This document shows, one piece after another, positions 1 through 64,000 of a stretch of DNA of 64,000 nt. Every line of letters starts with the position of its first letter. Position 1 is the first letter of the stretch. The DNA is from Stenotrophomonas maltophilia R551-3 (lineage in GTDB: Bacteria > Pseudomonadota > Gammaproteobacteria > Xanthomonadales > Xanthomonadaceae), in NCBI RefSeq assembly GCF_000020665.1, contig NC_011071.1, positions 1,788,501 to 1,852,500 on the forward strand, written 5' to 3'. The notes below the pieces were generated by a model that was given only the letters and a program-made list of their open reading frames with translations, did no database searches and was not told the origin of the DNA. Both the position numbers and the translations under genes were made by a program.

Positions 1-5
1 ACGCC

Positions 6-509
6 TTACGCGTCGCGGTTGCCGCGACGCATTACGCGCTGCTTCTCGATCGCCCAGTCACGATCCTTGGCGGCATCGCGCTTGTCGTGGGTCTGCTTGC
101 CCTTGGCCAGCGCCACTTCCAGCTTGATCTTGTTCTTGCTCCAGTACATCGCCGTCGGCACGATCGTGTAGCCATCGCGCTCGACCTTGCCCACCAGCTT
201 GTCGATCTCGCTCCGGTGCAGCAGCAGCTTGCGCTCGCGCCGATCGTTGGCCACCACATGGGTCGAGGCCTGGATCAACGGGGTGATCTGCGCGCCGATC
301 AGGAAGATCTCGCCCTGCTTCACATAGGCGTAGGCGTCGATGATGTTGCCGCGGCCGGCGCGGATCGACTTCACCTCCCAGCCCTGCAGGGCCAGGCCGG
401 CTTCGAAGCGCTCCTCGATGTGGTACTCGTGGCGGGCACGCTTGTTCAACGCGATGGTTTTGTTGGCCGTCGCGCTCTTTGCTTTATCCTTGACGCTGTT
501 CTTGCTCAT
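6..509 (-). CDS. smpB: SsrA-binding protein SmpB
   Basis: Partner of tmRNA in trans-translation: it binds the tRNA-like domain of SsrA RNA and brings it to stalled ribosomes in the cytoplasm. The 167-residue product has the family core ([15 protein letters not shown], then [18 protein letters not shown]) and the basic C-terminal tail ([10 protein letters not shown]) that enters the mRNA channel. The reading frame is open further upstream, but MSKNSVKDK at 509 gives the usual length and the upstream part overlaps the divergent gene. It is divergent from ratA, as in many gammaproteobacteria. The tmRNA gene itself is not in the window. Confidence 0.97.
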
Positions 510-566
510 ATCCGTATTGTCTCCGATTCGGGCCCGCCCGGTCGATTGCCGAAACGTCCTGTATTC

Positions 567-992
567 ATGCCAACTATCCGCCGCAGCGCCCTGGTCGAAC
601 ATTCGGCCGCACGCATGTTCGACCTGGTCAACGATGTCCAGGCTTATCCGCGCCGCTTCCGCTGGTGCTCGGCTGCCCAGATCCTGGAGCAGGGCGAGGA
701 CCGGCTGGTCGCGCGCCTGGACCTGGGCCTGGGCTCGTTCAGTACCTGGTTCCAGACCGAAAACACCCTGCAGCGACCGCACAGCATCGACATGCAGCTG
801 CGCGACGGTCCGTTCAAGCAACTGCACGGCCGCTGGGAATTCCATGTGCTGGCCGAGGATGCCTGCAAGGTGACCCTGACCCTGGAGTTCGAGCCCAGCT
901 CGCGGCTGCTTGGCCCGGCATTGGCGATCGGCTTCCAGGGGCTGGCCGATCGCATGGTCAACGACTTCGTCCGCGTCGCCGACGAGGCCTGA
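567..992 (+). CDS. ratA: RatA/Coq10 family START-like protein
   Basis: A 141-residue single-domain protein of the polyketide-cyclase/START fold, with the family opening [20 protein letters not shown] and a C-terminal amphipathic helix ([18 protein letters not shown]). Relatives bind ubiquinone-like lipids (Coq10), and the E. coli homologue RatA was described as inhibiting 70S ribosome assembly, so both descriptions are in use. It lies between divergent smpB and rnfH, the conserved smpB-ratA-ratB-bamE neighbourhood. ATG at 567 gives the family length; the longer frame upstream runs through the smpB coding strand and is not used. The family assignment is firm, the physiological role is not. Confidence 0.9.
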
Positions 993-995
993 ACG

Positions 996-1253
996 ATGAT
1001 CGAGGTCGAGGTGGTGCTAGCTTGGCCGCAACAGGTGCTGTCGCGCCGGCTGCAGCTGGAAGAGGGCGCCACCGTGGCTGAAGCCATTGTCGCTGCCGCG
1101 CTGGAAGGCAGTGCTGGATGCCCGGCCGTGGCCGTGCACGGCGTACTGGCGCGCCCGCAGCAGGTGCTGCTGGATGGCGACCGCATCGAGCTGCTACGCC
1201 CGCTGCTGGCCGACCCCAAGGACAACCGCCGGCGTCGCGCGCTCGGCGGTTGA
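996..1253 (+). CDS. rnfH: RnfH/RatB family protein (UPF0125)
   Basis: An 85-residue protein with a ubiquitin-like (beta-grasp) fold expected from the family. The N-terminus [13 protein letters not shown] and the segment VPALRP-type loop, here [18 protein letters not shown], are typical. It begins three bases after the ratA stop, so the two are almost certainly cotranscribed and translationally coupled. The family is named after a gene in the rnf cluster of Rhodobacter, but here it sits with ratA and bamE, as RatB does in enterobacteria. The biochemical function is not established. Confidence 0.88.
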
Positions 1254-1289
1254 TTCCCGCAACCCGTCCGCGTGGACGGGCAGGGGGCC

Positions 1290-1682
1290 TCAGCGGCCCT
1301 TCTTCTTCTTGTCCTTCGGCAGGTTGCGGCCGAACTGGCGGACGGTCTGCTGGGCCAGGGCCTTGTCGTTGCCCGGGAAATACTCGCCTTCCCAACGGGT
1401 CACGTTGTCGTTCTCGAAGAACACGGTGAAGTTCTTCACCTCGGTACGGCCCAGGCGGTTCACGCGCTGGCTGGCGGTGTAGTCCCAGCGCTGCGCATGG
1501 AACGGGTCGGGAATGGACGGGGTGCCCAGCAGCGCGGTGACCTGCTGCTTGCTTTGCCCGACCTGCAGCTTGGCCACGGCATCTTCCCGGATCAGGTTGC
1601 CCTGATAGATGGGTTGCTTGTAGATGATGCCGCACCCGGTGGTGGACAGGGCGACGGCGGCGACCAACAGGAGATTGCGCAT
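1290..1682 (-). CDS. bamE: Outer membrane assembly lipoprotein BamE (OmlA/SmpA)
   Basis: Small lipoprotein subunit of the BAM complex that inserts beta-barrel proteins into the outer membrane. Residues 1-16 are a hydrophobic signal ending in a lipobox with Cys17 (STTGC), followed by GIIYKQPIYQGN and the motif QVTALLGTPSIPDPFH typical of SmpA/OmlA. The 130-residue product ends in a lysine-rich tail (PKDKKKKGR). In Xanthomonas the gene is called omlA and is divergent from fur, exactly as here; about 100 bp separate the two starts. It converges on rnfH. Confidence 0.95.
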   Translation of the reverse strand: MRNLLLVAAVALSTTGCGIIYKQPIYQGNLIREDAVAKLQVGQSKQQVTALLGTPSIPDPFHAQRWDYTASQRVNRLGRTEVKNFTVFFENDNVTRWEGEYFPGNDKALAQQTVRQFGRNLPKDKKKKGR

Positions 1683-1785
1683 CGGGACTGGCGGTTGGGG
1701 AAATCAAACCGATGATACACTCCCGGCGTGCCACCGCGACCCAATCCGAGGCAGCTGGCGCTAAATCGCCAATGAACGGAGACCT

Positions 1786-2193
1786 ATGGAAACCCACGAC
1801 CTGCGTAAAGTCGGCCTGAAGGTGACCCATCCGCGGATGCGGATCCTGGCGCTGCTCGAGCAGCGCAACGCCCAGCACCACATGACCGCCGAAGATATCT
1901 ACCGCCAGCTCCTCGAGCACGGCGACGAGATCGGCCTTGCCACGGTGTACCGGGTGCTGACCCAGTTCGAGGCCGCCGGCCTCGTGCTCAAGCACAATTT
2001 CGAAGGCGGCCAGGCCGTCTACGAGCTGGACCGTGGTGGCCACCATGACCACATGGTCGACGTGGACAGCGGCAAGATCATCGAGTTCGAAAGCCACGAG
2101 ATCGAGGAGCTGCAGCGCAAGATCGCAGCCGACCACGGCTACGAGCTGGAAGAGCACTCGCTGGTGCTGTACGTGCGCAAGAAGCGCAAGTAA
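1786..2193 (+). CDS. fur: Ferric uptake regulator Fur
   Basis: Iron-responsive dimeric repressor of iron acquisition genes. The 135-residue product has the N-terminal winged helix (recognition helix around IGLATVYRVLTQFEAAG, residues 49-65) and the metal-binding HHDHM motif at 86-90. The two cysteines (CxxC) that usually follow this motif in enterobacterial Fur are D and S here, and the protein has no cysteine at all, so it must do without a cysteine structural zinc site. A GGAG lies upstream of the ATG. Divergent from bamE; a strong terminator follows. Confidence 0.97.
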   Translation: METHDLRKVGLKVTHPRMRILALLEQRNAQHHMTAEDIYRQLLEHGDEIGLATVYRVLTQFEAAGLVLKHNFEGGQAVYELDRGGHHDHMVDVDSGKIIEFESHEIEELQRKIAADHGYELEEHSLVLYVRKKRK

Positions 2194-2221
2194 GCCGTTC
2201 CGGCCAGCTGGATGCGACAAG

Positions 2222-2246
2222 ACCCCGGGCTTGCCCGGGGTTTTTC
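2222..2246 (+). terminator. Intrinsic terminator of fur
   Basis: A perfect inverted repeat CCCCGGGC-TT-GCCCGGGG is followed by TTTTT, about 30 bases after the fur stop codon. Seen directly in the sequence. Confidence 0.9.
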
Positions 2247-2252
2247 GTTGAT

Positions 2253-2345
2253 GGGGTCAGCGCCCTTTCCCTGCGGGAAGGAGATCCGACCCCGGCCGGC
2301 CCCTTGGGGTCAGATCCCTTTTCCACCAGGAAAGGGCTCTGACCC
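2253..2345. repeat. Two GGGGTCAG palindromes
   Basis: Two adjacent hairpins, each starting GGGGTCAG and ending in GACCCC (2253-2293 and 2306-2345), with an arm of the type ATCCCTTTTCC and its complement. The same family recurs at 32386-32426, 45184-45223 and 47389-47427. The second copy runs into the 3' end of the SGNH hydrolase gene and supplies its stop codon. Confidence 0.8.
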
Positions 2346-3566
2346 CGGGCTGCCCAGCAAGGCGTCCAGATCCACCGCCTCGGCCATCGCCTTGTTGCCT
2401 GCATCGCCCGGATGCAGGTGGTCGCCGGAGTCATAGGCGGCAGCCATCCGTGACGGATCCGCCGGGTCGCGCAGGGCGGCATCCAGATCGATCAGCGCAT
2501 CGAACGGGCTGTCGCTGCGCAGCCAGGCATTGAGCTGCTGGCGCAGCGCTTCTTTTTCCGGCTGGTAGTAGTCGTCCAGCGGCGTGCCGGGCAGGGCGCC
2601 GGCGAACGGCGCCAGGGTGGCACCCAGAATGCGCAGGCCCCGGCCACGGGCCTGGTCGGCCAAGGCGCGATAGCCGGCCTGCAGTTCGGCCAGCGTTGGC
2701 CGCACCTGGTTGCGGGCGAACGCGGTGCCGGGCCAGCTGATGTCGTTGATGCCGATCAGCACGATCACGCTGGCCACGCCGGCTTGGTCCAGCGCGTCAC
2801 GCTGGAAGCGACTGAGGGCGGCGTCCCCCATCCCGTCGCGCAGCAACCGGCCACCGGAGATGCCGCCGTTGACCACGGCCACGCCTTGCGGTGCCAGGCG
2901 CGCCGCCAGATGGTCGGTCCACCGCTGGTCCTGGTCGAGGCTGGCGCTAGCGCCGTCGGTGATTGAATCGCCGATCACCACCACGCTGCGCGCGCTGGCC
3001 GCCGCCTCGACCTCGATGCCTGTCAGGAACAGGCGGGCAGTGGTGCTGCTGGCCCGGCTCAGTGCCTGGGCTTGGCTCTGGTCGCCGGGCGCAATCCAAC
3101 TGGTCTGGCGGCCTTCCCAATGGAACGTCTGCAGCGGCGTCGGCCCCGGCACGAAGACGCTGACCTGCAGCGCCTGGCGGTCATCCGTGGCCAGTGGTAG
3201 TGGATCGCTCAGCCGTTCCTGGCCGGGATCGATCAGCACGCTGGGCTGGCCGTCGAAACGGAGTGGCTGCGGCGTTGCGCCTGCCTGTGCCGCCACGCTT
3301 GCCGCCTCGATCCGCAGCGGCTGGCTGCCATAGGCATTGCTCAGCCGAACCCGCAGCCGAGGGCCGCCCAGGCTGATACGCGCGGTCTGGCGGAAGGTCT
3401 GGTCATGCAGTTCGGCTGGAATCAGGGGGGGGAACAGGAAGCCCGCGTCCCACACCCGTTGCGGGCTGGCCTGCCAGCTGGCGACCCAGAGTGGGGGCGG
3501 GGCGGCGCTGGCAGCGCCGGACAGGACGATCAATGCGGCGGCGGTGAGCTGGCTGAAGCGATTCAT
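2310..3566 (-). CDS. Secreted SGNH/GDSL-type hydrolase
   Basis: Predicted exported esterase/lipase-type hydrolase of 418 residues. Residues 1-22 form a signal peptide (cleavage near AASAA-PP). The SGNH domain has the nucleophile motif GDSIT at 199-203 (Ser201), the Gly and Asn blocks (NGGISGGRLL; GIND at 272-275) and the catalytic DHLHP at 382-386. The roughly 170 residues before it look like the extra N-terminal beta domain found in rhamnogalacturonan acetylesterase-like SGNH enzymes, so a carbohydrate ester substrate is possible but not shown. The last residues (SEPFPGGKGI) and the stop codon are encoded by an intergenic repeat. Divergent from a LysR regulator that probably controls it. Confidence 0.88.
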   Translation of the reverse strand: MNRFSQLTAAALIVLSGAASAAPPPLWVASWQASPQRVWDAGFLFPPLIPAELHDQTFRQTARISLGGPRLRVRLSNAYGSQPLRIEAASVAAQAGATPQPLRFDGQPSVLIDPGQERLSDPLPLATDDRQALQVSVFVPGPTPLQTFHWEGRQTSWIAPGDQSQAQALSRASSTTARLFLTGIEVEAAASARSVVVIGDSITDGASASLDQDQRWTDHLAARLAPQGVAVVNGGISGGRLLRDGMGDAALSRFQRDALDQAGVASVIVLIGINDISWPGTAFARNQVRPTLAELQAGYRALADQARGRGLRILGATLAPFAGALPGTPLDDYYQPEKEALRQQLNAWLRSDSPFDALIDLDAALRDPADPSRMAAAYDSGDHLHPGDAGNKAMAEAVDLDALLGSPGSEPFPGGKGI

Positions 3567-3609
3567 TGGGCGGCCCAGAGTGGAGGGACCGCCATGGTGA
3601 TTCCGCGCT

Positions 3610-3651
3610 CATCTGTGAACTAGACTGCGCATGGACAATCATCTGTGAACT
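3610..3651. promoter_or_regulatory. Direct repeats in the SGNH/LysR divergent promoter
   Basis: The 12-mer CATCTGTGAACT occurs twice, at 3610-3621 and 3640-3651, exactly 30 bases apart (about three helical turns), between the two divergent genes. The second copy ends 12 bases before the LysR start. This is the layout expected of an operator for the adjacent regulator; binding is inferred. Confidence 0.5.
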
Positions 3652-3663
3652 GAATTCATAGTC

Positions 3664-4581
3664 ATGGCACGACCCGACATCAACCGATCCGGCGAACTGG
3701 AAGTGTTCGTGCGGGTGATCGAGACCGGTGGCTTTTCCGCCGCCGCGCGTACGCTGGATATGACGCCGTCGGCAGTCAGCAAGCTGGTGGCACGGCTGGA
3801 GCAACGGCTGGGCACGCGCCTGCTGCAGCGTTCCACCCGCCAGCTGCAGCTGACCCCGGAGGGCTGCGCGTTCTACGAGCGTGGCCTGCGCGTGCTGGCC
3901 GACCTGGAGGAGGCCGAGCGTTGCGCCAGCGCGCATGCCGAGCCGCGCGGACGGCTGCGGGTCAATTCCAACGTGCCGTTCGGCCAGCATTTCCTGTTGC
4001 CGCTGCTGCCGGCGTTCCTCGAGCGCAACCCGCAGGTGGGCGTCGATCTGACCTTGAACGACGAGGTGATCGATCTGCTCGAGCAGAGAACCGACGTGGC
4101 GGTGCGCGCCGGCCCGCTGAAGAGTTCCAGCCTGGTGGCACGACGGCTGGGCGCAACGCGGATGATGATCGTGGCCGCACCGGCCTATGCGCAGCGGCAC
4201 GGCCTGCCGCGCACCCCCGAGGAGCTGCAGTCGCACAACCGTCTGGACATCGGTCATGCGCGTGCGATGCAGGGCTGGCCGCTGCTGCAGGATGGTCGTG
4301 AGCGGATGTTGCTGCCCAGCGGCAATGCACGCGCCAGCAACGGCAACGCACTGCGTCAGCTGGTGCTGGGGGGCCTGGGCCTGGCGCGGCTGGCGACCTA
4401 TCAGGTGCAGGAGGACATCGCTGCCGGACGCCTGTTGCCGGTGCTGGAAGAGGCCAATCCCGGTGACCTCGAAGAGGTGCACGCAGTGTTCCTGGGGCAG
4501 GGCGGTTACCTGCCGCTACGCGTACGCGCGTTCCTCGATTTCCTGGTGGAAACGGTGGATCTGGCGCGGCCGTTGGGGTGA
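3664..4581 (+). CDS. LysR-family transcriptional regulator
   Basis: A 305-residue LTTR. The N-terminal winged helix-turn-helix is clear (LEVFVRVIETGGFSAAARTL, then TPSAVSKLVARLEQRLGTRLL), followed by a linker helix and an effector-binding domain (PLLPAFLERNPQVGVDLTLND). The sequence resembles the CrgA/AaeR-like subgroup often found next to efflux or enzyme genes. It is divergent from the secreted SGNH hydrolase; two 12-bp direct repeats lie between them, suggesting autoregulation and control of the hydrolase. The inducer is unknown. ATG at 3664 starts MARPDINRSGELEVF, giving a normal length. Confidence 0.93.
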   Translation: MARPDINRSGELEVFVRVIETGGFSAAARTLDMTPSAVSKLVARLEQRLGTRLLQRSTRQLQLTPEGCAFYERGLRVLADLEEAERCASAHAEPRGRLRVNSNVPFGQHFLLPLLPAFLERNPQVGVDLTLNDEVIDLLEQRTDVAVRAGPLKSSSLVARRLGATRMMIVAAPAYAQRHGLPRTPEELQSHNRLDIGHARAMQGWPLLQDGRERMLLPSGNARASNGNALRQLVLGGLGLARLATYQVQEDIAAGRLLPVLEEANPGDLEEVHAVFLGQGGYLPLRVRAFLDFLVETVDLARPLG

Positions 4582-4586
4582 GCCTG

Positions 4587-4664
4587 GTAGTGCCGGCCGT
4601 TGGCCGGCAACCTCACGATCTTCGCCCAACCGCGTCGGGGTGCCGGCCAGCGGCCGGCACTACC
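4587..4664. repeat. Inverted pair of GTAG REP palindromes (GTGCCGGCC type)
   Basis: A GTAGTGCCGGCC-type palindrome at 4587-4611 and its inverted partner ending in CTAC at 4637-4663. It lies between the convergent LysR and recN genes and may also act as a bidirectional terminator. Confidence 0.8.
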
Positions 4665-4705
4665 GTGCGGAAGTCGAGCATGGCCCGACGCTACAAAAGC
4701 GGGGC

Positions 4706-6367
4706 TCAGACCTGCAGCAGCTTGCGCGCGGCGGCGCGCGCTTCCTTGCTCACTTCCACGCCGCCCAGCATGCGCGCCAGTTCTTCTTCGCGTGCCTTGC
4801 TGTCCAGCTTCTCCACTGCGCTCTGGGTCATGCCTTCCACCGGCGCCTTGCTGACCCGGTAGTGCGCATGGCCCTTCGAGGCGACTTGCGGCAGGTGGGT
4901 CACGCACAGCACCTGGCGCTTCTCGCCCAGCGCGCGCAGCTTCTGCCCGACGATGTCGGCCACTGCACCGCCGATGCCCGAGTCGACTTCGTCGAACACC
5001 ATGGTCGGCACCGCATCCAGGTCCAGCGCGGCCACTTCGATGGCCAGCGAGATGCGCGACAGTTCACCGCCGGAGGCCACCTTGCGCAGCGCGCGCGGCG
5101 GTTGGCCGGCGTTGGCCGCGACCAGGAATTCCACGCGTTCGGCACCCTGCGGATCGGGCTTGCCGGCGTCCTGCGGCTCCAGCTCGATCAGGAACTGGCC
5201 GCCGCCCATGCCCAGCTCGGCAATGATGCCGGTGGTGGTGGCCGACAGTTCGGCAGCAGCGCTGCGGCGGCTGGCGGACAGCACGTCGGCCTGTACGCGC
5301 CAGGCGGCGACGGCCTTGTCGATCTCGCCGGCCAGGCGCTGCAGGCGCTCGTCGGCGCCGCGCAGCTGTTCCACTTCGGCATGCATGCGCTCGCGCTGCG
5401 CGCCGAGCTCGTCCATCGGCACGCGGTGCTTGCGGGCCAGGTCGTGCAGTCGGCCGAGGCGACGCTCGTTCTCCTCGAACTGTTCGGGGTCGGCGTCGAG
5501 GTCGTCGTGCACCCGGTCCAGCAGCGACAGGGCTTCGTGCAGCTGGATCGAGGCGTTCTCGATCAGGCCGTCCACCTCGCCCAGGCGCGGGTCGTGCTCG
5601 ATCAGCCGCGACAGCTCGTGGCGGACCTGTTGCAGCAGGTCCAGCGCGGAACTGCCGTCGTCGCCGTTGAGCTGGTTGCTGGCGGCCTGGCAGGCACTCA
5701 GCAACGCGCTGGCATGGGCCTGGCGGCGGTGGCTGGCGCCGAGTGCGGCGATCGATTCCGGCTCAAGGTCCTCGCGGTCGAGCTCGCGCAGCTGGTGTTC
5801 AAGGAAGCCGATACGGTCACTGACGTCGCCCTGTTGCGACAGGGCAAGTGATTCGTCGACCAGCGTCTGCCAGGCGGCAGCGGCACGGCGCACCTGGCGG
5901 CGCTCGTCCTCGTTGCCGGCATAGGCGTCGAGCAGGGCCAGCTGCGACGGACGCGTCAGCAGGGCCTGCTGCTCATGCTGGCCATGGATTTCGACCAGCA
6001 ATCCGGCCAGGTCTGCCAGCTGTGCCAGCGTCACCGGGCGGCCGTTGATCCACGAACGTGAACCGCCATCGGCGCGGATCACCCGCCGCAGCTGGCACTG
6101 TTCCTCATCGTCCAGCTCGTTGTCGGCCAGCCATTGGCGCGCGGCCTGCAGCTGGTCCAGCGCGAATTCGGCGGAAAGCTCGGCGCGCGCGGCACCGTGG
6201 CGGACCACGCCACTGTCGGCGCGCAGGCCGGACAGGAAGCCCAGGGCGTCGACCATCAGCGACTTGCCGGCGCCGGTCTCGCCTGAAACGACCGTCATGC
6301 CGGGCCCGAACTCCAGTTCGGTGGCGCGGACGACGGCAAAATCCTTGATCGAAAGATGTCTGAGCAT
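4706..6367 (-). CDS. recN: DNA repair protein RecN
   Basis: SMC-like ATPase used early in double-strand break repair. The 553-residue protein has Walker A GETGAGKS at 29-36 and starts MLRHLSIKDFAVV, the family signature. Long coiled-coil arms follow, and the C-terminal half-site carries the signature FLVAANAGQPPRALRKVASGG, the Walker B region TMVFDEVDSGIGG and the conserved THLPQVAS. Its length matches the family. Transcribed away from hrcA. No clear LexA box could be read in the shared 110-bp upstream region. Confidence 0.97.
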   Translation of the reverse strand: MLRHLSIKDFAVVRATELEFGPGMTVVSGETGAGKSLMVDALGFLSGLRADSGVVRHGAARAELSAEFALDQLQAARQWLADNELDDEEQCQLRRVIRADGGSRSWINGRPVTLAQLADLAGLLVEIHGQHEQQALLTRPSQLALLDAYAGNEDERRQVRRAAAAWQTLVDESLALSQQGDVSDRIGFLEHQLRELDREDLEPESIAALGASHRRQAHASALLSACQAASNQLNGDDGSSALDLLQQVRHELSRLIEHDPRLGEVDGLIENASIQLHEALSLLDRVHDDLDADPEQFEENERRLGRLHDLARKHRVPMDELGAQRERMHAEVEQLRGADERLQRLAGEIDKAVAAWRVQADVLSASRRSAAAELSATTTGIIAELGMGGGQFLIELEPQDAGKPDPQGAERVEFLVAANAGQPPRALRKVASGGELSRISLAIEVAALDLDAVPTMVFDEVDSGIGGAVADIVGQKLRALGEKRQVLCVTHLPQVASKGHAHYRVSKAPVEGMTQSAVEKLDSKAREEELARMLGGVEVSKEARAAARKLLQV

Positions 6368-6481
6368 GGGTAAGGGGTATCAGCAGCCGCGCAACGCTAG
6401 CACGTGGGCGAGGGAGGTCCAATGACTTGCCAAGGTGATGCGCCGCCATTATCTAGTGTCCGTGTCTCACAGGTTGATTCC

Positions 6482-7546
6482 ATGCACGGTTCTCCCGACC
6501 AGCTTGCCCCGCGTGCGCGCCATCTGCTGCGCTCGCTGATCGCGCGTTACATCCAGGACGGCGAGCCGGTCGGCTCGCAGACGCTGGCGCGTGTGGCCGG
6601 CCTCGAGGTCAGCCCGGCCACCATCCGCAACATCCTCGGCGACCTTGAAGACCTGGGGCTGCTGGCGTCGCCGCATACCTCGGCCGGGCGCATCCCGACC
6701 GCGCATGGCTACCGGGTGTTCGTCGACAGCCTGCTGCAGATGCAGCCGCCGGGCGAGGGCGAGCTGGCCCGCCTGCGTCAGGAGCTGGCGGGCGGCGGCA
6801 GCACCCAGGCCCTGCTTGGCAGCGCCTCGGAACTGCTGTCGGCGATGAGCCACTTCGTTGGCGTGGTCAGCGCGCCACGACGCGAGCAGTTTGCCTTCCG
6901 ACAGATCGATTTCGTGGCGCTGGACGGACGCCGGGTGCTGGCGATCCTGGTGTTCGCCGACAACGAGGTGCAGAACCGGGTCATCGAGACCCGTCAGGAC
7001 TTCGCGCCAGGCCAGCTGGAGCAGGTCGCCAACTACCTCAATGCCCACTTCGCCGGCCTCCCGATGGCCGAGATCCGCACTCGGCTGCTGCTGGAGCTGC
7101 GCGACGCCCGCTCGGAGCTGGAGCAGCTGCTGGCGCACAGCATCGAGCTGGCCGAGCAGGCCCTGCAGCCGCCGGCCGACGACATGCTGGTGGCCGGCCA
7201 GACCCGGCTGATGGGAGTACAGGACCTGTCCGACCTGGAACGCCTGCGCGAGCTGTTCGAGCTGTTTTCCAGCAAACGCGAGATCCTGCAGCTGCTGGAG
7301 CGCACCATCCAGGCCCCGGGCGTGCGTATCTTCATCGGCGAGGAGACCGGGATGATGCCGCTGCAGGGTGTCTCGCTGGTCACCGCCCCGTACACCGCCA
7401 ATGGCCAGGTGCTGGGCGTACTGGGCGTGATCGGGCCGAAGCGGATGGCCTACGACCGCATGATTCCGCTGGTCCAGGCCACCGCCGATGTGCTCGGCGC
7501 GGCCTTTTCACCGGCCGGGCGCACTCCCGGAACATCCGACGCTTGA
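6482..7546 (+). CDS. hrcA: Heat-inducible transcription repressor HrcA
   Basis: Repressor that normally binds CIRCE elements and is folded by GroEL. The 354-residue product has the N-terminal winged helix (LAPRARHLLRSLIARYIQDG, SQTLARVAGLEVSPATIRN) and the conserved SPHTSAGRIPTAHGYRVFVD. ATG at 6482 is preferred; upstream in-frame codons lack family similarity. It heads the hrcA-grpE-dnaK-dnaJ cluster. No CIRCE (TTAGCACTC-N9-GAGTGCTAA) could be found upstream of hrcA, grpE or dnaK, so its own target is probably elsewhere (typically groESL). Its stop codon overlaps the -35 of a sigma-32-like promoter. Confidence 0.96.
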   Translation: MHGSPDQLAPRARHLLRSLIARYIQDGEPVGSQTLARVAGLEVSPATIRNILGDLEDLGLLASPHTSAGRIPTAHGYRVFVDSLLQMQPPGEGELARLRQELAGGGSTQALLGSASELLSAMSHFVGVVSAPRREQFAFRQIDFVALDGRRVLAILVFADNEVQNRVIETRQDFAPGQLEQVANYLNAHFAGLPMAEIRTRLLLELRDARSELEQLLAHSIELAEQALQPPADDMLVAGQTRLMGVQDLSDLERLRELFELFSSKREILQLLERTIQAPGVRIFIGEETGMMPLQGVSLVTAPYTANGQVLGVLGVIGPKRMAYDRMIPLVQATADVLGAAFSPAGRTPGTSDA

Positions 7547-7569
7547 AACGCAGCATCCCGCCCACACTA
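7542..7569 (+). promoter_or_regulatory. Sigma-32-like promoter for grpE
   Basis: CTTGAAA at 7542-7548, then 12 bases, then CCCACACTA. This matches the heat-shock consensus CTTGAAA / CCCCATnT in the -35 half and partly in the -10 half. The -35 overlaps the hrcA stop codon (TGA, 7544-7546). Inferred from the sequence only. Confidence 0.6.
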
Positions 7570-7609
7570 GGGTGGGTGGAGGCGGAGATTGACCGCCAGG
7601 GACCCAGAC

Positions 7610-8125
7610 ATGAACCACGAACATCCAGATATCGAATCCCAGCAGAGTGCCGCCGATGCGGCCGCCGCCGCCGGCGTGAACGACGAAGTGGAGCGCCTGC
7701 GCGCTGAGCTTGATCAGGTCAAGGCCGATGTACTGCGCGAACGCGCCGACCTCGAGAACCAGCGCAAGCGCGTCGCCCGCGACATCGAGCAGGCCCGCAA
7801 GTTCGCCAACGAGAAGCTGCTGGGCGAGCTGCTGCCGGTGTTCGACAGCCTGGATGCCGGCCTGAAGGCCGCCGGTGACGATGCCCATCCGCTGCGTGAA
7901 GGCCTGGAGCTGACCTACCGGCAGCTGCTGAAGGTCGCCGGCGACAACGGCCTGGTCCTGCTGGACCCGACCGGCCAGCCGTTCAATCCGGAGCATCACC
8001 AGGCCATCAGCCAGGTGCCGACTCCGGGCGCCGCCCCCGGCAGCGTGGTGACCGTGTTCCAGAAGGGCTACCTGCTCAACGAGCGCCTGCTGCGGCCGGC
8101 GCTGGTGGTGGTGGCGGCCGACTGA
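7610..8125 (+). CDS. grpE: Nucleotide exchange factor GrpE
   Basis: Co-chaperone that releases ADP from DnaK. The 171-residue product has an acidic, disordered N-terminus ([12 protein letters not shown]), a long coiled-coil ([30 protein letters not shown]) and the C-terminal beta-wing domain ([14 protein letters not shown] ... [20 protein letters not shown]). ATG at 7610 with AGGGA upstream fits Xanthomonas homologues; an in-frame TTG at 7589 behind GGAGG is an alternative. It follows hrcA by 63 bp and has its own heat-shock-type promoter. Confidence 0.96.
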
Positions 8126-8213
8126 CCCCGCGGGGCCGGGAGGCGGGCAGGATCCGCGCCCGACCCGACGCTGAACGCGCCGGGCAACCGGAAACACAGC
8201 GTTCGGAGGATGG

Positions 8214-8242
8214 CTTGAATGTTCCACGGGCCTCCCCCACTT
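8214..8242 (+). promoter_or_regulatory. Sigma-32-like promoter for dnaK
   Basis: CTTGAAT at 8214-8220, a 14-base spacer, then CCCCACTT at 8235-8242. This is one mismatch from the heat-shock -35 and one from the -10 consensus CCCCATnT. The dnaK start codon lies 64 bases downstream. It is the best promoter match in the cluster. Confidence 0.7.
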
Positions 8243-8305
8243 CGTATTCATCCACCGGCCGAACGGCCGGACTGACCTAAACAGCATTCTTCAGGAGTCT
8301 CCCCC

Positions 8306-10231
8306 ATGGGCAAGATCATTGGTATCGACCTCGGCACCACCAACTCGTGCGTGGCGATCATGGACGGCGGCAAGGCCCGCGTCATCGAGAATTCGGAAGG
8401 CGATCGCACCACACCGTCGATCGTCGCCTACACCAAGGACGGCGAAGTCCTGGTGGGTGCCTCGGCCAAGCGCCAGGCCGTCACCAACCCCAAGAACACC
8501 TTCTACGCGGTGAAGCGCCTGATCGGCCGCAAGTTCACCGACGCCGAAGTGCAGAAGGACATCGCGCACGTCCCGTACAGCATCCTGGCGCATGACAATG
8601 GCGATGCCTGGGTGGCCACCAGCGATGCCAAGAAGATGGCGCCGCAGGAAATCTCGGCCAAGGTGCTGGAAAAGATGAAGAAGACCGCCGAGGACTTCCT
8701 CGGTGAGAAGGTCACCGAAGCGGTCATCACCGTGCCGGCCTACTTCAACGACAGCCAGCGCCAGGCAACCAAGGACGCAGGTCGCATCGCCGGCCTGGAC
8801 GTCAAGCGCATCATCAATGAGCCGACTGCGGCCGCGCTGGCCTATGGCCTGGACAAGGGCGACAACAAGGATCGCAAGATCGTGGTGTACGACCTGGGCG
8901 GCGGCACCTTCGACGTTTCGGTGATCGAGATCGCCAACGTCGATGGTGAAAAGCAGTTCGAAGTGCTGGCGACCAACGGTGACACCTTCCTGGGCGGCGA
9001 AGATTTCGACAACCGCGTCATCGAGTACCTGGTTGAAGAGTTCAACAAGGACCAGGGCATCGACCTGCGCAAGGATCCGCTGGCCCTGCAGCGCCTGAAG
9101 GATGCTGCCGAGCGCGCCAAGATCGAACTGTCCAGCGCCCAGCAGACCGAAGTGAACCTGCCGTACGTCACCGCTGACGCGTCGGGTCCGAAGCACCTGA
9201 ACATCAAGTTGACCCGCGCCAAGCTGGAGTCGCTGGTGGAAGAGCTGATCAGGAAGTCGATCGAGCCGTGCCGCGTCGCCCTGAACGATGCCGGCCTGCG
9301 TTCGAGCGACATCAGCGAAGTGATCCTGGTCGGCGGCCAGACCCGCATGCCGAAGGTGCAGCAGGCGGTGACCGAGTTCTTCGGCAAGGAACCGCGCAAG
9401 GACGTCAACCCGGACGAAGCCGTGGCACTGGGTGCTGCGATCCAGGGCGGCGTGCTGGGCGGCGACGTCAAGGACGTGCTGCTGCTGGACGTGACCCCGC
9501 TGTCGCTGGGTATCGAAACCATGGGTGGTGTGTTCACCAAGATCATCGAGAAGAACACCACCATCCCGACCAAGGCCTCGCAGGTGTTCTCCACCGCCGA
9601 GGACAACCAGTCGGCCGTGACCGTGCACGTGCTGCAGGGTGAGCGCGAGCAGGCCCGCTTCAACAAGTCGCTGGCCAAGTTCGACCTGTCCGGCATCGAG
9701 CCGGCCCCGCGCGGCCTGCCGCAGGTGGAAGTGTCCTTCGACATCGACGCCAACGGCATCCTGCACGTGTCGGCCAAGGACAAGAAGACCAACAAGGAAC
9801 AGAAGGTCGAGATCAAGGCCGGTTCGGGCTTGTCCGAGGAAGAGATCGCACGCATGGTCGCCGACGCGGAAGCCAACCGCGAAGAAGACAAGAAGTTCCA
9901 GGAACTGGTGCAGGCCCGCAACCAGGCCGACGCCCTGATCCACGGCACCCGCAGCGCCATCACCGAGCACGGCAGCAAGGTTGGCGGCGATGTCATCGGC
10001 AAGGTGGAAGCGGCCCTGGCCGACCTGGAAACCGCGATGAAGGGTGACGACAAGGCGCAGATCGAAGCCAAGTCGAAGGTGCTGGAGGAAGCTGGCCAGT
10101 CGCTGTTCGCCGCCGCTTCGGCCGAGCAGGGCGGTGCCGCCCCGGGCGCCGACGCCGGCAATGCGGGCAAGGCGCAGGATGACGTGGTGGATGCCGAGTT
10201 CACCGAAGTCAAGGACGACAAGAAGTCCTGA
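8306..10231 (+). CDS. dnaK: Chaperone DnaK (Hsp70)
   Basis: Main cytoplasmic Hsp70; ATP-dependent binding of unfolded proteins with DnaJ and GrpE. The 641-residue protein starts [17 protein letters not shown] (phosphate-binding loop). It has [22 protein letters not shown] and [11 protein letters not shown] in the nucleotide-binding domain, the linker [15 protein letters not shown], a substrate-binding domain and an acidic C-terminal end ([17 protein letters not shown]). Length and motifs are typical. The start has AGGAG upstream, and a heat-shock promoter lies in the 180-bp gap after grpE. A long open frame on the opposite strand is a codon-use shadow. Confidence 0.99.
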
Positions 10232-10244
10232 TCCGGACCGACGC

Positions 10245-10343
10245 GGGACGCTGCCTGCCAGCGTCCCGTTGTCGTATCAGGGTCCTGGCCGCCCTCTGGC
10301 GTGTCGGGGCGCCCGACGCAAGAGCGGACCTGGTTCCGCTCTT
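10245..10343 (+). terminator. Two hairpins between dnaK and dnaJ
   Basis: GGGACGCTG...CAGCGTCCC at 10245-10267 and AAGAGCGGA...TCCGCTCTT at 10320-10343 are perfect inverted repeats. Neither is followed by a clean U-run, so they may be weak terminators or mRNA-stabilising structures that lower dnaJ relative to dnaK. Confidence 0.5.
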
Positions 10344-10385
10344 CCGCTTTGACGAATCCCGACTTTCCGGAATGCGATCCACGAT

Positions 10386-11516
10386 ATGAGCAAGCGCGAT
10401 TACTACGAAGTGCTGGGCGTTGCCCGCACTGCCAACGACGAAGAGCTGAAGAAGGCCTACCGCCGTTGCGCGATGAAGTTCCACCCGGACCGCAACCCGG
10501 GTGATGCGGCGGCCGAAGCCTCCTTCAAGGAGTGCAAGGAAGCCTACGAAGTGCTGTCCGACGGCAACAAGCGCCGCATGTACGACAGCCACGGCCACGC
10601 CGCGTTCGAACACGGCATGGGCGGTGGCGGCGGTCCGGGCGGCCCGGACATGAACGATATTTTCGGCGACATCTTCGGCAACATCTTTGGTGGTGCAGGC
10701 GGCGGTGGTCCGCGCCAGGCCCGCCGTGGTGCCGATATCGGTTACGTGATGGAGCTGGACCTGGAAGAAGCGGTGCGTGGCGTCGAGCGCCGCATCGAGA
10801 TTCCGACCCTGGCCGAATGCGGTGACTGCGATGGCAGCGGCTCGGAAGACGGCAAGGTCGAGACCTGCAACGTCTGCCATGGTCGCGGCCAGGTGCGCAT
10901 CCAGCGCGGTATCTTCGCCATGCAGCAGGCCTGCCACAACTGCGGCGGCCGCGGTCAGATCATCGCCAAGCCCTGCAAGACCTGCCATGGCAACGGCCGT
11001 GTCGAGGAAGACAAGGTGCTGTCGGTGAAGGTGCCGGCGGGCGTGGATACCGGCGACCGCATCCGTTTGTCGGGCGAAGGCGAGGCCGGTCCGGCCGGTA
11101 CACCGCCAGGCGATCTGTACGTGGAAGTGCGGGTACGCGAGCACGCGATCTTCCAGCGCGATGGCGACGACCTGCACTGCGAAGTGCCGATCCGCATCTC
11201 GCAGGCCGCGTTGGGCGACACCGTGCGCGTGGCAACCCTCGGCGGTGAAGCGGAAATCCGCATCCCGGCCGAGACCCAGACCGGCAAGCTGTTCCGCCTG
11301 CGCGGCAAGGGCGTGCGTTCGGTGCGCAGCCGCAGCGAAGGCGACCTGTACTGCCGCGTGGTGGTGGAGACCCCGGTCAACCTCACCAACGACCAGCGCA
11401 AGCTGCTGGAGCAGTTCGAAGCAACCTTCAACGGTGAAGATGCGCGCAAGCACTCGCCGAAGTCGGCGACCTTCATCGATGGCGTGAAGGGCTTCTGGGA
11501 CCGGATGACGTCCTGA
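10386..11516 (+). CDS. dnaJ: Chaperone DnaJ (Hsp40)
   Basis: Co-chaperone that stimulates DnaK ATPase. The 376-residue protein has an N-terminal J domain with the HPD motif (KFHPDRNPG), a Gly/Phe-rich linker ([11 protein letters not shown]...[12 protein letters not shown]), four zinc-binding CxxCxGxG repeats ([32 protein letters not shown]) and the C-terminal substrate domain. It is a complete type I DnaJ. It lies 154 bp after dnaK with two hairpins between, so it is probably read through from dnaK. A small TTCAACG-GAAA-CGTTGAA hairpin follows its stop codon. Confidence 0.98.
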
Positions 11517-11539
11517 GTCTTCAACGGAAACGTTGAACG

Positions 11540-11612
11540 GTAGCGCCGGGCCATGCCCGGCGTTTTCGTTTGTGGTGCCGCACTGCCGCCGTCGGGCATG
11601 GCCCGGCGCTAC
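11540..11612. repeat. Inverted pair of GTAG REPs (GTAGCGCCGGGCC type)
   Basis: GTAGCGCCGGGCCATGCCC palindrome at 11540-11562 and its inverted copy ending in CTAC at 11593-11612. It separates convergent dnaJ and the AraC gene. The CTA of the right copy is the stop codon of the AraC gene. Confidence 0.9.
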
Positions 11613-12406
11613 CGGAAAAACGCCGCTGGCGTCTGCCCCAGCTGCCGCTTGAACATGCTGGTGAACGCGCTGGGGCTGTCGTAACCCATCGCCAGCGCGA
11701 CATCGATGACCTTGTCGCCGACTGCCAACCGTTCCATCGCGGCCAGCAGCCGCGCCTGCTGCCGCCACTGCCCGAAGGTCATGCCCAGTTCGCTGGTGAA
11801 ATGGCGCTGGATGGTTTTCACGTCCACCTGCAGCGCCTGCGCCCAGTCCTGCAGGGTGGCGTCGTCCGCAGGATGCTTCTGGATATGCAGGCAGATCTTC
11901 AACAGGCGGGGATCGGACGGTTCCGGCAGGTGCAGCGGCAGCGCATCCATCCGTCGCAGTTCGTCCAGCAGCAGGCGCACCACACGGCCATCGCGGCTGT
12001 CGTCCTCGTGCGCGCCCTCGATCAGGCTGGCAGCCAGCAGCAGTTCGCGCAGCAGGGGGGCCACCTGTATCGCGAAGGCTTCGGCAGGCAGGTGTGGCGC
12101 GAACTCCGGCTCTACATACAGGCTGCGCATGTGCACCTCGGCAATGCAGTCCACCGCATGGGCAATGCCTGCAGGTACCCAGATCGCACGGGTGGAAGGC
12201 ACTACCCAGCGGCCGACTTCCGAGCGCACCACCATCAACCCGGACTGTGCATAGACCAACTGGTGGCGGCGGTGCTTGTGCGGCGAGATATGGGTGCCGG
12301 CCTGGTAATGGCGGGCACGGCAGGTCACCGGCCGTTGTATCGGCACCTCCCGCCAGGGAGCGGTTTCGCGGACCGGGCAGGGGATGTCCTTTTTGCGATA
12401 GGCCAT
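11609..12406 (-). CDS. AraC-family transcriptional regulator
   Basis: A 265-residue regulator with an N-terminal cupin (HYQAGTHISPHKHRRHQLVYA, metal-type histidines) and a C-terminal AraC double helix-turn-helix (QDWAQALQVDVKTIQRHFTSELGMTFGQ; DVALAMGYDSPSAFTSMFKRQLG). It belongs to the subgroup usually located beside MFS exporters. The start MAYRKKDIP at 12406 is chosen; an upstream in-frame ATG at 12448 is possible. Divergent from the Fsr-like transporter, which it probably controls. Its TAG stop comes from a REP palindrome. Confidence 0.9.
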   Translation of the reverse strand: MAYRKKDIPCPVRETAPWREVPIQRPVTCRARHYQAGTHISPHKHRRHQLVYAQSGLMVVRSEVGRWVVPSTRAIWVPAGIAHAVDCIAEVHMRSLYVEPEFAPHLPAEAFAIQVAPLLRELLLAASLIEGAHEDDSRDGRVVRLLLDELRRMDALPLHLPEPSDPRLLKICLHIQKHPADDATLQDWAQALQVDVKTIQRHFTSELGMTFGQWRQQARLLAAMERLAVGDKVIDVALAMGYDSPSAFTSMFKRQLGQTPAAFFR

Positions 12407-12478
12407 GACCAGAACGCGGCAGAAGGGAGGGACGTGCAACCGTAGCATGCGTGGCTCGCCCCCAACCTGACTGTGTCC

Positions 12479-13678
12479 ATGTCGACCCTGGCTTCCCCCG
12501 CAACGACCTCACGCCCGGTGGCTCCCGGCGTGTTGGCCGCCATCTCCACCTCGCATGTCGTCAACGACATGATGCAGTCGCTGATCCTGGCCATCTATCC
12601 GGTGATCAAGGGCGGCTTCAATCTCAGCTTCACCCAGATCGGCCTGATCACGCTGACCTACCAGCTCACCGCCTCGATCTTCCAGCCGCTGATCGGCATC
12701 GCCACCGATCGCCGCCCGGCGCCGTACTCGCTGCCGATCGGCATGGCCTCGACCCTGTGCGGCATGCTGCTGCTCGGCTTCGCGCCGAACTACACGATGG
12801 TGCTGCTGGCCGCCGCGATGGTCGGCATTGGTTCGGCGATCTTCCATCCCGAGGCCTCGCGTATCGCACGCCTGGCATCGGGTGGCCGACATGGCTTTGC
12901 ACAGTCGGTGTTCCAGGTTGGCGGCAACTTCGGCACCGCGCTGGGCCCGCTGATTGCCGCCGCGGTGATCGTGCCGTATGGCCAGCACGCCGCATCGTGG
13001 TTTGCTGGCGCTGCCCTGATCGGCATCGCATTGCTGACCTATGTCGGTCGCTGGTACGCGCTGCACCTGGGTACACCGCGTCCGGCCAGCACCGCATCGA
13101 TGGCCCCGCGCCATCCGCCGCGCACCGTGGCCAGGGTGCTGGCGATCCTGCTCGTGCTGATCTTCAGCAAGTACTTCTACATGGCCAGCATCGGCAGTTA
13201 CTTCACCTTCTACCTGATCCACCACTTCGGCATTCCGGTGGCGCAGGCGCAACTGCACCTGTTCGCCTTCCTGGTGGCCTCCGCCGCCGGCGGATTCCTT
13301 GGTGGCCCGCTGGGCGACCGCATCGGCCGCAAGCCGATCATCTGGACCTCGATCCTGGGCGTGGCACCGTTCGCGATGATGCTGCCGCATGCCGACCTGC
13401 TGTGGACCACGGTGCTGGCGGTGCTGATCGGCTTTGTGCTGTCCTCGGCGTTCTCGGCCATCGTGGTGTATGCGCAGGAGATGATGCCGCACCGCATCGG
13501 CATGGTGTCGGGGTTGTTCTTCGGCTTCGCGTTCGGCATGGGCGGGCTGGGTGCTGCCGTGCTCGGCCTGCTGGCGGACAAGACCAGCATTGAGTACGTC
13601 TACCAGCTGACGGCGTTCCTGCCGCTGCTCGGTATCGTGGCGGCATGGCTGCCGCCGTCGCGGCCTGCTGCTCACTGA
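12479..13678 (+). CDS. MFS transporter, fosmidomycin-resistance (Fsr) type
   Basis: Inner-membrane major facilitator of 399 residues with 12 predicted hydrophobic segments. It has the paired motifs IFHPEASRIARLASGGRHG and LGDRIGRKP, and SVFQVGGNFGTALGPL, which are characteristic of Fsr-like drug exporters. It starts ATG at 12479 (a GTG lies two codons upstream). Divergent from an AraC regulator with only 72 bp between starts. Export of a drug or metabolite is inferred from the family; the substrate is unknown. A large composite repeat follows the gene. Confidence 0.88.
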   Translation: MSTLASPATTSRPVAPGVLAAISTSHVVNDMMQSLILAIYPVIKGGFNLSFTQIGLITLTYQLTASIFQPLIGIATDRRPAPYSLPIGMASTLCGMLLLGFAPNYTMVLLAAAMVGIGSAIFHPEASRIARLASGGRHGFAQSVFQVGGNFGTALGPLIAAAVIVPYGQHAASWFAGAALIGIALLTYVGRWYALHLGTPRPASTASMAPRHPPRTVARVLAILLVLIFSKYFYMASIGSYFTFYLIHHFGIPVAQAQLHLFAFLVASAAGGFLGGPLGDRIGRKPIIWTSILGVAPFAMMLPHADLLWTTVLAVLIGFVLSSAFSAIVVYAQEMMPHRIGMVSGLFFGFAFGMGGLGAAVLGLLADKTSIEYVYQLTAFLPLLGIVAAWLPPSRPAAH

Positions 13679-13689
13679 GGGAGTGTAGG

Positions 13690-14293
13690 TTTGCAGGGCT
13701 TGCAGCCCTGCACCTGCCGAATCAACGTCAACGTCAAAAGCCTGCATTCCGCGGGTTGGCGGGGTGGGTCCGGTTGAGGGGGGCGCTGCAAGTACGTCCA
13801 TGTAAGCTCGGTCGCCGCTTGCTCGTGTGCGCTGTCCTGCGCACACGGCAAGACCGGGGTTGGGCCTCCTGCCCAACCCGCCCGAGGCATGCCTCGGGCC
13901 CATGCGGCTCACGCCCACTCAACCGGACCCACCCCGCCTTCGACAGTTGGCCGCGATCTGTCGGAACGGCTTACTGCTCTGGTGGGTGTCGACCTTGGTC
14001 GACACGGATGAATTCGTTCGATATCTGACAGATGTGTCGACCAAGGTCGACACCTACCAACAGCCACGCGGAACAACAGCCGCAGTTACCAACAGCCGCG
14101 TGAACCTGTCGAAGGTGGGGCGGTGTCGGATTGCGGGGTGTCAGCGGCATGGATGCCGCTGCCAAGCCTACAAGGACGTACTTGCGGCGTCCCCGCACTC
14201 CGACACCGCCCCGCCATCCCACGGAATGCCGCTCTGGCTTTGGCTCTGGCTGTTGCCGCTGCATTGAGCAGGTGCAGGGCTGCAAGCCCTGCC
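13690..14293. repeat. Composite repeat A: facing pair of cloverleaf elements
   Basis: This 640-bp gene-free stretch between the MFS gene and pdxY is wholly repeats. In order: a GCAGGGC hairpin (13693-13711), a CAACGT hexamer tract, an inverted cloverleaf (13758-13938), the motif TTCGACAG, two TGTCGACC palindromes (13986-14005, 14034-14053), CTGTCGAAGG, a forward cloverleaf (14114-14214), a TTGGCTCTGG-type hexamer tract, and a closing GCAGGGC hairpin (14273-14292). The left cloverleaf has about 80 extra bases inside one hairpin. No coding evidence. Confidence 0.85.
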
Positions 14294-14322
14294 GAAAACC
14301 CCCTTGGGCGTAGAATGCGGGC

Positions 14323-15231
14323 ATGAGCGAATCCCTTGATAACCACCTGGTCCACGGCCGCCGCCAGCGGCCGGACGGGCCCTCGCCGATCGATGTCATC
14401 TCGGTCCAGTCGCAACTGGTCTACGGCCACGCCGGCAACAGCGCCGCCGTGCCGCCAATGCGTGCACTTGGCGTGCGCGTGGCGGAGATCCCGACCGTGC
14501 TGCTCAGCAATGCGCCGTTCTACGACACCACCCGCGGCCGTGTGCTGCCCGCCGACTGGTTCGCCGATCTGCTGCTCGGCACCCGCGAACGCGGCCTGCC
14601 GCAGCGGGCGAAGATGCTGGTCTCCGGCTACTTCGGCAGCACCGCCAATGGCGCTGCGTTCGCCGATTGGCTGGATGAAATCCTGCCGGCCTGCCCGCAG
14701 CTGCGCTACTGCCTGGACCCGGTGATCGGCGATACCCATACCGGGCCCTACGTGGAACCGGGCCTGGAGGCGATCTTCGCCGAACGCCTGCTGCCGCACG
14801 CTTGGCTGGTGACGCCGAACGCCTTCGAACTGAATCGCCTGACCGGCATGCCGGCACTGGCCGAGGCCGATGCCATCGCTGCCGCTCGCACGTTGCTGGA
14901 CCGCGGTCCGCACTGGGTGATCGCGCACAGCGTCGGCGGCAACCCGGGTGAGCTGGTGACGTTGGCCGTCGGCCGCGAGGAAACCTGGCGCTGGACCTCG
15001 CCGCTGCTGCCGGTGGACGTGGCCGGCACCGGCGACGTGCTGATGTCGCTGGTGGTGTCGTTCCTGCTGCGCGGTGAGTCGATGCAGCAGGCGATCTCGC
15101 GCGCCATCGCCGGTACTCACGCGGCATTGGAAGCGACCCTGGACAACGGCTTCGAGGAATTCGACGTAATCGCCGCGGCACCTGCCGCGCTGGCCGAAGG
15201 CACGCGCTTCCGCGCCGAACGCGTGGCATGA
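14323..15231 (+). CDS. pdxY: Pyridoxal kinase PdxY
   Basis: Ribokinase-fold enzyme that phosphorylates pyridoxal to pyridoxal 5'-phosphate in the B6 salvage pathway. The 302-residue protein has ISVQSQLVYGHAGNSAAVPPM near the N-terminus (substrate pocket), CLDPVIGD in the middle and the catalytic anion-hole motif DVAGTGDVL near the C-terminus. A 20-residue N-terminal extension precedes the usual start of the fold. It overlaps tyrA by four bases (ATGA), so the two are coupled. A composite repeat ends about 30 bp upstream. Confidence 0.92.
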   Translation: MSESLDNHLVHGRRQRPDGPSPIDVISVQSQLVYGHAGNSAAVPPMRALGVRVAEIPTVLLSNAPFYDTTRGRVLPADWFADLLLGTRERGLPQRAKMLVSGYFGSTANGAAFADWLDEILPACPQLRYCLDPVIGDTHTGPYVEPGLEAIFAERLLPHAWLVTPNAFELNRLTGMPALAEADAIAAARTLLDRGPHWVIAHSVGGNPGELVTLAVGREETWRWTSPLLPVDVAGTGDVLMSLVVSFLLRGESMQQAISRAIAGTHAALEATLDNGFEEFDVIAAAPAALAEGTRFRAERVA

Positions 15232-16352
15232 GCGGCCTGCAGGAACGCGCGCCGCGCACGGTCGGCATCATTGGTAGCGCCGGCGCCTATGGGCGCTGGT
15301 TGACCCGCTTCTTCCAGCAGCACATGCAGTTGCAGGTGATCGGCCACGACCCGGCCGATGCCACCTCGCATACGCCGGAGCAGCTGTTGGCGCAGGCCGA
15401 TGTGCTGGTGTTCTCGGCGCCGATCCGGCACATGCCGGCGCTGATCGCCGAATACGTGCGGGAATCGGCTGGTCGCGAGCGGGACCGCCTGTGGCTGGAT
15501 GTGACTTCGGTAAAGGAGGCGCCGGTACAGGCGATGCTGGCCTCGCAGGCCGAAGTGGTCGGGCTGCACCCGATGACCGCTCCGCCCAAGGCGCCGACAC
15601 TGAAGGGCCGGGTGATGGTGGTCTGCGAAGCACGGCTGCAGCACTGGCAGCCGTGGGTCGACGCGTTGTGCGCGGCGCTGCAGGCCGAGTGCGTGCGCGC
15701 CACGCCGCAGCACCACGACCAGATGATGGCGCTGGTGCAGGCGATGGTGCATGCCACCCATCTGGCCCAGGCCGGCGTGCTGCGCCAGTACCAGCCGCAG
15801 TTGGGTGACCTTGCCGCGATGATGCCGTACCGCTCCGCGTCATTCGAGCTGGATACGGCGATCATCTCGCGGATCCTGTCGCTGAACCCGGCGATCTACG
15901 AGGACATCCAGTTCGGCAACCCGTACGTGGCGCCGATGCTGGAGCGCCTGGTAGGCCAGTTGCAGGCCCTGCAGGTACAGGTCGGGCAGGGTGACGACAC
16001 CGCGCGTGCTGCGTTCCGCGAGCAGTCGCTGTCGGCCAACCACAATGCCTTCGGTGAGCAGGCGCTGGCCGCAGGCAACTACACCTTTGAACGGGTGGGC
16101 TACCTGCTGGCCGACCTGACCGAGCGCAACGCGTTGTCGGTTCACCTTCCGGAAGATCGTCCAGGTTCGTTGCGCGAGCTGCTGAACGTGTTCGAGCAGC
16201 ATCGCATCAGCCTGGCCTCGATCCATTCCTCGCGCACCCCGGGCGGCGAAGTGCATTTCCGTATCGGCTTTGTGGCGGGAAGTGATCCGGCCGCCATCGC
16301 GCCGGCGGCGGCCGAGGTGGATGCCAGCGGCATTGGGCGGGTGCTGGGCTGA
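15228..16352 (+). CDS. tyrA: Prephenate dehydrogenase with ACT domain
   Basis: Converts prephenate to 4-hydroxyphenylpyruvate with NAD in tyrosine synthesis. The 374-residue protein starts with a Rossmann motif (VGIIGSAGAYGRW). It has WLDVTSVKE and GLHPMTAPP (the catalytic histidine region), an all-helical dimerisation domain, and a C-terminal ACT domain (LSVHLPEDRPGSLRELLNVF) that usually gives tyrosine feedback. It is monofunctional: no chorismate mutase part is present. Translationally coupled to pdxY by a four-base overlap. Confidence 0.9.
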   Translation: MSGLQERAPRTVGIIGSAGAYGRWLTRFFQQHMQLQVIGHDPADATSHTPEQLLAQADVLVFSAPIRHMPALIAEYVRESAGRERDRLWLDVTSVKEAPVQAMLASQAEVVGLHPMTAPPKAPTLKGRVMVVCEARLQHWQPWVDALCAALQAECVRATPQHHDQMMALVQAMVHATHLAQAGVLRQYQPQLGDLAAMMPYRSASFELDTAIISRILSLNPAIYEDIQFGNPYVAPMLERLVGQLQALQVQVGQGDDTARAAFREQSLSANHNAFGEQALAAGNYTFERVGYLLADLTERNALSVHLPEDRPGSLRELLNVFEQHRISLASIHSSRTPGGEVHFRIGFVAGSDPAAIAPAAAEVDASGIGRVLG

Positions 16353-16358
16353 TCATAT

Positions 16359-16404
16359 TCATCCACAGGCGGTGTGGATGGTTTCTGAGCAAACATGTGG
16401 ATAA
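16359..16404. promoter_or_regulatory. Cluster of DnaA-box-like 9-mers
   Basis: Just after tyrA: TCATCCACA (16359-16367), TGTGGATGG (16373-16381) and a perfect TGTGGATAA (16396-16404). The first two also form a hairpin CATCCACA/TGTGGATG, so a role as a tyrA terminator is the main alternative. Confidence 0.4.
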
Positions 16405-16508
16405 CCGCGTGCAGCCCTTGGCAGGAAAGGCTGTCAAGATGGTTGGTCAAAAAATGGCCACGCTTTTTTATGGCGTCGGGCCATGCTCGACTACCCTTGG
16501 CAAAGAGC

Positions 16509-16579
16509 GTGTCGACCAAGGTCGACACCTACCAGGGCGGGGCGATACGAATTCCGGTAGCGCCGGGCCATGCCCGGCG
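16509..16579. repeat. TGTCGACC palindrome and single GTAG REP
   Basis: A TGTCGACCAAGGTCGACA palindrome within 16509-16528 followed by CTACC, and a lone GTAGCGCCGGGCC-type REP at 16557-16579. Both lie in the 230-bp gap between tyrA and the 64-aa gene, downstream of both. Confidence 0.8.
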
Positions 16580-16583
16580 AACC

Positions 16584-16778
16584 TCAGATCGTCAGCCGCA
16601 CATCACCGCCGCTGGTGGTGAACTCACGGCCATTGCGGACCAGCAGGCGTCCGTCATCCAGCTCGTAGCGCGGCGTGGACTCGGAGTTGTGCCCGCTGCC
16701 ATTCGCCTCGGGCTTGAACTCGATGATGATGTGGCTGTCGCCATTGCTGTCGACGGCGGGGAACTGTCGGAACGACAT
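16584..16778 (-). CDS. Conserved small protein of unknown function
   Basis: A 64-residue acidic protein (MSFRQFPAVDSNGDSH...YELDDGRLLVRNGREF...GGDVRLTI). No signal peptide or membrane segment. It has a strong ribosome-binding site (AAAGGAGG seven bases before the ATG), which argues that it is translated. The pattern of short beta strands with DDGRLLVRNG and FTTSGGD looks like a small beta-rich domain. Function not recognised. It sits alone between tyrA (convergent) and the ABC exporter gene. Confidence 0.7.
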   Translation of the reverse strand: MSFRQFPAVDSNGDSHIIIEFKPEANGSGHNSESTPRYELDDGRLLVRNGREFTTSGGDVRLTI

Positions 16779-16849
16779 CGTGCACCTCCTTTCAGCAGGT
16801 GTTGCTGACGCGCGACCAGCTTGGCCCGCTTGGTGTTAGCCGGCCGTCA

Positions 16850-18622
16850 TCAATCGATGAACTGCAGCCTTGCCAGTTCAGCGTACAGACCACCTTCGGC
16901 CAGCAATTGTGCGTGCGTGCCCTCGGCGACGATGCGGCCCTGGTCCATCACCACGATGCGGTCGGCCTTGAGCACGGTGGCCAGGCGGTGGGCGATGACC
17001 AGCGTGGTACGGCCGGCCATCAACCGCTCCAGCGCCTGCTGCACGCCATGTTCGCTCTGCGCATCCAGCGCGCTGGTGGCTTCATCCAGCAGCAGGATCG
17101 GTGCGTCCTTCAGCAGCGCACGGGCGATCGCCACACGCTGCTGCTGGCCGCCGGACAGGCGCGCGCCACGCTCACCCAGTTCGCTGTCGTAGCCCTGCGG
17201 CAACGCACGCAGGAAGCCGTCGGCCTCGGCTGCGCGCGCAGCATCCTCGACCTCGGCGTCGCTGGCCTGCAGGCGGCCGTAACGGATGTTGTCGCGTGCG
17301 CTGGCCGCGAACAGGGTCGGCTGCTGTGGCACCAGCGCCAGCTGGTCGCGCAGTTCGGCCGGATCGACCTCGCGTACATCGATGCCGTCCACGCAGATGC
17401 GGCCAGCAGCCGGATCGTGGAAGCGCAGCAGCATCGACAGCACCGTACTCTTGCCGGCGCCGGACGGCCCCACCAGCGCCACGGTCTCGCCCGGGCGCAC
17501 GTGCAGGTTGAAATGATCCAGCGCAGCCTGGTCCGGCCGCTGCGGGTAGTGGAACACCACGTCGTCGAACCGGATCTCGCCATGCAGCGGCTGCGGCAGC
17601 GCGTGCGGCTGTGCCGGCGCGCGGATCTCGATGTCTTCCTGCAGCAGCTCGCCGATGCGGCCCATGCCGCCAGCCGCGCGCTGCAGCTCGTTCCATACTT
17701 CGGCCAGGGCGCCGACGGATCCACCGCCGATCAACGCGTAAAGCACGAACTGGCCCAGCGTGCCTGCACTGAGGCGACCGTCGATGACGTCGTGCGCGCC
17801 CAGCCACAACACGCCGACGATGGCACCAAACACCAACAGGATGGCGCTGGCGGTGACCAGAGACTGTGCACCGATGCGCCGGCGCGCGGCACCGATGGCG
17901 TCACCCAGGGCCTTGTCGAAGCGGCCGCGCTCGTACGGTTCGCGCGCGTGCGCTTGTACCGTGCGGACCGCGCCCAGGGTTTCGCTGGCCAGGCTGTTGG
18001 CATCGGCGATGCGGTCCTGGCTGCTGCGCGCGACGGTGCGCAGCTTGCGTGCGCCAATGATGATCGGCAGCACCGCCAACGGGATGCCCAGCAGTGACCA
18101 TGCCGCCAGCCGCGGGCTGGTGACGAACAGCATCGCCAGGCTGCCGACCACGGTCACGCTGCTGCGCAGGGCCACCGACATGGTTGACCCGACCACGCTG
18201 CGCAGCAGTTCGCTGTCGGCGGTCAGGCGAGAGACCAGCTCACCGCTGCGACTGCGGTCGTGGAAGCCGGCACCGAGTTGGATCAGGTGCGCGTACAGGC
18301 GGCTGCGCAGATCGGCCACCACCTTTTCGCCCAGCAGCGACACGAAGTAGAAGCGTGCCGCCGTGGCGAGGGCCAGCACCACCGCCACCAGCATCAGCAG
18401 GGCGAAGGCGCGGTTGATCTGGCCGCCACTGGTGAAGCCGTGGTCGATCATCTGCTTCACTGCCGGTGGCAGGCTCAGCGTTGCCGCCGAGGACACCGCC
18501 AGAGCCAGCAGCCAGGCGGTGAACAGGCCACTGTGGCGGCGCACGAACGGCCACAGCGTGCGCAGGCTGCCGAGGCGGCGCAGCGGCGGGGTCGAGGCGG
18601 GGGCGTCGTCCTTGTCAGTCAT
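16850..18622 (-). CDS. ABC half-exporter (fused permease and ATPase)
   Basis: A 590-residue type IV ABC exporter that would work as a homodimer in the inner membrane. About 310 residues with six membrane segments (starting LWPFVRRHSGLFTAWLLALA) are followed by a nucleotide-binding domain. Walker A is GPSGAGKST, the signature LSGGQQQRVAIARAL and Walker B ILLLDEATSALD. It resembles MsbA-like lipid/drug exporters; S. maltophilia has a characterised multidrug half-transporter (SmrA), but identity with it cannot be claimed from this sequence. Start MTDKDDAP at 18622 overlaps the IMPACT gene end by eight bases, so it is probably the second gene of that unit. Confidence 0.9.
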   Translation of the reverse strand: MTDKDDAPASTPPLRRLGSLRTLWPFVRRHSGLFTAWLLALAVSSAATLSLPPAVKQMIDHGFTSGGQINRAFALLMLVAVVLALATAARFYFVSLLGEKVVADLRSRLYAHLIQLGAGFHDRSRSGELVSRLTADSELLRSVVGSTMSVALRSSVTVVGSLAMLFVTSPRLAAWSLLGIPLAVLPIIIGARKLRTVARSSQDRIADANSLASETLGAVRTVQAHAREPYERGRFDKALGDAIGAARRRIGAQSLVTASAILLVFGAIVGVLWLGAHDVIDGRLSAGTLGQFVLYALIGGGSVGALAEVWNELQRAAGGMGRIGELLQEDIEIRAPAQPHALPQPLHGEIRFDDVVFHYPQRPDQAALDHFNLHVRPGETVALVGPSGAGKSTVLSMLLRFHDPAAGRICVDGIDVREVDPAELRDQLALVPQQPTLFAASARDNIRYGRLQASDAEVEDAARAAEADGFLRALPQGYDSELGERGARLSGGQQQRVAIARALLKDAPILLLDEATSALDAQSEHGVQQALERLMAGRTTLVIAHRLATVLKADRIVVMDQGRIVAEGTHAQLLAEGGLYAELARLQFID

Positions 18623-19220
18623 CCTGGTCGTCGTCTTGTATGCGGATACGGTCACGGGTGGCGTCGCGCAGGCGGATTTTCAATGCGTCGACCTGATCGG
18701 CAGGCAATTCGACCCGCAGGCAGACACCGTCGGCATCGAACTGTTCATCACGCTTCTCTGCGGCAAAGGCGGGCAGGGTAGCGTGCAGGATGCCCAGATC
18801 CTCGAAGCCGGCCAGCAGCCGCAGCCGGGTCATGGCCACCAGCGGCAGCCGCGGTGCGGTACGCAGGCATTCGGCTGCGGCCCCGCCGTAGGCACGCACC
18901 AGGCCGCCGGCGCCAAGCTTGATACCGCCGAACCAGCGCGTCACCACCACCATCACCCGATCGAAGCCCTGGCCATCAATGGCGGCCAGGATCGGCCGGC
19001 CGGCGGTGCCAGCAGGCTCGCCATCGTCGCTGGAGCGATAGTCCTGGCCGTGCCTGTAGGCCCAGCAGTTGTGCGTGGCATCGGCCACCGCCACCTGCTG
19101 CAGGAATGCCATCGCCGCCGCCGCACCGTCGATTGGCGCGGCATGGGCGATGAAGCGGCTGTGCTTGACTTCCAGCGTGTGGTTGACCGGCTGGGCGAGG
19201 GTATCGGGCATCCCCACCAT
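18615..19220 (-). CDS. IMPACT/YigZ family protein
   Basis: About 200 residues with the family signature EVKHSRFIAHAAPIDG, then YRSSDDGEPAGTAGRPILAA and VVVTRWFGGIKLGAGGLVRA, which define the UPF0029/IMPACT N-terminal domain, plus a C-terminal alpha/beta domain. E. coli YigZ and its relatives are thought to bind RNA or regulate translation; the function is not settled. The start is uncertain: ATG at 19220 (MVGMPDTL) or at 19211 (MPDTLAQP), neither with a clear ribosome-binding site. It overlaps the ABC exporter gene by eight bases. Confidence 0.85.
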   Translation of the reverse strand: MVGMPDTLAQPVNHTLEVKHSRFIAHAAPIDGAAAAMAFLQQVAVADATHNCWAYRHGQDYRSSDDGEPAGTAGRPILAAIDGQGFDRVMVVVTRWFGGIKLGAGGLVRAYGGAAAECLRTAPRLPLVAMTRLRLLAGFEDLGILHATLPAFAAEKRDEQFDADGVCLRVELPADQVDALKIRLRDATRDRIRIQDDDQDD

Positions 19221-19251
19221 TCTACGGGGTTGCTGCAGGACCCGGTCCCGC

Positions 19252-20238
19252 TCAGTCGTCCAGCAGCGGACGCAGGTCGCGCGGCAGGCGCGATTCCGGA
19301 TACTGCTGGATGTAGCGCTCCAGGCTGGCGCGGGCGAGGTCGCGCTGGCCATCGTCGCGACGTTCGCGGATCTTCTGCAGCCACTGCCGCCGTGGCAGCC
19401 GGGCGTCGGCAGCCACTTCAGCCTGCACCGTGTCCGCACTCAGGCCAGCATCGCTGCCGCGGCGCATGACCCCCGGTGCGGAACGGCTGGGGACTTCGCG
19501 CTTCATCGAGGTGATCTCTACCCGGTCCAATGCCGAGGCCTGTTCGGCCTGCATGCTGTTGGACTCTGGCGAGCCTGCCGAGCGCGCCTTCAGCGAACCA
19601 CTGGCGACAACCGGCGCCATCAGTGGCGCAGGTGCCGAGTAGGCGGCGGGCGCGGGCGGCGCCGGGGGTGCCGCAGCCGGGGGCGGCGGCAGTGCAGCGA
19701 AGTTACTGTCGGCAGCGGGTTCTGCCGCCATCGAGCGCGCGGCCGGTGCCGGTGCATCGGTGGCGTCTGCAGGTGCCGGCTTGCGCTCGCGCGCGATGGC
19801 CGCTGCCGGGGCGGCAACGGATGCGGCCTCCGGCATTGCCGGCGCAGCCGCTGGTTCTGCAGCGGCAGTGGCGCTGTCTGCGGCGCTGCTTTCAATCGTC
19901 TGCTCAGTGGCGGCGACATCGGCAGCTGCAGGCGCTGCCGCCATCTGGGCTTCGCCGGCCGGAACCGGCGGCGGTTCCGGGCGCAGCTGCCAGGCAATAC
20001 CGATCGCGAACACCATCGAGGCCGCAATGCCGAACACCGCCGGCCACCGCGGGCGCGTACGCTGCGCGCGCGGGGCGTCGGGCGAGGCAACGGCGGCGTC
20101 GGCCGGCGCATCCACGGCGGCACGTGCCGCGGCCAGGATGGCGGCGTCCAGCGCGGCCGGCGGCGCCTGCTCGGGGCGACGGCCGAGCAGCTGGGCCAGC
20201 TCGCGTTCTTCCGGCGTCAGGGGTTCGTTTCGGTTCAT
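19252..20238 (-). CDS. Probable anti-sigma factor with Ala/Pro-rich periplasmic part
   Basis: A 328-residue protein encoded just after an ECF sigma factor, overlapping it by four bases (ATGA). The first 65 residues are cytoplasmic (MNRNEPLTPEERELAQLLG), followed by one membrane helix (WPAVFGIAASMVFAIGIAW). A long low-complexity Ala/Pro region comes next, and a C-terminal domain (RRQWLQKIRERRDDGQRDLARASLERYIQQYP) resembling a short helical repeat. Order, overlap and topology suggest an anti-sigma factor; no zinc HxxxCxxC motif is present, so it is not a ZAS-type. Function inferred from context. Confidence 0.6.
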   Translation of the reverse strand: MNRNEPLTPEERELAQLLGRRPEQAPPAALDAAILAAARAAVDAPADAAVASPDAPRAQRTRPRWPAVFGIAASMVFAIGIAWQLRPEPPPVPAGEAQMAAAPAAADVAATEQTIESSAADSATAAAEPAAAPAMPEAASVAAPAAAIARERKPAPADATDAPAPAARSMAAEPAADSNFAALPPPPAAAPPAPPAPAAYSAPAPLMAPVVASGSLKARSAGSPESNSMQAEQASALDRVEITSMKREVPSRSAPGVMRRGSDAGLSADTVQAEVAADARLPRRQWLQKIRERRDDGQRDLARASLERYIQQYPESRLPRDLRPLLDD

Positions 20239-20858
20239 GCGTTCAATCCCGCACGCAGCTTGTCCATCGCATAGCGCAGCCGCGATTTCACGGTTTCCCG
20301 GCCCACGCCGGTGATCTGGCCGATCTCCTCCAGGCTCAGTTCCTGATCCAGCCGCAGCTGCAGCACTTCGCGCTGCTCGGGCGGCAGTTGCTCCATCGCC
20401 AGCTGGATGCGGCGACGCTGTTCGAATTCGGAAAGCTCGGCTTCCGGGGTCTGCCCGTCCTCGATCGCGGCCAGGCGCAGGTCGGCGTCGGCCGGTGCAG
20501 CGGGGCGATGGCGGGCGGCGCGCCAGTGGTCGTTCAAGCGGTTATGGGCGATGCGGAACAGCCAGGTACTGAACGCCGCTTCGGGCTGCCAGCCGGCGCG
20601 AGCGCTGATCACCCGCTGCCACACATCCTGGAAGATCTCCTCGGCCAGCGCGTTGTCGCGCAGTTGCCGCAGCAGGAAGCCGAACAGGCGCTTGCGATGG
20701 CGCGCATACAGGCTTTCGAACGCACGCAGGTCGCCACCGGCCCAGGCCAGCATCAAGGCTTCATCGGTTGGCAGTGCGCTGGCTTCCACGGCGTACAGGG
20801 TAAGGCCTGCAGGCGGTGGCGCATAGCCGGTGGCGGTGGTGGGAAGGGCGAGGGTCAT
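20235..20858 (-). CDS. ECF-type RNA polymerase sigma factor
   Basis: A 207-residue sigma-70 family factor with only regions 2 and 4. Region 2 is FESLYARHRKRLFGFLLRQL with the -10 recognition segment STWLFRIAHNRLNDHWR. Region 4 is LPPEQREVLQLRLDQELSLEEIGQ with the helix-turn-helix GVGRETVKSRLRYAMDKLR. The start MTLALPTT at 20858 is chosen over a longer frame (20927). It is cotranscribed with a membrane protein that is probably its anti-sigma factor. Its regulon is unknown. Divergent from a c-di-GMP protein gene. Confidence 0.9.
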   Translation of the reverse strand: MTLALPTTATGYAPPPAGLTLYAVEASALPTDEALMLAWAGGDLRAFESLYARHRKRLFGFLLRQLRDNALAEEIFQDVWQRVISARAGWQPEAAFSTWLFRIAHNRLNDHWRAARHRPAAPADADLRLAAIEDGQTPEAELSEFEQRRRIQLAMEQLPPEQREVLQLRLDQELSLEEIGQITGVGRETVKSRLRYAMDKLRAGLNA

Positions 20859-21000
20859 GGCTCGGAAGGGGCTACGGTCGGCAGGAAAAACGTACGGGCG
20901 CACGATTCGGGGTTTACGGGCTTCCATTGCCCCCCGGGTGGCGCGCTATGCTCGGCGGCTCAGGGGAGGCGACGCACAGACGGCGCCAAGAGATTGTCAT

Positions 21001-23841
21001 TTGTCCACGCATGCTGAACCGGCGGAAGAACCACTACACGAGGCCGTGCTGAGCACGGCGCTGGTGCGCGCGCTGCATGCGCTGCTGCCGGAAACGGCGG
21101 TGGTCCGGGTCGGCTGGGACGACCTGCAGCTGGGGCGTGGCGAGGGCGGCTGGCCGCCCGTCAGCGGTGACCGGCCTGCAGTACCTGCTGGCATCGGCGA
21201 TGGCCAGCATGGCTGGGACTACGACGGTGCGCGCCTGCTGCTGTCGGTGGAGGGCGCGATCCCCTCGCCAGCGTGGTGGGGGCTGGCCCGGCAGGCGATG
21301 GAGCTGGCCCTGCAGCGTGGCCGCCAGGCGGGACAGATCAAGGCGCTGGAGGAGGCCGAGCGGCTGCAGCAGGCGCTGTTCCAGATCGCCGACCTGGCCG
21401 GTGCCGACCTGGAGATGGGCGAGATGCTGCGCCACGTGCACGGTGTGCTGGGCACGCTGATGTACGCCGAGAACTGCTACATCGTCGAGTACGACGATGT
21501 GCGCGACCAGATCCGGTTCCTGTACTTCGCCGACCAGGTCGATGACTTCGTTGCCAACCCGGCGCAGAGCCACGACGCCAGCGAGATGCCGCGCAGCCTG
21601 ACGGTGGCGCTGCTGCGCCATGGCAAGCCGCTCAGTGGCCCGTCACGCGAGCTGCTGGCGCGGGTGGTCGAGCAGGAGCACGATCCGCAGCGTGGCCCGG
21701 AAAGCCTGGACTGGCTGGGCGTGCCGATGCTGCGCGATGGCCGCGTGTGCGGTGCCATCGTGGTGCAGAGCTACGAACACGCGGCCCGCTATGGTGAGTC
21801 CGAGCGTGCCCTGCTGGGTTTTGTCGCCCAGCACGTGCAGACCGCGATGGACCGGCGCCAGGCGCAGGTGCGGCTGGAGCAGCAGGTCGAGCGGCGCACG
21901 CAGCAGCTGCAGCGTGCCAACCACAGCCTGCAGGACGAGGTGGCCGAACGGCGCCGTGCCGAGCAGCTGCAGACCGCGTTGTACAACATCGCCGAGATGG
22001 CGATGTCGGCCGACAGCCTGGCCCAGTTCTACGGGCGGGTACACGGTGTGGTCGGGCGCCTGCTCGACGCGCGCAATTTCTACATCGCGCTGGTCAACGC
22101 GGCCGGCAACGGCCTGGATTTCGTCTATTCGGTGGACGAGCACAATGCCAGCCGCGCGCCACGGCCGTTCAGCCGTGGCCTGACCGAATACGTGGTACGC
22201 AACCGGCGGCCGCTGTTGGCTTCGCGCGCGCAGATCGATGCGCTGCTGGCCAACGGCGAGGTGCGTGAATCCGGTGCGCGTTCGCACTGCTGGCTGGGCG
22301 TGCCGCTGCTGCGCGACGACGAAGTGGTCGGCGCGATCGTGGTGCAGAGTTACAGCCAGAACAGCACCTTCAGCGTGCACGACCAGCGCCTGCTGACCTT
22401 CGTCGCGCAGAACATCGGTACCGGCCTGGCCCGCCAGCGCGACCAGCAACGGCTGCGTTCGGCGCATGCCGAGTTGGAAAAACGGGTGGAAGAGCGCACC
22501 CGGGAGCTGGCCGAGGTCAACGAGAAACTGCTCGGCCAGATCGGCGAGCGGTTGCGCGCAGAACAACGGCTGACCCACCAGGCCATGCATGATGCGCTGA
22601 CCGGGCTGCCCAATCGCCTGCATCTGCTCGACCGCCTGCAGGACGCATTGGCGCTGGCCCGGCGCGAGGGTGGACCGGTGTTCGCCGTGTTGTTCCTTGA
22701 CCTGGACCGCTTCAAGCTGGTCAACGACAGCATCGGCCATGCCGCGGGCGATCGCATGCTGGTGGAGGTTGCCAAGCGCATCGTGTCGATGGCCGGCACC
22801 GACGATGTGGTGGCACGGCTGGGCGGTGACGAATTCGCAGTGCTGCTGCAGTGTCCGCAGGGCCTGGCGCAGGCACTGGATTTTGGTCAGCGACTGCTGC
22901 TGGCGCTGCAGGAATCGATGTGGATCGCCGGCCGCGAACTGTTCCCGTCCGGCAGCCTGGGCATCGCCCTGTGGAACCCGCGCTACCGTACCGGCGAAGA
23001 ACTGCTGCGCGATGCCGACGCCGCGATGTACCGGGCCAAGGCGCAGGGCCATGACCGCTGCGCGATCTTCGACGAGGACATGCGCGAGCAGGCCATGCGC
23101 AGCCTCGACTTGGAAGCCGATCTGCGCCGCGCGATCAATAACCACGATTTCCTGCCGTTCTACCAGCCGATCGTGCGCCTCTCCGATGGCGAGGTGGTCG
23201 GGCACGAGGCGCTGCTGCGCTGGCAGCACGAGCGCCGTGGTCTGCTGCTGCCGGGTGCGTTCCTGGAGCTGGGTGAGGAGAGTGGGCTGATCGAACAGGT
23301 CGACTGGCTGATCTACGAACAGGTCATCGCCGGCCTGGCCGAAGGCGGCCACACCTATGTGTCGGTGAACGTGTCACCGCGTCATTTCCGCTCTGCGGAG
23401 TTCAGCGGCCGCCTGTTCGGCCTGCTGGATGCGTACGGTGCCGATCCGCAACGGCTGCGGCTGGAGATCACCGAGGTCGCACTGCTGGATGACGGCCCGC
23501 ACACGCTGCGCATCCTGCAGGGCCTGCGCGAGCGCGGCATCCAGGTGCAGCTGGACGATTTCGGTACCGGCTTCTCGGCGCTGTCCTACCTGCACCGCTT
23601 CCCGATCAGCACGCTGAAGATCGACCAGAGTTTCATCGCTGGCCTGCATGGACCGGAAGTGCAGAGCACGCGCGCATTGGTCGAGGGCGTGCTGTCGCTG
23701 GCGCGCACGCTGGGCATCGAGACCATCGGCGAGGGCATCGAGACCGAGGCGCAGCAGCAGACGCTGCGCGAACTCGGCTGCGACTATGGCCAGGGCTACC
23801 TGCTGGGGCGGCCGGCACCGTGGGGCTGCGCGGCGGCCTGA
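21001..23841 (+). CDS. Dual GAF-GGDEF-EAL cyclic di-GMP protein
   Basis: A large cytoplasmic signalling protein (about 946 residues). Two GAF-like sensor domains (LQQALFQIADLAGADLEMG; LQTALYNIAEMAMSADSLAQ) are separated by coiled coils. A diguanylate cyclase domain follows with an intact RLGGDEFAVLL and no RxxD inhibitory site at the usual place, then a phosphodiesterase domain with EALLRW, VNVSPRHF, LEITEVALLDD, DDFGTGFSAL and KIDQSFI intact. Both activities are therefore possible. No membrane segment. The start is uncertain: TTG at 21001 (STHAEPAEEP) is favoured because upstream residues look non-coding; GTG at 21046 is an alternative. Confidence 0.88.
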   Translation: MSTHAEPAEEPLHEAVLSTALVRALHALLPETAVVRVGWDDLQLGRGEGGWPPVSGDRPAVPAGIGDGQHGWDYDGARLLLSVEGAIPSPAWWGLARQAMELALQRGRQAGQIKALEEAERLQQALFQIADLAGADLEMGEMLRHVHGVLGTLMYAENCYIVEYDDVRDQIRFLYFADQVDDFVANPAQSHDASEMPRSLTVALLRHGKPLSGPSRELLARVVEQEHDPQRGPESLDWLGVPMLRDGRVCGAIVVQSYEHAARYGESERALLGFVAQHVQTAMDRRQAQVRLEQQVERRTQQLQRANHSLQDEVAERRRAEQLQTALYNIAEMAMSADSLAQFYGRVHGVVGRLLDARNFYIALVNAAGNGLDFVYSVDEHNASRAPRPFSRGLTEYVVRNRRPLLASRAQIDALLANGEVRESGARSHCWLGVPLLRDDEVVGAIVVQSYSQNSTFSVHDQRLLTFVAQNIGTGLARQRDQQRLRSAHAELEKRVEERTRELAEVNEKLLGQIGERLRAEQRLTHQAMHDALTGLPNRLHLLDRLQDALALARREGGPVFAVLFLDLDRFKLVNDSIGHAAGDRMLVEVAKRIVSMAGTDDVVARLGGDEFAVLLQCPQGLAQALDFGQRLLLALQESMWIAGRELFPSGSLGIALWNPRYRTGEELLRDADAAMYRAKAQGHDRCAIFDEDMREQAMRSLDLEADLRRAINNHDFLPFYQPIVRLSDGEVVGHEALLRWQHERRGLLLPGAFLELGEESGLIEQVDWLIYEQVIAGLAEGGHTYVSVNVSPRHFRSAEFSGRLFGLLDAYGADPQRLRLEITEVALLDDGPHTLRILQGLRERGIQVQLDDFGTGFSALSYLHRFPISTLKIDQSFIAGLHGPEVQSTRALVEGVLSLARTLGIETIGEGIETEAQQQTLRELGCDYGQGYLLGRPAPWGCAAA

Positions 23842-23860
23842 GCCGCCGCGCAGGGAAGCA

Positions 23861-24454
23861 TCAGCGCAGGGCGGCGCGACGCTTTTCGTCGATCCACTTC
23901 GAGGCCTGGGCCGGCTGGTAGTTCTTCATCCACGCCAGCATTTCTTCGATGTCCGAGCCGTACCACAGGTCCTGGCGCTGGTCCGGGTGCAGGAAGCGCT
24001 CTTCCACCATGCGATCGATCATGCCGATCAGCGGTGCGTAGAAGCCTTCCACGTCGAGGAACGCGCACGGCTTGTTGCCGATGCCCAGCTGGCGCCAGGT
24101 CAGCATCTCGAAGATTTCTTCCATGGTGCCGAAGCCGCCGGGCAGGGTGACGAAGCCATCGGCCAGGTCGAACATGCGCGACTTGCGCTCATGCATTGAG
24201 CCTACGATTTCCAGTTCGGTGAGGCCGCGATGTGCCACTTCCCAGTCGGCCAGCTGGCGCGGAATCACGCCGGTCACTTCGCCGCCGGCAGCGAGCACGG
24301 CATTGGCCACGGTTCCCATCAGACCGACGTTCCCGCCGCCGTACACCAGGCGCATGCCGTCGCGGGCGATGCGGTCGCCCAGGGCAAGGGCGCGTTCGGT
24401 ATAGGCCGGCTTGCTGCCAGCGTTGGAACCACAGTACACACAGATCGATTTCAT
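23861..24454 (-). CDS. LOG-family protein (TIGR00730, nucleotide phosphoribohydrolase)
   Basis: A 197-residue Rossmann-fold protein with the family motif LPGGFGTMEEIFE and the N-terminal ICVYCGSNAGSKP. Relatives (LONELY GUY, PpnN) release a base from nucleoside 5'-monophosphates, including cytokinin ribotides; in bacteria the substrate is usually AMP-like. It is transcribed alone, behind the terminator of the aminotransferase gene, with AGGA upstream of the ATG. The start MKSICVYCG is the family start. Confidence 0.92.
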   Translation of the reverse strand: MKSICVYCGSNAGSKPAYTERALALGDRIARDGMRLVYGGGNVGLMGTVANAVLAAGGEVTGVIPRQLADWEVAHRGLTELEIVGSMHERKSRMFDLADGFVTLPGGFGTMEEIFEMLTWRQLGIGNKPCAFLDVEGFYAPLIGMIDRMVEERFLHPDQRQDLWYGSDIEEMLAWMKNYQPAQASKWIDEKRRAALR

Positions 24455-24479
24455 GGATCTTCCTGTCTCTTGGCCGGAA

Positions 24480-24526
24480 ACGAAAACGCCCCGTCGCCGA
24501 CCGCAGAGCGGTCAGGGACGGGGTGT
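24480..24526 (-). terminator. Intrinsic terminator after the aminotransferase gene
   Basis: Read on the minus strand: CCCCGTC ... GACGGGG, enclosing a second GACCG/CGGTC stem, followed by GTTTTCGTTT. It lies between the aminotransferase stop and the LOG gene start and separates their transcripts. Confidence 0.8.
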
Positions 24527-24558
24527 CTATGGATTATGGACTTTCGCGGTTGCCGTCT

Positions 24559-24632
24559 GTAGAGCCGAACCGCGCTCGGCTGTTCTTCGTTCAGATCGCG
24601 GCAACGGTAGAGTCGAGCAAGCTCGACTCTAC
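24559..24632. repeat. GTAG REPs of the GTAGAGYCGA type
   Basis: A degenerate GTAGAGCCGA palindrome (24559-24583) and a perfect GTAGAGTCGAGC/GCTCGACTCTAC palindrome (24607-24632). The first resembles the site used by the IS110 element at 49756. Confidence 0.8.
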
Positions 24633-24644
24633 AAAGAACGGGGC

Positions 24645-26141
24645 TTACGCCGCGGCGGCCTGCTCGCGGCGCGGACCTTCACGCAGGGCGCGGCCGACCA
24701 GGCCCACCAGCAGGTCCAGCTCCTCGCTGTCCATGCCGAAGTGCGGAGTGAAGCGCAGCGAGTTCTCGCCACCGTGGATCACGTTGATGCCGTGCTGGCG
24801 CAGCCATTCCTCGGTGGAATTGGCGCCGTAGCACTTGAACTGCGGGGCCAGCTCGCAGGAGAACAGCAGGCCGGTGCCCTGCACCTTGGTGATCAGGCCG
24901 CCCAGTTCGCCCTTGAGCTGCTCCAGCTTGCGCACCGCCTCGGCACCGCGTTCGGCGATGTTGGCGCGCACCTGCGGGGTCAGCTGGGCCAGGGTGGCGC
25001 AGGCCACGTCCAGCGCACGTGGGTTGCTGGTCATGGTGTTGCCGTAGATGCCCTTGCGGTACAGCTGCGCGGCATGCTCGGTCACGGCCAGCACCGACAG
25101 CGGGTACTGCGCGGCGTTGAGCGCCTTGGAATAGGTTTCCATGTCCGGCGGATCGAGGCCTTCAAAGCCCGGGTAGTCGACCACCGACAGCACGCCATGC
25201 GCGCGCAGGCCGGCCTGGATCGAGTCCAGCAGCAACAGGCTGCCATGGGCACGGGTCAGTTCGCGGGCCACCGCATAGAACGACGGCGGCACCGAACGGC
25301 CCGGGTCGCCTTCGCCCATCACCGGCTCCAGGAACACCGCCTCGATGAACCACTGGTTGCGTGCGGCGTCCTCGAACACCTTGCGCAGGCCGGCTTCGTC
25401 GTACGGCGCCACGGTGATCACCGAGTCCTCGCCACGGTAGCTGGCCAGGTGCTGCATGTAGCTCTTGCGGCTGGAATCGGAATACAGGGCAGGGCGGTCG
25501 GTGCGGCCATGGAAGCTGCCCTTGACCACCACGCGCTTGATCGCAGCACCGGCGTGGCGTGCGCCGGGGTCGGTCTGCAGCTTGGCGTTGACGTCGGCGA
25601 TGCGCGCGGCCAGGCCGACCGCCTCGGAACCGGAATTCAGGCACATGAAACGGGTGAACGGGCAACCGCCACGGCGGTGGCCGATCTCGGCACGCAGGGC
25701 GGTGATGAAGCGCTGCTGCGACAGGCTGGGGGTCATGATGTTGGCCATCACCTGCGGGCGGGCCATTGCCTCCAGCACGGCGTCCGGGGTGTGCCCGAAG
25801 CCGAGCATGCCGTAGCCGCCGGCGTCGTACAGCACGGCGCCCTTCAGGGTGACCACCCAGGGGCCGCGTGCGGCCAGTGCCACGTACGGAGTTACCGCGT
25901 CATCGGCATAGAAATTGACGAAGCCGTCCTGCATCGCGTCGATCTGCGCCTGTTCGTCCTGCGCCAGCAGCGGCCCCAGGTCGGCCTGCACGCGCGCGAA
26001 TTCCTCGGCGGCGGCGTCCACCGCGGCGATCAGCTGCGGGTGGTTGGCGGACAGGGCGGTCAGGGTGGCATCGTCCAGGCCGGAGGTGAGGCGGGTGCCG
26101 GGCTGGCTGCGCAGGGGGGCGAGGCGTTCGATGAAGCTCAT
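24645..26141 (-). CDS. Class III aminotransferase-fold PLP enzyme
   Basis: A 498-residue fold-type I PLP enzyme of the class III (ornithine/acetylornithine-like) group. Seen: NFYADDAVTPYVALA, the cofactor phosphate loop NSGSEAVGLAARIA, VKGSFHGRTDRP, the D that contacts the pyridine nitrogen (LLLLDSIQAG) and the Schiff-base lysine in ETYSKALNAAQYPLSVL. Two positions differ from the usual pattern: DS instead of DE and AVG instead of AVE. The amino donor and product are unknown; lysine 6-aminotransferase-like activity is one possibility. A strong ribosome-binding site (CAGGAG) precedes the ATG, and an intrinsic terminator lies in its leader. The open frame continues far upstream but is not coding. 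Confidence 0.85.
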   Translation of the reverse strand: MSFIERLAPLRSQPGTRLTSGLDDATLTALSANHPQLIAAVDAAAEEFARVQADLGPLLAQDEQAQIDAMQDGFVNFYADDAVTPYVALAARGPWVVTLKGAVLYDAGGYGMLGFGHTPDAVLEAMARPQVMANIMTPSLSQQRFITALRAEIGHRRGGCPFTRFMCLNSGSEAVGLAARIADVNAKLQTDPGARHAGAAIKRVVVKGSFHGRTDRPALYSDSSRKSYMQHLASYRGEDSVITVAPYDEAGLRKVFEDAARNQWFIEAVFLEPVMGEGDPGRSVPPSFYAVARELTRAHGSLLLLDSIQAGLRAHGVLSVVDYPGFEGLDPPDMETYSKALNAAQYPLSVLAVTEHAAQLYRKGIYGNTMTSNPRALDVACATLAQLTPQVRANIAERGAEAVRKLEQLKGELGGLITKVQGTGLLFSCELAPQFKCYGANSTEEWLRQHGINVIHGGENSLRFTPHFGMDSEELDLLVGLVGRALREGPRREQAAAA

Positions 26142-26178
26142 TGCAGATCTCCTGAAACAATGGGTCGCACGGGTCTTC

Positions 26179-26209
26179 AAAAGCAAAACGCGCGTCATCA
26201 CGCGCGCTT
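26179..26209 (-). terminator. Terminator in the leader of the aminotransferase gene
   Basis: On the minus strand, CGCGCGT-GATG-ACGCGCG followed by TTTTGCTTTT, 40-70 bases before the aminotransferase start. No gene on this strand ends here: the next gene upstream (queA) is on the plus strand. It therefore looks like an attenuator rather than an end-of-gene terminator. Confidence 0.65.
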
Positions 26210-26299
26210 GGGGCAGGCTCGTGCAGCGGACTTCCAACTCGATGCTAGCACTTGTTTTTTTGCGCGATAACCCCGCGGAAACCTGCTGCATAGCAGCAT
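26198..26299 (-). CDS. Possible 33-codon leader peptide
   Basis: An open frame MLLCSRFPRGYRAKKQV... of 33 residues ends with TGA inside the loop of the leader terminator (26198-26200). That position is what translation-coupled attenuation would require. However, no ribosome-binding site is visible and no run of a single amino acid codon points to a signal. It may be fortuitous. Confidence 0.25.
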   Translation of the reverse strand: MLLCSRFPRGYRAKKQVLASSWKSAARACPKRA

Positions 26300-26351
26300 T
26301 TTGCGCGACGTTCGCCGCGAAGCGCGCTGGCTCGCAGACGCTGGACGTACA

Positions 26352-27419
26352 ATGCGCGCCATTGTCGACCTGTTGCCGCCCACTGCCTTGAAGAAGTCCG
26401 ATTTCAACTACAACCTGCCGGCTGAACTGATTGCGCAGGCGCCCCTGGCCGAGCGTTCCGCAAGCCGCCTGCTGCTGGTGCCTCCGGCGCCCGATGCCTT
26501 CACCGACCTGCAGGTGCGCGACCTGCCGTCGCTGCTGCAGCCTGGCGACCTGCTGGTGTTCAACGACACCCGGGTGATCCCGGCGCGCCTGTTCGGGCAG
26601 AAGGCCAGTGGCGGCCGCGTCGAGATCCTGATCGAGCGCCTGCTCGGCGGCCAGCAGGCACGTGCCCAGGTGGGCGCCAGCAAGTCGCCCAAGGCCGGCA
26701 GCCGCATCGCCCTGGATGCCGGTGGCGAAGCCGAGGTGCTGGGCCGCGACGGCGAGTTCTATGTGCTGCAATTCCATGTGCCGGAATCGCTGGAGCAGTG
26801 GCTGCTGCACGCCGGTCGCCTGCCGCTGCCGCCGTACATCCAGCGCGAGCCGGGCATGGACGACCGCGAGCGCTACCAGACCGTATTCGCGCGCGAAGTG
26901 GGCGCGGTGGCGGCGCCGACAGCCGGCCTGCATTTCGACGAACCGCTGCTGGCCGCGCTGAAGGACAAGGGCGTGGACTTCGGCCACGTCACGCTGCACG
27001 TGGGTGCGGGTACGTTCCAGCCGGTGCGTGCCGATGACCTGAAGGACCACGTGATGCACCGCGAGTGGCTGAACGTGGGTGCCGAGCTGGTGCAGCAGGT
27101 ACGGCGCACGCGCGCCGCCGGCGGCCGGGTGATCGGCGTCGGTACCACCGTGGTGCGCGCGCTGGAAAGCGCGATGCGCGATGGCGAACTGCTGCCGTTT
27201 GCTGGTGAAACGCAGATCTTCATCACCCCGGGCTACCGCATCCGCAGCGTCGACGCGATGGTGACCAACTTCCATCTGCCGGAAAGCACGCTGCTGATGA
27301 TGATTTCCGCGTTCGCCGGCAAGGAGCGCGTGTTCGAGGCCTACCAGCACGCGATCGCGCAGCGCTACCGCTTCTTCAGCTACGGCGACGCGATGCTGTT
27401 GTTCCCGCAGGCGGGGTAG
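26352..27419 (+). CDS. queA: S-adenosylmethionine:tRNA ribosyltransferase-isomerase QueA
   Basis: Penultimate enzyme of queuosine synthesis: transfers the ribosyl part of SAM to preQ1 in tRNA to give epoxyqueuosine. It has the family motifs YNLPAELIAQAPLAERSASRLL, LLVFNDTRVIPARLFG, GAVAAPTAGLHF and DAMVTNFHLPESTLLMM, over the full length. ATG at 26352 gives 355 residues; a TTG at 26388 would start right before KKSDFNYNLP, where homologues begin, and is a real alternative. First gene of queA-tgt-yajC-secD-secF. Confidence 0.95.
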   Translation: MRAIVDLLPPTALKKSDFNYNLPAELIAQAPLAERSASRLLLVPPAPDAFTDLQVRDLPSLLQPGDLLVFNDTRVIPARLFGQKASGGRVEILIERLLGGQQARAQVGASKSPKAGSRIALDAGGEAEVLGRDGEFYVLQFHVPESLEQWLLHAGRLPLPPYIQREPGMDDRERYQTVFAREVGAVAAPTAGLHFDEPLLAALKDKGVDFGHVTLHVGAGTFQPVRADDLKDHVMHREWLNVGAELVQQVRRTRAAGGRVIGVGTTVVRALESAMRDGELLPFAGETQIFITPGYRIRSVDAMVTNFHLPESTLLMMISAFAGKERVFEAYQHAIAQRYRFFSYGDAMLLFPQAG

Positions 27420-27420
27420 G

Positions 27421-27489
27421 GTAGCGCCGGGCCATGCCCGGCGAGCACGCTGTGCGGCCCAGGAGCCGCCGGGCATGGCCCGGCGCTAC
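27421..27489. repeat. Inverted pair of GTAG REPs between queA and tgt
   Basis: GTAGCGCCGGGCC palindrome at 27421-27443 and its inverted copy ending in CTAC at 27486-27489, inside an operon-like gene run. It may modulate readthrough or mRNA stability. Confidence 0.9.
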
Positions 27490-27545
27490 CTGTAGATGCC
27501 GCGTTTGGGGGACAATAGACAACTATTTGCCCGAATGACCGCTCC

Positions 27546-28676
27546 ATGTCCCGATTGCAGTTCCAGCTCCAGACCCGCGACGGCCGCGCCCGCCGTGGCC
27601 GCCTGACCTTCCCGCGTGGCACGGTGGAAACGCCGGCCTTCATGCCGGTGGGTACCTATGGCTCGGTCAAGGGCATCCTGCCGGACCAGGTGCGTGCGCT
27701 GGGCGCCGAGATCATCCTCGGCAATACCTTCCACCTGTACCTGCGGCCGGGCCTGGACATCATCGCCGACCACGGCGGCCTGCACGGCTTCTGCCGCTGG
27801 GATGGCCCGATCCTGACCGACTCCGGCGGCTTCCAGGTGTTCTCGCTGGCCCATCGCCGCAAGATCACCGAACAGGGCGTGACCTTCGCTTCGCCAACCG
27901 ACGGTGCCCGCGTGTTCCTGGGCCCGGAAGAGAGCATGAAGATCCAGAAGGTGCTCGATTCGGACGTGGTGATGATCTTCGACGAGTGCACCCCGTACCC
28001 GGCCACCGAGGATGTCGCCCGCCGTTCGATGGAGCTGAGCCTGCGCTGGGCCCAGCGCAGCCGCAACGCGCATGACGAGCTGGGCAACGACGCGGCCCTG
28101 TTCGGCATCGTCCAGGGCGGCGTGCACACCGACCTGCGCAGCCGCTCGGCCGATGCCCTGCAGGCGATCGGTTTCGACGGCTATGCCATCGGCGGCCTGG
28201 CCGTGGGCGAGCCCGAAGACGAGCGCAACGCCATGCTCGACCACCTGGACCCGGAACTGCCCGCCGACCGCCCGCGCTACCTGATGGGCGTGGGCCGGCC
28301 GGAGGACCTGGTCGAGGGTGTCGCACGTGGCGTGGACATGTTCGACTGCGTGATGCCCACCCGCAACGCGCGCAACGGCCACTATTTCACCTCGTTCGGC
28401 ACCGTTCGCATCCGTAATTCCCAGTACGCGCGCGACATGGACCCGATCGAGCCGGGCTGCGGCTGCGTGGCCTGCACCGGCGGCTACACCCGGTCCTACC
28501 TGCGCCACCTGGACCGCTGCAACGAGATGCTGGCGCCGATGCTGGGCACCCTGCACAACCTGTTCTATTACGAAAAGCTCATGGCCGACATCCGCGCGGC
28601 GATCGAGGCGGGAACCTTCCTGGCCTTCCGTGAGTCTTTCTACGCGGCACGCGGGGCGGTAGCGCCGCCCCTGTAA
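27546..28676 (+). CDS. tgt: tRNA-guanine transglycosylase
   Basis: Exchanges G34 for preQ1 in tRNAs for Asp, Asn, His and Tyr, the step before QueA. The 376-residue TIM-barrel protein has the active-site segments [15 protein letters not shown] and [13 protein letters not shown] and the zinc site [19 protein letters not shown] (three Cys and one His). Standard length. It follows queA after a REP pair. Confidence 0.98.
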
Positions 28677-28810
28677 CCCGAACACCCCCTGCCAAACGGC
28701 CCAAGGACGAATGCCCGGGGCCGTGGCATACTTCAAGGCTGACCCAGATCCGCGGTCGACACGCCGTGCCCGTGAAAGGGCCGGAGCGCCGCCCAACCAA
28801 AGGACCAACG

Positions 28811-29155
28811 ATGAACCTGCTTGCCTTCCTGATTCCCGCCGCCCACGCCCAGGCCGCCGGCGGCCAACCGCAGGGCATGGGCCTGACCACGCTGCTGTTC
28901 CCGGTCATCCTGATCGCCATCATGTACTTCCTGATGATCCGCCCGCAGATGAAGCGGCAGAAGGAGCACAAGTCCATGCTGGAGAAGATCAAGCGTGGCG
29001 ACGAAGTGCTGACCAACGGCGGCATCGCCGGCAAGGTCACCGACATCGGCGACAACTTCGTCACCATCGAAGTGGCCGAGAACGTGCGCATCCGCGTGCA
29101 GAAGGGCGCTGTTGGCAGCGTGCTGCCGACCGGCACCCTGGATTCGGCCAAGTAA
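28811..29155 (+). CDS. yajC: Preprotein translocase subunit YajC
   Basis: Small inner-membrane accessory of the SecDF complex. The 114-residue protein has an N-terminal membrane helix (TTLLFPVILIAIMYFLMIRP), then QMKRQKEHKSMLEKIKRGDEVLTNGGIAGKV and a cytoplasmic beta domain. It is placed as usual between tgt and secD. The start MNLLAFLIPAAHAQA has GGA upstream. Confidence 0.96.
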   Translation: MNLLAFLIPAAHAQAAGGQPQGMGLTTLLFPVILIAIMYFLMIRPQMKRQKEHKSMLEKIKRGDEVLTNGGIAGKVTDIGDNFVTIEVAENVRIRVQKGAVGSVLPTGTLDSAK

Positions 29156-29216
29156 GCCACTCCCTTTCCGAAGCACAACCGCGGCGCCGGGGATGGCGCC
29201 GCGCGGGACCCAAGCA

Positions 29217-31073
29217 ATGCTCGAATTTCCACGCTGGAAGTACGTCGTCATCCTGATCGTACTGGCGCTCAGCGCGCTGTACGCGCTGCCCAACATCTAC
29301 CAGAAGGACCCGGCCATCCAGATCACCGCCAACCGTGGCGGGCAGATCGACGATGCGCTGCGTGACCGTGTGCTGGCCGACCTGAAGAAGGCCGGCGTGG
29401 ACGCCGTTGGTGCCGAGAAGGAAGGGGAGAGCCTGATTGTCCGCCTGCCGGACCTGAAGGCGCAGTCCGCTGCCAGCGACGCCCTGCGTGACACCGTCGG
29501 TGAGAACTACACCGTGGCCCTGAACCTGGCCTCGACCGTGCCGGACTGGCTGGCCAACCTCGGCGGTCGCCCCATGGTGCTGGGCCTGGACCTGCAGGGT
29601 GGCGTGCACTTCGTGCTGCAGGTCGACCAGAAGGCCGCCCTGGACAAGCGTCTGGATGCCTACACCGAAGACGTGCGCAGCACCCTGCGTGATGCGCGCA
29701 TCCCGTACCAGTCGGTGGAACGCCGCGCTGACAACAGCATCGTGGCCAACCTGAGCCCGTCCGCTGGTGACGATGCCGCGCAGCGCGCCCGTGCCGCCCT
29801 GGTCAAGGCGCAGCCGACCCTCGGCTACGACGTCAGTGGCAACCGCATCACGGTGACCGTGCCGGAAACCGAGATCACCCAGATCGCCAACGGTGCCATC
29901 GAACAGAACATCAACACCCTGCGCAACCGTGTGAACCAGCTCGGCGTGGCCGAGCCGATCATCCAGCGCCAGGGTGCCGACCGCGTGGTCGTGCAGCTGC
30001 CGGGCGTGCAGGACACCGCCGAAGCCAAGCGCATGATCGGCGCCACCGCCACCCTGGAGTACCGTGCGGTGGTCGAGGGCAATGCGCAGGACGCCATCAC
30101 CGCCGGCCGCATCCCGCCGGAAGCGAAGGTCTACCAGCAGCGTGATGGCCGCGGCCCGATCCTGCTGAACAAGCGCGTGATCGTCACCGGTGACCAGATG
30201 GTCGGCGCGCAGGCGGTAACCGATTCGAACAGTGGCTCACCGGCGGTCAGCGTGACGCTGAACAATGTCGGCGGCCAGCGCATGTTCGACTTCACCAGTG
30301 CCAACGTGAACAAGCCGATGGCGGTGGTCTACACCGAGCGCGTGCCGACCGTGACCGTCGTTGACGGCCAGGAAGTGCGTGGCTTCAAGGTCAACGAGGA
30401 AGTGATCTCGGTGGCCAACATCAATGGCGTGTTCGGCAAGAACTTCCAGACCACCGGACTGCAGAAGAAGGAAGCCGAGGACCTGGCCAAGCTGCTGAAG
30501 TCCGGCTCGCTGGCCGCGCCGATGGACTTCGTCGAAGAGCGCGTGGTCGGCCCGAGCCTGGGTGCCGAGAACGTCAAGAACGGTATGCGCGCGGTCGTGT
30601 TCGCGTTCCTGTTCACCCTGGTGTTCTTCAGCGTCTACTACCGCATGTTCGGCGTGATCACCTCGATCGCGATGCTGTTCAACCTGCTGATCGTGGTGGC
30701 GGTGATGTCGCTGTTCGGCGCGACCATGACCCTGCCGGGCTTCGCCGGCCTGGCGTTGTCGGTCGGCCTGTCGGTGGACGCCAACGTGCTGATCAACGAA
30801 CGTATCCGTGAAGAACTGCGTGCCGGCGTGCCGGGCAAGACCGCGATCGTGACCGGTTACGAACGTGCTTCGGGCACCATCCTCGACGCCAACCTGACCG
30901 GCCTGATCGTCGGTGTGGCGCTGTTCGCATTCGGTACCGGTCCGCTGAAGGGCTTCGCGCTGACCATGATCATCGGTATTTTCGCCTCCATGTTCACCGC
31001 GATCACCGTGTCGCGTGCACTGGCGACGCTGATCTACGGCCGCCGCAAGAAGCTCCAGAACGTGGCCATCTGA
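29217..31073 (+). CDS. secD: Protein translocase subunit SecD
   Basis: RND-superfamily subunit that uses the proton gradient to complete protein export. The 618-residue protein has membrane segment 1 (YVVILIVLALSALYALPNIY), a large periplasmic P1 domain starting with the motif LGLDLQGGVHFVLQVD, and a C-terminal five-helix block with LSVGLSVDANVLINERIREEL and GTGPLKGFALTMIIGIFASMFTA. The start MLEFPRWKYV is used; the frame is open further upstream but overlaps yajC. Followed closely by secF. Confidence 0.97.
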   Translation: MLEFPRWKYVVILIVLALSALYALPNIYQKDPAIQITANRGGQIDDALRDRVLADLKKAGVDAVGAEKEGESLIVRLPDLKAQSAASDALRDTVGENYTVALNLASTVPDWLANLGGRPMVLGLDLQGGVHFVLQVDQKAALDKRLDAYTEDVRSTLRDARIPYQSVERRADNSIVANLSPSAGDDAAQRARAALVKAQPTLGYDVSGNRITVTVPETEITQIANGAIEQNINTLRNRVNQLGVAEPIIQRQGADRVVVQLPGVQDTAEAKRMIGATATLEYRAVVEGNAQDAITAGRIPPEAKVYQQRDGRGPILLNKRVIVTGDQMVGAQAVTDSNSGSPAVSVTLNNVGGQRMFDFTSANVNKPMAVVYTERVPTVTVVDGQEVRGFKVNEEVISVANINGVFGKNFQTTGLQKKEAEDLAKLLKSGSLAAPMDFVEERVVGPSLGAENVKNGMRAVVFAFLFTLVFFSVYYRMFGVITSIAMLFNLLIVVAVMSLFGATMTLPGFAGLALSVGLSVDANVLINERIREELRAGVPGKTAIVTGYERASGTILDANLTGLIVGVALFAFGTGPLKGFALTMIIGIFASMFTAITVSRALATLIYGRRKKLQNVAI

Positions 31074-31088
31074 CGGGACGACACGCAC

Positions 31089-32069
31089 ATGAAACTGTTT
31101 CCGCTGCACATCCTCCCGAACGACACCAAGATCGACTTCATGCGCTGGCGCCATGTCGCGATGGTCGTCACGATCATCGTGTTCCTGGCCTCGATCTCCA
31201 TCATCGGCTTCAAGGGCTTCAACTACGCCCTGGACTTCACCGGCGGCACCCTGATCGAAGCCCGCTTCGACAAGGCGGTGGACGTCGAGCAGGTCCGTAC
31301 CAAGCTCGAAGAGAACGGCTTCGACGGCGCCCAGGTACAGAGCGTCGGTGGCAACACCGACCTGCTGATCCGCCTGGCCCCGCACGGTGAGCACGCCCCG
31401 GGTACCGGCGATGCCGCGCACGAGGACAAGGCCACCGCCGCGGCCGTGGTGAAGGCGCTGTCCACCGCCGACAACCAGGCTACGGTGCTGCGCAATGAGT
31501 TCGTGGGTCCGCAGATCGGCAAGGACCTGGCGATGAATGGCCTGTACGCCACCATCTTCATGCTGGCCGGCTTCCTGATCTACATCGCCGTGCGCTTCGA
31601 ATGGAAGTTCGCGGTCACCGCCAGCATCGTGGCGATGTTCGACCTGATCGTGACGGTGGCTTATGTGTCCCTGCTGGGCCGTGAGTTCGACCTGACCGTG
31701 CTGGCCGGCCTGCTGTCGGTGATGGGCTTCGCGATCAACGACATCATCGTGGTCTTCGATCGCGTCCGCGAGAACTTCCGCAGCCTGCGCGTGGACTCGA
31801 TGGAAGTGCTGAACCGTTCGATCAACCAGACGCTGTCGCGTACGGTGATCACCGCGGTGATGTTCTTCCTGTCGGCGCTTGCCCTGTACATGTACGGCGG
31901 CAGCTCGATGGAAGGCCTGGCCGAGACGCACATGATCGGCGCGGTGATCGTCGTGCTGTCCTCGATCCTGGTGGCGGTGCCGATGCTGACGATCGGTTTC
32001 CTGCGCGTCAGCAAGCAGGACCTGCTGCCGAAGGCGAAGGACGTCGAGGCCCTGGCCCGTCGCCCGTAA
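31089..32069 (+). CDS. secF: Protein translocase subunit SecF
   Basis: Partner of SecD, 326 residues, six membrane segments. It has the SecF-type motif LDFTGGTLIEARF, LSVMGFAINDIIVVFDRVREN (the conserved proton-relay region) and the final block GLAETHMIGAVIVVLSSILVAVPML. It starts 15 bases after secD and ends the operon before a strong terminator. Confidence 0.97.
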   Translation: MKLFPLHILPNDTKIDFMRWRHVAMVVTIIVFLASISIIGFKGFNYALDFTGGTLIEARFDKAVDVEQVRTKLEENGFDGAQVQSVGGNTDLLIRLAPHGEHAPGTGDAAHEDKATAAAVVKALSTADNQATVLRNEFVGPQIGKDLAMNGLYATIFMLAGFLIYIAVRFEWKFAVTASIVAMFDLIVTVAYVSLLGREFDLTVLAGLLSVMGFAINDIIVVFDRVRENFRSLRVDSMEVLNRSINQTLSRTVITAVMFFLSALALYMYGGSSMEGLAETHMIGAVIVVLSSILVAVPMLTIGFLRVSKQDLLPKAKDVEALARRP

Positions 32070-32095
32070 GCACCTGCTGTATGCAGCACACAGAG

Positions 32096-32119
32096 AACCC
32101 CGCGCAAGCGGGGTTTTTT
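32096..32119 (+). terminator. Intrinsic terminator of the queA-secF operon
   Basis: CCCCGC-GCAA-GCGGGG followed by six T, 29 bases after the secF stop codon. Confidence 0.95.
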
Positions 32120-32120
32120 G

Positions 32121-32648
32121 TTGGCAGGGCTGCGCCCTGCACCCGCTCAATGCAACGGCAACGGCAACGGCAACGTCAAAAGCCGGAGCTGGCTTTCTGC
32201 TGGTTGGGCGGGGCCATGTGGGTTGGCAGGACACGCCGTAAACCCGTCCTTGGGGGCTCGATGGCGCCATCCATGGCGCCAACGGTCCTGCCAACCCACA
32301 TGGCCCCACCTCTGACAGATTCCGGCGGCTGTTGGTAGGTGTCGACCTTGGTCGACACATCTGTCTGATATTGAACAATCAAGATGGGGTCAGATCCGTT
32401 TTCCTTCGGAAAACGGATCTGACCCCCAAGAACTGCCCTGACAGATCGCGGAAATCTGTCGAAGGCGGGGTGGGTCCGGTTGAGGGGGCGTGAGCCGCAT
32501 GGATGCGGCGACCGAGCTTACATGGATGTACTTGCAGCGTCCCCCTCAACCGGACCCACCCCGCCAACCCACAGGAACCCAGTTTTTGACGTTGCTCCGG
32601 CTCTGGTCGTTGCTCCGGCCTCTGCAGGTGCAGGGTGCAACCCTGCAA
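32121..32648. repeat. Composite repeat B: facing pair of cloverleaf elements
   Basis: The 700-bp gap before fabV holds: a GCAGGGC/GCCCTGC hairpin (32122-32141), four CAACGG-type hexamers (32153-32176), an inverted cloverleaf with its own stem sequence GGGGCCATGTGGGTTGGC (32207-32310), CTGACAGATTCC, a TGTCGACC palindrome (32339-32358), a GGGGTCAGATCC palindrome (32386-32426), CTGTCGAAGG, a forward cloverleaf (32464-32565), a TTGCTCCGG-type tract and a GCAGGGT hairpin (32627-32645). No coding evidence. The last 130 bp before fabV are unremarkable apart from a GCGCGCGC stem. Confidence 0.85.
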
Positions 32649-32785
32649 AACAAACTCCACCCTACGCCAGCGTCGGTTGTGCAATCTTCCCCCGCGCACT
32701 ACGATCCTGCGGTTCGCGCGCGCAGGCGCGCGCCCGTATTCCTGCTGAGCGCCCCGCGCGCCGCATCTGCCAACCCGAGGTATCC

Positions 32786-34045
32786 ATGGTCATCAAACCG
32801 CGCGTCCGCGGCTTCATCTGTGTCACCACCCACCCGACCGGCTGCGAGGCCGCGGTCAAACAGCAGATCGACTACATCCGTGCGCGCCCGCCGATCCAGA
32901 ACGGCCCCAAGCGCGTGCTGGTGATCGGTGCCTCCACCGGCTACGGCCTGGCGGCGCGCATCACCGCGGCGTTCGGTAGCGGCGCGGCGACCCTGGGCAT
33001 CTTCTTCGAGCGCCCGGGCAGCGAAACCAAGCCGGGTACCGCGGGCTGGTACAACTCCGCCGCGTTCCACAAATACGCCGACGAAGCCGGCCTGTACGCC
33101 AAGAGCATCAACGGCGATGCCTTCTCCGATGAAGTGAAGGCCAAGACCATCGAGATGATCAAGGCCGATCTCGGCCAGGTGGATCAGGTGGTCTACAGCC
33201 TGGCCGCGCCGCGTCGCAAGCATCCCAAGACCGGCGAAATCATCAGCTCGACGCTGAAGCCGATCGGCGAGCCGATCACCCTGCGCGGGCTGGACACCGA
33301 CAAGGAAGTGCTGACCGAGACCCACCTGCAGCCGGCCACGGCCGAGGAAATCGCCGGCACGGTCGCGGTGATGGGTGGCGAGGACTGGCAGATGTGGATC
33401 GAGGCGCTGGCCGATGCCGGCGTGCTGGCCAACGGCTGCACCACCACTGCCTTCACCTACGTGGGCGAAGAGATCACCCAGGCCATTTACTGGAACGGTT
33501 CGATCGGCGCGGCCAAGAAAGACCTGGACACCAAGGTGCTGAGCCTGCGCGAGAAGTTGGCCAAGATCGGTGGCGACGCCCGGGTGTCGGTGCTGAAGGC
33601 GGTGGTCACCCAGGCCAGCTCGGCCATTCCGACCATGCCGCTGTACCTGTCGCTGCTGTTCAAGGTGATGAAGGAAAAGGGCACGCACGAAGGCTGCATC
33701 GAACAGCTCGATGTGCTCTACGACATCCTCTACGGTGCCAGCGCCGATGGTGTGGCGGTCGATCGCCTGCGCCACGACCTGGTTGATGGTGACGGCAACA
33801 AGGTCACGCTCATCGACGAAGAAGGCCGCCTGCGTGCGGACTACAAGGAAATGGCGGCGGACGTGCAGGGCAAGGTCGTTGCGCTGTGGCCGCAGGTGAC
33901 CACTGAGAACCTGTACGAGATCAGCGACCTGGCCGGTTACAAGGCCGACTTCCTGCGCCTGTTTGGTTTTGGCGTGGACGGCGTCGACTACGAGGCCGAC
34001 GTCAATCCGGACGTGAAGATCGACAACCTGGTCGATCTGACCTGA
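32786..34045 (+). CDS. fabV: Enoyl-ACP reductase FabV
   Basis: NADH-dependent trans-2-enoyl-ACP reductase of fatty-acid elongation, a triclosan-insensitive isozyme. The 419-residue protein is much longer than FabI. It has the N-terminal cofactor site [18 protein letters not shown] and the family active-site pattern Y-x8-K in [10 protein letters not shown]. It starts [20 protein letters not shown], the family start. Transcribed alone behind composite repeat B and followed by a terminator. No fabI was seen in the window. Confidence 0.96.
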
Positions 34046-34051
34046 TCAAGC

Positions 34052-34083
34052 AAAAGGCCGGCGAAAGCCGGCCTTCTTGTTTC
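34052..34083 (+). terminator. Intrinsic terminator of fabV
   Basis: AAAAGGCCGGC-GAAA-GCCGGCCTT followed by CTTGTTT, directly after the stop codon. Confidence 0.9.
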
Positions 34084-34084
34084 G

Positions 34085-34153
34085 GTAGCGCCGGGCCATG
34101 CCCGGCGGATGACTGGCAGGCCGCTGCGCTCGCCGGGCATGGCCCGGCGCTAC
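34085..34153. repeat. Inverted pair of GTAG REPs between fabV and fimX
   Basis: GTAGCGCCGGGCC palindrome at 34085-34107 and its inverted copy ending in CTAC at 34150-34153, between convergent genes. Confidence 0.9.
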
Positions 34154-34156
34154 CGG

Positions 34157-36226
34157 TCACCCGAACTCGAAGCCCATTTCCGCCAGCGCGGGGCCGACAA
34201 AGTCGCCCTGCACATAGTCCACGCCGGCGCTGAACAGCAGGGTCATCGAGTTGGCATCGCTGACGAACTCGGCGATGGTGCGGATGCCGGCTTCCTGCGC
34301 ACGCGCGGTGATCTGGCTGATGCGATCGATGTTCTCGCGGGTGGCCGCCAGATCGCTGGTGAAACCGCGGTCCAGCTTGAGGAACTGCGGCTGGAAGTGG
34401 GCCAGCAGCTGGAACGAATCCAGCCCCGAGCCGAACTGCTCCAGGCCGATCCGGCAACCCAGCGGTGCCACTTCGGCAAGGAACTGCTGGGCGCTGCGCA
34501 GGTGGGTGAACACCTTCGCTTCCGGCGCATGCAGCCACAGCCGCTCGCCAGGCACACCCTGTGCCTGCAGCTCACGGCGAAGGGTGGCGATCATCTGCGG
34601 GTCGTCGAACGATTCCGGGGTCACCTTCACCAGCATCTGGGTGGCATGCCCTTCGCGGGCGCGCTGGCCAAGCACGGCGATCGCCTGCGAGACCACCCAG
34701 CGGTTGATGTCGGCCAGCAGGCCGTGCTCCTCGGCGATGCCCAGGAACGCAGTCGGGCTCAGCAGTTCGCCGTTATGCTCCAGGCGCAGATACGCCTCGT
34801 ACAGCTCCAGTGACTCGCCCTGCAGGTTCAGTACCGGCTGGTAGTGCAGCTGGAAGCCGTCGCCAGCCAGTGCTTCACGGATGCGCGCGACCCAGCGCAG
34901 CACGCGTTCTTCCTCCACGCGGTCAGCGGCGGCCGGGTCGAAGATGCGGCAGGTGTTGCCCAGCTCGGCGGCGGCATGCGTGCATTCGCTGGCGCGCGCC
35001 AGTACCTGGCCGATGCTGGCGATCTTCTCGCCCACCTGCACGCCGCCGATGCTCACCGTCACCGTGGCCGAGCGGGCGCCGATGCTGAACACATGCGCGG
35101 CGTAGGCCTCGCGGATGCGCTCGGCCAGCGCCACGGTCTGCGCATACGGGCCGGCCTGCAGCACGGCGAAATTGTGCTCGCCGAAACGGGCCAGTTGCGC
35201 ATCCTCGCCCACCACTTCGGCCAGCAGGCCGGCGAGGGCGCCGATCAGGGTGTCGGCCGACGCCAAGCCGATGTCCGGCAGCAGGCGCGCATAGTGGTCC
35301 GGCTCGATCAGCAGCAGGCCGAACTGGCCTTCGCTGCGCCCGGCCTGGGCTACCGCGCTTTCCAGCTGCAGCATGAAGGTCGGGCGGTTGAGCAGGCCGG
35401 TGACCTGGTCGCGCTGGCGCAGGTCCTCGACCTCGCGCGCCAGTTCCGGGTCGAACTCCATGCGGCGGCGGAGCACCACCTGCAGGCAGGACTCGCCTTC
35501 ATAGGTGGCGGCAGTGAATTCCATCGTCGCCGGAAACGCGCTGCCGTCCTCGTGACGGGCATCGAGCTGGTACTGCGGCGGCGGCGCCTCGCCACGGCTC
35601 AGGCCCTTCAGCAGCTGCTTGAAGCCCTCCACGTGCTGGGCGGCGACCATGTCCAGCAGGGAGATGCCTTCGATGTCGTCGAAATGCTCGTAGCCGAACA
35701 TCTCCAGGTAGGCATCGTTGGCGCGGATGTGCATGCCTTCGTGCACGTAGGCGATGGGATCGCGCGAGGAGGCGATCAACGCATCGCAGCGGCGCTCTGT
35801 CTCGCGCATCTGAGCCTCGATGCGGCGCAGGCCGCGACGCGCCTGCAGGTCCACCCACTGGTCACGGATCACCGCAAGCAGATGCTCGGGGCGCTGGCGC
35901 AGGGCGAGGGCGCGTATACCATGGCTGCTGGCCTGCACCAGCTCGTCCTCGTCGATGCGCTCGGCCAGCAGCACCAGCGGAATGTCCTTGCCGCTGGCAG
36001 CGATATGTTGTGCGGCCAACGGCAGTGGAATGCCCTGCGAGGGTGACGCCAGCACCAGGTCGATGGCCTGGCTGGCCAGCACCTGCGCCAGTTCGGCCGC
36101 GTCCTGCGGGCGCCATGGGCGCACCGCGATGCCGCTGTTGCGCAGGGTGCTGACGATGGCTTCGGCATTCTCGCCGCTGTCGTCGACGATCAGCAGGCGG
36201 ATGGTGATGTCGTTCGCGTTCTGCAT
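34157..36226 (-). CDS. fimX: FimX-like degenerate GGDEF-EAL cyclic di-GMP receptor
   Basis: A 689-residue protein, the same length as Xanthomonas FimX, which controls type IV pilus assembly through PilZ. Domains: receiver-like (TIRLLIVDDSGENAEA), PAS (DPIAYVHEGMHIRANDAYLEMFGY), GGDEF and EAL. Both catalytic motifs are lost: FGEHNF replaces GGDEF, EAYLRL replaces EALLR, and EQFGSG replaces DDFGTG. This points to c-di-GMP binding by the EAL domain without turnover. ATG at 36226 has GGGGAG upstream. The call rests on length, domain order and matching degeneracy. Confidence 0.88.
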   Translation of the reverse strand: MQNANDITIRLLIVDDSGENAEAIVSTLRNSGIAVRPWRPQDAAELAQVLASQAIDLVLASPSQGIPLPLAAQHIAASGKDIPLVLLAERIDEDELVQASSHGIRALALRQRPEHLLAVIRDQWVDLQARRGLRRIEAQMRETERRCDALIASSRDPIAYVHEGMHIRANDAYLEMFGYEHFDDIEGISLLDMVAAQHVEGFKQLLKGLSRGEAPPPQYQLDARHEDGSAFPATMEFTAATYEGESCLQVVLRRRMEFDPELAREVEDLRQRDQVTGLLNRPTFMLQLESAVAQAGRSEGQFGLLLIEPDHYARLLPDIGLASADTLIGALAGLLAEVVGEDAQLARFGEHNFAVLQAGPYAQTVALAERIREAYAAHVFSIGARSATVTVSIGGVQVGEKIASIGQVLARASECTHAAAELGNTCRIFDPAAADRVEEERVLRWVARIREALAGDGFQLHYQPVLNLQGESLELYEAYLRLEHNGELLSPTAFLGIAEEHGLLADINRWVVSQAIAVLGQRAREGHATQMLVKVTPESFDDPQMIATLRRELQAQGVPGERLWLHAPEAKVFTHLRSAQQFLAEVAPLGCRIGLEQFGSGLDSFQLLAHFQPQFLKLDRGFTSDLAATRENIDRISQITARAQEAGIRTIAEFVSDANSMTLLFSAGVDYVQGDFVGPALAEMGFEFG

Positions 36227-36317
36227 GCACTGCTCCCCAATCTGCGAACCTAGATACACGATGCGCGGCGAACCGTCCATGCGCGCACCCCTTGCGCGCA
36301 TCGAACGGCGATGTGGT

Positions 36318-37502
36318 TCACACCACGCCGCCGGCCGCGTGGCCGCTGGCCCAGGCCCACTGGAAGTTGTAGCCGCCCAGCCAGCCGGTCACATCCAGCA
36401 CCTCACCGACGAAATGCAGGCCGGGCACGCGCTTGGATTCCAGCGTCGAAGACGAGACTTCGGCCGTATCCACGCCGCCCAGGGTGACTTCGGCGGTGCG
36501 GTAGCCCTCGGTGCCACTGGCCACCAGCGGGAACGCGCCCAGCAACTGTGCAGCCTGGCGCAGCACCGGCTCGTCCAGCTGGCGTACCGGGCGGTCGGGC
36601 AGCCAGTGCTCGCACAGGCGCTGTGCCAGCCGCTTCGGCAGCACCTCGCCCAGCACCGTGCGCAGTTCGGCGGCGGGGCGCTCCTGCTTCATCTGGCGCA
36701 GCCAGTCGCCGGCATCCTGGCCAGGCAACAGGTCCAGCTCCAGCGCGTCACCGGGTTGCCAGAACGACGAGATCTGCAGGATCGCCGGGCCACTCACACC
36801 GCGGTGGGTCAGCAGCATGAAGTTCTGGAAGCTCTTTCCATTGCAGCGTGCCTCGATCGGCAGCGCCACACCGCTGAGATCGGCCAACCGCTCCTGGTGC
36901 TTGCCGCTGAGAGTGAGCGGTACCAGTCCGGCGCGGGTCGGCAGCACCTGGTGGCCGAACTGGCGGGCGATCTCATAGCCGAAACCGGTGGCGCCAAGGC
37001 TGGGAATCGACAGGCCACCGGTGGCCACCACCAGCGAGGCGCAATGGAACAAGCCCTGCGTGGTGTGTACGCGGAAACCATCGGTGCCATGCTCGATGCG
37101 CTCTACGCTGCACTGGGTACGGATCTGCACGCCCGCCGTCTGGCATTCATCCACCAGCATCTTCACGATCTGCTTGGACGAAATGTCGCAGAACAGCTGG
37201 CCCAGCTCTTTTTCGTGATACGCAATGCCGTGCTTGTTGACCAGCTCGATGAAATGCCAGGGCGTGTAGCGCGCCAGCGCCGACTTGCAGAAGTGCGGGT
37301 TGGCCGACAGGAAGTTGGCCGGGGTGGTGCCGGTGTTGGTGAAATTGCAGCGGCCACCACCGGACATCAGGATCTTCTTGCCGATCTTGTTGGCATGGTC
37401 GATCACCTGCACCTGGCGGCCGCGCTGGCCGGCCGTGATCGCGGTCATCAGCCCGGCTGCACCGGCACCGATCACCACCACATCGCAACGGATCGCGCTC
37501 AT
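36318..37502 (-). CDS. YhiN/HI0933-family FAD-dependent oxidoreductase
   Basis: A 394-residue flavoprotein. It starts with a dinucleotide-binding motif (CDVVVIGAGAAGLMTAITAG) and has the family blocks KKILMSGGGRCNFTNTG, LVVATGGLSIPSLGATGFGY and the C-terminal FAD motif LHFVGEVLDVTGWLGGYNFQWAWASG. Substrate and role are unknown; the family includes BaiN, described as acting in bile-acid metabolism, but most members are uncharacterised. It overlaps yaeQ by four bases, so the two are cotranscribed. Confidence 0.9.
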   Translation of the reverse strand: MSAIRCDVVVIGAGAAGLMTAITAGQRGRQVQVIDHANKIGKKILMSGGGRCNFTNTGTTPANFLSANPHFCKSALARYTPWHFIELVNKHGIAYHEKELGQLFCDISSKQIVKMLVDECQTAGVQIRTQCSVERIEHGTDGFRVHTTQGLFHCASLVVATGGLSIPSLGATGFGYEIARQFGHQVLPTRAGLVPLTLSGKHQERLADLSGVALPIEARCNGKSFQNFMLLTHRGVSGPAILQISSFWQPGDALELDLLPGQDAGDWLRQMKQERPAAELRTVLGEVLPKRLAQRLCEHWLPDRPVRQLDEPVLRQAAQLLGAFPLVASGTEGYRTAEVTLGGVDTAEVSSSTLESKRVPGLHFVGEVLDVTGWLGGYNFQWAWASGHAAGGVV

Positions 37503-38047
37503 GCCTTGGCGCGCTTGCGCCAGTTCGGAATCACGTCGAGCTGGATCTGGTCGTCCAGCAGCTGCACCTCGCCGTCCTGGATCAGCACGCTCCAGCGCAT
37601 CGCACGCTTGATCTGCTGGCCCCAGCGCTCGACGAAGTCGCCGTCCAGATCCACCACGGACAGGTTGTCGAAGCGTGCCAGGCCCTTGCTCTGCTTGCCC
37701 CACCAGATCTCCGAGGCGTTGCCGCCGTAGTTGATCACCTGCACCTGGCGGCTGCGGTTGCTGGCCTTGCGAATGCGCGATTCGTCCGGATGGCCCAGGT
37801 CGATCCACTGCAGGATGTCGCCGGTGTAGTCGTGTTCCCACAGGTCCGGTTCGTCATCGGTGCTCAGGCCGCGGCCGAACTCCAAGCGGTCGCCAGCGTT
37901 CAGGGCGAAGGCGAGCAGGCGCACCATCAGGCGGTCGTCGGTCTCGGACGGGTGCTGGGCCAGGGTCAGGTTGTGGGTCGCGTAATAGCCGCGATCCATG
38001 TCGCTGATCTGCAGTTCGGCCTTGCGGATGGTAGCGGTGAGAGCCAT
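37499..38047 (-). CDS. yaeQ: YaeQ family protein
   Basis: A 182-residue protein of the PD-(D/E)XK-like YaeQ family, reading MALTATIRKAELQISDMDRGYYATHNLTLAQHPSE in its first part and VINYGGNASEIWWGKQ further on. The molecular function is unresolved; E. coli YaeQ was linked to haemolysin regulation in complementation work. It is the first gene of the yaeQ-yhiN pair and divergent from a pseudouridine synthase. The longer frame upstream is a shadow of that gene. Confidence 0.9.
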   Translation of the reverse strand: MALTATIRKAELQISDMDRGYYATHNLTLAQHPSETDDRLMVRLLAFALNAGDRLEFGRGLSTDDEPDLWEHDYTGDILQWIDLGHPDESRIRKASNRSRQVQVINYGGNASEIWWGKQSKGLARFDNLSVVDLDGDFVERWGQQIKRAMRWSVLIQDGEVQLLDDQIQLDVIPNWRKRAKA

Positions 38048-38161
38048 GGGGGTACCGTGGACTAAAGAGGACCATGATAGAGGTTTGCTCCGGGGGTGTC
38101 CGTGGCCGGGCTGTCTGTGCAGCGTCAACGTGGCACGCTTGGGCTCTTTTTCGTTGCCTGA

Positions 38162-39049
38162 GTGGACCTGATGATCCTGCCCAGCCGCCTGCAGCTTCCG
38201 CCCGGCCACTGGGCCACCCTGCTCGACGGCCTGTGCGCGCGTTTTCCGCGCATCGATCGTGAGCAATGGCAGGATCGCTTCACGCGCGGCCGGGTGCAGG
38301 ACGCGCAGGGCAGGGCGCTGGCAGCGGACATGCCCTGGCAGGTGGGGCTGGAGATCCAGTATTTCCGGGAGGTGGTGGACGAGCCGGTGATCCCCTTCGC
38401 CGAGACTATCGTCCATCTCGATGCGCACCTGCTGGTGGCCGACAAGCCGCACTTCCTGCCGGTCACGCCAGCGGGAGGTTATGTGCGCGAGACGTTGCTG
38501 GCACGCCTGGTCGCGAGCACCGGTAATACCGATCTGGTGCCGCTGCATCGGCTGGACCGGCTGACTGCAGGCCTGGTGCTGTTCTCCACGCAGGCTGCAT
38601 CGCGCGACGCCTACCAGCGGCTGTTCCGCGAACGCCGCATCGACAAGACCTACGAGGCGCTGGCGCCGGCACTGCCCGCGGTGACGTTCCCGCTGCATCG
38701 GCACAGCCGCCTGGCTCCGGCCGAACCGTTCTTCCGCATGGCCGAAGTGCCCGGGGAGCCCAATGCGCGCAGCCGGATCGAGCTGATCGAGGGTGAGGGA
38801 CCGATCTGGCGCTATCGGCTGCTGCCGGAAACCGGCCGCAAGCACCAGCTGCGCGTGCACATGGCGATGCTGGGCGCGCCGATCGAGGGCGATGACCTGT
38901 ATCCGCAGTTGCGTCAGCGGCCGGCCGGCACGGCCGAGGTGCCGCTGCAGCTGCTGGCGCAGGGGCTGGCCTTCGACGACCCGTTGAGCGGCGAGCGTCG
39001 GGTGTTCAGCAGCCAGCGCTGCCTGCGCCTGCCGGATCAGGAAGGCTAG
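38162..39049 (+). CDS. RluA-family pseudouridine synthase
   Basis: A 295-residue RNA pseudouridine synthase. Its catalytic motif is PLHRLDRLTAGLVLFS (Asp in HRLDRLT), followed by YQRLFRERRIDKTYEA and LPETGRKHQLRVHMAMLG. An N-terminal S4-like segment (FPRIDREQWQDRFTRGRVQ) precedes it. RluA-type enzymes modify rRNA or tRNA; the target cannot be told here. The start is GTG at 38162 or ATG at 38171. Confidence 0.92.
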   Translation: MDLMILPSRLQLPPGHWATLLDGLCARFPRIDREQWQDRFTRGRVQDAQGRALAADMPWQVGLEIQYFREVVDEPVIPFAETIVHLDAHLLVADKPHFLPVTPAGGYVRETLLARLVASTGNTDLVPLHRLDRLTAGLVLFSTQAASRDAYQRLFRERRIDKTYEALAPALPAVTFPLHRHSRLAPAEPFFRMAEVPGEPNARSRIELIEGEGPIWRYRLLPETGRKHQLRVHMAMLGAPIEGDDLYPQLRQRPAGTAEVPLQLLAQGLAFDDPLSGERRVFSSQRCLRLPDQEG

Positions 39050-39055
39050 ACGCGT

Positions 39056-39544
39056 TCAGCGAGTCGGATGCCGCGCCAGCCAGCGGTCCAGCTCGGCCGC
39101 AAACAGCTGCCGGTCGCGTGGCCCCAATGGCGGAGGCCCCCCGGTCTGTACCCCGGCGCCGCGCAGTTCCTCCATGAAATTGCGCATCGACAGCCGTTCG
39201 GCCATGTTGTTCGGGGTGTACAGCTGGCCGCGCGGGTTCAGCGCCACTGCCTTCTTTTCCAGCACCAGTGCGGCCAGCGGGATGTCCTGGGTGACCACCA
39301 GGTCGCCGGCGGCCACCCGCTCGACGATGGCGCTGTCGGCCACGTCCAGGCCCTGCGGCACCTGGATCGAGCGCAGCCAGCGTGAGGGCGGGGTACGGAT
39401 CCACTGGTTGGCGACCAGGGTCAGTTCGATCCCGACCCGTTCAGCCGCCCGGAACAGGATGTCGCGAATGACGGTGGGGCAGGCATCTGCATCCACCCAG
39501 ATACGGGGGCGGGCGTGTTCAGCTTGGGTTTCAGCTTCAGTCAT
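39056..39544 (-). CDS. YaiI/YqxD family protein (UPF0178)
   Basis: A 162-residue PIN-like protein: [22 protein letters not shown] (conserved Asp pair), [34 protein letters not shown] and MRNFMEELR are the family blocks. The fold suggests a nuclease-like site, but no activity is established. Convergent with the pseudouridine synthase gene. Confidence 0.9.
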
Positions 39545-39845
39545 TTACCCAGTGTAGGGTAGGAAAAACCTGAATGGGGACTCGGGGTTAGCCGCGGAAA
39601 GGCGCCAACCCTTGCCACGCCTAGCGGGCGGCGTTTGTCGATGAACGTCCGGGCTATCGCTTTTTGCAGAAAACACGCGTATCGTTCGTCCCACTGTGTT
39701 TGCTAGGGTCACCGTGAATCGTGGCCTGGTGCAGTTGATCTCACGATCCGCTCATCGATCCGCTTTACCAACGCCTGCAACTCAGTCTCGGCCCCGATAC
39801 CCGGTGGCTGCGATTTTTTCAACATGTGTTTCAGGAGTTAGTCAA
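39545..39845 (+). other. Gene-free leader region of the cold-shock gene
   Basis: About 300 bases without a supported gene. The AT-richer part near 39660 (CTTTTTGCAGAAAACACG) may hold a promoter, and the rest would be a long untranslated leader, as is usual for cold-shock genes. No clear cold box or strong hairpin was recognised. Confidence 0.4.
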
Positions 39846-40055
39846 ATGTCTGATCGTCAGACCGGCACCGTCAAGTGGTTCAACGACGCCAAGGGCTTCG
39901 GCTTCATCACCCCGGAAAGCGGCCCGGACCTGTTTGTGCACTTCCGTGCCATCCAGGGCACCGGCTTCAAGACCCTGCAGGAAGGCCAGAAGGTTACCTT
40001 CATCGCCGTCCAGGGTCAGAAGGGTATGCAGGCTGACCAGGTGCAGGCGGTCTAA
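39846..40055 (+). CDS. Cold-shock protein (CspA family)
   Basis: A 69-residue single cold-shock domain that binds single-stranded nucleic acid. RNP1 is KGFGFIT and RNP2 is LFVHFRAI (with F in place of the usual H-x-S pattern), preceded by [15 protein letters not shown] lies 11 bases before the ATG. A long leader precedes it and a strong terminator follows. Whether it is cold-induced or constitutive cannot be told. Confidence 0.96.
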
Positions 40056-40081
40056 TCCGTCTGCTACCGTTTGGTAGCCAG

Positions 40082-40113
40082 AACGCCGGAAGCGAAAGCT
40101 TCCGGCGTTTTTT
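40082..40113 (+). terminator. Intrinsic terminator of the cold-shock gene
   Basis: AACGCCGGAAGC-GAAA-GCTTCCGGCGTT followed by TTTT, 26 bases after the stop codon. Confidence 0.95.
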
Positions 40114-40130
40114 ATTGCCCGCTGCTTTTT

Positions 40131-40156
40131 GTAGAGTCGGCCATGCCCGACTCTAC
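40131..40156. repeat. GTAG REP (GTAGAGTCGG type)
   Basis: A single palindrome GTAGAGTCGG...CCGACTCTAC between the cold-shock terminator and the GST gene. Confidence 0.85.
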
Positions 40157-40209
40157 AAAGGGCATGCACCGTGCGCGGTACGATGCAGGTCTTCCCAAGG
40201 ATCGTCCCC

Positions 40210-40899
40210 ATGCGCATCGTCCACCATCTGGAAAACTCCCGTTCACTACGCGTGCTGTGGATGCTGGAGGAGCTGGGGCTGGACTACGAGCTGCGCCGCT
40301 ATCCGCGCGATCCGAAGACGCTGCTGGCACCGCCGGAACTTCGTCAGGTGCATCCGCTGGGCAAGTCGCCGGTACTGCAGGATGGTGAACTGGTGCTGGC
40401 CGAATCCGGTGCCATCCTCGATTACCTTGCCGACCGCTACGACACCCAGCGCCAGCTGTCGCCGTCGCCGACGCCTGCTGATGGTGCCGAACGCATCGCC
40501 TACCGCTACTGGCTGCACTACGCCGAAGGCTCGGCGATGCCGCCGCTGCTGCTGACCCTGGTGATCGGTCGCATCCGCAGCGCACCGATGCCGTTCTTCG
40601 CGCGCCCGATCGCACGCAGCATCGCCGACAAGGCCGAGCGTGGCTTCATCGGCCCGCAGCGGCGTCTGCACCTGGACTGGATGGAGCGCCGCCTCACCGA
40701 AAGCCCGTGGTTCGCCGGCGAGCGCTTCAGTGCCGCCGACATCCAGATGAGCTTCCCGATCCAGGCTGCCGCTGCGCGCGGTGGTGGCCTCGACGACAAG
40801 CCGGCACTGCGTGGCTTCCTCAAGCGCATCGGTGAACGCCCGGCCTATCAGCGCGCGGAGGCCCACGGCGGTCACCTGCAGGCACTCAGCGGCAATTGA
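40210..40899 (+). CDS. Glutathione S-transferase family protein
   Basis: A 229-residue GST. The N-terminal thioredoxin fold reads MRIVHHLENSRSLRVLWMLEELGLDYEL with the Ser near the active site, then HPLGKSPVLQDGELVLAESGAILDYL (the cis-Pro and ES glutathione-binding motif). A helical C-terminal domain contains FAGERFSAADIQMSFP (N-capping box). The substrate is unknown. It runs into selO with 32 bp between, probably cotranscribed. Confidence 0.92.
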   Translation: MRIVHHLENSRSLRVLWMLEELGLDYELRRYPRDPKTLLAPPELRQVHPLGKSPVLQDGELVLAESGAILDYLADRYDTQRQLSPSPTPADGAERIAYRYWLHYAEGSAMPPLLLTLVIGRIRSAPMPFFARPIARSIADKAERGFIGPQRRLHLDWMERRLTESPWFAGERFSAADIQMSFPIQAAAARGGGLDDKPALRGFLKRIGERPAYQRAEAHGGHLQALSGN

Positions 40900-40931
40900 G
40901 GAGGGTGGCCGTCGCCCCCATCTTCAGCACC

Positions 40932-42497
40932 ATGGATACCGACAGCCCCCGTTTCGACAACCGCCTGCTGCACATGCTGCCAGGCGACCCCGAATCCGGC
41001 CCACGCCGCCGCGAAGTGCTGGGCGCCGCCTGGTCGCCAGTGATGCCGACCCCGGTGACGGCGCCCACGCTGCTGGCCTGGGCACCGGATGTCGCCGAGA
41101 TGCTTGGCTTCGATACCGCTGAGGTCGAGAGCGAAGGCTTCGCGCAAGTGTTTGGCGGCAATGCACTGTACGCCGGCATGCAGCCATGGGCAGCCAACTA
41201 CGGCGGCCATCAGTTTGGTCACTGGGCCGGTCAGCTCGGCGATGGGCGTGCGATCTCGCTGGGTGAACTGGTCGCGCCGGATGGCCGTCACTGGGAGCTG
41301 CAGCTGAAGGGGGCCGGCCCGACGCCGTACTCACGCGGGGCGGATGGTCGTGCCGTGCTGCGCTCGTCGATCCGCGAATTCCTGTGCAGCGAGGCGATGC
41401 ATCATCTGGGTGTGCCGACCACGCGCGCGCTGTCGCTGGTAGGCACCGGCGAAGACGTGATGCGTGACATGTTCTATGACGGCCATCCGCGCGCCGAGCC
41501 CGGCGCCATCGTATGCCGGGTGTCGCCGTCGTTCCTGCGCTTCGGTTCGTTCGAGCTGCCTGCGTCGCGTGGTGAAACCGCGTTGCTGCAGCAGCTGGTT
41601 GATGCCTGCATCGCCCGCGATTTCCCCGAGCTGGAAGGGGAGGGCGAGACGCTGTACGGCGACTGGTTCGCGCAGATCGCGGTGCGCACCGCCGAGATGA
41701 TCGCGCACTGGATGCGCGTGGGTTTCGTGCATGGCGTGATGAACACCGACAACCTGTCCGTGCTCGGCCTCACACTCGATTACGGCCCTTACGGCTGGGT
41801 CGAGGACTTCGATCCGGATTGGACGCCGAACACCACCGACGCACAGGGCCGCCGTTATCGTTTCGGTACCCAGCCGCAGGTGGCGTACTGGAACCTGAGC
41901 CGATTGGCGCAGGCACTGTCGCCGTTGTTTGCCGATGTTGCGCCACTGCAGGCGGGCTTGGCGGCGTATCAGTCCACCTTCGTGGCCTGCACGCGTCGCG
42001 ATGCTGCCGCCAAGCTCGGCCTGGCCGCGGCCGACGATGACGACCTGCAGCTCTACCTGCGCTGGCAGCAGCTGATGCAGGACGGTGCCATGGACATGAC
42101 CCTGGCTTGGCGCGCGCTGATGCGCCTCGATCCGGCCGCACCGGATGCGGCGCTGCTGGACGCGGTGTACTACGACGAGGCGCGCCAACAGGCGGTGCAG
42201 GCACCGTTGCAGCACTGGCTGCAGGACTACGCGGCAAGGTTGCAGGCTGATCCGCTGTCGGCCAGTGAGCGCACGGCGAAGATGGCCGCGGCCAATCCGC
42301 TGTACGTGCTGCGCAACTGGCTGGCCCAGGAGGCCATCGACCGCGCGGAGCAGGGCGACCTCGGCGGTGTCCATGCGTTGCAGGACGTGCTGCGCGATCC
42401 ATACACCGAGCGCCCGGGGCTCGAGCACTTCGCGGGCAAGCGCCCGTCCTGGGCCGACAATCGCGCCGGCTGCTCGATGCTGTCCTGCAGTTCCTGA
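40932..42497 (+). CDS. selO: Protein adenylyltransferase SelO (YdiU)
   Basis: Pseudokinase-fold enzyme that transfers AMP to protein Ser/Thr/Tyr. The 521-residue protein has the family blocks MQPWAANYGGHQFGHWAGQLGDGRA, LQLKGAGPTPYSRGADGRAVLRSS, REFLCSEAMHHLGVPTTRAL and FVHGVMNTDNLSVLG. It ends in GCSMLSCSS, where eukaryotic SelO has its selenocysteine motif; here cysteines are used. It follows a GST gene, compatible with a redox role. A composite repeat follows. Confidence 0.94.
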   Translation: MDTDSPRFDNRLLHMLPGDPESGPRRREVLGAAWSPVMPTPVTAPTLLAWAPDVAEMLGFDTAEVESEGFAQVFGGNALYAGMQPWAANYGGHQFGHWAGQLGDGRAISLGELVAPDGRHWELQLKGAGPTPYSRGADGRAVLRSSIREFLCSEAMHHLGVPTTRALSLVGTGEDVMRDMFYDGHPRAEPGAIVCRVSPSFLRFGSFELPASRGETALLQQLVDACIARDFPELEGEGETLYGDWFAQIAVRTAEMIAHWMRVGFVHGVMNTDNLSVLGLTLDYGPYGWVEDFDPDWTPNTTDAQGRRYRFGTQPQVAYWNLSRLAQALSPLFADVAPLQAGLAAYQSTFVACTRRDAAAKLGLAAADDDDLQLYLRWQQLMQDGAMDMTLAWRALMRLDPAAPDAALLDAVYYDEARQQAVQAPLQHWLQDYAARLQADPLSASERTAKMAAANPLYVLRNWLAQEAIDRAEQGDLGGVHALQDVLRDPYTERPGLEHFAGKRPSWADNRAGCSMLSCSS

Positions 42498-42506
42498 GGG
42501 TGGGTT

Positions 42507-43018
42507 TCGGCAGGGCTGCGCCCTGCACCCGCAGAGGCCAGGTCAACAGCCAGAGCAAAAGCTGGATTCCGTGATTTGGCGGGGCGGTGTCGGAGTGCGG
42601 GGACGCCGCAAGTACGTCCCTGTAGGCTTGGCAGCCGCATCCATGCGGCTGACACCCCGCACTCCGACACCGCCCCACCTCCGACAGATTCCCGCTGCTG
42701 TGGGTAGGTGTCGACCTTGGTCGACACGGTAGATCCACGTCATGCGTGGATGCTCTTCGTTCAATTCTCGAAACATTCGATTTCGATAGAGATCCATCCA
42801 CGCATCGCATGGATCAACAGATCGCAGAAGTCTGTCGAAGGCGGGGTGGGTCCGGTTGCGGGAGTGTCCGCGGCATGGATGCCGCGGCCAAGCCCCCATG
42901 GACGGGTTTACGGCGTCTCCCGCAACCGGACCCACCTCGCCATCTCTCGGAATGCGGCTTTTGCTTTCGCTTTTGCTTGCGCGGTGGCCTCTGCAGGTGC
43001 CGGGCGCAGCCCGGCCGA
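42507..43018. repeat. Composite repeat C: facing pair of cloverleaf elements
   Basis: The 590-bp gap between selO and apt holds: a GCAGGGC hairpin (42509-42528), an inverted cloverleaf (42578-42679, stem GGGGCGGTGTCGGAGTGC), CCGACAGATTCCC, a TGTCGACC palindrome (42708-42727), a GTAGATCCACG hairpin and AT-richer spacer, CTGTCGAAGG, a forward cloverleaf (42840-42941), a GCTTTTGCTTTCGC tract and a GCCGGGC hairpin (42999-43017). Nothing coding. Confidence 0.85.
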
Positions 43019-43085
43019 ACACCCTCAACAGGCAGGCGGCGCTCGGAACAGGTACCCTATGCCGCCATCAGATAGCCAACGTGAC

Positions 43086-43622
43086 ATGACCGACGCCATC
43101 GTCGCTCCGCAGTGGGCCTCCCGCCTGCGCGACATCGCCGACTTCCCCAAGCCCGGCATCCTCTTCAAGGACATCATGCCGCTGCTCGCCCACGGCGAGG
43201 ACTTCCGCGGTGCCATCACCGCGATGGCCGACCGCTGGCGTGACCAGAAGCTGGACGCGGTGGTAGGCATCGAATCGCGTGGCTTCATCCTCGGCGCCGC
43301 GATGGCGCTGGAACTGGGTGTCGGCTTCGTGCCGGTGCGCAAGCCGGGCAAGCTGCCGGGCCAGGTGCTGCGCGAGGAATACACGCTGGAATACCGCAGC
43401 GACTGCATCGAAGTGCACGCCGATGCGCTGCCGGCCGGTGCCCGCGTGGCGATCATCGACGACGTGCTGGCCACTGGCGGCACGCTGGTTGCGGCGCTGT
43501 CGCTGGTGCGCCGCCTGGGCGTTGACGTGGTCGGTGCCGGCGTATTGGTCGAGCTCGACGGCCTCGGCGGCCGCGCGCGCTGGGAAGCGGATCTGCCGCT
43601 GCACACCGAACTGGTGTTCTGA
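43086..43622 (+). CDS. apt: Adenine phosphoribosyltransferase
   Basis: Salvages adenine to AMP with PRPP. The 178-residue protein has [52 protein letters not shown] and the PRPP loop [14 protein letters not shown]. Start MTDAIVAPQ at 43086; an in-frame ATG at 43059 would add nine residues. Composite repeat C ends about 70 bp upstream. Confidence 0.96.
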
Positions 43623-43634
43623 TTAGAGGGTAGG

Positions 43635-43753
43635 TGCCAACCAAGGTTGGCATCTACCAGAGCGAATGGCCGGGAGCCGGTAGTTGCCAACCTTGGTTGG
43701 CAGCGCTGTTGCCGTTCGCTGTTCCCACAGAGTCGAGCATGGCTCGACTCTAC
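43635..43753. repeat. TGCCAACC palindromes and GAGTCGAGC REP
   Basis: TGCCAACCAAGGTTGGCA (43635-43652), TGCCAACCTTGGTTGGCA (43685-43702) and a GAGTCGAGC/GCTCGACTC palindrome ending in CTAC (43729-43753), between convergent apt and dbpA. Confidence 0.85.
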
Positions 43754-43764
43754 AGGTCACCCGG

Positions 43765-45141
43765 TTACATCATCCGCACGCGGAAACGTCGGCCCTTGAT
43801 CTTGCCGGCTTCCAGCTTGGCCACGGCCTTGTTGGCCTGCTCACGCGCGATCGCCACATAGGAGCGGGTCGGGAAGATCGCGATCTTGCCGATGAACTTG
43901 CTCGACAGGCCGGCGTCGCCGGTCAGTGCACCGAGGATATCGCCCGGGCGCAGCTTGTCGGTCTTGCCACCGTCGATACGCAGCGTGCGCATCGCGGCCT
44001 GCGGCAGCTCGGCCGGGCGCGAAGTCGCCAGCGGCGTCTTCTGCCAGTCCAGCGGCTGCCCCATCTGCGCTTCGATGGCTTCGGCGCGGGTCTTCTCGCG
44101 GCCGGCCACCAGGCTGATCGCCAGGCCGCTGGCACCGGCACGGCCAGTACGGCCCACGCGGTGCTGATAGCTCTCCACGTCGGTCGGCAGCTCGTAGTTG
44201 ATCACCGCCGCCAGCTCTTCCACGTCCAGGCCGCGTGCGGCCACGTCGCTGGCCACCAACACGTTGCAGCTGCGGTTGGCCAGCAACAACAAGACTTCCT
44301 CGCGGTCGCGCTGCTCCATGTCGCCGTGCAGGGCCAGTGCGGAGAAGCCGAACTGCTGCAGCGAGTTGGCTACTTCGTCCACGTCCTTGCGGGTGTTGCA
44401 GAACACCACCGCCGATTCCGGCGTGTACTTCAGCAGCAGGCCGGCCAGTGCCTTCTGGCGGTGCGCCGGTTCCACCTCGCAGAACATGTGGCGGATGGCC
44501 GGTGCCTGGTCGGCGCCTTCCACGGTCACTTCCACTGCCTCGCGCAGCAGGTCACGCGCCATGGCGCGGATGCTGTCCGGGAAGGTGGCGGAGAACAGCA
44601 GGCTCTGGCGGTCCTTGTGGGTGCGGCCGGCGATCTCGCGGATCGGCTCCTCGAAGCCCATGTCGAGCATGCGGTCGGCCTCGTCCAGCACCAGCGTGCG
44701 CACCGCGCCAAGATTCAGCGCGCGCTTGCGTGCCAGCTCCTGCACGCGGCCGGGCGTGCCGACCACCACGTGCGGGTCGTGGCCTTCCAGCGACGCCAGC
44801 TGCGGGCCCAGCGGCACGCCGCCGACCAGCAGCAACAGCTTCAGGTTGGGAATGCCGGTGGCCAGCTTGCGGATCTGCTTGCCGACCTGGTCGGCCAGTT
44901 CGCGGGTCGGGCACAGCACCAGCGCCTGCACGCGGATCAGGCTGGGGTCGATCGCCTGCAGCAGGCCCAGGCCGAAGGCGGCGGTCTTGCCGCTGCCGGT
45001 TGGCGCCTGTGCGATCACATCGCGGCCATCGAGGATGGCCGGCAGGCTCTGCGCCTGCACGGGGGTGAGAGTGGTGTAGCCGAGGGCATCCAGGCCGGGC
45101 TGCAGGGCCGGGCTCAGCGGCAGGGTCGAGAAGTCAGTCAT
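43765..45141 (-). CDS. dbpA: ATP-dependent RNA helicase DbpA
   Basis: DEAD-box helicase of late 50S ribosome assembly that recognises 23S rRNA helix 92. The 458-residue protein has the Q motif region (YTTLTPVQAQSLPAIL), AQAPTGSGKTAAFGLGLL, VLDEADRMLDMGFEEP, the SAT motif LLFSATFPDSIRAMA and HRVGRTGRAGASG. Its C-terminal RNA-binding domain (KLRPGDILGALTGDAGL...FPTRSYVAIAREQANKA) is specific to DbpA. Confidence 0.95.
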   Translation of the reverse strand: MTDFSTLPLSPALQPGLDALGYTTLTPVQAQSLPAILDGRDVIAQAPTGSGKTAAFGLGLLQAIDPSLIRVQALVLCPTRELADQVGKQIRKLATGIPNLKLLLLVGGVPLGPQLASLEGHDPHVVVGTPGRVQELARKRALNLGAVRTLVLDEADRMLDMGFEEPIREIAGRTHKDRQSLLFSATFPDSIRAMARDLLREAVEVTVEGADQAPAIRHMFCEVEPAHRQKALAGLLLKYTPESAVVFCNTRKDVDEVANSLQQFGFSALALHGDMEQRDREEVLLLLANRSCNVLVASDVAARGLDVEELAAVINYELPTDVESYQHRVGRTGRAGASGLAISLVAGREKTRAEAIEAQMGQPLDWQKTPLATSRPAELPQAAMRTLRIDGGKTDKLRPGDILGALTGDAGLSSKFIGKIAIFPTRSYVAIAREQANKAVAKLEAGKIKGRRFRVRMM

Positions 45142-45183
45142 GGCGCATTGTACCCGTCCGCGCGGCCGCTCCCGCCTAATGGG

Positions 45184-45286
45184 GTGGGGTCAGATCCCTT
45201 TCCGCAGGAAAGGGCTCTGCCCCCCAATTGGAGCCGCCATCCACGCATGGCGTGGATCTACTGGTGGGTGCCGACCTCGGTCGGCA
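45184..45286. repeat. GGGGTCAG, ATCCACGC and TGCCGACC palindromes
   Basis: Three different short palindromes in tandem after the YeiH-type gene: GGGGTCAGATCCC (45184-45223), ATCCACGCATGGCGTGGAT (45239-45257) and TGCCGACCTCGGTCGGCA (45269-45286). Confidence 0.8.
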
Positions 45287-45295
45287 CGGGCCCGC

Positions 45296-46375
45296 TCAGC
45301 CCAGCACCGCCAGCACACCCTGGTGTATCGCCAGCCCGCCGAACAGCAGCCAGCCGAACAGGATCAGCGCCAGCAGCAGCGGCTTCAGGCCGGCCTGGCG
45401 CAGCGCCGAAACGTGGGTGGTCAGGCCCAGCGCGGCCATCGCCATCGCCAGCAGCACGGTATCCAGCTGCACCAGCCCCGTCTGAAGGCCGGCCGGCAGC
45501 AGATGCAGCGAGTTGAACCCGGCCACCGCCACGAAACCAAAAGCGAACCACGGCACCACGATGCGCGCCTTGCTGCCGTCGGCGCTGGCCTTGCCGTCAC
45601 GCGCCAGCCACAGCGACAGCGCGACCAGGAACGGTGCCAGCAGCATCACCCGCACCATCTTCGTGATCACTGCGGTATCGGCCGCCGCTTCGTTGACCGC
45701 GCGGCCAGCCGCCACTACCTGTGCCACTTCATGCACCGTCGCACCGGTGAACAGGCCGTACTGCTGCGCGTCCATCGCCAGCCAGCCGTGCGACTGCACC
45801 AGCGCATACAGGGCGGGATACAGGAACATCGCCAGCGTGCCGAACACCACCACCGTCGACACCGCCACCGTGACCTGCGCAGCACGGCCGCGCACCACCG
45901 GTTCGGCGGCCATCACCGCCGCCGCGCCGCAGATCGCGCTGCCGGCACCGATCAGCATCGCCGCCTCGCGTTCCATCTTGAACACGCGCATGCCCAGCCA
46001 GCAGGCCAGGCCGAAGGTGCTGGCGACCACCAGCACGTCCATCAGCACGCCGGTGACGCCGACATGGCCGATGTCCTGGAAGGTCAGGCGCAGGCCATAC
46101 AGCACGATGCCGGCGCGCAGCAGCCAGTGCTTGGAGAAGCCCACGCCGGCCGCGCTGCTCGGCGCCAGCCGCGGGTAGAGGGTGTTGCCGACCACGATGC
46201 CGGCGACGATGGCCACGGTCAGCGCGCTCAGACCGTGCGCCTGCAGCCAGGGCAGCTCGGCCAGGTACAGCGACGCCGCCGCGATCAGGCCCACCAGCAG
46301 CAGGCCGGGCAGGCGTGGCTGCCAGCGTTGACGCAGGGCGGGCAGGGACCAGGAGGAGAGAGCGGGGGCGTTCAT
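45296..46375 (-). CDS. YeiH-family putative sulfate exporter
   Basis: A 359-residue inner-membrane protein with about ten hydrophobic helices (UPF0324/YeiH family). Typical blocks: LTVAIVAGIVVGNTLYP, LLRAGIVLYGLRLTFQDI, IGAGSAICGAAAVMAAEPV and FTGATVHEVAQVVAAG. Family members are annotated as sulfate/sulfite exporters on limited evidence. Divergent from a LysR regulator with a palindrome between, the same arrangement as yeiH-yeiE in E. coli. The start MNAPALSSW at 46375 has GGAG upstream. Confidence 0.88.
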   Translation of the reverse strand: MNAPALSSWSLPALRQRWQPRLPGLLLVGLIAAASLYLAELPWLQAHGLSALTVAIVAGIVVGNTLYPRLAPSSAAGVGFSKHWLLRAGIVLYGLRLTFQDIGHVGVTGVLMDVLVVASTFGLACWLGMRVFKMEREAAMLIGAGSAICGAAAVMAAEPVVRGRAAQVTVAVSTVVVFGTLAMFLYPALYALVQSHGWLAMDAQQYGLFTGATVHEVAQVVAAGRAVNEAAADTAVITKMVRVMLLAPFLVALSLWLARDGKASADGSKARIVVPWFAFGFVAVAGFNSLHLLPAGLQTGLVQLDTVLLAMAMAALGLTTHVSALRQAGLKPLLLALILFGWLLFGGLAIHQGVLAVLG

Positions 46376-46442
46376 GGCAGGAGCAGGGCTGGGGTGACGT
46401 GGCAAGCGTGCGCGCCAGACGATGACCTGTAAAACGAATAAT

Positions 46443-46461
46443 ATGGGTGAAACCTACCCAT
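46443..46461. promoter_or_regulatory. Candidate LysR operator (T-N11-A inverted repeat)
   Basis: ATGGGTGAAACCTACCCAT: perfect six-base arms that include T-N11-A, the LysR-type pattern, 17 bases before the regulator start and in the divergent promoter of the YeiH-type gene. Confidence 0.55.
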
Positions 46462-46477
46462 CAAGAAGGTAAGTGCC

Positions 46478-47353
46478 ATGCGCCTGACCTTGCGCCAGCT
46501 GCAGGTCTTTGTTGCCATCGCCGACCACGGCAGCACCACTGCCGCCGGCCAGGCCATTGCGCTCTCGCAGTCGGCCAGCAGCGCCGCCCTGCAGGAGCTG
46601 GAGGCGCACTTCGGCACCCCGCTGTTCGACCGCATCGGCCGCCGCCTGGCGCTGAACGGCCACGGCCGCGCCCTGTTGGAACCCGCGCGCACGCTGCTGG
46701 TCAACGCCGCCGACCTCGAGCGCCAGCTCGCCGCCGGCGGTGACCCCGCGCAAGGCGCACCACTGCGGCTGGTGCTGGCCGCCAGTACCACCATCGGCAA
46801 CTACCTGCTGCCGCCACGCATCGCCGAACTGCTGCGGCAGGCGCCACAGGCCGAGGTCGACCTGCGTATCGACAACAGTGCCGGCGTGGTCGCCGCCGTG
46901 CAGCGCCTGGATGTGGACGCCGGCCTGATCGAAGGCCCGTGCCACGAGCGCGGCCTGCAGGTCACGGCCTGGCAGCAGGACCCGTTGGTGATTGTGGCTG
47001 CCGCCGACGCCCCCGCGCGCTGGACGCTGGATCAACTGCGCCGCGCACGCTGGCTGCTGCGCGAGCCCGGCTCAGGCACCCGCGAGGCCGTCGAACAGGC
47101 GTTGTTGCCGCATCTGCGCGGTTTCGCGCAGACCCTGCAGCTGGGCAATACCGAAGCGATCAAGCAGGCCGCCATCGCCGGTCTTGGCCTGGCCTGCCTC
47201 TCGCGTCATGCACTGGAAGAGCCGCTGGCTCTCGGCCGCCTGCGCGTGCTCGAGACCCCGTTGCCCGCCCTGCAGCGCACCCTGTGGCTGGTACGTCACC
47301 CGGGCAAGCAATGGTTGCCGGGGTTGCAGGCGTTGTTGGGGGAGGTGCAGTAG
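46478..47353 (+). CDS. LysR-family regulator (YeiE/CysB-like group)
   Basis: A 291-residue LTTR. The DNA-binding part is LRQLQVFVAIADHGSTTAAGQAIALSQSASSAALQELEAHFGTPLF, followed by an effector domain (LVLAASTTIGNYLLPPRIAELL and LLREPGSGTREAVEQ). The GSGTRE loop in these regulators often binds small anions such as sulfite. Divergent from the YeiH-type transporter, which it most likely activates. A composite half-repeat follows. Confidence 0.92.
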   Translation: MRLTLRQLQVFVAIADHGSTTAAGQAIALSQSASSAALQELEAHFGTPLFDRIGRRLALNGHGRALLEPARTLLVNAADLERQLAAGGDPAQGAPLRLVLAASTTIGNYLLPPRIAELLRQAPQAEVDLRIDNSAGVVAAVQRLDVDAGLIEGPCHERGLQVTAWQQDPLVIVAAADAPARWTLDQLRRARWLLREPGSGTREAVEQALLPHLRGFAQTLQLGNTEAIKQAAIAGLGLACLSRHALEEPLALGRLRVLETPLPALQRTLWLVRHPGKQWLPGLQALLGEVQ

Positions 47354-47388
47354 CCGAGATCCGTCTTCCACAGCGCGAACTCCACGAA

Positions 47389-47656
47389 GGGGTCAGAGCC
47401 CGTTGCGCAGCAACGGGAGCCGACCCAGTGCCGACCAACGGTCGGCACCCACCAACAGCAGCGGGAAACTGTCGAAGGCGGGGTGGGTCCGGTTGCGGGG
47501 GCGTGAGCGCCATGGATGGCGCGACCGAGCTTACATGGACGTACTTGCAGCGTCCCCTGCAACCGGACCCACCCCGCCATCCCACAGGAAACCAGCTTTG
47601 GCTGTTGCTTCGGCCGTTGACGTTGCCTCTGCGGGTGCCGGGTGCAACCCGGCCGA
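47389..47656. repeat. Repeat region D: single cloverleaf element
   Basis: The 330-bp gap before uup holds: a GGGGTCAGAGCCC palindrome (47389-47427), TGCCGACC-type palindrome (47429-47447), CTGTCGAAGG, one forward cloverleaf (47477-47578), a GCTGTTGCTTCGG-type tract and a GCCGGGT hairpin (47636-47655). There is no inverted partner, so D is a half unit. Confidence 0.85.
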
Positions 47657-47681
47657 CGCCCCCAACCGGTACAATGGCCGG

Positions 47682-49565
<1,884 letters not shown>

Positions 49566-49576
49566 GGGTTGAACCG

Positions 49577-49727
49577 CGCCCGCCGGGCGCGGCCCGGCGC
49601 TACCGGGGCGTGTTCCCGCCGGGCGCGGTGTTCGTGGGGCGCGCAGGATGCCGGTAGCGCGGGGACATGCCCCGCGAGCGCGCAGCGCGGCGCTTCTGGT
49701 TTTCCGCCGGGCATGGCCCGGCGCTAC
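49577..49727. repeat. GTAG REP cluster downstream of uup
   Basis: A REP arm ending in CTAC (49580-49603) and an inverted pair GTAGCGCGGGGAC (49653) to CTAC (49724-49727). The next palindrome, GGCCGAGCGCAGGCTCGGCTCT (split over 49736-49757), is the one interrupted by the IS110 element. Confidence 0.8.
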
Positions 49728-49790
49728 CGAAAAGCGGCCGAGCGCAGGCTCGGCTCTTGTGTCTTGGATCGTGCCCTGATCAGGCACAAT

Positions 49791-49970
49791 CCCCCGGTGA
49801 CCCGGGAGGCTCCGATGACGCTGCCTCGGCTCTTAAGCCTTCGAGCTTGCAAAGTAGATTCAGCGCGTCGGCGGCCTGACACCGCCATGGAACTTGAACG
49901 GTATCTTAGGCCCGCCATCGGGTGAGAGCCTGTACTCACAAGGGCAAGTCTGGCGGCTTCCGATCACGAT
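49791..49970 (+). ncRNA. Predicted bridge RNA of the IS110 element
   Basis: Three structures in order: a 5' hairpin CCCGG-TGA-CCGGG near 49793-49806; a target-binding loop closed by GACGCTG (49817-49823) and CAGCG-CG-TC (49861-49869); a donor-binding loop closed by CCGCCA..ACTTG (49882-49896) and CAAGT.TGGCGG (49945-49956). The target loop has CTCGGCTCT (49825-49833), identical to the left flank plus core (49749-49757), an AAGC/GCTT apical hairpin, and GTAG (49854-49857), complementary to core plus right flank CTAC (50980-50983). The donor loop has both end guides. Exact RNA ends are estimates. Confidence 0.8.
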
Positions 49971-49995
49971 CGTAAGTTCAAGCTGGAGCGAAATC

Positions 49996-50961
49996 ATGCA
50001 ATTTATCGGCATCGACGCAGCCAAGGCGACTTTTGACATCGCCCTGCCTCTATCTCACGGCAAGTATCGAACCAAGGCCAAACTCCCCAATACGCCAAAG
50101 GGTTTTGATGAGCTTCTGGCCTGGCGCGCCAAACATGCGCCGAACGCGGCGGTAGGTATGGAGGCTACAGGCATCTATCACGAGGCCTTGGCTCAAGCAC
50201 TGGTGGAAGCGGGGGTAGTGGTTCATGTGGCCAATCCCGCCCGAGTAAAGGCGTTTGGGCAGGCGGAGGGGATGCGGACCAAGACTGACCGCAGCGACGC
50301 CAAGCTGATTGCCCGGTTTTTTGAGGCACAACGCTCGGAAAAGCTGTATCCCTACGTTCCACCGACGCCCTCGGAGGTGAAGCTGCGCGCCTTGGTACGG
50401 CGTCGAGATGACCTCCAGGAAATGCTGCAGATGGAGCACAACCGCCTGGACGTTGCCGATATCTCGGTCCAGCAAGGGATCAAGGATGTGATCCGGACGT
50501 TGGAAGAGCAGATCAAGCAGGTCCAGAAGGCGATTGAGGACCATATCGATAACGATCCGGACCTGCGCCGGCGTCATCAACTGCTTACCAGCATCCCCGG
50601 TGTAGGCAACACCAGCAGTGCCCAGCTGTTGGCCATGCTGGGGGATCTAAGCAAATACAGCGACGTGCGCCAGGTGGTTGCCCACGCGGGCCTGAATCCG
50701 GCCCAGCGTCAATCAGGAAACTACGAAGGCAAATGCCGGATATCACGCGTCGGCGACGCCAATTTCCGCAAAAAGCTGTACATGCCGGCGCTGACCGGGA
50801 AGACCCACAACCCCACACTGAAGTCCTTTGCAGACCGGCTCAGCGCGAAAGGCAAGCCCTTCAAGGTCGTCATGTGTGCAGTGATGCGCAAGCTCATCCA
50901 TCTGATTTGGGGCGTACTGAGAAGTGGCCGACCCTTTGAGCCTGACGTCGCCCTTGCCTAG
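49996..50961 (+). CDS. IS110-family transposase (DEDD recombinase)
   Basis: A 321-residue RNA-guided recombinase. The RuvC-like DEDD domain has D7 (FIGIDAAKATFD), E56 (VGMEATG), D98 and D101 (KTDRSDAKLIARF). A coiled-coil follows (about 130-185), then the Tnp domain with a helix-hairpin-helix-like SIPGVGNTSSAQLLAMLG and the catalytic Ser240 in GLNPAQRQSGNYEGK. All key residues are present, so it may be active. GGAG lies eight bases before the ATG; upstream in-frame codons are the bridge RNA region. It is not mutated or truncated. Confidence 0.95.
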   Translation: MQFIGIDAAKATFDIALPLSHGKYRTKAKLPNTPKGFDELLAWRAKHAPNAAVGMEATGIYHEALAQALVEAGVVVHVANPARVKAFGQAEGMRTKTDRSDAKLIARFFEAQRSEKLYPYVPPTPSEVKLRALVRRRDDLQEMLQMEHNRLDVADISVQQGIKDVIRTLEEQIKQVQKAIEDHIDNDPDLRRRHQLLTSIPGVGNTSSAQLLAMLGDLSKYSDVRQVVAHAGLNPAQRQSGNYEGKCRISRVGDANFRKKLYMPALTGKTHNPTLKSFADRLSAKGKPFKVVMCAVMRKLIHLIWGVLRSGRPFEPDVALA

Positions 50962-51011
50962 GCGAGGGCGACACGGTATCTACAGATGCGAGGGCGTCAC
51001 GGCGCCCGATC

Positions 51012-51473
51012 CTATTTAACCCCGTGCAGATCCCGCAGCTGGCTCGGTCGGCTGCCGAAATACGCCGCCAGATCGGCGATGTCCTGATCACTCAGGTCCT
51101 TCGCCTGTGGCGTCATCAGCGCATGCTGGCGGTCGCCGGCACGGTAGGCCTGCAGCGCATGCGCCAGGTAGTCACCGTACTGCCCACCCAGCTTCGGATA
51201 GGTCGCATCGATCGGCGCATTGCCGTCGGCGCCGTGGCAGTCGATGCAGCTCTGGTTGGTGGCCTTGCTCTTCACCTTGGCGCGGGCTTCACCGGCGGCC
51301 TCGCGGCCCGGTGGCAGGCCGGCGGAGGATGAAGAGCCGTGTTCGCCGCTGGCATGGCCCGGGTCGGCGGCGGATTTCTCGCTGTTTTCCACCTGCGACT
51401 GTGAACAGGCGGCCAGCAGCAGGGCAACGGACAGGGCGATGGCGTGACGCATCGGATGCGCGGCTTTCGACAT
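51012..51473 (-). CDS. Small c-type cytochrome, probable lipoprotein
   Basis: A 153-residue monohaem cytochrome c. The signal segment HAIALSVALLLAACSQS has a lipobox (LAAC), so it may be membrane-anchored. A charged, Ser/Gly-rich linker follows, then the haem motif CIDCH, APIDATYPKLGGQYGDYLAHALQAYR and the distal region ALMTPQAKDLSDQDIADLAAYFGS with the axial Met. It resembles cytochromes c553/c4. It lies ten bases after a second cytochrome gene, as the distal gene of that pair. The IS110 element is inserted 30 bp beyond its stop codon. Confidence 0.9.
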   Translation of the reverse strand: MSKAAHPMRHAIALSVALLLAACSQSQVENSEKSAADPGHASGEHGSSSSAGLPPGREAAGEARAKVKSKATNQSCIDCHGADGNAPIDATYPKLGGQYGDYLAHALQAYRAGDRQHALMTPQAKDLSDQDIADLAAYFGSRPSQLRDLHGVK

Positions 51474-51482
51474 GGGCGGGCC

Positions 51483-51872
51483 TTACTTGACGGTGGACAG
51501 GTAAACAGAGAGATCGGCGATCTCCTGTTCGCTGAAACTCATCGACTGCGCCTGCATCGTCGGATGCCTGCGCTTGCCCTGCCGGTACTCGGTCAGGGCC
51601 TGGGCCAGGTACTGCTGGGTCTGGCCGCCGATCTTCGGCACCCGGTAGCTGGGGTAGGCGTTCTTGTAGCCGGTGATGCCGTGGCACCCCTGGCAGGTAT
51701 AGGCCAGTACCCGGCCATTGTCGAAATTGCCGGTGGGAGCGGTGGCCTGCGGCGCGGCGGCGGGCGCCGGAGCCGGGGCGGGTGTGGCAGGAGCAGGAGC
51801 GGGCTGTGCGGCGGCCCCGAGGGGCAGGAGGACGGCCAGAGCGAGACAAGCGGCGAGCGGCTGCGGGCGCAT
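51483..51872 (-). CDS. Small c-type cytochrome, periplasmic
   Basis: A 129-residue monohaem cytochrome c with a signal peptide (MRPQPLAACLALAVLLPLGAAAQ), an Ala/Pro-rich linker, the haem motif CQGCH, VPKIGGQTQQYLAQALTEYRQGKRRHPTM and SMSFSEQEIADLSVYLSTVK. It pairs with the next cytochrome; the two similar domains together look like a split di-haem cytochrome c4, a usual donor to terminal oxidases. The role is inferred. ATG at 51872 is chosen from the signal peptide; the frame is open to 51950. Divergent from the RND operon. Confidence 0.9.
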   Translation of the reverse strand: MRPQPLAACLALAVLLPLGAAAQPAPAPATPAPAPAPAAAPQATAPTGNFDNGRVLAYTCQGCHGITGYKNAYPSYRVPKIGGQTQQYLAQALTEYRQGKRRHPTMQAQSMSFSEQEIADLSVYLSTVK

Positions 51873-51898
51873 GGTGTCTTTTCCGGGGATTCGGGTCT

Positions 51899-51971
51899 GG
51901 TCGTTCCGGCGTGGGGTACGGAACGACCCGAGTATAGCCTCAGGTTTCATCTAGCTGAAATGGGGGGGGGG
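51899..51971. promoter_or_regulatory. Ten-base inverted repeat and G10 tract in a divergent promoter
   Basis: GGTCGTTCCG (51899-51908) and CGGAACGACC (51919-51928) are perfect arms around a ten-base loop, 27 bases before the cytochrome start. About 33 bases further on is a run of ten G (51962-51971). Both sit between the cytochrome pair and the RND operon. Confidence 0.55.
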
Positions 51972-52078
51972 CCGACCGGTGGCATGAAGGCACCATGACC
52001 TTTGGGATATGGTGTGGCCGTGAAGTGGTGCATTACTTTGCTACCACACCTGTCCACGCATCCTCCAGGGATCTGACG

Positions 52079-53230
52079 ATGTCGCACCCAACCTTCCTGT
52101 CCGGCCGTCGCAGCGGAATCTGCGCTGCCGCACTGCTGATCTCCACCTCCCTGCTGCTGGGCGGTTGCGCCGCAGGGCCCAATTCCGAAGCCAAGGCCGC
52201 CGAGACCAAGGAGGAGAAGAAGGTCGATGCGGTCCCGGTCGAAGTGGCCGTGGCCAGCCACCGTGCCGTCGCCGCCAGCTACACCGGCACCGCTGCGCTG
52301 GAGCCGCGTGCCGAATCGCAGGTGGTCGCCAAGACCTCCGGCGTGGCGCTGGCGGTGCTGGTCGAAGAAGGCCAGCGGGTCACTGCCGGCCAGCCGCTGG
52401 TACGTCTGGACCCGGACCGCGCTCGGCTGGCTGTGGCGCAGAGCGAAGCGCAGATGCGCAAGCTGGAAAACAACTACCAGCGCGCGCAGAAACTGGTTGG
52501 CCAGCAGATGGTCAGCGCCGCCGACGTCGACCAGCTGCGTTACGACCTGGAAAACGTACGCGCGCAGTACCGCCTGGCCACGCTGGAACTGTCCTACACC
52601 ACGGTGGTGGCGCCGATCTCCGGCGTGATCGCGTCGCGCTCGATCAAGACCGGCAACTTCGTGCAGATCAACACGCCGATCTTCCGCATCGTCGACAACT
52701 CGCGGCTGGAAGCCACCCTCAACGTGCCCGAGCGCGAGCTGGCCACCCTGCGCGCTGGCCAGCCGGTGACGCTGGCCGCCGACGCGCTGCCGGGCCAGAG
52801 CTTCACCGGTACGGTCGATCGCATCGCGCCGGTGGTGGATTCGGGCAGTGGCACGTTTCGCGTGGTCAGCGCCTTCGACGGCGCCGCGCACGCGCTGCAG
52901 CCCGGCATGTTCGGTCGTATCCGCATCGATTACGACCAGCGTGCCGATGCGCTCGTGGTGCCGCGCCTGGCGTTGCTCGACGACGGTGAACCGGCGGTGT
53001 TCCGGGTGCGCGAAGGCAAGGTCGCACGCGTTCCGGTCAAGCTGGGTTACGCCGAGGGCCCGTGGGTGGAGATCCGTGATGGCCTGGCGGCCGGTGATCA
53101 GGTGGTCACCGCCGGCAAGGTCGCCCTGCGCGACGGCACCGCAGTGCAGGTGATCGCCGATCCGAAGGCAAAGGCGAAGACGGTCGCAGCGGCCGCCAAG
53201 CCGGCAGACAAGGCCGGGAGCAAGCAATGA
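52079..53230 (+). CDS. RND efflux periplasmic adaptor (membrane fusion protein)
   Basis: A 383-residue lipoprotein-type adaptor (lipobox LLLGGC after ICAAALLISTSLLLGG). It has a lipoyl half-motif (VVAKTSGVALAVLVEEGQRVTAGQPLVRLD), a helical hairpin (QMRKLENNYQRAQKLVGQQMVSAADVDQLRYDLENVRAQY), the second lipoyl half (TTVVAPISGVIASRSIKTGNFV), a beta-barrel and a membrane-proximal domain. It links inner-membrane permease to an outer-membrane channel. It overlaps the first permease gene by four bases. No outer-membrane factor gene is nearby. Confidence 0.94.
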   Translation: MSHPTFLSGRRSGICAAALLISTSLLLGGCAAGPNSEAKAAETKEEKKVDAVPVEVAVASHRAVAASYTGTAALEPRAESQVVAKTSGVALAVLVEEGQRVTAGQPLVRLDPDRARLAVAQSEAQMRKLENNYQRAQKLVGQQMVSAADVDQLRYDLENVRAQYRLATLELSYTTVVAPISGVIASRSIKTGNFVQINTPIFRIVDNSRLEATLNVPERELATLRAGQPVTLAADALPGQSFTGTVDRIAPVVDSGSGTFRVVSAFDGAAHALQPGMFGRIRIDYDQRADALVVPRLALLDDGEPAVFRVREGKVARVPVKLGYAEGPWVEIRDGLAAGDQVVTAGKVALRDGTAVQVIADPKAKAKTVAAAAKPADKAGSKQ

Positions 53231-56200
53231 CCGCCCCGGGCCACGACCACGGTGCCTCGCCGGCGAGCGACGGCGCCGCCGCCGGCATGCGCGGCGGACT
53301 TGTGGAATTCGCCACCCGTCGCCGCGTGACCATCGCCATGTGCACGGTCACCCTGCTGCTGTTCGGCGTGATCGCCCTCGGTAACCTCAAGGTCAACCTG
53401 CTGCCGGACCTGAGCTACCCGACGCTGACCGTGCGCACCGAGTACACCGGTGCGGCACCGACCGAAATCGAAACCCTGATCACCCAGCCGGTCGAAGAGG
53501 CCGTGGGCGTGGTCAAGAACCTGCGCAAGCTGAAATCGGTCTCGCGCACCGGCCAGAGCGATGTGGTGCTGGAGTTCGCCTGGGGCACCAACATGGACCA
53601 GGCCAGCCTGGAAGTGCGCGACAAGATGGAAGCGCTGAACCTGCCACTGGAGGCCAAGGCACCGGTGCTGCTGCGCTTCAATCCGTCCACCGAGCCGATC
53701 ATGCGCCTGGTGCTGTCGAACAAGGCAGCGCCGACCAGCGATGCCGATGCGGTCCGCGAGCTGACCGGCCTGCGCCGCTACGCCGATGAAGACCTGAAGA
53801 AGAAGCTGGAGCCGGTCAGCGGCGTGGCGGCAGTCAAGGTCGGTGGTGGTCTGGAGGACGAGATCCAGGTCGACATCGACCAGCAGAAGCTGGCCCAGCT
53901 GAACCTGCCGATCGACACCGTCATCAAGCGTCTGAAGGACGAGAACATCAACATCTCCGGCGGCCGCCTGGAGGAGGGTTCACAGCGCTTCCTGGTGCGT
54001 ACCGTCAACCAGTTCGCCGATCTGGAAGAGATCCGCAACCTGCTGGTCACCACCCAGGCGTCGAACGGCAGCGCGGCTGACTCGGCGTTGCAGCAGATGT
54101 TCAACATCGCCGCGTCGACCGGTTCGGCGGCGGCCATCGCGGCGGCGTCGGCGGCGCAGAGCGCATCGTCCGGTGGTGGCTCCAGCGTGGTTGCCAACGG
54201 TGTGCCGGTGCGCCTGAAGGACGTGGCCACCGTGCGCCAGGGTTACAAGGAGCGTGAAGCGGTGATCCGCCTCGGCGGCAAGGAATCGGTGGAACTGGCG
54301 ATCTACAAGGAAGGCGACGCCAACACCGTGTCCACCGCCGAAGCGCTGCGCAAGCGCCTGGAGCAGATCAAGGGCACGTTCCCCTCCGATGTGGAGATGA
54401 CCACCATCGAGGACCAGTCGCGCTTCATCGAGCACGCCATTGCCGACGTCAAGAAGGATGCAGTGATCGGTGGCCTGCTGGCGATCCTGATCATCTTCCT
54501 GTTCCTGCGTGATGGCTGGAGCACGTTCGTGATCAGCCTGTCGCTGCCGGTCTCGATCATCGCCACGTTCTTCTTCATGGGCCAGCTCGGCCTCAGCTTG
54601 AACGTGATGTCACTGGGCGGCCTGGCACTGGCCACCGGCCTGGTGGTGGATGACTCGATCGTGGTGCTGGAAAGCATTGCCAAGGCGCGTGAGCGTGGCC
54701 TGGGCATCCTGCAGGCGGCGATCGTCGGTACCCGCGAAGTGAGCATGGCGGTGGTCGCCTCCACCCTGACCACCATCGCGGTGTTCCTGCCGCTGGTGTT
54801 CGTCGAGGGCATCGCCGGCCAGCTGTTCCGCGACCAGGCATTGACCGTGGCGATCGCCATCGCGATCTCGCTGCTGGTGTCGATGACCCTGATCCCGATG
54901 CTGAGCTCGCTGAAGGGGCGCCCGCCGCTGGCGTTCCCGGAAGAAGCGCAGAACGCACCGTGGCAGCCGCAGAGCCGCTGGCAGAAGCCGGTCGCGCTGG
55001 GCCGCCGTGGCGTGGTCGCGACCGCGCGCTGGAGCTTCTACGCACTGGCCTGGCTGGTGGTGCGGGTGTGGCGTGGCGTGGTGGCCGTGGTGGGTCCGGT
55101 GATGCGCAAGGCCAGCGATCTGGCAATGAAGCCCTATGCCGGTGCCGAGCGTGGCTACCTGCGCCTGCTGCCGAGCGCACTGGCGCATCCGGGCAAGGTA
55201 TTGGGCGTTGCCTCGATCATCTTCGTGGCGACCATGGCGCTGGTGCCGATGCTCGGTGCCGACCTGATCCCGCAGCTGGCGCAGGACCGTTTCGAGATGA
55301 CGGTGAAGCTGCCGGCCGGCACGCCGCTGAAGCAGACCGATGCACTGGTGCGCGAGCTGCAGCTGGCACACGGCAAGGGCGAAGGCGTGGCGTCGCTGTA
55401 CGGTGTCAGCGGCAGCGGCACCCGCCTGGATGCCAGCCCCACCGAGAGCGGCGAGAACATCGGCAAGCTGACCGTGGTGATGGAAGGCGGAGGCAATGCA
55501 CGCACCGAGGCCGAGATCACCGAGCGCCTGCGTGACACCATGGGCCAGCATCCGGGTGCACAGGTCGATTTCGCGCGGCCGGCGTTGTTCAGCTTCTCCA
55601 CGCCGCTGGAAATCGAGTTGCGCGGGCAGGACATGGCAACCCTGGAAGTGGCCGGCCAGCGCCTGGCGGCGATGCTGCGCGGCAACGCGCACTACGCCGA
55701 TGTGAAGTCGACGGTGGAAGAGGGCTTCCCGGAAATCCAGATCCGCTTCGATCAGGAACGCGCTGGTGCGCTCGGCCTGACCACGCGCCAGATCGCCGAC
55801 GTGGTGGTGAAGAAGGTGCGCGGCGACGTGGCGACACGCTACAGCTTCCGTGACCGCAAGATCGATGTGCTGGTGCGTGCGCAGGAAGGCGACCGCGCCA
55901 GCGTGGAGAGCATCCGTCGGCTGATCGTCAATCCCGGCAGCACCCGCCCGGTGACACTGGACGCGGTGGCCGAGGTGGTGGCCACCACCGGTCCCAGCGA
56001 GATCCATCGCGCCGACCAGACGCGGGTGGCGGTGGTGTCGGCCAACCTGCGCGACATCGATCTTGGCGCGGCCATGCGCGAAGTGCAGCAGATGGTGTCA
56101 GAACAGCCGCTGGGCGCGGGCGTCGGCCTGCACATCGGTGGCCAGGGTGAGGAGCTGGCCCAGGCGGCGAAGTCGCTGATCTTCGCCTTCGGCCTGGCGA

Positions 56201-56748
56201 TCTTCCTGGTCTACCTGGTGATGGCTTCGCAGTTCGAGTCGCTGCTGCATCCGTTCGTGATCCTGTTCACCATCCCGCTGGCGCTGGTCGGTGCGATCCT
56301 GGCGCTGATGTTGACCGGCAAGCCCATTTCGGTGGTGGTGTTCATCGGCCTGATCCTGCTGGTCGGCCTGGTCACCAAGAACGCGATCATCCTGATCGAC
56401 AAGGTCAACCAGCTGCGCGAGGCTGGCGTGGCCAAGCACGAGGCGCTGGTGGAAGGTGCGCGCTCGCGCCTGCGCCCGATCATCATGACCACCCTGTGCA
56501 CGCTGTTCGGCTTCCTGCCGCTGGCGGTGGCGATGGGCGAGGGCGCCGAGGTGCGCGCACCGATGGCGATCACCGTGATCGGTGGCCTGCTGGTGTCGAC
56601 CCTGCTGACCCTGCTGGTCATTCCGGTGGTGTACGACCTGATGGACCGTCGCGGCGATGCGTATTACCGCGAACGTGGCCGCAAGCATGCCGGTGAGATC
56701 GAGCCGGGCGCAGCGGACAGTGCGGCGGGTGCGGAGGAACCGGCATGA
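53227..56748 (+). CDS. RND efflux permease, long form
   Basis: A 1173-residue RND pump, longer than the usual 1030-1050. Seen: TM1 (VTIAMCTVTLLLFGVIALG), pore-domain motifs, TM4 with the proton-relay pair VVDDSIVVLES and TM10 with the relay Lys (LVGLVTKNAIILID). Two extra segments explain the length: an Ala/Ser-rich insert in the periplasmic part (about residues 275-320) and a cytoplasmic/membrane stretch between TM6 and TM7 (about 570-650). It is the first of two permeases, coupled to both neighbours by ATGA overlaps. Substrates unknown. Confidence 0.92.
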   Translation: MTAPGHDHGASPASDGAAAGMRGGLVEFATRRRVTIAMCTVTLLLFGVIALGNLKVNLLPDLSYPTLTVRTEYTGAAPTEIETLITQPVEEAVGVVKNLRKLKSVSRTGQSDVVLEFAWGTNMDQASLEVRDKMEALNLPLEAKAPVLLRFNPSTEPIMRLVLSNKAAPTSDADAVRELTGLRRYADEDLKKKLEPVSGVAAVKVGGGLEDEIQVDIDQQKLAQLNLPIDTVIKRLKDENINISGGRLEEGSQRFLVRTVNQFADLEEIRNLLVTTQASNGSAADSALQQMFNIAASTGSAAAIAAASAAQSASSGGGSSVVANGVPVRLKDVATVRQGYKEREAVIRLGGKESVELAIYKEGDANTVSTAEALRKRLEQIKGTFPSDVEMTTIEDQSRFIEHAIADVKKDAVIGGLLAILIIFLFLRDGWSTFVISLSLPVSIIATFFFMGQLGLSLNVMSLGGLALATGLVVDDSIVVLESIAKARERGLGILQAAIVGTREVSMAVVASTLTTIAVFLPLVFVEGIAGQLFRDQALTVAIAIAISLLVSMTLIPMLSSLKGRPPLAFPEEAQNAPWQPQSRWQKPVALGRRGVVATARWSFYALAWLVVRVWRGVVAVVGPVMRKASDLAMKPYAGAERGYLRLLPSALAHPGKVLGVASIIFVATMALVPMLGADLIPQLAQDRFEMTVKLPAGTPLKQTDALVRELQLAHGKGEGVASLYGVSGSGTRLDASPTESGENIGKLTVVMEGGGNARTEAEITERLRDTMGQHPGAQVDFARPALFSFSTPLEIELRGQDMATLEVAGQRLAAMLRGNAHYADVKSTVEEGFPEIQIRFDQERAGALGLTTRQIADVVVKKVRGDVATRYSFRDRKIDVLVRAQEGDRASVESIRRLIVNPGSTRPVTLDAVAEVVATTGPSEIHRADQTRVAVVSANLRDIDLGAAMREVQQMVSEQPLGAGVGLHIGGQGEELAQAAKSLIFAFGLAIFLVYLVMASQFESLLHPFVILFTIPLALVGAILALMLTGKPISVVVFIGLILLVGLVTKNAIILIDKVNQLREAGVAKHEALVEGARSRLRPIIMTTLCTLFGFLPLAVAMGEGAEVRAPMAITVIGGLLVSTLLTLLVIPVVYDLMDRRGDAYYRERGRKHAGEIEPGAADSAAGAEEPA

Positions 56749-59700
56749 GTGTTGCCGAGTTCTCCATCCGCCGTCCGGTCACCACCATCATGTGTTTCGT
56801 GTCGCTGGTGGTGATCGGCCTGATCGCCTCGTTCCGGCTGCCGTTGGAAGCGCTGCCGGACATCTCGGCGCCGTTCCTGTTCGTGCAGATCCCGTACACC
56901 GGCTCGACCCCGGAGGAAGTGGAGCGGACCATCATCCGCCCGGTTGAGGAATCGCTGGCGACAATGACCGGCATCAAGCGCATGCGCTCGTCGGCCACCT
57001 CCGAGGCGGCGCTGATCTACATTGAGTTCAGTGACTGGGATCGTGACATTGCGATTGCCGCGTCCGATGCGCGCGAGCGCATCGATGCGATCCGCAGCGA
57101 CCTGCCCGACGACCTGCAGCGCTACAACGTGTTCAAGTGGTCCAGTAGTGACCAGCCGGTGCTGAAGGTACGTCTGGCCAGCACCACCGATCTGACCACT
57201 GCCTATGACATGCTCGACCGCGAGTTCAAGCGGCGCATCGAGCGCATTCCCGGCGTGGCCCGTGTCGACATCACCGGCGCGCCGCCGAACGAGGTGGAGA
57301 TCGCCATCGATCCGAACCGGCTCAACGCGCACGGGCTGAGCATCAACGAGCTGAGCGAGCGCCTGCGCACGCTGAATTTCTCGATCTCGGCCGGGCAGAT
57401 TGACGACAACGGCCAGCGCGTGCGCGTGCAGCCGGTGGGCGAAATCACTGACCTGCAGGAAATGCGCGACCTGGTGATCAACGCCAAGGGCCTGCGTCTG
57501 GGTGATATCGCCGAGATACGCCTGAAGCCGGCACGGATGAGCTATGGACGCCGCCTGGACGGCAACCCGGCGGTCGGCCTGGACATCTTCAAGGAGCGCA
57601 GCGCCAATCTGGTGGAGGTTTCGCGCGCGGCACTGGCCGAGGTCGAGGCGATCCGCGCGGAGGCGTCGATGCGCGACGTACAGATCAAGGTGATCGACAA
57701 CCAGGGCAAGGCGGTGACCTCCTCGTTGCTGGAACTGGCCGAGGCCGGCGGCGTTGGCCTGATCCTGTCGGTGACTGTGCTGTTCTTCTTCCTGCGCCAC
57801 TGGCCATCCACGCTGATGGTGACCCTGGCCATTCCAATCTGCTTCACCATCACCCTGGGCTTCATGTACTTCGCCGGGGTGACGTTGAACATCCTGACCA
57901 TGATGGGCCTGCTGCTGGCGGTCGGCATGCTGGTCGACAACGCCGTGGTGGTGGTGGAGAGCATCTACCAGGAGCGCGAGCGCATGCCCGGCCAGCCGCG
58001 GCTGGCCTCGATCATCGGCACCCGCAACGTGGCCATCGCGCTCAGCGCGGGCACGCTGTGCCACTGCATCGTGTTCGTGCCGAACCTGTTCGGCGAAACC
58101 AACAACATCAGCATCTTCATGGCGCAGATCGCGATCACCATCTCGGTCTCGCTGTTGGCCTCCTGGCTGGTTGCGGTCAGCCTGATCCCGATGCTGTCCG
58201 CGCGCATGACCACACCGAAGCTGGTGCACTCGAAGACCGGCCTGATCGCGCGCCTGCAGCACCGCTACGCACAACTGCTGGACTGGTCACTGCGCCATCG
58301 CGGCTGGAGCCTGCTCGGCATCCTGCTGGTGGTGCTGATCAGCCTGGTGCCGATGAAGCTGACCAAGATCGATATGTTCGGCGGCGAAGGCGGCAAGGAC
58401 ATCTTCATCGGCTACATGTGGAAGGGCGCCTATACCTACCGGCAGATGTCCGAAGAAGTGGCGCGGGTGGAGAGCTGGATCGACCAGAACCGCGAACGCC
58501 TGCACGTGAAGCAGGTGTACTCCTGGTACAGCGAGCAGGAAGGCAGCTCGACCGTGGTCACCCTGGACGAGAAGTACGCCAAGGACATCAAGGCGCTGCA
58601 GGAAGAGCTGCGCAAAGGCCTGCCGAAGTCGGCCCGCACCGATTATTTCGTCGGCAACCAGGGCGGTGACGGCGGTGGTGGGGGCAATCAGGGCGTGCAG
58701 GTGCAGCTGGTCGGCGACTCCAGTTCGATGCTGCAGGAGATCGGCCAGGAAGTGGTGCCGCTGCTGGCCCAGCGTGCCGAGCTGCGCGACGTGCGCATCG
58801 ACAACGGCGAGAAGGGCGGTGAACTGAAGGTGCGCGTTGACCGTGAGCGCGCTGCGGCGTTCGGCTTCAATGCCGAGCAGGTGGCCAGCTTCGTCGGCCT
58901 GGCCCTGCGCGGTGCGCCGATGCGCGAGTTCCGCCGTGGTGACAACGAAGTGCCGGTATGGGTGCGCTTCGCCGGCGCCGAACAGAGCAGCCCCGAGGAT
59001 CTGGCTGGCTTCAGCGTACGTACCGGCGATGGCCGCAGCGTGCCGCTGCTGAGCCTGGTCAGTGTCGACGTCGGCTCGTCGGCCACCCAGATCGGCCGTA
59101 CCAACCGCCAGACCACGTTGACCATCAAGGCCAACCTGGCCGAGAAGATCACTGCGCCGGATGGTCGCAAGGCGATGGAATCGGTGCTCAAGCCAATGAA
59201 CTTCCCGGCCGGCTATGGCTTCACCTTCGATGGCGGCGACTACGGCAACGACGACGAAGCGATGCAGCAGATGGTGTTCAACCTGCTCATCGCACTGGTG
59301 ATGATCTACGTGGTGATGGCCGCAGTATTCGAGTCGCTGTTGTTCCCGGCGGCGATCATGAGTGGGGTGCTGTTCTCGATCTTCGGCGTGTTCTGGCTGT
59401 TCTGGATCACCGGTACCTCGTTCGGAATCATGTCCTTCATCGGCATCCTGGTGCTGATGGGCGTGGTGGTGAACAACGGCATCGTGATGATCGAGCACAT
59501 CAACAATCTGCGGCGCGGCGGCATGGGACGCACCCAGGCGCTGGTGGAGGGCTCACGCGAGCGCTTGCGGCCGATCATGATGACCATGGGCACGGCGATC
59601 CTGGCGATGGTGCCGATCTCGCTGACCAATACGCAGATGTTCGGCAACGGCCCGGAGTACGCGCCGATGGCACGCGCGATTGCCGGCGGCCTGGCGTTCT

Positions 59701-59825
59701 CGACGGTGGTCAGCCTGCTGTTCCTGCCGACCATCTACGCGGTGCTGGATGACCTGCGCAGTGCGGTCACACGACTGATCCGGCGTGCGCGCGGTCTGGA
59801 GATGGTGCCGGGTACCCCGGTGTAG
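56745..59825 (+). CDS. RND efflux permease, second subunit
   Basis: A 1026-residue RND protein of normal length. TM1 is VTTIMCFVSLVVIGLIASF. The relay positions differ from the first permease: VDNAVVVVES in TM4 (DN, not DD) and VVVNNGIVMIEH in TM10 (Asn where Lys is usual). Two unlike permeases with one adaptor recall MdtB-MdtC (and SmeJ-SmeK of S. maltophilia), which form mixed trimers; identity with those was not established here. The gene overlaps the first permease by four bases and ends the operon. Confidence 0.92.
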   Translation: MSVAEFSIRRPVTTIMCFVSLVVIGLIASFRLPLEALPDISAPFLFVQIPYTGSTPEEVERTIIRPVEESLATMTGIKRMRSSATSEAALIYIEFSDWDRDIAIAASDARERIDAIRSDLPDDLQRYNVFKWSSSDQPVLKVRLASTTDLTTAYDMLDREFKRRIERIPGVARVDITGAPPNEVEIAIDPNRLNAHGLSINELSERLRTLNFSISAGQIDDNGQRVRVQPVGEITDLQEMRDLVINAKGLRLGDIAEIRLKPARMSYGRRLDGNPAVGLDIFKERSANLVEVSRAALAEVEAIRAEASMRDVQIKVIDNQGKAVTSSLLELAEAGGVGLILSVTVLFFFLRHWPSTLMVTLAIPICFTITLGFMYFAGVTLNILTMMGLLLAVGMLVDNAVVVVESIYQERERMPGQPRLASIIGTRNVAIALSAGTLCHCIVFVPNLFGETNNISIFMAQIAITISVSLLASWLVAVSLIPMLSARMTTPKLVHSKTGLIARLQHRYAQLLDWSLRHRGWSLLGILLVVLISLVPMKLTKIDMFGGEGGKDIFIGYMWKGAYTYRQMSEEVARVESWIDQNRERLHVKQVYSWYSEQEGSSTVVTLDEKYAKDIKALQEELRKGLPKSARTDYFVGNQGGDGGGGGNQGVQVQLVGDSSSMLQEIGQEVVPLLAQRAELRDVRIDNGEKGGELKVRVDRERAAAFGFNAEQVASFVGLALRGAPMREFRRGDNEVPVWVRFAGAEQSSPEDLAGFSVRTGDGRSVPLLSLVSVDVGSSATQIGRTNRQTTLTIKANLAEKITAPDGRKAMESVLKPMNFPAGYGFTFDGGDYGNDDEAMQQMVFNLLIALVMIYVVMAAVFESLLFPAAIMSGVLFSIFGVFWLFWITGTSFGIMSFIGILVLMGVVVNNGIVMIEHINNLRRGGMGRTQALVEGSRERLRPIMMTMGTAILAMVPISLTNTQMFGNGPEYAPMARAIAGGLAFSTVVSLLFLPTIYAVLDDLRSAVTRLIRRARGLEMVPGTPV

Positions 59826-60010
59826 TGGTCGAGCTTGCTCGACCGTAATGCACGACAACGTGTTGTGGTGTGGGGGGAGGCCGGTCGTAGTGGGGCGGTC
59901 TCCCCCCATTTTTTCGCCGGGCATGGCCCGGCGCTACCCCGTCAGTGCCTCTCGGAAATGCTGTGCCAACCAAGGTTGGCACCTACCGGTGGCGCCGGGC
60001 CATGCCCGGC
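59826..60010. repeat. Cluster of REP palindromes after the RND operon
   Basis: GGTCGAGC/GCTCGACC (59827-59844), a GCCGGGC REP ending in CTAC (59914-59937), TGCCAACCAAGGTTGGCA (59964-59981) with CTACC, and a GCGCCGGGCC half (59990-60010), filling the 190-bp gap between convergent genes. Confidence 0.8.
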
Positions 60011-60017
60011 GGGACCA

Positions 60018-61250
60018 TCAGCCCGCCACCTTGCCCCACACCTTGAACGTGGTCAGCCACAGGCCGAGCATGCTGCCCAGGTTGGTCAACATGAAGGTCA
60101 GCACCACGCGGGTGACGCGGTTGCGGTACCAGCCCTTCAGGCTCTGCGCATCGTCGCGCAGTTTCAGGAAGTCCTCGTACGCCGGCTTGCGCAGGCGTGC
60201 TTCCACCAGCGCCGAGAACGCGCCGGTTGGAATGCTCAAGCGGAACGGTTTGAACGGCGCTACCGCAATCGCGGTCAGGATGCTCAGCGGATGGCCACCG
60301 GCCAGCAGGCAGCCCAGGCCGGCCAGGCCGCCGGTGTACATCGCCCAGGTTGCCAGCAGCTCGGTGCCCACACCCAGCCCGCCGCGATAGAAGCCCACGC
60401 CGATGCCGGTCGCTACGATGGCCAGGATGCCCAGCGTGAACCACGGGATGTTGCGCTTCTTCGGCACCGATTCCAGCTCGGCGCGCAGCGGTGCCGGTGC
60501 CTCGGTGTCGGTTTCCAGATAGCGTGCCAGCCCGGCCAGGTGACCGGCACCGACCACCGCCAGCACTTCGCGCTGCTGCGGGTCGTGCGCTTCGCGCAGG
60601 CGCGTGGCCATGTAGCGGTCGCGCTCGCCGATGATGGTCTCGTACAGCGCCGGGCTCTCGCTGGCGAACTCGCCGAAGCTCGACTCCAGCATGTCGCCCT
60701 GCTTGAGCTTCTCGATCTCGTTCTCGCCCACTTCCTCCGACGAGAACAGGCCGGCGCCAAGCCCAGCGACCAGCTTCAGCTTGCCGAAGAAGCCCAGCCG
60801 CTGCGATGCACGGCGGAAGGTCAGGCCGACTTCACGGTCGATCAGGTGCACCGGCAGATCGCGCTCGCGGGCCAGCTCCACCGCGCGTTTGAGTTCGGCA
60901 CCCGGCTCGATGTCGAGCTGTTCTGCCAGGCGCCGCTGGTAGGCGGACAGCGCCAGGTTGGCGGCGAACAGGGCGACGCGGCCCTTGCGGATCACCTCGA
61001 CCAGGTCGAGCTTGGCCAGCGTGTCCGGGTCGCTCAGGGCCTGCAGGCGCTGCGGATCGAGCTCGACGGCCACCGCGTCGAAGCGGCCACTGTCGATCGC
61101 TTTTTCCACCGCTTCGACGCTGGCGCGGGAAACGTGCGCGGTGCCGAGCAGGGTGTAGCGCACGCCGTCGCGTTCAACGATGCGTACCGGCTGGCCGGCG
61201 AACAGGTCGTCGCCGGTGTCAGGAAGGGTTTCAGTCATGGATTCATTCAT
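60018..61250 (-). CDS. TraB/PrgY-GumN family membrane protein
   Basis: A protein of about 410 residues. The N-terminal TraB domain has YTLLGTAHVSRASVEAV (conserved GTxH), AVELDPQRLQAL, LPVHLIDREVGLTFRRA and VLAVVGAGHLAGLARYL. Several membrane helices follow (IPWFTLGILAIVATGIGVGF; ELLATWAMYTGGLAGLGCLLAGG). The family is named after pheromone shutdown proteins and is related to TIKI-type metal proteases by its GTxH and E/H residues; the function in proteobacteria is unknown. Start at 61250 (MNESMTET) or 61238. Overlaps the GNAT gene end by eight bases. Confidence 0.88.
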   Translation of the reverse strand: MNESMTETLPDTGDDLFAGQPVRIVERDGVRYTLLGTAHVSRASVEAVEKAIDSGRFDAVAVELDPQRLQALSDPDTLAKLDLVEVIRKGRVALFAANLALSAYQRRLAEQLDIEPGAELKRAVELARERDLPVHLIDREVGLTFRRASQRLGFFGKLKLVAGLGAGLFSSEEVGENEIEKLKQGDMLESSFGEFASESPALYETIIGERDRYMATRLREAHDPQQREVLAVVGAGHLAGLARYLETDTEAPAPLRAELESVPKKRNIPWFTLGILAIVATGIGVGFYRGGLGVGTELLATWAMYTGGLAGLGCLLAGGHPLSILTAIAVAPFKPFRLSIPTGAFSALVEARLRKPAYEDFLKLRDDAQSLKGWYRNRVTRVVLTFMLTNLGSMLGLWLTTFKVWGKVAG

Positions 61251-61773
61251 TGGAAGGTGCGGTGTCGGCGCCATCGCCGAGCGCGCGCTGCATCTGCACG
61301 GTATCCAGCCAGCGGCCGTGCTTGCGGCCGAGGCCACGGAACACACCCACCAGCTCGAAGCCGAAGCGTTCGTGCAGCTTGATGGAGGCGGCATTGGTCG
61401 GCTCCCCGATCACCGCCACCATCTGCCGGTAGCCACGCGCCACGCAGGCGTCGATGAGGGCCTGGAGCAGGCCAGTGCCCACGCCCTGGCCCTGGAAGCG
61501 GGCATCGACGTAGACCGAATTTTCCACGGTCCACTGGTAGGCGATGCGGGTGCGGTAGGTGTTGGCGTAGGCATAGCCGGCCACCTGGCCGTCGATCTCG
61601 GCGACCAGGTAGGGGAAGCCACGGTCGATGATGTCGCGCATGCGGCGCAGCATCTCCGACGTGTCGGGGATGTCGTACTCGTAGGTGTTGACGAAGTCGG
61701 TCACTTCCACCGCATAGATCGCGGTGATCGCGTCGATGTCGGCCGGGCCGGCATCACGGATGAGGACGGCCAT
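61243..61773 (-). CDS. GNAT N-acetyltransferase (phosphinothricin/Met sulfone type)
   Basis: A 176-residue acetyl-CoA transferase of the Pat/YncA subgroup. Seen: IRDAGPADIDAITAIYAVEV, VAGYAYANTYRTRIAYQWTVENSVYVD, the acetyl-CoA loop RFQGQGVGTGLLQALI and IGEPTNAASIKLHERFGFELVG. Relatives acetylate methionine sulfoximine/sulfone and L-phosphinothricin. It lies 15 bases after aguB and overlaps the TraB-like gene, so it is part of the aguB-GNAT-traB unit. Confidence 0.9.
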   Translation of the reverse strand: MAVLIRDAGPADIDAITAIYAVEVTDFVNTYEYDIPDTSEMLRRMRDIIDRGFPYLVAEIDGQVAGYAYANTYRTRIAYQWTVENSVYVDARFQGQGVGTGLLQALIDACVARGYRQMVAVIGEPTNAASIKLHERFGFELVGVFRGLGRKHGRWLDTVQMQRALGDGADTAPSNE

Positions 61774-61787
61774 GCGCGGGCTCCGGC

Positions 61788-62675
61788 TCAGTCGATGTAG
61801 CGCTTGAGCAGGTCGCCGTATGCATCGATGCGGCGATCACGCAGGAACGGCCAGATGCGGCGCACATGCTCGCTGCGCTGCAGGTCGACGTCGCACAGCA
61901 GCACGGTGGCGTCGGTGCCGGCCTCGGCCAGGAATTCGCCCTGCGGGCCGAGCACGTGGCTGTTGCCCCAGAACTGGATGCCCGAAGCACCCAGCGGCGA
62001 GGCTTCGTGACCGACGCGGTTGCAGCTCAGCACCGGCAGGCCGTTGGCCACGGCGTGGCCGCGGTGGCTCAGCACCCAGGCGTCGCGCTGGCGGGTCTTC
62101 TCGTCCTGCACATCGTCCGGGTCCCAGCCGATCGCGGTCGGGTACAGCAGCAGTTCGGCGCCGGCCAGCGCCATCAGGCGTGCCGCTTCCGGATACCACT
62201 GGTCCCAGCACACCAGTACGCCGAGGCGGCCCACCGAGGTATCGATCGGCTTGAAGCCGATGTCGCCCGGGGTGAAGTAGAACTTTTCGTAGAAGCCCGG
62301 GTCGTCCGGAATGTGCATCTTGCGGTACTTGCCGAGCAGCGTGCCGTCTTTCTCGAACACCACGGCGGTGTTGTGGTACAGGCCGGCGGCGCGGCGCTCG
62401 AACAGCGAGCCGACCAGCACCACGCCATGCTTCTTCGCCAGCGCGCCCAGGCGCTCGGTGCTCGGGCCCGGGATCGGCTCGGCCAGGTCGAACTCATCGA
62501 CCGACTCGTGCTGGCAGAAATAAGGACCGTTGTGCAGTTCCTGCAGCAGCACCAGCTTGGCACCCTGGGCAGCCGCCTCGGCCACGCGTGCTTCGATCAC
62601 CGCCAGGTTGGCGGCGGCATCACCGTGGTTGCGCTCCTGGATCAGGGCGACGGTAAGGGGGCTGCGCGAGTTCAT
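61788..62675 (-). CDS. aguB: N-carbamoylputrescine amidase
   Basis: Nitrilase-superfamily enzyme that hydrolyses N-carbamoylputrescine to putrescine, CO2 and ammonia. The 295-residue protein has the catalytic triad in LVLLQELHNGPYF (Glu), KYRKMHIPDDPGFYEKFYF (Lys) and GVLVCWDQWYPE (Cys). The start MNSRSPLTVALIQ gives the usual length. It follows aguA in the same direction with a REP pair between; the two carry out consecutive steps from agmatine. Confidence 0.96.
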   Translation of the reverse strand: MNSRSPLTVALIQERNHGDAAANLAVIEARVAEAAAQGAKLVLLQELHNGPYFCQHESVDEFDLAEPIPGPSTERLGALAKKHGVVLVGSLFERRAAGLYHNTAVVFEKDGTLLGKYRKMHIPDDPGFYEKFYFTPGDIGFKPIDTSVGRLGVLVCWDQWYPEAARLMALAGAELLLYPTAIGWDPDDVQDEKTRQRDAWVLSHRGHAVANGLPVLSCNRVGHEASPLGASGIQFWGNSHVLGPQGEFLAEAGTDATVLLCDVDLQRSEHVRRIWPFLRDRRIDAYGDLLKRYID

Positions 62676-62762
62676 GCGGGGCGTTCCTGCGGGGGAAAAC
62701 CTGCATGTTAGCGCGGATGGGATGCTGCGGCGTGTCGGCCGCTGAATGGGTGCATGCAACCG

Positions 62763-62831
62763 GTAGCGCCGGGCCATGCCCGGCGGATTTTCCAGATGCC
62801 GCTGCGCTCGCCGGGCATGGCCCGGCGCTAC
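62763..62831. repeat. Inverted pair of GTAG REPs between aguA and aguB
   Basis: GTAGCGCCGGGCC palindrome at 62763-62785 and its inverted copy ending in CTAC at 62828-62831, inside a two-gene pathway unit. Confidence 0.9.
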
Positions 62832-62839
62832 CGCGCGAT

Positions 62840-63877
62840 TTATGCCTTCAACAGGCCTTCCGGCAGCTGCATGGTGATGCAGTGCAGGCTGCCGTTCTGC
62901 CAGATCAGCGAGCGGCACGGCACCTGCACGATCTCGCGGCCCGGGTGCGCCTGCGCCAGTACATCGCGGGCCAGGTCGTCAGCCGGATCGCCGTAGGCCG
63001 GCATCAGCACCGCGCCGTTGACGATCAGGTAGTTGGCGTACGACGCAGCCAGGCGGCGGCCTTCGTCGATCACCGGCTGTGCCCACGGCAGCGGGAACAA
63101 GCGGTACGGCTGCCCATCCTTGGTACGCAGTGCGGCCAGCTCGTTGCCCATCGCCTGCAGCTCGGCGTAATGCGAGTCGCTTTCGTCGTCGCAGGCCTGG
63201 TAGACGATGCTGTCGGCCGAGGCGAAGCGGGCGAGGGTGTCGATGTGGGCGTCGGTGTCGTCGCCTTCCAGGTAACCGTGGTCCAGCCACAGCACGCGGT
63301 CCTGCTGCAGCCAGCCGGCCAGGTCGGCGGTCAGGCTTGCCCGGTCGCGGTCCGGGTGGCGCTCGTGCAGGCACTTCCAGGTGGTCAGCAGGGTGCCTTC
63401 ACCGTCGGTCTCGATGCCGCCGCCTTCCAGCGCGAACGGGATGCTGCGCACCGGTGCGTCGTTGAACACGCCGGCCTGGTCGAGCACGCCCACCAACTGG
63501 TCATCCAGGGTGGCATCGAACTTGCCGCCCCAGCCGGTGAAGCGGAAGTCCAGCAGCTGGAAGCCGCCATCGGCGCGGCGCAGGGTGATCGGGCCGGAGT
63601 CGCGCAGCCAGGTATCGTCGTAGGCCGCCGTGGTGAAGTGGACCTTGTCCATGTCGATGCGGTTGGAGCGCAGCCGCATTTCGGCATAGGTCTCCACATC
63701 GTCGTCGGCCACGCAGATCAGCACCGGCTGGAAGCGGGTGATGGCCGCGACCAGCGCGATGTAGGTCTCTTCCACCTGGCCCAGGCGGTCGGCCCAGTCG
63801 GTGTCGGCGGTGGGCCAGGCAATCAGGATGCCGCTCTGGGCTTCCCATTCGGCAGGAAAACGAAGGGTCTGGTTCAT
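62840..63877 (-). CDS. aguA: Agmatine deiminase
   Basis: Converts agmatine to N-carbamoylputrescine and ammonia in arginine-derived putrescine synthesis. The 345-residue pentein-fold protein has RFPAEWEAQSGILIAWP, YDDTWLRDSGPIT, LEGGGIETDGEGTLLTT, LDHGYLEGDDTDAHIDTLARF and the C-terminal catalytic Cys in NGSLHCITMQLPEG. First of the aguA-aguB steps; a partial gene ends 40 bp upstream in the same direction. Confidence 0.97.
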   Translation of the reverse strand: MNQTLRFPAEWEAQSGILIAWPTADTDWADRLGQVEETYIALVAAITRFQPVLICVADDDVETYAEMRLRSNRIDMDKVHFTTAAYDDTWLRDSGPITLRRADGGFQLLDFRFTGWGGKFDATLDDQLVGVLDQAGVFNDAPVRSIPFALEGGGIETDGEGTLLTTWKCLHERHPDRDRASLTADLAGWLQQDRVLWLDHGYLEGDDTDAHIDTLARFASADSIVYQACDDESDSHYAELQAMGNELAALRTKDGQPYRLFPLPWAQPVIDEGRRLAASYANYLIVNGAVLMPAYGDPADDLARDVLAQAHPGREIVQVPCRSLIWQNGSLHCITMQLPEGLLKA

Positions 63878-63916
63878 GGTCTCGCTACACAGGCCCGCGC
63901 ACGGCGGGTAAAGGGA

Positions 63917-64000
63917 TCAACGGATCGGCGGTTTCGGGCCGATTTCGTTCGGGTCCGCCTGGTTGGCCACCACGTTGATCACCTTCTGCTTCTCGAAGTA
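63917..64000 (-). CDS. C-terminal end of an unidentified protein (partial)
   Basis: The last 27 codons and stop of a minus-strand gene that continues past the window: YFEKQKVINVVANQADPN, then EIGPKPPIR and TGA. It ends 40 bp upstream of aguA, so it may be in the same transcript. The short tail is not enough to identify a family. Confidence 0.55.
   Translation of the reverse strand, partial: YFEKQKVINVVANQADPNEIGPKPPIR

Follow-up and report, generated by a model that had tools for sequence, protein, structure and literature searches.

A probably RNA-guided IS110-group insertion sequence at REP palindromes of Stenotrophomonas maltophilia

How does an insertion sequence come to lie, in copy after copy, at the same point of one repeated palindrome? 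The question is raised by an element in a 64,000-nucleotide stretch of the Stenotrophomonas maltophilia R551-3 genome (the window, whose positions are used throughout; all features described are on the forward strand), for which a sequence-only reading had proposed an IS110-type transposon with a legible bridge RNA. We conclude, with a probability of about 0.94, that window positions 49756-50981 are a complete, autonomous IS110-group insertion sequence of the IS621 type, the RNA guidance being proposed by analogy with IS621.

The element, its recombinase and its insertion sites

The element (49756..50981) is 1,226 bp long, counting one CT core per end. Its left end (49756..49995) starts with the left CT core (49756..49757) and is a non-coding leader that encodes the predicted bridge RNA; it measures 240 nt and not the 180 nt first given for it. 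The transposase gene (49996..50961) follows, and then a right end of 20 nt (50962..50981) made up of the left-donor sequence and the CT core (50980-50981). The left end is the longer of the two, as in the IS110 group. The AC directly outside (50982..50983) is the rest of the CTAC (GTAG) tag of a repetitive palindrome (REP) that the element interrupts. Seven full-length copies are present in the host genome (one contig, 4.57 Mb), of which five, including the window copy, are identical and two carry 2 and 5 substitutions. The flanks differ among the five letter-identical copies. The same genome holds an eighth IS110-family transposase match of a different type (L125, G000:C1:563379-563630; 70.4 bits, 322-aa open frame). 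Similar DNA was not found in the plasmid collection searched.

The 321-aa product has both the DEDD (RuvC-like) domain and the Transposase_20 domain (PF01548, 99.6 bits, and PF02371, 82.6 bits, each above cut-off), and matches the solved structures of IS621 (8wt6, E 3.9e-69) and ISCro4 (9t56, E 3.4e-68), which bears out its assignment to the IS110 group. The five catalytic residues named in the sequence-only reading, D7, E56, D98, D101 and S240, are all present and align with D11, E60, D102, D105 and S241 of IS621, where mutating any one of them abolished recombination (PMC11208158). Membership of the IS1111 group, which has subterminal inverted repeats of 7-17 bp and an RNA in the right end, was considered and rejected: exact inverted matches between the terminal 40 nt extend to 5 nt at most, a length that 3,333 of 5,000 shuffles also reach, and the right end is only 20 nt long.

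The joined flanks of all seven own copies read GGCTCGGCT[CT]AC. This motif forms the foot of the palindrome GCCGAGC..GCTCGGC, after which comes CTAC, a GTAG tag when read on the other strand. At the window site, the portion of the palindrome that remains to the left of the insertion (GCCGAGC...GCTCGGCT) occupies 49737..49755, and the left target is formed by its final 7 nt, CTCGGCT. The host genome has 139 intact sites of the form CTCGGCTCTAC (77 forward, 62 reverse) compared with 1 for the reversed pattern. The palindrome presumably belongs to a named Stenotrophomonas REP family. A GTAG tag is a feature of GTAG-type REP families (PMC3733652). In a sister genome (G090) there are six copies with about 95% DNA identity and unchanged guide strings, all six at the same motif. 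More GC-rich palindromic repeats (GCCGGGC..GCCCGGCGCTACC type; 49581-49730) fill the intergenic gap left of the window element, which therefore sits in a repeat cluster; the content of this gap varies among relatives.

Alleles without the insertion define the ends. With the joined flanks of the window site, 82 of 91 genus genomes gave some match, in most cases to one side only; 30 loci were taken and the eight that reach the junction were aligned. One of them (L142, genome G035) has an uninterrupted REP, AGGCTCGGCTCTACAG, in which the CT core is single, and in five others (L141, L143, L144, L145 and L166) the REP is absent, L141 having a different palindrome there. At the site of the second copy none of 29 relatives has the insertion and 19 have an intact GGCTCGGCTCTAC; they include the sister genome, which shows an intact GGCTCGGCTCTAC and 98% identity over 259 of 260 query bases. 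At the third copy's site the motif is intact near the same place in three of the five relatives examined (L245, L247 and L261; 29 fetched), and in L247 and L261 another palindrome lies between the motif and the anchor. The empty sites carry a single CT, as expected of insertion at a CT core with no added bases, and the ends are therefore 49756 and 50981. These are the ends originally proposed; they agree with all seven own copies, and the empty alleles of relatives, where different ends would have come to light, agree with them too.

Guides and fold of the leader

Four strings in the leader match the ends of the element and its target. The left target guide CTCGGCTCT (49825..49833) is identical to 49749-49757, which spans the left flank and core, and the right target guide GTAG (49854..49857) is the complement of CTAC at 50980-50983. 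The left donor guide ACGGTATCT (49898..49906) is identical to the right end (50973-50981), and the right donor guide CACAAG (49937..49942) is the complement of CTTGTG at the left end (49756-49761). All four matches are exact and stand at the letters where they had been read. Each occurs a single time in the leader, the target-loop pair ahead of the donor-loop pair. The likeness to IS621 that had been drawn from them, with target- and donor-binding loops and a CT core, is a full one, since the arrangement equals that described in PMC11208160.

Among 200,000 shuffles of the leader, the left-target 9-mer arose 271 times, the left-donor 9-mer 153 times, CACAAG 9,432 times and GTAG 116,864 times, and no shuffle held all four strings in order. 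Because of these frequencies, the signal is carried by the two 9-mers, and none of it by GTAG alone.

Beyond CTAC the right target does not match the guide, as the sequence-only reading had remarked. The mismatch is real and is to be expected, because the host repeat ends at its CTAC tag and the right target guide of IS621 is also 4 nt long, its natural target ATCAGGCCTAC ending in CTAC (PMC11208160). The guide predicts a T after CTAC, where an A stands in 13 of 13 own and sister copies; as unoccupied sites mostly have A too (27 of 30, the first 30 of the 139), this base reflects the background of the repeat. With the A background and the 4-nt right guide of IS621, the mismatch is not taken as a sign of a wrong target.

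A consensus fold of 21 related leaders predicts a 5′ stem-loop (49766..49793), a target-binding stem with an internal loop (49807..49875), whose outer-stem pairs are kept in 12 to 20 of the 21 leaders (a count made without a shuffle control), and a donor-binding stem with an internal loop (49881..49958) that shows compensatory changes. The guides coincide with the two internal loops: on the 5′ side of each lies the left guide and on the 3′ side the right one, which is also the published layout of IS621 (PMC11208160). Folded alone, the window leader is weakly better than its shuffles (z -1.49; 16 of 200 as good), so that single-sequence folding would not by itself establish the RNA. The folding check thus gave a divided result: the two internal-loop stems claimed for the leader are conserved among relatives, in two alignments of 21 sequences each, and the fold of the leader by itself is weak.

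The first alignment gives 30 consensus pairs, 19 of them with two-sided compensatory changes, and 97.2% of its cells are paired. Column shuffling lowers this to 86.9%, and none of the 500 shuffles came as high. In slid registers 18.8 to 44.0% of cells are paired, a comparison that favours the actual structure because it was derived from the same alignment. One of five fold measures, the number of further standard pair types, does not exceed the shuffles (37 versus 36.8; 288 of 500 as high). What is largely missing from this first consensus is the target-binding stem, which appears in the second 21-leader alignment. A scan of the whole window against Rfam at the gathering threshold returned no matching bridge-RNA family, and at a loose threshold the element gave one sub-threshold match, M23, on the opposite strand at 49701-49740, outside the element. 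In one relative (L008 1243-1457, S. cyclobalanopsidis NZ_VYKI01000008.1) a tandem duplication of 15 nt in the target-binding loop gives a second copy of 8 of the 9 left-guide bases (CTCGGCTCTTAAGCCTTCGGCTCTTAAGCCTTCG).

Guide–target agreement in relatives

If the leader encodes guides, they should change together with the flanks of related insertions. Relatives were drawn from a scan of named genomes (the best 80 of 180) and from samples of the genus, family and class, in which 3 of 91, 12 of 395 and 17 of 369 genomes had a match (up to 30 loci each). This gave 138 loci for comparison, 93 of them with a recognisable left end. Thirteen rows were left out, namely 12 further copies from two genomes already represented (by L130 and the window element) and L128, which duplicates L008; the remaining 80 rows contain 41 distinct left guides. 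L018 was dropped for want of a flank, and the first row for each guide was kept regardless of its match.

Across the 41 distinct guides, the left guide agrees with its own flank at a mean of 5.76 of 7 non-core bases, compared with 2.60 when flanks are shuffled, and none of 20,000 flank shuffles came as high (maximum 3.49). The match is 7/7 for 22 guides and 6/7 for nine, of which seven are completed by a G:T-type wobble. The other 10 fit poorly (5/7 or fewer), among them L034, where the alignment seems to be out of register, the distant relatives L070 and L072, and L083 (1266-1689, S. daejeonensis NZ_LDJP01000072.1), a fairly close relative (76% protein identity over 63 residues) whose guide fits the flank only if shifted by one base. 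L083 has a similar donor loop, a different target loop and an insertion point beside another palindrome (GTGCGGGGCAAGCCCCGCAC). Poor fits also occur among the rows whose guide had already been counted, on the left in L015, L031, L035, L042 and L206 and on the right in L030 and L031.

The right guide also covaries with its target. It agrees at position 3 in 29 of 30 loci (22.1 with shuffling) and at position 4 in 28 of 30 (16.9). Since agreement at positions 5 (19/30 versus 10.0) and 6 (14/29 versus 6.9) is above the shuffles as well, some relatives seem to use a right guide longer than 4 nt, which the window element does not do; position 7 is not above the shuffles (10/29 versus 8.1). Where the right target departs from CTAC, guide and target change together, as in CTAG (L027 and L029), CTGA (L203, L204 and L211), CTCT (L200) and CTAT (L179), the exceptions being L013, L032 and L181 and, among uncounted rows, L030 and L031. 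In the distant relatives L200, L203 and L204 the right guide matches the right target over 7-8 nt (CTCTCCC, CTGACCCC and CTGACCC) and not just over 4. A search for an inverted arm at the left target of these three loci found none, which places their longer right guides outside REP-like sites.

Covariation of this kind bears directly on the possibility that the transposase itself recognises the REP hairpin or its tag, and that the leader is a folded 5′ UTR whose matches stem from shared ancestry or chance. Protein recognition would account for the fact that all seven own insertions lie in one palindrome, and for the inverted arm of the left target that is found in the left flank of 23 of the 41 distinct-guide loci (4.7 expected from the arms of other loci). 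Yet the left guides vary from relative to relative and for the most part track their own flanks, several well-matched targets have no such arm (L023, L027, L029, L203 and L208), and changes in the right guide, such as CTAG and CTGA, mostly have their counterpart in the target. We regard recognition by the protein as very improbable. Coincidence, with the element reaching REPs by some other route, is a scarcely credible reading: GTAG does arise in over half of the shuffled leaders, but the complete ordered set of four strings arises in none, and guide–target covariation contradicts it.

It is unlikely, too, that the element was formerly RNA-guided and is now immobile in this strain. A transposase at E <= 1e-80 occurs in only 3 of the 91 genus genomes, its own included, which would suit an element that no longer moves. 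Against this, the reading frame and catalytic residues are intact, and five letter-identical copies out of seven, in differing flanks, point to recent spread, a pattern that gene conversion could also give. The reading that we favour, an element that is probably complete and probably guided by its own RNA, is the one first proposed from the letters, and the intact gene, the ends, the guides and the covariation all support it.

Proposed mechanism, known systems and significance

By analogy with IS621, the recombinase would excise the element as a circle that joins 50981 to 49756, with a junction reading ACGGTATCTTGTG. The bridge RNA would be transcribed from the leader, its donor loop pairing with the circle junction. 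The target loop would pair with the CTCGGCT-CT-AC that forms the foot of a GTAG-tagged REP. Strand exchange next to the CT core, via Ser240, would involve the top strand and then the bottom strand, and the element would end up between the stem of the REP and its tag, the CT core alone being shared by the two ends. In IS621 a sigma70-like promoter forms at the circle junction (PMC11208158). The junction of the window element is spanned by a promoter-like TTGCCT-17-TATCTT. This agrees with IS621, from which the window element differs in that the candidate is weak, with 8 of 12 consensus bases (counted without a shuffle control).

The closest parallel is IS621 of Escherichia coli, also of the IS110 group, with which the window element shares a DEDD/Ser recombinase, a bridge RNA in the left end, a CT core, 9-nt left and 4-nt right target guides and a CTAC right target in REP elements (PMC11208160). 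The two differ in the left guide, which is CTCGGCT here, fitted to this host's REP stem, and ATCGGGC in IS621. Other IS110-family elements lie in host REPs in all copies reported, namely ISPpu9 (7/7), ISPpu10 (7/7), ISPa11 (6/6) and ISRm19 (4/4) (PMC1525189); unlike the window element, these have other hosts and other REPs, and ISPa11 is treated elsewhere as an IS1111-family element with its RNA downstream of the gene (PMC11187229). Three named IS110-family elements of S. maltophilia, ISStma4, ISStma6 and ISStma7, are listed in PMC13296070; they belong to the same family and probably the same host genus, and the window element may be one of them.

It has long been established that IS621, ISPpu9/10 and other IS110 elements insert into REPs (PMC1525189); the description of bridge or seeker RNAs dates from 2024 (PMC11208160, PMC11187229). 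It is well supported that the window element is a natural example of the system described then, and no new kind of system. Within the open-licence PMC literature we recognised no paper describing this element or its bridge RNA. Stenotrophomonas is unnamed in the main text of PMC11208160 and PMC11187229, and the thousands of predicted bridge RNAs in the supplementary material may include this one.

The relatives suggest a wider pattern. Among the 77 loci for which both ends were located, repeated copies included, 66 have CTAC as their right target, and in 29 of the 41 distinct-guide loci the right guide specifies CTAC. We tentatively suggest, at a little short of even odds, that the bridge RNA of this IS110 branch acts as a repeat-tracking device, in which the right guide mostly stays GTAG, a tag common to many GTAG-type REP families, and the left guide is adjusted to whatever stem the host's own repeat has, so that guide evolution would follow REP evolution lineage by lineage. 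This is a lead and no test, because the loci are related by descent and host repeats were counted in the window's genome alone. If it is true, repeat tracking leaves every element with abundant intergenic places to land.

Seven near-identical copies, 139 exact target sites and many empty-site alleles make this an unusually legible natural bridge-RNA element. Together with relatives that have different target loops, they recommend it as a candidate for a further bridge recombinase and as a system in which to study how guides are reprogrammed in nature, and the element adds to the case for REP repeats as landing sites of RNA-guided elements.
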